From Candidatus Desulfofervidaceae bacterium (GTDB lineage: Bacteria > Desulfobacterota > Desulfofervidia > Desulfofervidales > Desulfofervidaceae), in contig JAGHCL010000017.1 in the NCBI GenBank assembly GCA_021160485.1, forward strand, positions 1-22,545: DNA of 22,545 bases, read 5' to 3'. The notes beneath the pieces are model-generated. The model ran no database searches, was not told where the DNA came from, and worked only from the letters and a program-made list of their open reading frames with translations. Positions 1 through 22,545 of the stretch are shown piece after piece. Each line of letters starts with the position of its first letter. Position 1 is the first letter of the stretch. The position numbers and the translations under genes were made by a program.

Positions 1-70
1 AAATATAGTCTAAACGTCTTTAACGGCTTTTTGCAGGAGTCTCATTTTTTTAGTAGTGCAAAATATGGAC

Positions 71-99
71 TTGACCAAAAGGAGGAGAAAGGTAATAAT
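71..99 (+). promoter_or_regulatory. Probable sigma70-type promoter of the sphingolipid-type operon
   Basis: TTGACC at 71-76 and AATAAT at 94-99 are separated by 17 nt, each matching 5 of 6 consensus bases. Transcription would start near 105, leaving a 5' leader of about 90 nt before the TTG start at 197. A Shine-Dalgarno-like purine run (81-92) lies inside the spacer and is not obviously used by any ORF. Positions 1-70 hold no gene that I can recognise. Confidence 0.55.
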
Positions 100-196
100 C
101 TTAATTGGTAAGGATCTTTGCGTTGAATAGGAATTGGGCAAAAACAGGAATAGCTTATTGGGTTTTCATTTTTGTTGAAGGACAGAGGATATCCTG

Positions 197-1168
197 TTGA
201 AGCAAATTTTGGTCACCGGGGCAACAGGGTTCATCGGCAGTCACCTCATTGAAGGGCTTCTCCCAAAAGGCCATGAAGTATATTGCCTGGCAAGAAATAA
301 AAAAAAGCTAAGATGGCTCCAAAACCTACCTGTGAATTTAGTCGTTGGTGATTGCCAAAATCTTGCTTCCCTTAACCTTCCTTCTGTTAGCGTTGTTTAT
401 CACTTGGCAGGTCTAGTCAAAGCCAAAAGCCCGGTTCATCTCTATCAAGCAAACTATCTAGGCACATTAAACTTGATTCGAGCTATTTTAAGGCAAAGAT
501 TGCCTTTAGAAAAGTTTGTTTTTGTCTCTACCCTAGCTGTTCATGGCAATCCCCAAGGAGAAATTATTACCTCTCAAGCCCCTCCCTGTCCTCTTACTCA
601 TTACGCTAAAAGTAAGTGGATGGCAGAACAGGCTTTACTGTCTCTAAAAGAACTTCTCCCTGTAATAATTTTCAGACCTACTGCCATTTATGGTCCAAGA
701 GACAAAGAGTTTTTAGAGTATATGCGTTTAGTTAAACATGGGTTTGCCCCTATATTAAATCCAAAAGGCACTTTAAGCCTCTGTTATGTAGCAGATTTGA
801 TCGAAGCATTGATGGCCGTCTTAGATAGAAATATTCCCAGCGGCAAGGTATTTCTACTTTCTGATGGCAAGGTTTATTCTTGGCAAACGGTTATTACGAC
901 GATGGCAAACATGTTAGGAAAACAACCCCTTTTAATAAAGGTGCCTAAACCTTTAACTTTATCTCTTGCTTTGGCTGCCGAATTTTATAACCATTTTGCC
1001 AAAGAACCTCTGATGTTTTCCCGAGATAAACTAAAAGAGGTCTTTCAAAAAACCTGGTTTTGTGATATTTCAGACGCACAAACTTTTTTGGATTTTCAAC
1101 CGAAATATAGTTTAAAAAAAGGAATGGAAATAACTATCAGGTGGTATCAACAACACAACTGGTTATGA
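197..1168 (+). CDS. NAD(P)-dependent extended SDR, probable ceramide reductase (CerR-like)
   Basis: A 323-aa extended short-chain dehydrogenase/epimerase-family protein. Seen directly: the N-terminal Rossmann motif TGATGFIG (residues 7-14), an acidic GD pair at 51-52, HLAG at 69-72, catalytic Ser111 in VST, and the Tyr136-x3-Lys140 pair in HYAKSK. It starts at a TTG with AGAGGA at 184-189, 7 nt upstream. The stop lies 7 nt before the next gene, a serine-palmitoyltransferase-like enzyme, so the two are surely cotranscribed. Known biology: in Caulobacter an epimerase-like SDR (CerR) supplies the keto-reduction step of bacterial ceramide synthesis. Inference: this gene does the same, reducing the 3-keto group of the sphingoid product. 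SDR membership is very secure, but substrate assignment rests on context; a sugar-nucleotide epimerase or sterol-type dehydrogenase remains possible. Confidence 0.85.
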   Translation: MKQILVTGATGFIGSHLIEGLLPKGHEVYCLARNKKKLRWLQNLPVNLVVGDCQNLASLNLPSVSVVYHLAGLVKAKSPVHLYQANYLGTLNLIRAILRQRLPLEKFVFVSTLAVHGNPQGEIITSQAPPCPLTHYAKSKWMAEQALLSLKELLPVIIFRPTAIYGPRDKEFLEYMRLVKHGFAPILNPKGTLSLCYVADLIEALMAVLDRNIPSGKVFLLSDGKVYSWQTVITTMANMLGKQPLLIKVPKPLTLSLALAAEFYNHFAKEPLMFSRDKLKEVFQKTWFCDISDAQTFLDFQPKYSLKKGMEITIRWYQQHNWL

Positions 1169-1175
1169 GGGGAAA

Positions 1176-2360
1176 ATGGATATTTTTGACAAATGTTTCT
1201 CTTTTAAGCAGCAGGTAGAAACGGTTAAAAGGGAAGGGAAGTATTTTTATTTTCGGAAGATTTCTTCTGCCCAAGGGCCAGAGGTTATTCTTAACGGCCA
1301 CCGCATGATTATGCTAGGATCTAACAACTACCTCGGGCTTACTGAGGACGCTCGCGTAAAGGAAGCCGCCATTGCTGCCATCAAAAAATACGGCACTGGC
1401 TGTGCTGGCTCTCGTCTTTTAAATGGTACAGTAGACATCCATGAAGCTTTAGAAGCACAGATTGCTTCTTTTTTTGGCAAAGAAGCCGCAGTTGTTTTTT
1501 CCACTGGGATGCAAGCTAATCTGGGTTGTATTCAGGCACTGGTTACCCAGGATAGTATCGCTATTCTGGATAAATTTGATCATGCCAGTATTATTGATGG
1601 TTGCCGTCTGGCCTACGGTGATTTCAAGCGTTATCCACATAATGACATGAAGTCTTTGGAACGAATACTAAAATGCCATCCAGAAAGAGGGAAACTTATT
1701 CTCGTGGATGGTATTTTTAGTATGGAAGGAGATTTGGCTAATCTGCCAGAAATCGTCTCTTTAGCCCGCAAATATGGGGCAAGAGTGATGGTGGATGATG
1801 CCCATGGCATTGGTGTAATGGGAGAAAACGGTAAAGGAACGGCTGAACATTTCCATCTGGAGAAAGAAGTAGATATTATTATGGGTACCTTCAGCAAGTC
1901 ATTGGCCACCATTGGTGGTTTTATTGCTGCAAGGAAGGATGTGGTAGAATATGTCAAGCACGTTGGTCGTGCCCTTCTCTTTAGTGCCAGTCTTGCACCT
2001 CCTTTAGTAGCAGCAGCTAGCACTGCTTTTAAAATTATAGAAGCTGAACCTGAAAGAAGAGAACAACTTTGGCGTAATGCCCATTTCTGGTTAAACGGTT
2101 TAAAAAGTTTGGGGTTTGACACAGGATACAGCACAACCCCTATTGTGCCTGTTATTATTGGCGAAGCAGATAAGACCTTTGAAATGTGCTATTATTTAGA
2201 AGAATATGGTGTTTTTGTCAGTCCAGTTGTCCCACCAGCTGTGCCTCCAGGTCGTGCCCTTTTACGCACAAGCGTTATGGCCACCCACACGCAAGAACAA
2301 TTAGAAAGGGCCCTGGATGCCTTTGCCCAAGCTGGGCGTAAAGCAGGTATTATCTCATGA
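1176..2360 (+). CDS. spt: Serine palmitoyltransferase-like alpha-oxoamine synthase (PLP)
   Basis: A 394-aa fold-type I PLP enzyme of the alpha-oxoamine synthase family, expected to condense an acyl-thioester with an amino acid. Visible features are GSNNYLGL (48-55), the glycine loop GTGCAGSRLLNGT (73-85), cofactor-stacking His136 in DHAS, Asp207 and His210 in VDDAHG, PLP Lys241 in TFSKSL, and Arg364 in the PPG-x-ALLR segment. The N-terminal YFYFR and the glycine loop followed by LNGT read like bacterial serine palmitoyltransferases (the Bacteroides type) rather than BioF, Kbl or HemA, whose loops differ. A strong GAGGGG ribosome site precedes the ATG. It lies between an SDR and a GNAT-like acyltransferase and overlaps the latter by 4 nt. 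No biotin genes are nearby, which argues against BioF. Serine plus acyl-CoA or acyl-ACP is the inferred substrate pair. Confidence 0.82.
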   Translation: MDIFDKCFSFKQQVETVKREGKYFYFRKISSAQGPEVILNGHRMIMLGSNNYLGLTEDARVKEAAIAAIKKYGTGCAGSRLLNGTVDIHEALEAQIASFFGKEAAVVFSTGMQANLGCIQALVTQDSIAILDKFDHASIIDGCRLAYGDFKRYPHNDMKSLERILKCHPERGKLILVDGIFSMEGDLANLPEIVSLARKYGARVMVDDAHGIGVMGENGKGTAEHFHLEKEVDIIMGTFSKSLATIGGFIAARKDVVEYVKHVGRALLFSASLAPPLVAAASTAFKIIEAEPERREQLWRNAHFWLNGLKSLGFDTGYSTTPIVPVIIGEADKTFEMCYYLEEYGVFVSPVVPPAVPPGRALLRTSVMATHTQEQLERALDAFAQAGRKAGIIS

Positions 2361-3502
2361 TAAAAATAGAACAAGTTACTACCAAAAGGCAGTGGTCTGA
2401 CTTTTTGCATCTTCCCTGGCGTATCTACAAAGATAATCCATACTGGGTGCCGCCTCTTTTAGACGATGTGGATTTTTGTTTAAATCCTCAGAAAAATCCC
2501 TTTTATCATCATGCACGGCGGGCATTGTTTTTGGCCTATAAAAACAGTCAGATTGTAGGTCGCATTGCTGCCATTGTGGATGAAAACTATAATGCATATC
2601 ACCATGAAAAAACTGGCTGGTTTGGCTTTTTTGAAAGCATACCTGATTTTGCCGTAACCAAAGCCCTTTTAGATAGTGCCCGAAATTGGGTATCCACTCA
2701 AGGAATGCAACTGTTTCGTGGGCCGGTTAATCCATCTACCAATGAAAGCTGTGGCTTACTGGTAGAAGGATTTGATGACTCTCCTTATTTTATGATGACT
2801 TATAACCCGCCTTATTATGCCGAATTTCTAGAAAAATATGGTCTGAAAAAGGCAAAGGATTTATTGGCCTATGAAATGTATTTACCCTTTGCTGACGGGC
2901 CTTTTAAGAGACTTGAAAAAATCGCCATCCGTATACAAAAACGTTATCCTTACTTATCTGTTCGGCACCTAAATATGAAAGACTGGGAAAATGAACTAAA
3001 ACGAGTGCAAGAGGTTTACAACAGTGCATGGGCTGAAAATTGGGGCTTTGTGCCTATGACAGAGGCCGAGATTGAAAAGATGGCCCAGCGGTTGAAACCG
3101 CTAGTAGTGCCTGAACTAGTCTGGCTAGCAGAAGTCAAGCAAGAGCCAGTGGCCTTCACGATGTTCCTACCTGATTACTTCCAAGCAATCAAGCATTTAA
3201 ATGGTCATTTTTTCCCTTTGGGCTGGTTAAAGTTTCTCTGGTATCGGCGTAAAATTACCAGAGTGAGGTCAGTTACTTTGGGCATAAAAAAGCAATATCA
3301 CTATACTGGTATTGTCCCTCTCTTCCTTTACCAAACGGGTCTTGCTTTAAAAAAATTTCCTTATCAAAAGCTAGAATTTTCTTGGATTTTAGAAGACAAT
3401 CTCCCCGTCCTCCGGCTGACAAAATTCATCCATGCCCGTCTAAGTAGGAGGTATCGAATATATGAAATACAAGCAGATAATTCACAGCCAATCGAATCAT
3501 GA
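2357..3502 (+). CDS. Large GNAT-like N-acyltransferase (YghO/bacterial ceramide synthase-type)
   Basis: A 381-aa soluble protein resembling the YghO-type GNAT-like proteins that include bacterial ceramide synthase (bCerS). The recognisable conserved stretch is at the N-terminus: W30-VPPL, then NPFYHHA (47-53), LFLAY and the VGRI strand (67-70) typical of GNAT folds, followed by RGPVNPSTNE (121-130) and the aromatic segment YNPPYY (149-154). No transmembrane helix is evident. The start ATG overlaps the spt stop by 4 nt, so the two are translationally coupled; only a weak AGCAGG lies upstream. Known biology: in Caulobacter this acyltransferase N-acylates 3-ketodihydrosphingosine. Inference: this protein completes a three-enzyme ceramide pathway with its two upstream neighbours. 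Family call is fairly confident, function moderately so. Confidence 0.7.
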   Translation: MIKIEQVTTKRQWSDFLHLPWRIYKDNPYWVPPLLDDVDFCLNPQKNPFYHHARRALFLAYKNSQIVGRIAAIVDENYNAYHHEKTGWFGFFESIPDFAVTKALLDSARNWVSTQGMQLFRGPVNPSTNESCGLLVEGFDDSPYFMMTYNPPYYAEFLEKYGLKKAKDLLAYEMYLPFADGPFKRLEKIAIRIQKRYPYLSVRHLNMKDWENELKRVQEVYNSAWAENWGFVPMTEAEIEKMAQRLKPLVVPELVWLAEVKQEPVAFTMFLPDYFQAIKHLNGHFFPLGWLKFLWYRRKITRVRSVTLGIKKQYHYTGIVPLFLYQTGLALKKFPYQKLEFSWILEDNLPVLRLTKFIHARLSRRYRIYEIQADNSQPIES

Positions 3503-3737
3503 TCTCTCTTATTAATTTTTCACAAACATCCTTTGCGATACCTCTGCTCAGTGCTCCCTGATAATATGTGAATTGAGCTTACAGCATTTATAGCGTTTAA
3601 ACTCAACAAATTTACAACAAACTTAATTTTAAAGAGTCCCTAACCTCAAAACCCGGTTCACGTTTTACACATCCACGCATCTATGCATTTACACCTTTTG
3701 GGGTTGCCAGAGAGATTAATATTTTGTATAAGGCCGC
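3503..3737. other. 235-bp intergenic region with weak hairpin and a promoter at its right end
   Basis: No credible ORF on either strand. It separates the sphingolipid-type operon from the Cys-rich gene. TTGAG (3573-3577) and CTCAA (3602-3606) can close an imperfect hairpin that contains the left half of the palindrome GTTTAAAC, but no U-tract follows, so a terminator cannot be claimed. A second tiny repeat, GCAT-CT-ATGC, sits at 3677-3686. Confidence 0.5.
3704..3732 (+). promoter_or_regulatory. Promoter abutting the Cys-rich gene start (possible leaderless mRNA)
   Basis: TTGCCA at 3704-3709 and TATAAG at 3727-3732 are exactly 17 nt apart, each 5/6 to sigma70 consensus. The -10 box ends only 5 nt before the ATG at 3738, so the transcript would begin at or next to the start codon. 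The only Shine-Dalgarno-like bases (AAGG) overlap the -10 itself. Confidence 0.55.
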
Positions 3738-4031
3738 ATGCTCAGGATAAATATTGGTAGCCCAAACACTTTGCAAAAAATCAAAGAGATTAGACTGACT
3801 CATGAATGTAAGCAATGCGCATTGTCTGGAGAGAGTTGCTGTCGCAGAGGAATAGAAAACAAATATAATGGAGTTATACTCCTTATCAATAAATTGTTAG
3901 GGGTAAAACTTCCTGCCCGAAGGCTTTATCCTGATGGATGTTATTTCTTGGGTCCTGAAAGGTGTATATTAGTAGCCAGAGAAATAATTTGTGTAGATTA
4001 TCTTTGCAGGCGGGGTCTTAGACCGGATTGA
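3738..4031 (+). CDS. Cys-rich CxxC/CC metal-binding protein (YkgJ-like), probably frameshifted
   Basis: A 97-aa protein with eight cysteines at 24, 27, 34, 35, 68, 76, 85 and 90. The order CxxC-x6-CC, then a GCYFL...C...C...C block, resembles the CxxCxxCC putative zinc/iron-chelating family typified by YkgJ. Its true role is unknown. The reading frame stops at 4029-4031, just after a run of four G at 4012-4015. Dropping one G opens the next frame without interruption to a stop at 4249-4251. The first part of that extension contains a helical, coding-like segment (VLDRIEHKKIVELQQIAGQE and onward), so the annotated end may be a sequencing error or a real lesion. The distal part of the extension is hydrophobic and may be fortuitous. 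It sits directly upstream of the ferredoxin/AOR pair, a possible metal-handling link. Confidence 0.6.
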   Translation: MLRINIGSPNTLQKIKEIRLTHECKQCALSGESCCRRGIENKYNGVILLINKLLGVKLPARRLYPDGCYFLGPERCILVAREIICVDYLCRRGLRPD

Positions 4032-4229
4032 ACATAAAAAGATAGTTGAGCTTCAACAAATAGCAGGACAAGAAATGGGCATCCTTTTTAATTTGCAAGA
4101 TAGAATTAAACAGAAGCTATTATCCTGTCATTTTAAAGGTCGACATTTTTTGTTTTTTAACCTTTATTTCGTAACTGCCTCAGGCTTATTTTCTCTTGTT
4201 TTTCTTTTTAAATTAACTATAATATCCTC
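4032..4229 (+). pseudogene. Out-of-frame continuation of the Cys-rich gene, then AT-rich promoter DNA
   Basis: In the frame shifted at the G-run 4012-4015 the sequence stays open from 4015 to a TAG at 4249-4251. The residues up to about 4125 (ending near DRIKQKLL) look like a charged helical C-terminus. The rest is hydrophobic and T-rich and overlaps the ferredoxin promoter, so the original protein may have ended earlier. No independent start codon with a ribosome site serves this segment. Confidence 0.45.
4196..4223 (+). promoter_or_regulatory. Perfect TATAAT box 6 nt before the ferredoxin ATG
   Basis: TATAAT (6/6) at 4218-4223 with a weak TTGTTT -35 at 4196-4201, 16 nt away. The ATG at 4230 follows after ATCCTC, with no Shine-Dalgarno. 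The transcript would start at about the A of the ATG, which suggests leaderless translation of the ferredoxin. Confidence 0.5.
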
Positions 4230-4631
4230 ATGTCTCATTTACGTGTCATAGATGCTGAAAGGTGTGTGGGTTGTCAACTGTGTATGTTCGCCTGCCACCG
4301 GCGTTTTGGCAAAGGAGGGTTGGGGAAATCGGCCATCTTTGTTCGTTCGCGTGGAGGGATGAGTCGTGGATTTACGGTAGTGGTGTGTCGAGCGTGTAAA
4401 GAACCACCTTGCGCTGCTGTTTGTCCAGTGGACGCTTTACGCGTACGGAAAGAAGGTGGTGTTATCCTTCAACCTCATAAATGCATTGGTTGCGGAAATT
4501 GTAAAGAGGCCTGCACTCTAGGAGCGGTCTTCTGGGACGAAGAGGAAAATAAGCCAGTTATCTGCATCCACTGTGGTTATTGTGCTCAGTATTGCCCACA
4601 TGGTGTGATTGCCTTAGTAAAAGAGGAGTAG
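4230..4631 (+). CDS. Ferredoxin with four [4Fe-4S] binding motifs (electron-transfer partner of AOR)
   Basis: A 133-aa polyferredoxin of the HycB/DmsB-like type. Sixteen cysteines form four groups: 12/15/18/22, 53/56/61/65, 85/88/91/95 and 112/115/118/122, enough for four [4Fe-4S] clusters. It has no signal peptide or Tat motif, so it is cytoplasmic. The next gene, an AOR-family tungsten enzyme, begins 3 nt after its stop, and its ribosome site lies inside the end of this gene. Such pairs are known for AOR-like enzymes, where the ferredoxin-like subunit carries electrons between the W/Fe-S catalytic subunit and a further partner. MSHLRV leading directly into the first cysteine motif makes the start secure even though no Shine-Dalgarno is present. 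Confidence 0.92.
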   Translation: MSHLRVIDAERCVGCQLCMFACHRRFGKGGLGKSAIFVRSRGGMSRGFTVVVCRACKEPPCAAVCPVDALRVRKEGGVILQPHKCIGCGNCKEACTLGAVFWDEEENKPVICIHCGYCAQYCPHGVIALVKEE

Positions 4632-4634
4632 CAG

Positions 4635-6386
4635 ATGTTAAATCATGACCCCCTTCAAAGGGTGCTTTATATAGATTTAACCCGGCGTAGCTTTCGAATA
4701 GAACACCGCCCTGACCTGTTTGAAAGGTATCTTGGGGGAGCCGGGGTTGCTAGCGCCCTTTTACTGGAGGAATGTCCAGAAGGAGCAGATCCGCTGGAAC
4801 CTGAAAACCCTATTATTTTCGCTGTTGGCCCTTTAGTAGGACTTTTCCCTATGGCTTCAAAAACCGTGGCCATGTTCAAATCTCCACACACAGGTAACCT
4901 TGGTGAAAGTCACGCTGGTGGTAGGAGTGCCGTAAGTATCCGCATGGCAGGTTACGGTGCCATTGTGATTAAGGGCGCAAGTGATATACCAGTTTACCTG
5001 ACTATCTTTAATGACAAAGTGCAATTCCATGATGGGCGCGCACTTTGGGGAATGCGAAGTGATTTTGCCGCTAGGGCCACACGTGAAAAGGAGTCAGGTT
5101 CAGGTATGCGCACTATTATGCGGATTGGTCTGGCTGGAGAACGTTTGGTGTCTTATGCCTGTGTCATTACTGAAACTTATCGCCATTTCGGCCGTTTAGG
5201 TCTAGGAGCAGTATTTGGGAGTAAAAAACTAAAGGCAATTGTCATTAGCGGTAAATCAAGCCTGCCTGTAGTAGATAGAAAGACCTATAAAAAGGCCTAC
5301 AACGACATTTTTCAGCAACTTTTAACCAAACCTTCTTTAAAAAAGTATCATGACCTAGGCACTTCTTTAAATATTTTACCTTTAAATAAGATATGTGCCT
5401 TGCCCACACGCAACCTTCAAAAAGCCTGTTTTGAACAGGCTGAAGAAATCTCTGGCGAACACCTAGCCGAAAACTATCTCGGGAGACGTATCGCCTGCAC
5501 CCATTGTCCAATTGCTTGTATCCATCTGGCCGCTTTAAGAGAACCTTATAAAGATGAACCTTATTTTTATAAAACAACATTCATTTCCTACGATTATGAG
5601 CTTATTTATGCCTTAGGAACAATGTTAGGCATTGGTAACTCCCGGGGATTAATGTATTTATTAAATGAAGTAGAAATCCTGGGCTTAGATGCAATCAGCA
5701 CTGGGGTCGTCCTGGCTTGGGTAACTGAGGCCTTTCAAAAAGGACTGATTACCGAAAAAGAGACAATGGGGTTGAAACCTGCGTGGGGCGATTATGAAAC
5801 CTATGTAGAAATAATGAAAAAGATTGTCTTACAACCAAATGAGTTTTATCAAGCTGTCGCTAAAGGCGCAGAATACGCCTCTGAGCTTTACGGAGGGAAG
5901 GAGTTTGCGCTAGCCTTTGGAAAAAATGAGATGCCCGGTTACCATACTGGATATGGAGGACACCTGACCTTTCTCACCGGTGCCCGTCATAGTCATTTGG
6001 ATTCAGCCGGTTATAGCTTTGACCAGAAATTTCTAGGTAAAGAAGTCCCACCCCCTGAAGATTACGCCAATCACCTCTTTGCTGAAGAATCTTACCGTCA
6101 GATTATTTCCTCTCTGGTTATTTGCTTTTTTGCTCGTGGAGTTTATAACTACCCTACGATCGAACGTCTTTTAAAAATTGCTGGTTTTGATTTTTCTGAA
6201 GAATCGTTAAAAGGACTAGGAGAGGAAATTCTTAAACAAAAATATCGCTTTAAATTTAGAGAAGGGTTTTCCTTGGATCAGCTTCGGATCCCCAAAAGAA
6301 TCCTGGAAACCATATCTCCGCATGGTAGGTTACAGGAAGAATTTATAAGAAAAGCAATTGCAGCTTATAAGAGACTCTTGAGCTAA
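4635..6386 (+). CDS. Tungsten-type aldehyde:ferredoxin oxidoreductase family protein (AOR)
   Basis: A 583-aa AOR-family catalytic subunit, expected to hold a tungsten- or molybdenum-bis-pterin and one [4Fe-4S] cluster and to oxidise aldehydes to acids or reduce acids. The N-terminus has YLGGAGVA (32-39) and HAGGRSAV (93-100), typical of AOR domain 1. Cluster cysteines are C288, C291 and C295 (CTHCPIAC) plus C497, matching the spacing in Pyrococcus AOR. The first pterin motif (DxxGLD in Pyrococcus) is E347-ILGLD. The second (DxxGLC) is degenerate here, SSLVIC at 492-497, keeping only the cysteine. A GAGGAG site overlaps the end of the ferredoxin gene. No pterin-synthesis genes are in the window. 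Substrate is unknown: aliphatic or aromatic aldehydes are both possible, and a relation to benzoyl-CoA reductase BamB-type enzymes cannot be excluded. Confidence 0.9.
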   Translation: MLNHDPLQRVLYIDLTRRSFRIEHRPDLFERYLGGAGVASALLLEECPEGADPLEPENPIIFAVGPLVGLFPMASKTVAMFKSPHTGNLGESHAGGRSAVSIRMAGYGAIVIKGASDIPVYLTIFNDKVQFHDGRALWGMRSDFAARATREKESGSGMRTIMRIGLAGERLVSYACVITETYRHFGRLGLGAVFGSKKLKAIVISGKSSLPVVDRKTYKKAYNDIFQQLLTKPSLKKYHDLGTSLNILPLNKICALPTRNLQKACFEQAEEISGEHLAENYLGRRIACTHCPIACIHLAALREPYKDEPYFYKTTFISYDYELIYALGTMLGIGNSRGLMYLLNEVEILGLDAISTGVVLAWVTEAFQKGLITEKETMGLKPAWGDYETYVEIMKKIVLQPNEFYQAVAKGAEYASELYGGKEFALAFGKNEMPGYHTGYGGHLTFLTGARHSHLDSAGYSFDQKFLGKEVPPPEDYANHLFAEESYRQIISSLVICFFARGVYNYPTIERLLKIAGFDFSEESLKGLGEEILKQKYRFKFREGFSLDQLRIPKRILETISPHGRLQEEFIRKAIAAYKRLLS

Positions 6387-6413
6387 TAAAAAACCCATGT
6401 TTTACTGTCTGTT

Positions 6414-9026
6414 TTAACTACACCTACTGTTTGTCTCTAATATGGTTTTTTCTAAAGCCTTTTTTATCTCTTTCAATCTTTCAGGAGTATCTATTTTTCC
6501 GCCTTTTTTTTCTTCTACATAAAAAACATCCACTACCTGGTCTAAGCGGGTAGAAACTTTAGCCAGATGGATATTCAAACCCAGTTTAAACAAACATTGG
6601 GCCAGTTTAAAAAGCAATATGGGTTTATCAGCAGTGTAAATTTCAATAATCGTATAGAAATCAGAGCTCTCATTGTCTATCTTTATCTCGGTACTTACAG
6701 GCGGCAAGTCTCTTCTCGTGAAGATGCCAGGACGATACTTTACCGCTAGCAGTTTTTCTAAATCAATTTCTCCCTTTATTGCTCGGCATAAATCCTTCTC
6801 CACTTTCTGCTTCTTACGGTCAATCTGATAATTTTCCCCCTTTGTATTTACCCAAAGGGTATCTAATGCAATTTTATTGCGCCAAGTATGGGCTTGGGCA
6901 TTGAGGATGTTAAATCCATTTAAGGAAAAAGAACCTGCGATTTTGGCAAATAATCCCGGGGTATCCCAGGTAGCAATTGTTACCTTGTAATGATTCGTTG
7001 GAAAGCTTTTCTCCCAATGTAAAACCACAGGCTTGACATTAAGGGTGCGAATTAGGTCTAAATGAAAAACAATCTCTTCTATAGGAGTATTCAGCAAATA
7101 TCGGGGTGATAAGATATCTAAATAACGATAGATCTCCTTATCAGGGAAGAACTCCCTTAATTTAATCACAAGGGCTTCTCTAGCTCTATGCAATTTATCC
7201 CAGATGTCAGCCTGACTAAACTCGCCTTTTTCTAATAAACGTTGGAGTTTTAAAAAGAGATCAGTAATCAATGCCATTTTCCATTCTGTAAAGGCCCGAG
7301 GGCCTGTCGCCTTAGCATCGGCAAAGGAAAGAACATAAAGCATTTGTAACCGTTCCACATCCCCTATTTCCTGAGCTGTATCTATAATGATTTTTTCTTC
7401 TTCCAGGTCACGCCGTTGGGCAATATGTGACAATAAAAGATGATGTCTAACCAACCAGACAATTGTCTCCTTATCTTCTGTCGGGAATTGCCATCTCTTT
7501 AAAATCTGCTCGGCTGCCTGGGCGCCAGTTTCTTCATGAGGACATCCTATTCCCTTTCCCAAATCATGGAAAAGGGCGGCTAATAGCAAGATTTCTATTT
7601 TATCTATAGCCTTAGCCACTTCAGTAAAAATAGGATATTTATTTTTATATTTTCCTTGTTTTAATCGTTTTACCTCTTCCACTGTGTGGAAGGCATGTAA
7701 ATCTACCGTATAAACATGGTAAACATTATGTTGGGGCAGGTGGCAAACTTTCTGCCACTCAGGAAAAATATTACACAATAAACCTTGATAGGTCATATCT
7801 TCTAAAAAGGGCAATAGATCTCCCTGTGTAGTTAAAAATTCCAAAAAAGCATCTCGGACATTTAAGTCGTTACAAAGTGGAGTTTTTAAATCCGTTACCG
7901 CTCTATGAAGTAAGTGTTGAGTATCAGAGGAAAGGATAGCTCCTAAACGAACAGCCCAGGTATAGACTTGAACAAGCAAGGCAGGCTGTCTTAAAAAGAC
8001 TTCCTCATCTACCACCCTAATCTGACCGTTATGAAAATATACTCCCTGGGTAAGGGGTTGCACCCGATAAGGAGAAAAGTATTTCTTCCTGTTTTCTTCT
8101 AAAAGGCGATTAAAAAACAGGCGGGTGATATGTTTGATAGAAAAGGTATGGCTGAAAAAAGTGCGCATAAAATCTTCTACGGCCTTGATACTTGGTGTAT
8201 CTTTAAACCCCAGAAAACGGGCTATTTTCTCCTGATAAGCAAAAGACAATTTGTCGTCCTCACGCCCACTTAAATAATGCAAATGGTTCCTTACTTGCCA
8301 AAGGAATTCCATAGTTTCTTCCAGACATTCCTTCTCTTCGGAAGAAAGCAAGCCAGAGACCCATAAAAAATGTAATCCCTCATGACCAAAAGCAACAATA
8401 GCTGCCCATTTTAGATTATGAATATCTCGCAATCCTCCTACGCCTTCTTTAATATTTGGTTCTAGAAGATAGGTATGAGAGCTATACTGAACATGGCGTT
8501 CTTCTCTTTCTTTCCAAATTTCCCTTAAAACTTCTTCTCGCCGTGGAGCAACAATCTTTATATTTAATGTCTGAACAAATAGATTAAATAAACTCCGATT
8601 ACCGGTTAAAAAACGAGGGGTAAGCATGGACATAAAGGCAGAAAAATTACCTTTCGCTACCTGCAGGCATTCTTCTATTGTGCGAAAGCTGTGATCCAAT
8701 TTTAGTTTATAATCCCAAAATGATTGGATAAAGGAAACAATCGTTTCTTGTAAGAGAGCTGATGGTTTTTCTACATGCAGTAAAAGCAAATCTACATCAG
8801 AATAAAAACTCATTTCCTGGCGTCCATATCCGCCTATTGCTACCAAGGCTACTTCATTGGTTACCTCTGCCGGTGCTAAACTTTCCCATAATTCTTTAAC
8901 AAAATTATCTACCAAATTGGTGTATTTTAAAACTATCTCCTTTCCACTAGCTCCAGCTAGATGGGCCTTAATTAACCTTTCTCTTTCTTTAACCAAATCT
9001 ATCATCTTATTTTTTAATTTTCCCAT
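6414..9026 (-). CDS. glnD: [Protein-PII] uridylyltransferase / uridylyl-removing enzyme
   Basis: An 870-aa bifunctional nitrogen sensor that uridylylates PII proteins when glutamine is low and removes UMP when it is high. Domains in order: nucleotidyltransferase with GGYGR (65-69) and SDVD (76-79); a GlnD-type PII-uridylyltransferase linker region (about 190-430, with GVGGLRD at 195-201); an HD phosphohydrolase domain with H487-D488 in LFHDLGKG and a downstream RHH (527-529); and two C-terminal ACT domains (about 679-750 and 790-860) that bind glutamine. Length is normal for the family. No glnB, amtB or glnA lies in the window, so it is an orphan regulator here. The start is not firm: no good Shine-Dalgarno precedes Met1, and Met8 is an alternative. 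It converges on aor with only 27 bp between. Confidence 0.95.
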   Translation of the reverse strand: MGKLKNKMIDLVKERERLIKAHLAGASGKEIVLKYTNLVDNFVKELWESLAPAEVTNEVALVAIGGYGRQEMSFYSDVDLLLLHVEKPSALLQETIVSFIQSFWDYKLKLDHSFRTIEECLQVAKGNFSAFMSMLTPRFLTGNRSLFNLFVQTLNIKIVAPRREEVLREIWKEREERHVQYSSHTYLLEPNIKEGVGGLRDIHNLKWAAIVAFGHEGLHFLWVSGLLSSEEKECLEETMEFLWQVRNHLHYLSGREDDKLSFAYQEKIARFLGFKDTPSIKAVEDFMRTFFSHTFSIKHITRLFFNRLLEENRKKYFSPYRVQPLTQGVYFHNGQIRVVDEEVFLRQPALLVQVYTWAVRLGAILSSDTQHLLHRAVTDLKTPLCNDLNVRDAFLEFLTTQGDLLPFLEDMTYQGLLCNIFPEWQKVCHLPQHNVYHVYTVDLHAFHTVEEVKRLKQGKYKNKYPIFTEVAKAIDKIEILLLAALFHDLGKGIGCPHEETGAQAAEQILKRWQFPTEDKETIVWLVRHHLLLSHIAQRRDLEEEKIIIDTAQEIGDVERLQMLYVLSFADAKATGPRAFTEWKMALITDLFLKLQRLLEKGEFSQADIWDKLHRAREALVIKLREFFPDKEIYRYLDILSPRYLLNTPIEEIVFHLDLIRTLNVKPVVLHWEKSFPTNHYKVTIATWDTPGLFAKIAGSFSLNGFNILNAQAHTWRNKIALDTLWVNTKGENYQIDRKKQKVEKDLCRAIKGEIDLEKLLAVKYRPGIFTRRDLPPVSTEIKIDNESSDFYTIIEIYTADKPILLFKLAQCLFKLGLNIHLAKVSTRLDQVVDVFYVEEKKGGKIDTPERLKEIKKALEKTILETNSRCS

Positions 9027-9074
9027 CTGGAATGCTTGGATTAAAATGGGACTTTCCGAATAAGAGCCTCATCG

Positions 9075-9090
9075 TTTGACTTTGGTCAAA
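9075..9090. repeat. Perfect inverted repeat, possible operator upstream of glnD
   Basis: TTTGAC, a 4-nt spacer TTTG, then GTCAAA: a 6+6 perfect dyad located 49-64 nt upstream of the glnD start. On the minus strand the right arm contains TTGACC, which could serve as a glnD -35 element, although no good -10 follows. Flanking CCT and AGG can extend the pairing imperfectly. Protein-binding operator or small RNA hairpin are both possible. Confidence 0.35.
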
Positions 9091-9117
9091 CCGAGGTCTT
9101 CTTTGTAAAATTGGGTG

Positions 9118-9126
9118 TGATATAAT
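9118..9126 (+). promoter_or_regulatory. Extended -10 promoter (TGATATAAT) reading toward prmA
   Basis: A perfect TATAAT at 9121-9126 preceded by TG plus one base (9118-9120) forms an extended -10, which can act without a -35; indeed no good -35 is visible. Start of transcription would fall near 9132, the A of a small ATG ORF and about 300 nt upstream of prmA. Confidence 0.5.
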
Positions 9127-9131
9127 CAGGA

Positions 9132-9194
9132 ATGAAACTTCTGTATTCAACAATCTTCACTCATTTCAAAAAGGGTGAGCCTTTATTGAATTAA
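9132..9194 (+). CDS. Putative 20-aa leader peptide upstream of prmA
   Basis: ATG to TAA encoding MKLLYSTIFTHFKKGEPLLN. It begins 5 nt after a perfect TATAAT, so it would be read from a leaderless transcript. A hairpin is formed within it by ATTCAA (9145-9150) with TTGAAT (9186-9191) and TCACTC (9157-9162) with GGGTGA (9173-9178). This arrangement is compatible with a leader ORF/attenuator, but there is no codon bias toward one amino acid and no U-tract terminator after the hairpin. Short ORFs arise by chance, so this is tentative. Confidence 0.25.
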   Translation: MKLLYSTIFTHFKKGEPLLN

Positions 9195-9431
9195 CTCTTC
9201 ATTATACGCATAACCAATGCAAGTTTAACAGATTTTTTCTTTTTGTAAAGCAAAATCCACACCTGCTGTTCAAATAAGTGTGAGTCCTATCTCATAAAAA
9301 ACACCCCAACTAGATCTTGATTCACCAAAAATAGAGCAGTTTGATTTGAAGCAAAATGTGTGCTAATTTTAAAAGGAATTTTTATCTCCAACCAAGGAAA
9401 AAATAAAAGGGATTAAACACCTAAATGAATT

Positions 9432-10274
9432 ATGGCGAGACAGTGGTATAGGGGAAAATGGCGAGTAAACAAGGAGATAGCTCCTTTAGTAATGGATGTG
9501 CTTAATCAACTCACGCAACGGGGTCTGGAAGTTAAACATGAAGGTGAATACTGGGAATTTTGGAGTTATCACCCTGGGGATACCTGGTCCCAGGAGCAAA
9601 AAGAGATAGAAACTCGCATTGCCCTTTTAACTACCCTCTTTTCTGATGCCTCCATTGAATGCGAATGGGAGAGTTTTTTAGAAGAAAACTGGCAGAATAA
9701 CTGGCGTAAATATTTTAAACCTCAGCGGGTCTCCTCTCAGTTGATTGTCTTCCCTGCTTGGGAAAGGTATCAACCCCAAGCAGGAGAAATAGCCATTTGG
9801 ATAGAACCGGGTATGGCCTTTGGCACCGGGACTCATGAAACTACCCAGTTGTGTTTAAAAACAATGTTAGAGCTTTTCCCAGAAGAAAAACCTCAAAGTC
9901 TGTTAGACGTAGGCACAGGAACAGGAATTTTGGCCATTTTAGGGAAAAAACTGGGGATAAAAGAAGTTGTAGCCATAGATATCGACCCGCTGGCGATAGA
10001 GGCTGCTCAGGAAAATATACGCTTAAATCAAATAAAAGACATTAAATTAGAAAAAGGCAGTATTTCTGAGATCCGGGGAAGTTATGATTGGATAGTTGCC
10101 AATCTGGAAACAAAAATCATTCTACCGATAATAAAAGACTTAAAAAACTGCGCCCGCAAGACACTGATTTTATCAGGCATCCTGGCCGAAGAAGCAACAT
10201 TGATCCAAGAAGCAATGGACAGTCCTTGCCGCTATACCCGGCACCAGGGAGAGTGGGTGTGTCTGGTGTTCTAA
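9432..10274 (+). CDS. prmA: Ribosomal protein L11 methyltransferase
   Basis: A 280-aa class I SAM-dependent methyltransferase that trimethylates lysines of ribosomal protein L11. Diagnostic motifs are EPGMAFGTGTHETTQL (125-140), SAM motif I LLDVGTGTGILAI (157-169), the acidic end of the second strand AIDIDP (181-186) and VANLE (222-226). The substrate-recognition domain occupies about 1-100. Length is slightly below the E. coli protein (293 aa). No clear ribosome site lies within 12 nt of the ATG; a nearby ATG at 9425 is out of frame. The end overlaps rsmE by 16 nt, so the two rRNA/ribosomal-protein methyltransferase genes form a coupled pair. Confidence 0.93.
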   Translation: MARQWYRGKWRVNKEIAPLVMDVLNQLTQRGLEVKHEGEYWEFWSYHPGDTWSQEQKEIETRIALLTTLFSDASIECEWESFLEENWQNNWRKYFKPQRVSSQLIVFPAWERYQPQAGEIAIWIEPGMAFGTGTHETTQLCLKTMLELFPEEKPQSLLDVGTGTGILAILGKKLGIKEVVAIDIDPLAIEAAQENIRLNQIKDIKLEKGSISEIRGSYDWIVANLETKIILPIIKDLKNCARKTLILSGILAEEATLIQEAMDSPCRYTRHQGEWVCLVF

Positions 10275-11056
10275 GGCGCTTTTACTTACCTCCAGAGGAA
10301 ATCCGTCCGTCCACATCTATAAATGGCAAAGCCTTCCATCACCTCAAAAATGTATTGAGATTGAAAGAAAGAGAGCAGATAGAAATCACCGACGGAGAGG
10401 GCTGTATCTATTTAAGTCGGATAAAGAGGTTAAAAAAGGATAGAGCCGAGATAGAAATTTTAAAAAAAGTGTTTATCCCGCCACCTGCAGTCAAAATAAA
10501 TTTGGGTCTGAGTCTGTTAAAGAGTAGAGTTATGGATTGGGCCGTGCAAAAAGCGACGGAGCTGGGAGTATGGAAGTTGTATGTTTATTTGACAGAACAC
10601 ACCGTACCCCTTTTGGAGGATGAAGATAAAAAGACAAACCGATGGCGAAAAATTGCTGTAGAGGCCATAAAGCAATCTGGCCATCCATATCTGCCTCAAA
10701 TAGAAATTTGCTCTTTCCCTGCATTTATAACCCAGGCAGGAGGAGTAAAATTGATGGCGGCTGGGCCAAGAGAGTTAGAAGATACACAACCTATTTTTTC
10801 TGTACTATTAAAACAATCCCAGATTGATTCTATCTGGATAGGTATTGGTCCGGAGGGTGGTTTTAGTCCTGCTGAGTTCTATTTAGCCCGAACCCACGGC
10901 TTTATTCCTGTTTCCCTGGGTCCATCTATTCTGCGGGCGGAAACGGCGGTTATAGCTGCCATAAGTGTAATCCAGGCCTTTTATGGGGAATGGTTTAAGG
11001 ACAGAATCCTTTTTCCTTACACCCATAAGGGCAATGAGGAGCTTGAGGTAAAATGA
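10259..11056 (+). CDS. rsmE: 16S rRNA m3U1498 methyltransferase
   Basis: A SPOUT-fold methyltransferase that N3-methylates U1498 of 16S rRNA. The frame is open further upstream, but the family N-terminus LRRFYLP and a good AGGGAGAG ribosome site (starting 10246, 8 nt from GTG 10259) place the start at the GTG inside the end of prmA, giving 265 aa. Seen: the PUA-like N-terminal domain with HHLKNVLRL (27-35), QKATELGV (97-104), EAIKQSGH (135-142), and the SAM-binding knot GIGPEGGF (195-202) with LGPSILRAETA (220-230). The C-terminal tail after about residue 245 ([20 protein letters not shown]) extends past the usual domain end. Its last 62 nt overlap the end of the convergent minus-strand gene. 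Confidence 0.93.
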   Translation: MSGVLRRFYLPPEEIRPSTSINGKAFHHLKNVLRLKEREQIEITDGEGCIYLSRIKRLKKDRAEIEILKKVFIPPPAVKINLGLSLLKSRVMDWAVQKATELGVWKLYVYLTEHTVPLLEDEDKKTNRWRKIAVEAIKQSGHPYLPQIEICSFPAFITQAGGVKLMAAGPRELEDTQPIFSVLLKQSQIDSIWIGIGPEGGFSPAEFYLARTHGFIPVSLGPSILRAETAVIAAISVIQAFYGEWFKDRILFPYTHKGNEELEVK

Positions 11057-11498
11057 GAGAAATGGCCTTGGTGATTGCCTCTTCAGGGGTTGTAACATAA
11101 TGAATTTCTTCAAATCCGGGCCAGGTACGAAGGCCCACCACCGGTTTGCCCATTTTTAGGGCCACCGCAATTTCAGAAAGAGTGCCGTAGTTACCAGCAA
11201 TAGCAATTAACACAGCCGCGGTGCGGACAATGATGACATTACGTGCATGACCAACGCCGGTAACAACAGGGATATCTATATAAGGATTGGCATCTTGGGA
11301 ATCAAAACCAGGTAAGATGCCAACGGTGATGCCTCCTGCTTCTTTGGCACCTTTGGCGGCGCCTTCCATCACTCCTCCGAGGCCACCACAGACCAGGACA
11401 CAGCCATGCTTGGCAACACCCCGCCCTACCTCGATGGCCAATTCATAAGTCTTCTGATCACAAATACCTGCTCCGATGACGCCAATAATCTGTTTCAT
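10995..11498 (-). CDS. TIGR00725-type LOG-like Rossmann protein
   Basis: A 167-aa protein with a Rossmann-like fold related to LOG nucleotide phosphoribohydrolases/lysine-decarboxylase-like proteins. Motifs seen: GVIGAG (6-11), [11 protein letters not shown] (37-47), ILPG followed by the N of DAN (61-71), and GNYGTLSEI (102-110), the counterpart of the LOG PGGxGTxxE. True function of the TIGR00725 branch is not known to me, and nucleotide or nucleoside-monophosphate binding is an inference. It overlaps the end of purC by 4 nt (ATGA) and is the last gene of the minus-strand operon. Odd: a C-terminal tail [14 protein letters not shown] with three cysteines is encoded in the stretch that overlaps the end of rsmE. 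Confidence 0.85.
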
Positions 11499-12373
11499 CC
11501 TAAGAGTCTGTGTAAGGCTTCAAAGTATTTTTCTCTAGTTTTGTTAATAACCTCTTGGGGTAAGGCAGGAGCAGGAGGAGTCTTATCCCAACCTATACTT
11601 TCCAGATAATCCCGCAAATACTGTTTATCAAAGCTTATTTGGGAACGACCAGGCTGATACTGATCAAGAGGCCAGAAACGTGAAGAGTCAGGGGTAAGGA
11701 GTTCATCAATTAAAATCAGCCTATCATTTTCATCCAAACCAAATTCTAGCTTGGTATCGGCAATAATGATACCCTTATCTAAAGCAATCTCAGCCGCCTG
11801 TTTATAGATAGCCAGGCTAATTTCTTTTATTCGTTCGCCCAGTTTTCTATCTTTTAGAATGGCTACCATTTCTTCAAAGGTGATATTAATATCATGTCCT
11901 TCTTGGGCCTTAGTGGAAGGGGTAAAAATGGGCTCAGATAACTTATCTGCCTCTTGCATTCCAGATGGCAACTTAAGACCACAAATCTGTCCAGTCTTCT
12001 GATAGTCTCTCCAGGCTGAACCAACCAGATACCCCCGCACAATACATTCTACAGGTAAAGGCCTGGTTTTTTTAACCAGCATGCTGCGACCCTCTAAGAT
12101 AGAAGCATATTTTTGACAGACAGAGGGAAACTCATCTACTTCGGCGGTAAGAATATGGTTAGGAACAATGTCTTCTTTCTTTTTAAACCAATAAAGGGAA
12201 ATTTGAGTGAGCACATAACCTTTATCTGGGATGGGATTAGGCAAGATTACGTCAAAGGCGGAAATTCTATCCGTGGCCACGATAATGAGATGCTTTCCCA
12301 AATCATAAATATCTCGCACCTTCCCCTGGCGCTTCGACCCAAGATTTGAAAAATTAGTTTCATAGACAATCAT
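11495..12373 (-). CDS. purC: Phosphoribosylaminoimidazole-succinocarboxamide (SAICAR) synthase
   Basis: A 292-aa ATP-dependent ligase that joins aspartate to CAIR in purine biosynthesis. Seen in order: [12 protein letters not shown] near the N-terminus, the ATDRISAFD signature, [14 protein letters not shown], the STKAQEGHD segment of signature 2, [10 protein letters not shown] and [11 protein letters not shown] near the C-terminus. Length corresponds to the longer PurC class. It is coupled at both ends by 4-nt ATGA overlaps with the upstream SDR and the downstream LOG-like gene. No other pur gene lies in the window. Confidence 0.97.
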
Positions 12374-13245
12374 TTTAAATAACCTGTTCCTTCCTGAAAT
12401 TTTATTGGGGTTAAAGAGAACACCCGATAGAAGTTACCTTCTGTGGTAACATTACCTGCTAGCAACATAGTCAGAATCTCTTCGGTTAAAGGATAAAAAG
12501 AAAAATGTTGAGCATAAGCGGTTATAAACTTGATTGGTTTCACCGGTAAAAACACCTTCCTTTTTTTTCTCTTCAACCGGAGGGCTATATTATCCACAAT
12601 TTCCCGATAAGTCAATGCCTTCGGTCCCCCAATTTCAAAAATTTGGTTACATGCCGTTGGAAGGTGAAGAGCTAGGGTGAAACCCAGGGCTACTGTATGT
12701 ACATGAACGGGTTGGAGTTTATAGAGACCATCACCAACAATAGGTATAACCGGCGAAATCTTTATTATCTTGGCCAACATGGTGGTAAACTGATCGTAAG
12801 GCCCATAAATCACAGAGGGACGAAAGATTGTATAAGCAAGGCCACTTCTTCGAACTAATTCTTCGGCCTGAAATTTAGTTTGGTGGTAAGAAGTCTCCGC
12901 CTCAGGAGAACTTCCTAAGGCACTCATGTGAATAAATTTTTTGATGCCCGCCCTTTTGGCTGCAGCCAAGGTCCGAGCAGTAGCTTCTACATGAAGACGT
13001 TTGAAAGTAATGCCTTTTTGAGGAAACTCCCGAATAATACCAACAAGGTGAATCACGGCCTTACATCCGGCCATTTTTGCGGCCAGGTCAGGAGAAAAAA
13101 TATCTCCTTTTACTATTTCAGCCGCATAACGCAAACGCCCTTCTGAACCAGGTCTCACCAAACAACGCACCTTTTCACCAAAAGCAAGCAGGGTTTTTAC
13201 CACATGATTACCAACAAATCCGGTTGCTCCGGTTACAAAGACCAT
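12370..13245 (-). CDS. NDUFA9-like atypical SDR, NAD(P)H-binding protein
   Basis: A 291-aa atypical/extended SDR resembling the complex I NDUFA9 subunit family. The N-terminal VTGATGFVG (4-12) binds dinucleotide; GD at 47-48, HLVGI (66-70), MSALG (107-111), a Tyr120-x3-Lys124 pair and FRPSVIYGP (141-149) follow. No membrane segment is evident. It lies between the peptidase and purC, overlapping purC by 4 nt and following the peptidase by 3 nt. Bacterial homologues are mostly unassigned; some are thought to act on quinone/lipid-like or sugar substrates. It is a different branch from the SDR at the left of the window: the two share only the general fold motifs. Confidence 0.85.
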
Positions 13246-13248
13246 TTT

Positions 13249-14349
13249 CTATAATATCCAGTCTTTAAGTTCAGCCTTACGAGAAGTTAACCGCTCACAG
13301 CCATTTTCTTTAATTAACACCATATCCTCTATCCGCACACCTCCCCAGCCAGAGAAATAAAGGCCCGGTTCTGCGGTGACAATCATGTGAGGTTGCAATA
13401 TCTCCCCCGGCTGCCGGGGAGAAAGACTAGGGGATTCATGGACCATAAGTCCTACTCCATGCCCCAAAGCATGCAGAAATGCCTTGGCATAACCCTTCTC
13501 CTTCAAAAAACTTCTGGCAACCGCATCTACCTCGTATGTTTTGAGTCCCGCTTTAATGGCGCCTATAGCTTTTTGTTGGGCAGTTAAAACCAAATTAGAG
13601 ATGGTTTTGAATTTTTCATCCGGTTTTCCCAAATAAAAAGTGCGAGTCATATCTGCACAATAACCCTGCCATTTTACGCCACAGTCAATAATAATTGGTT
13701 CATGCAAGGCTATCTTTTTATCTGTCGGCACCGCATGAGGAATAGCTGCATTTTCTCCACTAGCTACAATAGGAGGAAAAGAGAGTTCGGCTTGTAAATC
13801 ATGCTTTATTATTGTTTCTATCTGCCAGGCAACTTCTTTTTCTGTAATTTCGGGGCGCAATATACCTTTCAATGCTTCATAAACTCTTTCGGTCAGTTTT
13901 ACTGCCTCGCGCAAAGTGTTTATTTCTACCTCGTCTTTTACCTTACGCATTTCCTCTATCATATTTTCCGTAGCCAGTATTTTCATGGAAATGTTTTTCT
14001 TTTCAAGAGCCTGTTGTAAACGCTGATATTGGGCATAACTTAAATGCAAGGCCTCAAAACCTAAAGGTGGAGGCATTTTTTTTAAGATATCAGTAATTTC
14101 ATCAAAAAAGTTTTGGTGATAAATATAGATTTTCCAATCCTGCGCTTCAGCACGGGCCAGTTCTGCATAACGCGGGTCTGTGGCGAGGATAGCTTCTGTT
14201 TGGGAAATAAGTAGAATGCCCGAAGTCTCACCTATCTGAGCATCTTCGGCTCTAAAACCACTTAAGTACCGACGATTGGCCGGGTGGGATATAAGCAAAG
14301 TGCCCAGTCCTTTTTTCTGCATTAAGGCGCGCAATCTTTTTAATCTCAT
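13249..14349 (-). CDS. M24 family Xaa-Pro aminopeptidase/dipeptidase
   Basis: A 366-aa cytoplasmic metallopeptidase of clan MG removing residues next to proline. The N-terminal creatinase-like domain (1-135) is followed by a pita-bread catalytic domain. All five metal ligands are visible: D222 and D233 (IIDCG...ADMTRTF), H297 (LGHGVG), E327 (TAEPG) and E341 (RIED), plus the auxiliary His205 in IPHAVPT. Length is typical of PepQ/YpdF-type bacterial enzymes. It follows the DUF2905 gene with a 1-nt gap. Whether it acts on dipeptides or longer peptides cannot be judged from sequence. Confidence 0.93.
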   Translation of the reverse strand: MRLKRLRALMQKKGLGTLLISHPANRRYLSGFRAEDAQIGETSGILLISQTEAILATDPRYAELARAEAQDWKIYIYHQNFFDEITDILKKMPPPLGFEALHLSYAQYQRLQQALEKKNISMKILATENMIEEMRKVKDEVEINTLREAVKLTERVYEALKGILRPEITEKEVAWQIETIIKHDLQAELSFPPIVASGENAAIPHAVPTDKKIALHEPIIIDCGVKWQGYCADMTRTFYLGKPDEKFKTISNLVLTAQQKAIGAIKAGLKTYEVDAVARSFLKEKGYAKAFLHALGHGVGLMVHESPSLSPRQPGEILQPHMIVTAEPGLYFSGWGGVRIEDMVLIKENGCERLTSRKAELKDWIL

Positions 14350-14350
14350 C

Positions 14351-14572
14351 CTATTTCCTAAAAAGCAAATTGAGAATGATCGTTAAAACAATGCTCAGAA
14401 GTAAACAGGTCACCCAGGGAAAATAAAAGGTAAAATTCTTTCTTTGGATCACAATATCGCCAGGTAGCCTGCCTAAATAAGGTATTTTAGGAGCCAAAAT
14501 AAGTAAAAGTCCAAAAATGATAATGATAACGCCGGTAAAGATGAGGAATTTGCCCAATGTTTGCCAAGGCAT
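14351..14572 (-). CDS. DUF2905 small two-helix membrane protein
   Basis: A 73-aa protein with two predicted transmembrane helices (about 8-27 and 50-71) separated by a short loop that carries the family signature IPYLGRLPGDIVI (30-42). Members of DUF2905 occur widely in bacteria and often sit beside queuosine or Holliday-junction genes; here it follows queH by 2 nt and precedes the peptidase by 1 nt. Function unknown. Confidence 0.88.
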   Translation of the reverse strand: MPWQTLGKFLIFTGVIIIIFGLLLILAPKIPYLGRLPGDIVIQRKNFTFYFPWVTCLLLSIVLTIILNLLFRK

Positions 14573-14574
14573 AT

Positions 14575-15123
14575 TTAACCCTCCACCAGCTTTTTATAAT
14601 ATCTATCCCTCTCACTATAAATACAGCCACAATATTGCTGCCGATACATGTTCATTTTTTTAGAAACGTCTATACCTTCCTTCCAGCCCAAACGAAAGTC
14701 TTCATAGTAGAATTTTACCCCGTGTTTTTTTGCTAGACTTTCGGCAATTTCACAGATGAGCTCATGATTCTGGAATTTACTGTAAAGTAGGGTGGTAGTA
14801 AAACCTTCAAAACGGCCATGTTTGGCTACCTGCGCCGTTGCTTCCAGGCGTTTAAAGTAACAAAAACGGCAGCGGATACCAAAGGTTTCCCGAAATGCTA
14901 CTCCCTGCAAGAATTCATCCAGTTCATATCTATCACGCCAAATCATACGCAGGTTGATGCTTTCGGCATACACCTTTAATGTCTCCAGTCGGCGGCGATA
15001 TTCCCCAAATGGATGAATGTTAGGGTTATACCAGAAACCGAAAACGTCTATTTTTTTTTCTCGTAGGGTCTTTACAGGATAAATGGCACAGGGTGCACAG
15101 CAGATATGGAGCAAGATACGCAT
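14575..15123 (-). CDS. queH: Epoxyqueuosine reductase, QueH type
   Basis: A 182-aa enzyme (former DUF208) that reduces epoxyqueuosine to queuosine in tRNA, the non-orthologous replacement of QueG. Seen: HICCAPC (6-12), the NPNIHP segment (33-38), the paired Cys85/Cys88 in GIRCRFCYF, and Cys165/Cys167 in QYCGC. These are the cysteines expected to bind the [4Fe-4S] cluster and a second metal and to form the redox-active disulfide. Length fits the short QueH form without an extra domain. It lies 2 nt after the HAD phosphatase gene. No other queuosine genes are in the window. Confidence 0.95.
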   Translation of the reverse strand: MRILLHICCAPCAIYPVKTLREKKIDVFGFWYNPNIHPFGEYRRRLETLKVYAESINLRMIWRDRYELDEFLQGVAFRETFGIRCRFCYFKRLEATAQVAKHGRFEGFTTTLLYSKFQNHELICEIAESLAKKHGVKFYYEDFRLGWKEGIDVSKKMNMYRQQYCGCIYSERDRYYKKLVEG

Positions 15124-15125
15124 CT

Positions 15126-15743
15126 TTAACCCTTTATAATTTCAGCTAGTTGCAAAAAATTTTCAGCATAAAAATCAGCCGGTAAATCGGGGTTTTTATA
15201 GGCAATAAATGGCACTCCTGCCTTCTTGGCCATCTCTGCATCTACTTCCGCATCACCAATATAAATCATCTCCCGGGAAGTAACAGAAAAGGAAGTCATG
15301 ATTTTAAAAAGGGACTCAGGATGAGGTTTGGCATGCTTTACATCCATAGCTGAAACCACAAGATCAAAGTAAGATAAAAGCCCATAAGTTTGAAGCAAAC
15401 GCTGAATGGTATTCGTCCGGCTAGTTGCCATACCGACCTTAAATTGCTTTTTAAAATCGGCCAACACTTCCTTTACATAAGGTTCGGGTTTTATATAAGT
15501 AAGAAAACGGTGATAATCTATATTCTTTCGGACCTGATAGGCCTTTTCCCTCAAGACAGGATCAAGAATGAGGTAGTTAATAACTTCAAATACGGTATGA
15601 CAATGGGCAAAGCGAACTTGGTCTTCCGTCATAGGCGGCAATCCAACTGCTTCCAGCAAGGCATTATAATAAGCACGGTTGGCTTCCCGTGAATCAAATA
15701 ACACCCCGTCACAATCAAAAATAACAGCCTTAAGTCCCATCAT
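15126..15743 (-). CDS. HAD-superfamily phosphatase (phosphoglycolate phosphatase-like)
   Basis: A 205-aa HAD subfamily IA hydrolase with a helical cap. Motif I FDCDGVLFDS (nucleophile D10, acid D12), motif II in ATSR (T107/S108), Lys139 in HAKPHPE, and motif IV YIGDAEVDAE (D164, D168) are all intact. The cap domain spans about 17-85. Likely substrates are small phosphorylated metabolites; phosphoglycolate or pyrophosphate are guesses. It heads the seven-gene minus-strand operon. Two consecutive ATGs (15743 and 15740) are possible starts, with no clear Shine-Dalgarno. Confidence 0.87.
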   Translation of the reverse strand: MMGLKAVIFDCDGVLFDSREANRAYYNALLEAVGLPPMTEDQVRFAHCHTVFEVINYLILDPVLREKAYQVRKNIDYHRFLTYIKPEPYVKEVLADFKKQFKVGMATSRTNTIQRLLQTYGLLSYFDLVVSAMDVKHAKPHPESLFKIMTSFSVTSREMIYIGDAEVDAEMAKKAGVPFIAYKNPDLPADFYAENFLQLAEIIKG

Positions 15744-15750
15744 GCTTTTT

Positions 15751-15779
15751 ATTTAATCACCTTTAAAAGACAAAAGCAA
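15751..15779 (-). promoter_or_regulatory. Weak candidate promoter of the HAD-queH-purC operon
   Basis: On the minus strand TTGCTT (complement of 15774-15779) and TTAAAT (complement of 15751-15756) are 17 nt apart, matching 3/6 and 4/6 consensus. The -10 ends 7 nt before the first ATG. It lies back to back with the tolQ promoter. Confidence 0.3.
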
Positions 15780-15798
15780 GCTGAAGGCACGTGGAGGT

Positions 15799-15827
15799 TT
15801 GACTTTTTTCTGCCTTATTTGTAATAT
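15799..15827 (+). promoter_or_regulatory. Sigma70-type promoter of the tol-pal operon
   Basis: TTGACT (15799-15804, 5/6) and TAATAT (15822-15827, 4/6) have a 17-nt spacer. Transcription would start near 15834, giving a 25-nt leader that contains the strong AAAGGAG ribosome site at 15847-15853, 5 nt before the tolQ ATG. Confidence 0.6.
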
Positions 15828-15858
15828 TAAATAAACAATTTCTTGGAAAGGAGCAAGT

Positions 15859-16584
15859 ATGTCCCTTCTCAACTTGCAGAAGAGTTTATTTTACAGTATG
15901 ATCACTCAGGCAGGCCCAATGGCCAAGCTGGTTCTTATTGTTTTAACCTTGATGTCTGTATTTTCGTGGGCAGTGATTATAAACAGATGGTTGGTTTTCC
16001 GGAAAGCAAAGGCACAGGGGAAGGGGTTTTTAGATATTTTTTGGCGAACTGCCGATCTTAAATTTATATTCGCTGAAGCAAGAAGCTATGTTCAGTCCCC
16101 CTTATCCCTCATCTTTCAAGAGGCCTTCATGGAATTAAAAAAATGGGCAAAAGGGGGAGGAATTTTGTCAGAAACTGAAAAGAACGTTCTTTTTGAAAAT
16201 GTCACTGAAACCATGCGTAAAACCGCATATTGTGAACACTTACGCTTAAGACAGGGGCTTGCCTTCCTGGCTACCGTTGGGAACACAGCGCCCTTTGTCG
16301 GTCTTTTTGGAACGGTTTGGGGAATTATGCGGGCCTTCCATGATATTGGCTTACGGGGTTCGGCTTCTCTGGCTGATGTTGCTCCTGGTATTTCTGAGGC
16401 CCTGATTGCCACGGCGTTTGGTTTAGGGGCAGCTATTCCTGCAGTTATAGGATACAATTACTTCACTCAGCTTTTGATGGAACAGCGAACTGAAATGGAA
16501 ACGTTTATGACTGATTTTTTAAATCGGATAAGAAGACGTTACCTGGGGAAAATAACTGAGGAGAAAGAAAGTGAAGTGGTTTAA
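15859..16584 (+). CDS. tolQ: TolQ, inner-membrane proton-channel subunit of Tol-Pal
   Basis: A 241-aa MotA/TolQ/ExbB-family protein that with TolR forms the proton-driven motor energising TolA. Three membrane helices are visible: about 22-45, 133-158 (with TVGNTAPFVGLFGTVWGIM, the most conserved stretch) and 178-203 (SEALIATAFGLGAAIPAV). A cytoplasmic domain lies between helices 1 and 2. The start is fixed by AAAGGAG 5 nt upstream. The end overlaps tolR by 14 nt. First gene of a complete tolQRAB-pal-cpoB set; ybgC is not here. Confidence 0.95.
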   Translation: MSLLNLQKSLFYSMITQAGPMAKLVLIVLTLMSVFSWAVIINRWLVFRKAKAQGKGFLDIFWRTADLKFIFAEARSYVQSPLSLIFQEAFMELKKWAKGGGILSETEKNVLFENVTETMRKTAYCEHLRLRQGLAFLATVGNTAPFVGLFGTVWGIMRAFHDIGLRGSASLADVAPGISEALIATAFGLGAAIPAVIGYNYFTQLLMEQRTEMETFMTDFLNRIRRRYLGKITEEKESEVV

Positions 16585-16984
16585 TGACGATGACCACTTG
16601 ATGGCCGAAATTAACGTTACCCCGTTGGTAGATGTAATGCTCGTCTTACTTATCATTTTTATGATTACTGCCCCTATGCTTACCTATGGAGTAAAGGTAA
16701 ACTTGCCGACTACTACCTCCAAACCAGTGCCGCTAAAAAAAGAACCTCTCATAATTACAGTTGATGCGAAAGACAATATTTATATTGACCGGTATAAAGT
16801 GCCATTAAAAAACTTGAGGAAAAAGTTAAGACCTATTATTTCTGCACACCCTAGACGTAATGTGCTTTTACAGGCTGATAAAAAAGTGCCTTATGGGTAT
16901 GTGATGCTGGTAATGGGCGAGATTAAAGCTGCCGGAGTAGAAAATTTGGGATTGGTCACTAAACCTTTAGAGAAAAATAAATAA
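16571..16984 (+). CDS. tolR: TolR, ExbD-family motor subunit
   Basis: A 137-aa ExbD/TolR protein. After a short cytoplasmic N-terminus the motif INVTPLVDVMLVLLIIF places the proton-relay aspartate at D21 at the start of the single membrane helix (about 20-38). The periplasmic domain follows (45-135), with the IDRYKVPL and LLQADKKVPYGYVM stretches typical of the family. It starts at a GTG preceded by GAGGAG (16558-16563, 7 nt away) and overlaps tolQ by 14 nt. Confidence 0.95.
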   Translation: MKWFNDDDHLMAEINVTPLVDVMLVLLIIFMITAPMLTYGVKVNLPTTTSKPVPLKKEPLIITVDAKDNIYIDRYKVPLKNLRKKLRPIISAHPRRNVLLQADKKVPYGYVMLVMGEIKAAGVENLGLVTKPLEKNK

Positions 16985-16986
16985 TA

Positions 16987-17844
16987 ATGTTTGTCTTAAC
17001 CAACTCGTCTTTTAAGTCTTCTCTTTTGGTTTCTCTCCTCCTCCACTTTCTTTTGCTGACGCTGGTTTTTTTCACCACGACTGAACGCAAGCAGTATCTC
17101 AGCTTTTCGCCTGTTTATAAAGTAAGGCTGGTGGAGATACCGAGAAAAATCCGAGGCAAGGTTGTAAAGAAAAAGGGTATTAAGACCCCCTCAGCCAAGA
17201 CTAAAACACAGAAAAAACAGGTAAAGGTGGTCCCAGCTTCTAAGAAAAAAGCCAAACTTGCAGCGGCAAAAGCAAAAAAACAGGCCGCTACCAAAGCCAT
17301 CCCCCTTAAAAAGGCCAAAAAGAGGACCAAAGCAGCAGTTTCAAAGAAGACGGACGATAAAGAAATGAAGATGGTAGAAAGTAAAATAAAGGCATTGCAG
17401 AAGAAAGTGGAAGAAAGAAAGAAGCAGGAGGAAATAAAAAAAGAGGTTGCCCAGATTGCTGAAGAAGTACAGAAGGGGGCAGCCGGAGAGGTCATTGGTG
17501 AATATGCTGAAGGGGAACCAACTGGAAAAGGGATTGGCCTTGCCTTCCAACTTTATTATAATCAGGTTTGGGAAAAAATAAAAAGTAACTGGGTATTGCC
17601 TTCTTTTCTCATAAAAAAAGCAGAAAGGCTTGAAGCAATAGTTGTAATTAAAATTGCACGTGATGGTCATATTATAGAAAAACAATTTGAGGAAAAATCA
17701 GGTTATGTGCTTTTTGACCAATCGATAGAAGAGGCCTTAAAAAAATCAGACCCTTTACCTCCTCTACCCCAGGGTTACATTCAACCTTATCATGAAATAG
17801 GCATTCGTTTTCGCTGGACAAGGGAGGGAAAAGAAATAGGATGA
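16987..17844 (+). CDS. tolA: TolA, periplasm-spanning TonB-like protein
   Basis: A 285-aa protein with one N-terminal membrane helix (about 12-30) that carries the S16-x3-H20 pair typical of TonB/TolA helices used to contact the TolQR motor. A Lys/Ala-rich helical stalk follows (55-165), then a C-terminal TonB/TolA-like domain (about 183-280) with YYNQVWEKIKSNWVLP and the VVIKIARDGHI strand. The stalk is shorter than in E. coli TolA (421 aa). The ribosome site is weak, and the gene starts 2 nt after tolR. It overlaps tolB by 4 nt. Position in the operon decides TolA over TonB. Confidence 0.88.
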   Translation: MFVLTNSSFKSSLLVSLLLHFLLLTLVFFTTTERKQYLSFSPVYKVRLVEIPRKIRGKVVKKKGIKTPSAKTKTQKKQVKVVPASKKKAKLAAAKAKKQAATKAIPLKKAKKRTKAAVSKKTDDKEMKMVESKIKALQKKVEERKKQEEIKKEVAQIAEEVQKGAAGEVIGEYAEGEPTGKGIGLAFQLYYNQVWEKIKSNWVLPSFLIKKAERLEAIVVIKIARDGHIIEKQFEEKSGYVLFDQSIEEALKKSDPLPPLPQGYIQPYHEIGIRFRWTREGKEIG

Positions 17845-19106
17845 AAAAGATAAGCATTTTAATTTTATGGCTTTTTCTTTGGGTAAGTTTGGGATGGACT
17901 CGGGTTTATATCAATATTGACGCCCCAGGTCAAGAAAGAATGCCCATTGCCATAAGTACATTTATTAGTAAAGGCGACCCTCAATTAGGGCTTAGGGCCC
18001 AGACTATTTTAAAAAAGGATTTGGATTATACAGGTCTTTTTTCCATCCTCAGTCCAGAAACCTTTTTGGAAGAAAAACCTACCCTAGAAGTTGATTTTAA
18101 AAAGTGGCAGCTAATCGGTGCTTATCTTTTGATAAAGGGCAAAACCGAAGTAAAAAACGATCTTGTCTATCTAGAGCTGGTGCTGTACGATGTGCGCAAG
18201 GGTCTTCAACTTCTTGGTAAACGTTATAAAGGGACTCCACGAGATATCCGTTATATGGTTCATAAATTTGCTGATGCTATGATGGAGGTTTTAACCGGTG
18301 AACCCGGTATCTTTCAAACCAAAATTGCCTTTGTCTATGCAAGTAAAACCAGAAAAGAAATCTATCTAGCCGATTTTGATGGTTATCATCCTAGAGCTTT
18401 GACTAGATTTCGCAGTATTTGTCTAAGTCCGAAGTGGCACCCTAAAGGAGATAAACTTCTCTTTACAAGTTATAAAAGAGGTAAACCAGACGTGTATTTA
18501 GTGGACTTAAAGCAAAGAAAGGCTATAAGACTTATTCATTACCCTGGCCTAAACATTGCGCCGGCATGGTCACCAACTGGCGATAAAATTGCTGTCACAT
18601 TGAGCAAAACAGGAAAGCAGGGAATTTACTTGGTAGATAATAAGGGAAAAATAATAAAATCTCTTGTGCTTTCTTCTGGCATTAATGTCTCTCCAGCTTG
18701 GTCACCGGATGGAGGAAAATTGGCCTTCGTTTCGGATCGGAGTGGAAGCCCACAAATCTATGTTTTAGATTTAAGCTCAAATAGAATAGAAAGACTTACT
18801 TTTGAGGGTCATTATAATACTTCTCCGGCTTGGTCACCTAAGGGGGATTTCATTGTATATTCAGGTTTAAAAGATGGACATTTCCAATTATTTATGATAA
18901 AGTCTGATGGGAGTATAATAAAACAATTGACATATAATAATACAAATCATGAAAGTCCAAGCTGGTCACCAGATGGTCATTTCATTGTTTTCAGCCAAGA
19001 TGGAAAAATTTGTATCTTACGGTTGGGGGACGGAGAAATTTTTCCCATCGTGGACTTGCCAGGAAAACAGACCCAACCGAGTTGGTCTCCTAGATTAAAT
19101 AAATGA
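17841..19106 (+). CDS. tolB: TolB, periplasmic beta-propeller protein
   Basis: A 421-aa secreted protein. A Sec signal peptide is visible at 1-19 (MKKIS followed by a hydrophobic core). The TolB N-terminal alpha/beta domain covers about 22-155. A six-bladed propeller follows, with PD40 repeats centred on the SPxWSPxG motifs at W199, W243, W287, W331, W375 and W415. The last blade is short, as in other TolB proteins, where the strand is completed by the N-terminal part. It binds Pal and, in E. coli, TolA. It overlaps tolA by 4 nt (ATGA) and precedes pal by 14 nt. Confidence 0.95.
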   Translation: MKKISILILWLFLWVSLGWTRVYINIDAPGQERMPIAISTFISKGDPQLGLRAQTILKKDLDYTGLFSILSPETFLEEKPTLEVDFKKWQLIGAYLLIKGKTEVKNDLVYLELVLYDVRKGLQLLGKRYKGTPRDIRYMVHKFADAMMEVLTGEPGIFQTKIAFVYASKTRKEIYLADFDGYHPRALTRFRSICLSPKWHPKGDKLLFTSYKRGKPDVYLVDLKQRKAIRLIHYPGLNIAPAWSPTGDKIAVTLSKTGKQGIYLVDNKGKIIKSLVLSSGINVSPAWSPDGGKLAFVSDRSGSPQIYVLDLSSNRIERLTFEGHYNTSPAWSPKGDFIVYSGLKDGHFQLFMIKSDGSIIKQLTYNNTNHESPSWSPDGHFIVFSQDGKICILRLGDGEIFPIVDLPGKQTQPSWSPRLNK

Positions 19107-19120
19107 TAAGGAGGAAGGGT

Positions 19121-19828
19121 ATGAAGAGAGAGAATTGGTTAATTTTAATTTTGGCAGTGGTGTTTATTTTCCCCATGGCCTGTGCAAAGAAGCAAGTAGT
19201 TGTTCCGTCGGCAGTGAGTGAACAACCAGCAGCACCGAAGGCTGAAGCAGAAAAAGCGATTACCGTAACCGGTGAAAAAGAAGAGGGCGCAGTAGAAGGA
19301 CTAGAAGAAAAAATTAGTGAGGAGGAGTTGGCAAAACAGGAAAAGATGAAACGGGAAGAAATTTTGAAGCAAGAGATTGCTTCCTTTGAGAACGAAGATA
19401 TTTATTTTGATTTTGATAAATATAACATTCGGCCTGATGCGGCAGAAGTATTAAAAAGGAAAGCTGAATGGTTGAAGCAACATCCCAATGTGCACATTCT
19501 TATTGAAGGTCACTGTGATGAGTGGGGTAGTGAGGAGTATAACCTGGCCTTGGGTGAGAGAAGAGCAAATAGCACTAGAGAATTTTTGATCAATTTAGGT
19601 GTCAATCCCGAGTGCGTCTCCACCATTAGTTATGGAGAAGAAAGACCTACTGTTGTTCCTCCTGCCTATTGTGAGAATGTAAGACAGTTTTTACTTAACC
19701 GGGGCTTAAGACCAAATCATGCACCTGTTTCCGTTACCGGCACAAAGATTACTCTTGAAATGATTAACACTTGCGAATCTGCCTGGGCTAAAAACAGAAG
19801 GTGCCACTTCGTCGTGGTAAAATATTAA
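19121..19828 (+). CDS. pal: Pal, peptidoglycan-associated lipoprotein with internal insertion
   Basis: A 235-aa OmpA-C-domain lipoprotein that tethers the outer membrane to peptidoglycan. An ATG 18 nt upstream is in frame, but AGGAGG (19109-19114) 6 nt before ATG 19121 fixes the start. The signal peptide ends at FPMAC (lipidated Cys21), and the residue after it is Ala, fitting outer-membrane sorting. A charged linker spans 40-90. The OmpA-like domain holds IYFDFDKYNI (94-103), IEGHCDEWGSEEYNLALGERRA (128-149) and SYGEERP (170-176). Odd: between SYGEERP and the closing CESAWAKNRR (218-227) about 40 residues are inserted, including two extra-long loops with a Cys at 184, where most Pal proteins have only some 5-10 residues. 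Confidence 0.93.
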   Translation: MKRENWLILILAVVFIFPMACAKKQVVVPSAVSEQPAAPKAEAEKAITVTGEKEEGAVEGLEEKISEEELAKQEKMKREEILKQEIASFENEDIYFDFDKYNIRPDAAEVLKRKAEWLKQHPNVHILIEGHCDEWGSEEYNLALGERRANSTREFLINLGVNPECVSTISYGEERPTVVPPAYCENVRQFLLNRGLRPNHAPVSVTGTKITLEMINTCESAWAKNRRCHFVVVKY

Positions 19829-19937
19829 CAACAGCAAAGGTGCGAATAAAACAGCAGCGAAGATTACATTGATTGGTGACCAAGTAGTAACTGTGACTAC
19901 TGATAAAGGTAATACTGTTTATGCAATCCTAGCGTGA
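19821..19937 (+). pseudogene. Coding-like fragment without start codon between pal and cpoB
   Basis: In the frame +1 relative to pal, 38 codons are open from 19821 to a TGA at 19935-19937. The translation has a regular beta-rich pattern (KITLIGDQVVTVTTDKGNTV, then YAILA). It has no ATG or GTG start and no ribosome site, and it directly continues from the pal end after a one-base shift. It may be a lost C-terminal extension of pal, a remnant of another gene, or chance. I do not recognise the family. Confidence 0.35.
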
Positions 19938-20003
19938 TTTTTAGAAGTTGTAAAATAGGCGTTAAATTAGCCCCAAGATTTCAGATTTAAGGATTCTTGA
20001 AAG

Positions 20004-20852
20004 ATGAAAAAGATTGCATTCTTTGCAATATGTGGGTTGTTATTTTTTGCCAGTTGTGCCACCCAACAGGACTTGACTTTATTAGAACAACACATCATTA
20101 ACTTAAATGACCGGGTTACCAAACTTGAAAAATATCAGAGGGTGGATTTTAAAAACAGGCTGAGATTATTAAATCAAGAAATTTCCTCATTGCAGAAACG
20201 TCTTTCCACCCTCCCTTCACGTCAAGCCGATTTGTTGGTTCAGATAGGAGAATTAGAAAACAAAATAAGAGAATTGGCTGGAAAGGTTGAAGAAAACACC
20301 TATCATCTAAATAAACTGGAGCAAGAGATAGCAAATACGGGAACTGAAAGAGAAAATTTGAAGAAGCAGTTAACCGAACTTGAGGCAAAACTTCAAACTG
20401 AAAGTGTAAAGCTGGCAGAAATAGAGAAAAAACTAGGTAGTCTTGAAAAGCAACTCACAGCACCCCCACGAAAAATAAAACAAGAACAGAATTTATATCA
20501 AGAAGGACTAACTCTTTACCGTCAGAAGAATTATCGCAAAGCGAAGGCAACTTTTACACAATTTCTCAAACTTTATCCCAAATCCTCTTTGGCCGACAAT
20601 GCCCAGTTCTGGCTGGGAGAAATATATTTTATCAACAAAAGATACGATGAAGCTATCTTGGCTTATCAGAAAGTCATCAAAGATTATCCCAAAAGTAACA
20701 AAGTCCCTAGTGCGTTGTTTAAACAGGCACGCGCCTTTGCCTTATTAGGAGACAAAACCACAGCCAAGATTCTCTATCAGCAGTTAATCAAAAGATATCC
20801 GCGAACAGAACAAGCTATCATGGCAAAAAAGGAACTGCAGAAGCTAAAATAA
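20004..20852 (+). CDS. cpoB: CpoB/YbgF, Tol-Pal-associated periplasmic TPR protein
   Basis: A 282-aa exported protein coordinating Tol-Pal function with septal peptidoglycan synthesis in E. coli. A signal peptide with a lipobox-like FASC (Cys18) suggests that here it is a lipoprotein, unlike the soluble E. coli protein. A long coiled coil rich in Leu/Glu/Lys heptads runs from about 22 to 150, followed by three TPR-type repeats (about 165-280: LYRQKNYRKAKATFTQFL, IYFINKRYDEAILAYQKV and the last pair ending LQKLK). The coiled coil is longer than in E. coli. A purine stretch AAGGA lies about 11 nt before the ATG. Last gene of the tol-pal operon. Confidence 0.9.
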   Translation: MKKIAFFAICGLLFFASCATQQDLTLLEQHIINLNDRVTKLEKYQRVDFKNRLRLLNQEISSLQKRLSTLPSRQADLLVQIGELENKIRELAGKVEENTYHLNKLEQEIANTGTERENLKKQLTELEAKLQTESVKLAEIEKKLGSLEKQLTAPPRKIKQEQNLYQEGLTLYRQKNYRKAKATFTQFLKLYPKSSLADNAQFWLGEIYFINKRYDEAILAYQKVIKDYPKSNKVPSALFKQARAFALLGDKTTAKILYQQLIKRYPRTEQAIMAKKELQKLK

Positions 20853-20874
20853 AGTTGAAATAGAGATTTATAGC

Positions 20875-20898
20875 AAAAAAAGACCGGCTCCTTGGTCT
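20875..20898 (-). terminator. Intrinsic terminator for the hydrogenase transcript (minus strand)
   Basis: On the minus strand AGACC and GGTCT (complement of 20894-20898 and 20881-20885) form a 5-bp stem with an 8-nt loop, followed by a run of T from the A-tract at about 20875-20881. This is the second terminator met by transcription leaving the hydrogenase gene. Confidence 0.5.
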
Positions 20899-20924
20899 GA
20901 CGGCTACTCCTTATAAAATAAAAC

Positions 20925-20979
20925 GGGGGGCGGGAAGTTTTCTTCCCCTTTTGACTGGCCGGCGTGAAAAATTCCCCCC
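20925..20979. terminator. Bidirectional GC-rich terminator between cpoB and the hydrogenase gene
   Basis: A core hairpin GGGAAG-TTTT-CTTCCC at 20932-20947 is followed by four T for the plus strand, and on the minus strand by a GC block and TTTTATTTT. A six-G run (20925-20930) and a six-C run (20974-20979) can pair as an outer stem around it. Its place between convergent genes fits termination of both operons. Confidence 0.65.
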
Positions 20980-20990
20980 TTAAAAGTTAA

Positions 20991-22493
20991 CTACCTGATA
21001 ACAATGTTTTTATTGGTGCGTAACAAATGTACGGCACAGGCAAGACAGGGATCAAAAGATCTTACTATACGCACCACTTCCACTGGGTTTTCAGGGTTTG
21101 GCACTGGGGTGCCAAGAAGGGCCTGTTCAATGGGACCTAATTGGCCTTTATCATCCCGAGGTGAAGCGTTCCAAGTAGTAGGAACTACACACTGATAATT
21201 GGCAATTTTGTGATTCTGAATGACAATAAAGTGCCCCAAGGCCCCACGGGCAGCTTCAGATAGACCCATACCTTCTCCCTTTTCAGGTACATCTACCTTC
21301 AAGTAATGGGGTGCTTTAAAATCAAGCTGTTTCACCCATTCGGCCAAGATATTAGCCACACACCATGTTTCTTCTGCTCTGGCAATGTGTCGCCCAAGGG
21401 TGGAAAAGGCCTTATCACCTAGGTCTCTAAATCGAACTGGTTTATCCTCAGAAACACCTAAAAAGCGATTAGCGTGTTTGCTCAAAACAGGATTAGTAAC
21501 CCACATTCTGGCTAAAGGTCCAACTTCATGAGGTAAACCAGCATAGCGAGGTGCTTTAATATAAGTATAGGCAGAAGGTTTACCTAGCTGGACTTCTGTT
21601 TTTCCTGTCATAGGTTTTAATCCACTGGTATTATCAGCATACCAAGAATATTTCACATCCTCTACAATCTTTTCTGGGTCTAAAGGTTTATCTTGACCAT
21701 TGGTATAAACGCCAGGTTTAAATAAAAATTCTGTGCGTTCATCGTTTAATGGAAAGACGCCATAACTCAAGACATTCTTACATCCTACTCCCGTTTTAAA
21801 ACACTCTGGATAAACCTTTGCTATCGCATAAACTGTCGGTAAATATTCATTGTCAATAAATGCTTTGACTTCTTCCAACCGCCATAGAAATCCTGGAACG
21901 GCGTCAGGAGTTAAAAGTTGCGTTTGTCCTCCCACCACTATGCCGTGACAATGAGGAGCTCTACCTCCTACCATGGCTACCATCTCCTGAGCAATGGTCT
22001 TAACCTCTAAAGCTCGTAAATAACTCTTTACCGCTTTTTCATTAGTCTTTGGATCAAGCTTATAAACACCTTTTCCGTCATAGCGAGGGATAAAAGGAGG
22101 AACATCAGGGCCTTTAACAAAATCCAATGCCGCAAGGTGATAAAAATGTAGAATGTGGTCATATAACCAATGTGCGCCTAAAGTTAGATTACGCATGATG
22201 CGGCCATTAGTAGGTGGCCTAATTCCAAAGGCATCTTCTAAAGCCGTTGCAGAAGCCACAGCATGGTCAATTGGACACACACCACAAATCCTTTGTGTAA
22301 TTTGCGTGGCATCACGGGGATCCCTTCCCCGCAAAATAATCTCCATTCCTCTGAACAAAGTGCCGGAACTCCAGGCATTAATCACTTTATCTCCTTGCAA
22401 TTCCACTTCCACCTTCATGTGCCCTTCTATCCTTGTGATAGGGTCAATAATCACCCTTCGTGGGTGAATTTGTTTGGGTTTTGCTCCTGCCAT
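20991..22493 (-). CDS. [NiFe]-hydrogenase large subunit, group 1-like
   Basis: A 500-aa catalytic subunit that splits or makes H2 at a Ni-Fe(CN)2CO centre. The N-terminal L1 motif RICGVCPIDHA gives Ni/Fe ligands C70 and C73, and RIEGHMK (21-27) is the usual N-terminal signature. The C-terminal L2 motif DPCLACAVH gives C483 and C486 and ends at H489, leaving an 11-residue tail (490-500) to be removed by a maturation protease. An upstream in-frame ATG exists 36 nt earlier, but GAGGAGG (complement of 22499-22505) 5 nt before ATG 22493 fixes the start. The sequence is most like group 1 uptake (membrane/periplasmic) enzymes. The small subunit with its Tat signal is expected just beyond the right edge; no protease gene follows it. 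Confidence 0.95.
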   Translation of the reverse strand: MAGAKPKQIHPRRVIIDPITRIEGHMKVEVELQGDKVINAWSSGTLFRGMEIILRGRDPRDATQITQRICGVCPIDHAVASATALEDAFGIRPPTNGRIMRNLTLGAHWLYDHILHFYHLAALDFVKGPDVPPFIPRYDGKGVYKLDPKTNEKAVKSYLRALEVKTIAQEMVAMVGGRAPHCHGIVVGGQTQLLTPDAVPGFLWRLEEVKAFIDNEYLPTVYAIAKVYPECFKTGVGCKNVLSYGVFPLNDERTEFLFKPGVYTNGQDKPLDPEKIVEDVKYSWYADNTSGLKPMTGKTEVQLGKPSAYTYIKAPRYAGLPHEVGPLARMWVTNPVLSKHANRFLGVSEDKPVRFRDLGDKAFSTLGRHIARAEETWCVANILAEWVKQLDFKAPHYLKVDVPEKGEGMGLSEAARGALGHFIVIQNHKIANYQCVVPTTWNASPRDDKGQLGPIEQALLGTPVPNPENPVEVVRIVRSFDPCLACAVHLLRTNKNIVIR

Positions 22494-22505
22494 TCTGTCC
22501 TCCTC

Positions 22506-22545
22506 TTTCATTTTTATAAAAAAACGCAATCAAACTGATATATAT
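22506..22545 (-). other. Window edge upstream of the hydrogenase large subunit
   Basis: Forty AT-rich bases with no recognisable coding. On the minus strand it would be either the gap after a small-subunit gene or a promoter region; too short to decide. Confidence 0.3.

Follow-up and report, generated by a model that had tools for sequence, protein, structure and literature searches.

Gene content and layout of the locus

The window analyzed here, 22,545 bp in length, is the whole of contig G000:C197:1-22545 of a Desulfofervidaceae genome (G000). According to the ORF list, three reading frames on the plus strand occupy positions 197-3502 and encode an SDR, an alpha-oxoamine synthase and an acyltransferase (Table 1). 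The first two genes are separated by 7 nt and the last two overlap by 4 nt. An ATGA stop/start overlap at 2357-2360 and purine-rich stretches ahead of the first two starts (AGAGGAT for the SDR and GAGGGG for the synthase) were read by eye. The coordinates agree with an earlier note on this DNA, which had described three genes packed within 3.3 kb, back to back in the order cerR-spt-bcerS. The same note had placed them behind one promoter. A candidate is present, but the match is weak, and a scan of positions 1-5000 returned 13 promoter-like sites against 10.0 ± 3.1 in shuffled sequence; as this total is near the shuffled expectation, the candidate is no evidence by itself. Since the window is a whole contig, the sequence upstream of its first base, 196 bp before the trio, could not be read.

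Table 1. Features of the putative ceramide locus (positions in the window).
Feature	Position	Strand	Description
Weak sigma-70-like promoter candidate	71..99	+	TTGACC-17-AATAAT, 10/12 matches, low confidence
CerR-like extended SDR	197..1168	+	TTG start, 323 aa; NAD-dependent epimerase/dehydratase family
Spt-like alpha-oxoamine synthase	1176..2360	+	394 aa; predicted serine palmitoyltransferase
bCerS/YghO-family N-acyltransferase	2357..3502	+	381 aa; predicted ceramide synthase

Identity of the three proteins

In the alpha-oxoamine synthase tree the synthase clustered with the characterized SPTs of Sphingobacterium, Sphingomonas and E. coli BL21 and was split from BioF/Kbl at 100/99, in line with the Spt assignment of the earlier note. 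A quick tree of 88 rows gave the SPT-side split 100 SH-aLRT, with 70 of the rows on that side. E. coli BioF formed a long branch in these trees. The best of all NCBIfam profiles was the SPT equivalog NF047600 (533 bits), followed by the TIGR01825 BioF/Kbl family (429 bits), glycine C-acetyltransferase (416 bits) and BioF (399 bits). No NCBIfam cut-off was passed by the synthase; that of NF047600 lies at 640 bits and may be narrower than the function, because it was reached in none of 197 genomes of the phylum and in 1 of 14 controls. The serine SPT of PDB entry 3a2b was matched with 416 bits (E 1.4e-123) and the cysteate acyltransferase 28eh with 260 bits. Identity was 51% to the Sphingobacterium SPT, 43% to that of BL21, 41% to that of Sphingomonas, 42% to a Thermus BioF/Kbl enzyme and 40% to E. 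coli Kbl. In an alignment with 3a2b and BL21 Spt, the synthase showed the SPT-type stretches GCAGSRLLNG and PPAVP, and TFSKSLA, DHASIIDG, DDAH and PPAVPPGRALLRTS were aligned as well. These stretches were mostly as in 3a2b, with a difference at the FSASM/FSASL position. The PLP lysine and the catalytic His/Asp/Arg region were conserved.

In the comparisons of the trio, E. coli BL21 proteins served as stand-ins for Caulobacter CerR, Spt and bCerS. Homology of the acyltransferase to BL21 YghO spanned the full length (36% identity in 381 aligned columns). The available part of PMC9386255 lists YghO as the counterpart of Caulobacter CC_1154, and CC_1154 is required for dihydroceramide in Caulobacter according to the available part of PMC11324152. 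The proposal that this protein is a bCerS holds to this extent, by homology to a stand-in for the Caulobacter protein itself. Apart from a match to EF1_GNE below its cut-off, no Pfam family was found for the acyltransferase up to E 10, and no NCBIfam family matched. Across 36 acyltransferase sequences, aligned without the BL21 and Caulobacter proteins, 24 columns were invariant.

The SDR matched PF01370 at 111 bits. Its score against the BL21 SDR, listed as the counterpart of CC_1164 in the available part of PMC9386255, was 126 bits (29% identity), compared with 71 bits against the other SDR of the window and 65 bits against E. coli RfaD. The gene also adjoins spt in relatives. The SDR is predicted to be a 3-oxo-(dihydro)ceramide or 3-oxosphinganine reductase. 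The CerR assignment of the earlier note is favored by the BL21 score and by the linkage to spt, but it is the weakest link and the least certain of the three, as the superfamily has many functions and identity to the counterpart is 29%. CerR is periplasmic in Caulobacter, as stated in the available part of PMC11087976; the Rossmann motif of the SDR, as read by eye, begins at most 10 residues from the N-terminus.

Conservation and linkage in related genomes

The ordered trio SDR-synthase-acyltransferase was present on one strand in all five family genomes (G000 and G001-G004), and this identical order argues against a chance arrangement. In G005, a genome from the same taxonomic order, the SDR and synthase genes are adjacent on contig C24 near the contig end, and the acyltransferase is present in three copies, each on a contig other than C24. 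Of 80 named loci, 55 have the synthase next to the acyltransferase and 44 have the SDR as well; among the 51 loci that extend 2.5 kb or more on each side, 36 have the synthase. The 25 loci lacking a synthase above 150 bits include some in which the stretch is short. An SPT of at least 500 bits is present in 21 of the 197 genomes of the phylum; the acyltransferase was found in 19 of these and in 31 of the remaining 176 (Fisher p 3e-11, with genomes treated as independent of kinship). The family is therefore wider than sphingolipid loci. In the acyltransferase tree, synthase-linked and unlinked rows were mixed, with 11 changes, and none of 500 shuffles gave a value as low. Carriage by viruses was also considered and rejected: three viral contig stretches fitted a pattern, and a relative was encoded in none of them.

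Neighboring genes and head-group candidates

The earlier note had remarked on the missing acyl-carrier genes of the Caulobacter type. Indeed, neither AcpR nor AasR was recognized in the window, whose upstream side ends 196 bp before the trio. This is not a special trait of the locus, as none of the 80 related loci showed AcpR and one showed AasR, a count in which short ACPs may be missed.

The earlier note had also taken the neighborhood as a place to look for head-group genes. None was recognized in the window, clustering of the genes next to the trio in G001-G004 gave no conserved neighbor, and the strongest candidate is encoded on a different contig. In several relatives a PAP2_3 (Aur1-like) gene adjoins spt or bcerS. 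The PAP2_3 gene of G000, on contig C39 beside a helicase gene and not linked to the trio, encodes a protein that matches PF14378 at 84 bits and groups with the spt-adjacent PAP2_3 of G005 (99 SH-aLRT, 57% identity over 211 residues). It is likely an orthologue of the spt-adjacent PAP2_3 genes of relatives. When the family profile was compared with AUR1 the match was weak, though it covered almost the full length (E 0.02, positions 8-272 of 288), and ranked behind two lipid phosphatases. G001-G005 also carry a second PAP2_3 set (K2), which is not orthologous to the spt-adjacent gene of G005; its neighbors in G001-G004 are proteins of roughly 1,030 and 350-380 aa. As K2 groups with the bcerS-adjacent PAP2_3 of G009 (98 SH-aLRT), it stays a second head-group candidate in those relatives. 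Beyond the C39 gene, G000 has one weak extra PAP2 match (30 bits).

A myo-inositol-1-phosphate synthase is encoded on contig C189 of G000 and an archaetidylinositol/PI-phosphate-synthase-like gene on C72; no genome among the 10 searched had a PI-phosphate synthase above the cut-off. A possible, though doubtful, reading is that Desulfofervidaceae make inositol phosphoceramide, with ceramide from the trio, an inositol phospholipid from the C189 and C72 genes and head-group transfer by the C39 PAP2_3 protein. Inositol-phosphate synthase is frequent across the phylum (95 of the 176 genomes without a strong SPT), and in G000 it lies near a partial di-myo-inositol-phosphate synthase-like gene (NF041135, 262 bits, 172 residues, at a contig end). 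The inositol gene may serve this thermoprotectant route, which needs no sphingolipid. Phospho-inositol sphingolipids have been reported from marine sediments at 40-80 °C (available part of PMC5572230), and if the inositol phosphoceramide reading is true, Desulfofervidaceae would be candidate sources of them.

Alternative functions of the locus

If the synthase were BioF or Kbl, its neighbors would be an unrelated SDR and an acetyltransferase. The synthase shares the fold family of these enzymes, its identity to Kbl and the Thermus BioF/Kbl enzyme is about that to the Sphingomonas and BL21 SPTs, the BioF and glycine C-acetyltransferase profiles score 399-416 bits, and the E. coli BioF branch is long. 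Yet the synthase falls on the SPT side of the trees at 100/99, has 51% identity to the Sphingobacterium SPT and shows GSRLLNG and PPAVP, two stretches of the SPT type. Further, bioA was over its cut-off in 4 of the 10 genomes searched (G002, G003, G009 and G015), each with a second synthase within about 1.5 kb of it, whereas the other six (G000, G001, G004, G005, G012 and G025) have one synthase each, that of the cluster. The absence of bioA in G000 and G005 is weak evidence, as both are 81-82% complete; still, family members without bioA over the cut-off retain the trio. On the trees and the separate bioA-linked paralogues we reject BioF or Kbl as a very improbable reading.

It is also quite improbable that the acyltransferase acts on another amine, such as an aminosugar or a lyso-lipid, and is merely co-located with spt. 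In the stretches that were read, members of the family were also seen at sites without spt. Additional copies are present in G001, G002 and G005, and a G002 copy adjoins genes for an AMP-ligase and for LolA-like and DUF1302 proteins, homologues of which adjoin a G005 copy. Against this stand the 4-nt overlap with the synthase gene in the window, G002 and G004, the linkage of the two across many phyla and the requirement for the homologue CC_1154 cited above. Less remote, yet still unlikely, is a related sphingoid lipid as product, either 1-deoxyceramide (from alanine) or a sulfonolipid (from cysteate), a reading that overlaps the ceramide reading in so far as the latter allows alanine. A related synthase uses cysteate (28eh), and 1-deoxyCers and sulfono-1-deoxyCers of the Black Sea may come primarily from Desulfobacterota and/or Bacteroidota (available part of PMC11334938). 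The score for the serine SPT is nevertheless far above that for the cysteate enzyme, and the motif stretches mostly match 3a2b, although none decides between serine and alanine.

Proposed pathway and implications

Ceramide is a membrane lipid familiar mainly from animals and plants. The trio very probably forms one operon that makes the (dihydro)ceramide backbone, an interpretation supported by gene identity through homology, placement in the synthase tree, conserved order and linkage; from these we infer which substrates are used, in what order the steps run, where in the cell they take place and that the lipid exists. Spt would condense a fatty acyl thioester with serine to 3-oxosphinganine, alanine being an alternative that would give 1-deoxyceramide. 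The acyl donor is probably acyl-CoA or acyl on a housekeeping ACP, because the AcpR/AasR pair was not seen nearby. The YghO/bCerS-family enzyme would N-acylate 3-oxosphinganine, and the CerR-like SDR would reduce the 3-oxo group, either ahead of the acylation or following it. The Aur1-like PAP2_3 enzyme, whose gene lies on a different contig, may attach a head group. The ceramide would likely reside in the outer membrane beside LPS; its use in place of LPS is unlikely, since lpxC was present in 10 of 10 genomes searched.

Desulfofervidaceae are thermophilic sulfate reducers, and the lineage is known as a thermophilic partner in the anaerobic oxidation of methane. Should the predicted functions of the trio hold, membranes of this lineage would be built partly from sphingolipids, and the reading of hot-sediment lipids as biomarkers would be affected. 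Many bacteria are already known to carry ceramide gene sets, and the operon is a known kind of system. The earlier note had pointed to an anaerobic Desulfobacterota-like genome as the setting; anaerobic Desulfobacterota carrying such genes are already published (available part of PMC11334938). Our analysis adds a testable lead, predicted from sequence, for the head-group step: the PAP2_3 genes adjacent to spt or bcerS and their likely orthologue in G000. The spt-adjacent PAP2_3 is a concrete candidate for this step outside Bacteroidetes and Rhodobacteria.

Comparison with known systems

Caulobacter crescentus carries aasR, cerR, acpR and spt (CC_1165-CC_1162) and cerS/bcerS (CC_1154). The three backbone steps are shared with the trio, by homology through the BL21 counterparts (available part of PMC9386255). 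Here, in contrast, AcpR and AasR are not found beside the trio, the acyltransferase gene is in the spt operon and the synthase lies outside the Rhodobacteria SPT branch. The E. coli BL21(DE3) cluster (yghO / aasR-epi-acpR-spt) holds a homologue of each protein of the trio (Spt 43%, YghO 36%, SDR 29%) but differs in having AcpR and AasR, lptFG next door and a divergent yghO. Bacteroides thetaiotaomicron BT_1522 and fungal AUR1 (inositol phosphorylceramide synthase) resemble the proposed PAP2_3 head-group step, with the sequence comparison made to AUR1 alone; the function of the PAP2_3 protein here is putative, bacterial lipid phosphatases score higher, and its gene is separated from the trio, with a helicase gene as neighbor on contig C39. 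The plasmid cluster of Rubrobacter radiotolerans likewise has three adjacent genes and no ACP annotated beside them, but belongs to Actinomycetota and runs synthase-acyltransferase-SDR, followed by an LTA-synthase-family gene. In the available part of PMC11334938, many members of the Spt-like clade B of the Black Sea, Desulfobacterota MAGs among them, have bCerS and CerR nearby, so that gene set, broad phylum and anaerobic setting are common to both; that survey covers a marine water column, whereas the present locus belongs to Desulfofervidaceae, in which the order of the trio is fixed in 5 of 5 genomes.

Arrangement and conservation of the gene trio

The three genes lie on one strand, with a 7-nt gap between the SDR and the synthase and a 4-nt ATGA overlap between the synthase and the acyltransferase. 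The ORF coordinates and the reading of the sequence agree on the packed arrangement with 7 nt and -4 nt junctions described in the earlier note. Of the single promoter proposed there, a sigma-70-like candidate was located upstream, but its match is weak and the whole scan was not clearly richer than shuffled sequences.

Coordinates of the trio, the promoter candidate and the PAP2_3 gene of the same genome
Feature	Location	Strand	Basis
SDR	197-1168	+	ORF
Synthase	1176-2360	+	ORF
Acyltransferase	2357-3502	+	ORF
Sigma-70-like promoter candidate	71-99	+	weak match
PAP2_3 gene, likely orthologue	G000:C39, L115:5857-6741		PF14378, 84 bits

The window is an entire contig (C197) of a 1.55 Mb genome that is 81% complete, from a thermophilic, sulfate-reducing lineage. 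The order SDR-synthase-acyltransferase and the strand were common to all five family genomes examined (this one and G001-G004), and clustering revealed no flanking genes shared around the trio among them. As order and strand are kept while the flanking genes differ, the trio is the unit that is conserved. In G005, of the same order, the SDR adjoins the synthase, the acyltransferase copies are on different contigs and a PAP2_3 gene truncated by the contig end flanks the synthase opposite the SDR. Among further relatives, G015 retains the trio and its order, G025 has a divergently oriented SDR, and in G009 the synthase and acyltransferase are at the end of a contig. G012 has the three places in the same order, with an opposite-strand ORF given by a simple ORF caller instead of the synthase.

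Just 3' of the trio is a 97-aa cysteine-rich protein (CxxC...CC; 3738-4031) without a Pfam or NCBIfam match, followed by a 4Fe-4S ferredoxin-like protein and an aldehyde:ferredoxin oxidoreductase (4230-6386). Further along, a cell-envelope run assigned by eye from translations (15859-20852), which we take to be TolQ, TolR, TolA, TolB, Pal and a CpoB/YbgF-like protein, precedes a NiFeSe-type hydrogenase large subunit with a cysteine near its C-terminus (20991-22529).

Identity of the three enzymes

Among NCBIfam families, the synthase scored highest as SPT of the Bacteroidetes type, with 533 bits against a cut-off of 640. Lower scores went to the BioF/Kbl family (429 bits), to glycine C-acetyltransferase (416) and to BioF (399); no NCBIfam family, SPT included, exceeded its own cut-off. 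The top solved structure was the Sphingobacterium SPT 3a2b (E 1.4e-123; 51% identity), followed by a Thermus BioF/Kbl enzyme (311 bits) and the Sphingomonas SPT (297 bits). The synthase also carries two stretches of SPT type, GCAGSRLLNG and PPAVP. A quick tree of 88 rows separated 70 on the SPT side from 18 on the BioF/Kbl side (100 SH-aLRT, branch 0.64), the former taking in the full set of SPT references (three) and of acyltransferase-linked synthases in the tree (63). A careful tree of 22 rows, hand-picked by us, gave the same split (100/99); E. coli BioF was a long branch in both. The synthase thus falls with the SPTs in both trees, as the earlier note had expected. A bioA gene was over cut-off in four of ten genomes searched (G002, G003, G009, G015), and in all four another synthase lies at most about 1.5 kb from it. 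Under the stricter search the remaining six had one synthase apiece, that of the cluster (G000 and G005 are incomplete); a looser search gave two matches in G001, the cluster synthase and one more.

For the acyltransferase, neither Pfam nor NCBIfam gave a family over cut-off, and the solved structures included no convincing relative (best E 0.25). It is homologous along its whole length to the E. coli BL21(DE3) protein YghO, with 36% identity over 381 columns. YghO is reported as the counterpart of CC_1154 (PMC9386255), which Caulobacter is reported to require for dihydroceramide (PMC11324152). For the linkage count, 80 named loci were retained of 582 confirmed. A synthase above 150 bits was in the stretch read at 55 of the 80, and at 36 of the 51 loci that extend 2.5 kb or more to each side; at 44 of the 80 the synthase was accompanied by an SDR, for which the bar was a loose 60 bits. 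The acyl-carrier genes AasR and AcpR were found at one and none of the 80, respectively. On Rubrobacter radiotolerans plasmid 1 (L075:8707-14299), synthase, acyltransferase and SDR are consecutive, then followed by an LTA-synthase-family gene.

The acyltransferase family extends beyond spt loci. In its tree, spt-linked and unlinked rows were intermixed, with 11 changes against a shuffled mean of 19.0 (none of 500 shuffles as low). Second copies in G002 (L063:5976-10812) and G005 (L065:2-6700) adjoin AMP-ligases, a LolA-like protein and a DUF1302 protein (Pfam run for G002; G005 assigned through similarity), which suggests another acyl-transfer and export pathway using the same family.

The first gene encodes an extended SDR. 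Against the SDR of BL21 that is given as counterpart of CC_1164 it scored 126 bits, at 29% identity; the other SDR of the window gave 71 bits and E. coli RfaD 65. Its CerR-like assignment comes chiefly from linkage.

Across 197 sampled phylum genomes, the acyltransferase occurred in 50 and an SPT scoring 500 bits or more, a bar placed at a gap in the score distribution, in 21. The acyltransferase was present in 19 of these 21 against 31 of the 176 others (Fisher p 3e-11, uncorrected for kinship), and within about 3 kb of the SPT in 17 of the 21 by our own reading. The bar undercounts, since we read at least 9 of these 31 genomes as carrying a synthase of lower score on the contig of the acyltransferase, within about 17 kb.

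Head-group candidate

A PAP2_3 gene adjoins spt or bcerS in G005, G015, G025 and G009; in G012 the match adjoining bcerS is interrupted by an internal stop. PAP2_3 was in the stretch of 16 of the 80 named acyltransferase loci; our partial literature search met no earlier report of this linkage. The PAP2_3 protein of the window's genome shares 57% identity over 211 residues with that of the spt-adjacent G005 gene and grouped with it (99 SH-aLRT), and is its likely orthologue. The bcerS-adjacent gene of G009 groups with a second PAP2_3 set (K2) found in this order, so linkage alone cannot pick one set. The earlier note took the trio's neighbourhood as a hint to where head-group genes may lie; no such gene was recognised in the window itself, and the candidate of its genome is on another contig.

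AUR1 is the fungal inositol phosphoceramide synthase. A 12-protein PAP2_3 profile aligned with it over positions 8-272 of 288, at E 0.02 only. Two lipid phosphatases of bacteria matched better, at E 2e-4 and 0.009, over the C-terminal part only. In Bacteroides, the AUR1 homologue BT_1522 is reported as required for inositol ceramide (PMC9246714). The window's genome encodes myo-inositol-1-phosphate synthase, and a CDP-alcohol enzyme (C72) scored best as archaetidylinositol phosphate synthase (164 bits, cut-off 180) and next as PI-phosphate synthase (127, cut-off 170), well over the 30 bits for PgsA. The inositol-1-phosphate synthase adjoins a contig-end fragment like di-myo-inositol-phosphate synthase (L217:3910-6586), which probably marks a thermoprotectant route that it may serve. 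This fragment counts against an inositol head group, as do the lack of a PI-phosphate synthase over cut-off in the ten genomes searched, the position of PAP2_3 beside a helicase gene and not the trio in family genomes, and the commonness of inositol synthase in the phylum (19 of 21 strong-SPT genomes and 95 of 176 others; p 0.0009, uncorrected).

In hot Milos sediments, mostly at 40-80 °C, sphingolipids are reported whose head groups are phospho-inositol, -ethanolamine, -glycerol or phosphatidic-acid-like; they are ascribed to bacteria, likely thermophiles, the consulted part of the paper leaving the maker unnamed (PMC5572230). We infer a possible connection to the Desulfofervidaceae lineage; a literature search found nothing pairing sphingolipids with Desulfofervidus.

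Comparison with known ceramide gene sets

The synthase trees, the YghO homology and the conserved order and linkage support well the earlier reading of the trio as a putative ceramide operon, and its products as predicted ceramide-making enzymes. The order of acylation and reduction in ceramide synthesis is in published dispute (PMC11087976, PMC11324152). Spt-like proteins are reported in 1271 of 5069 Black Sea MAGs from 38 phyla, Desulfobacterota among them, where the three ceramide genes are often clustered, yet many Spt-like genes lie apart from the other two (PMC11334938). The trio belongs to this already known type of gene set, to which the present analysis adds a candidate gene for the head-group step and a prediction that experiments can test clearly.
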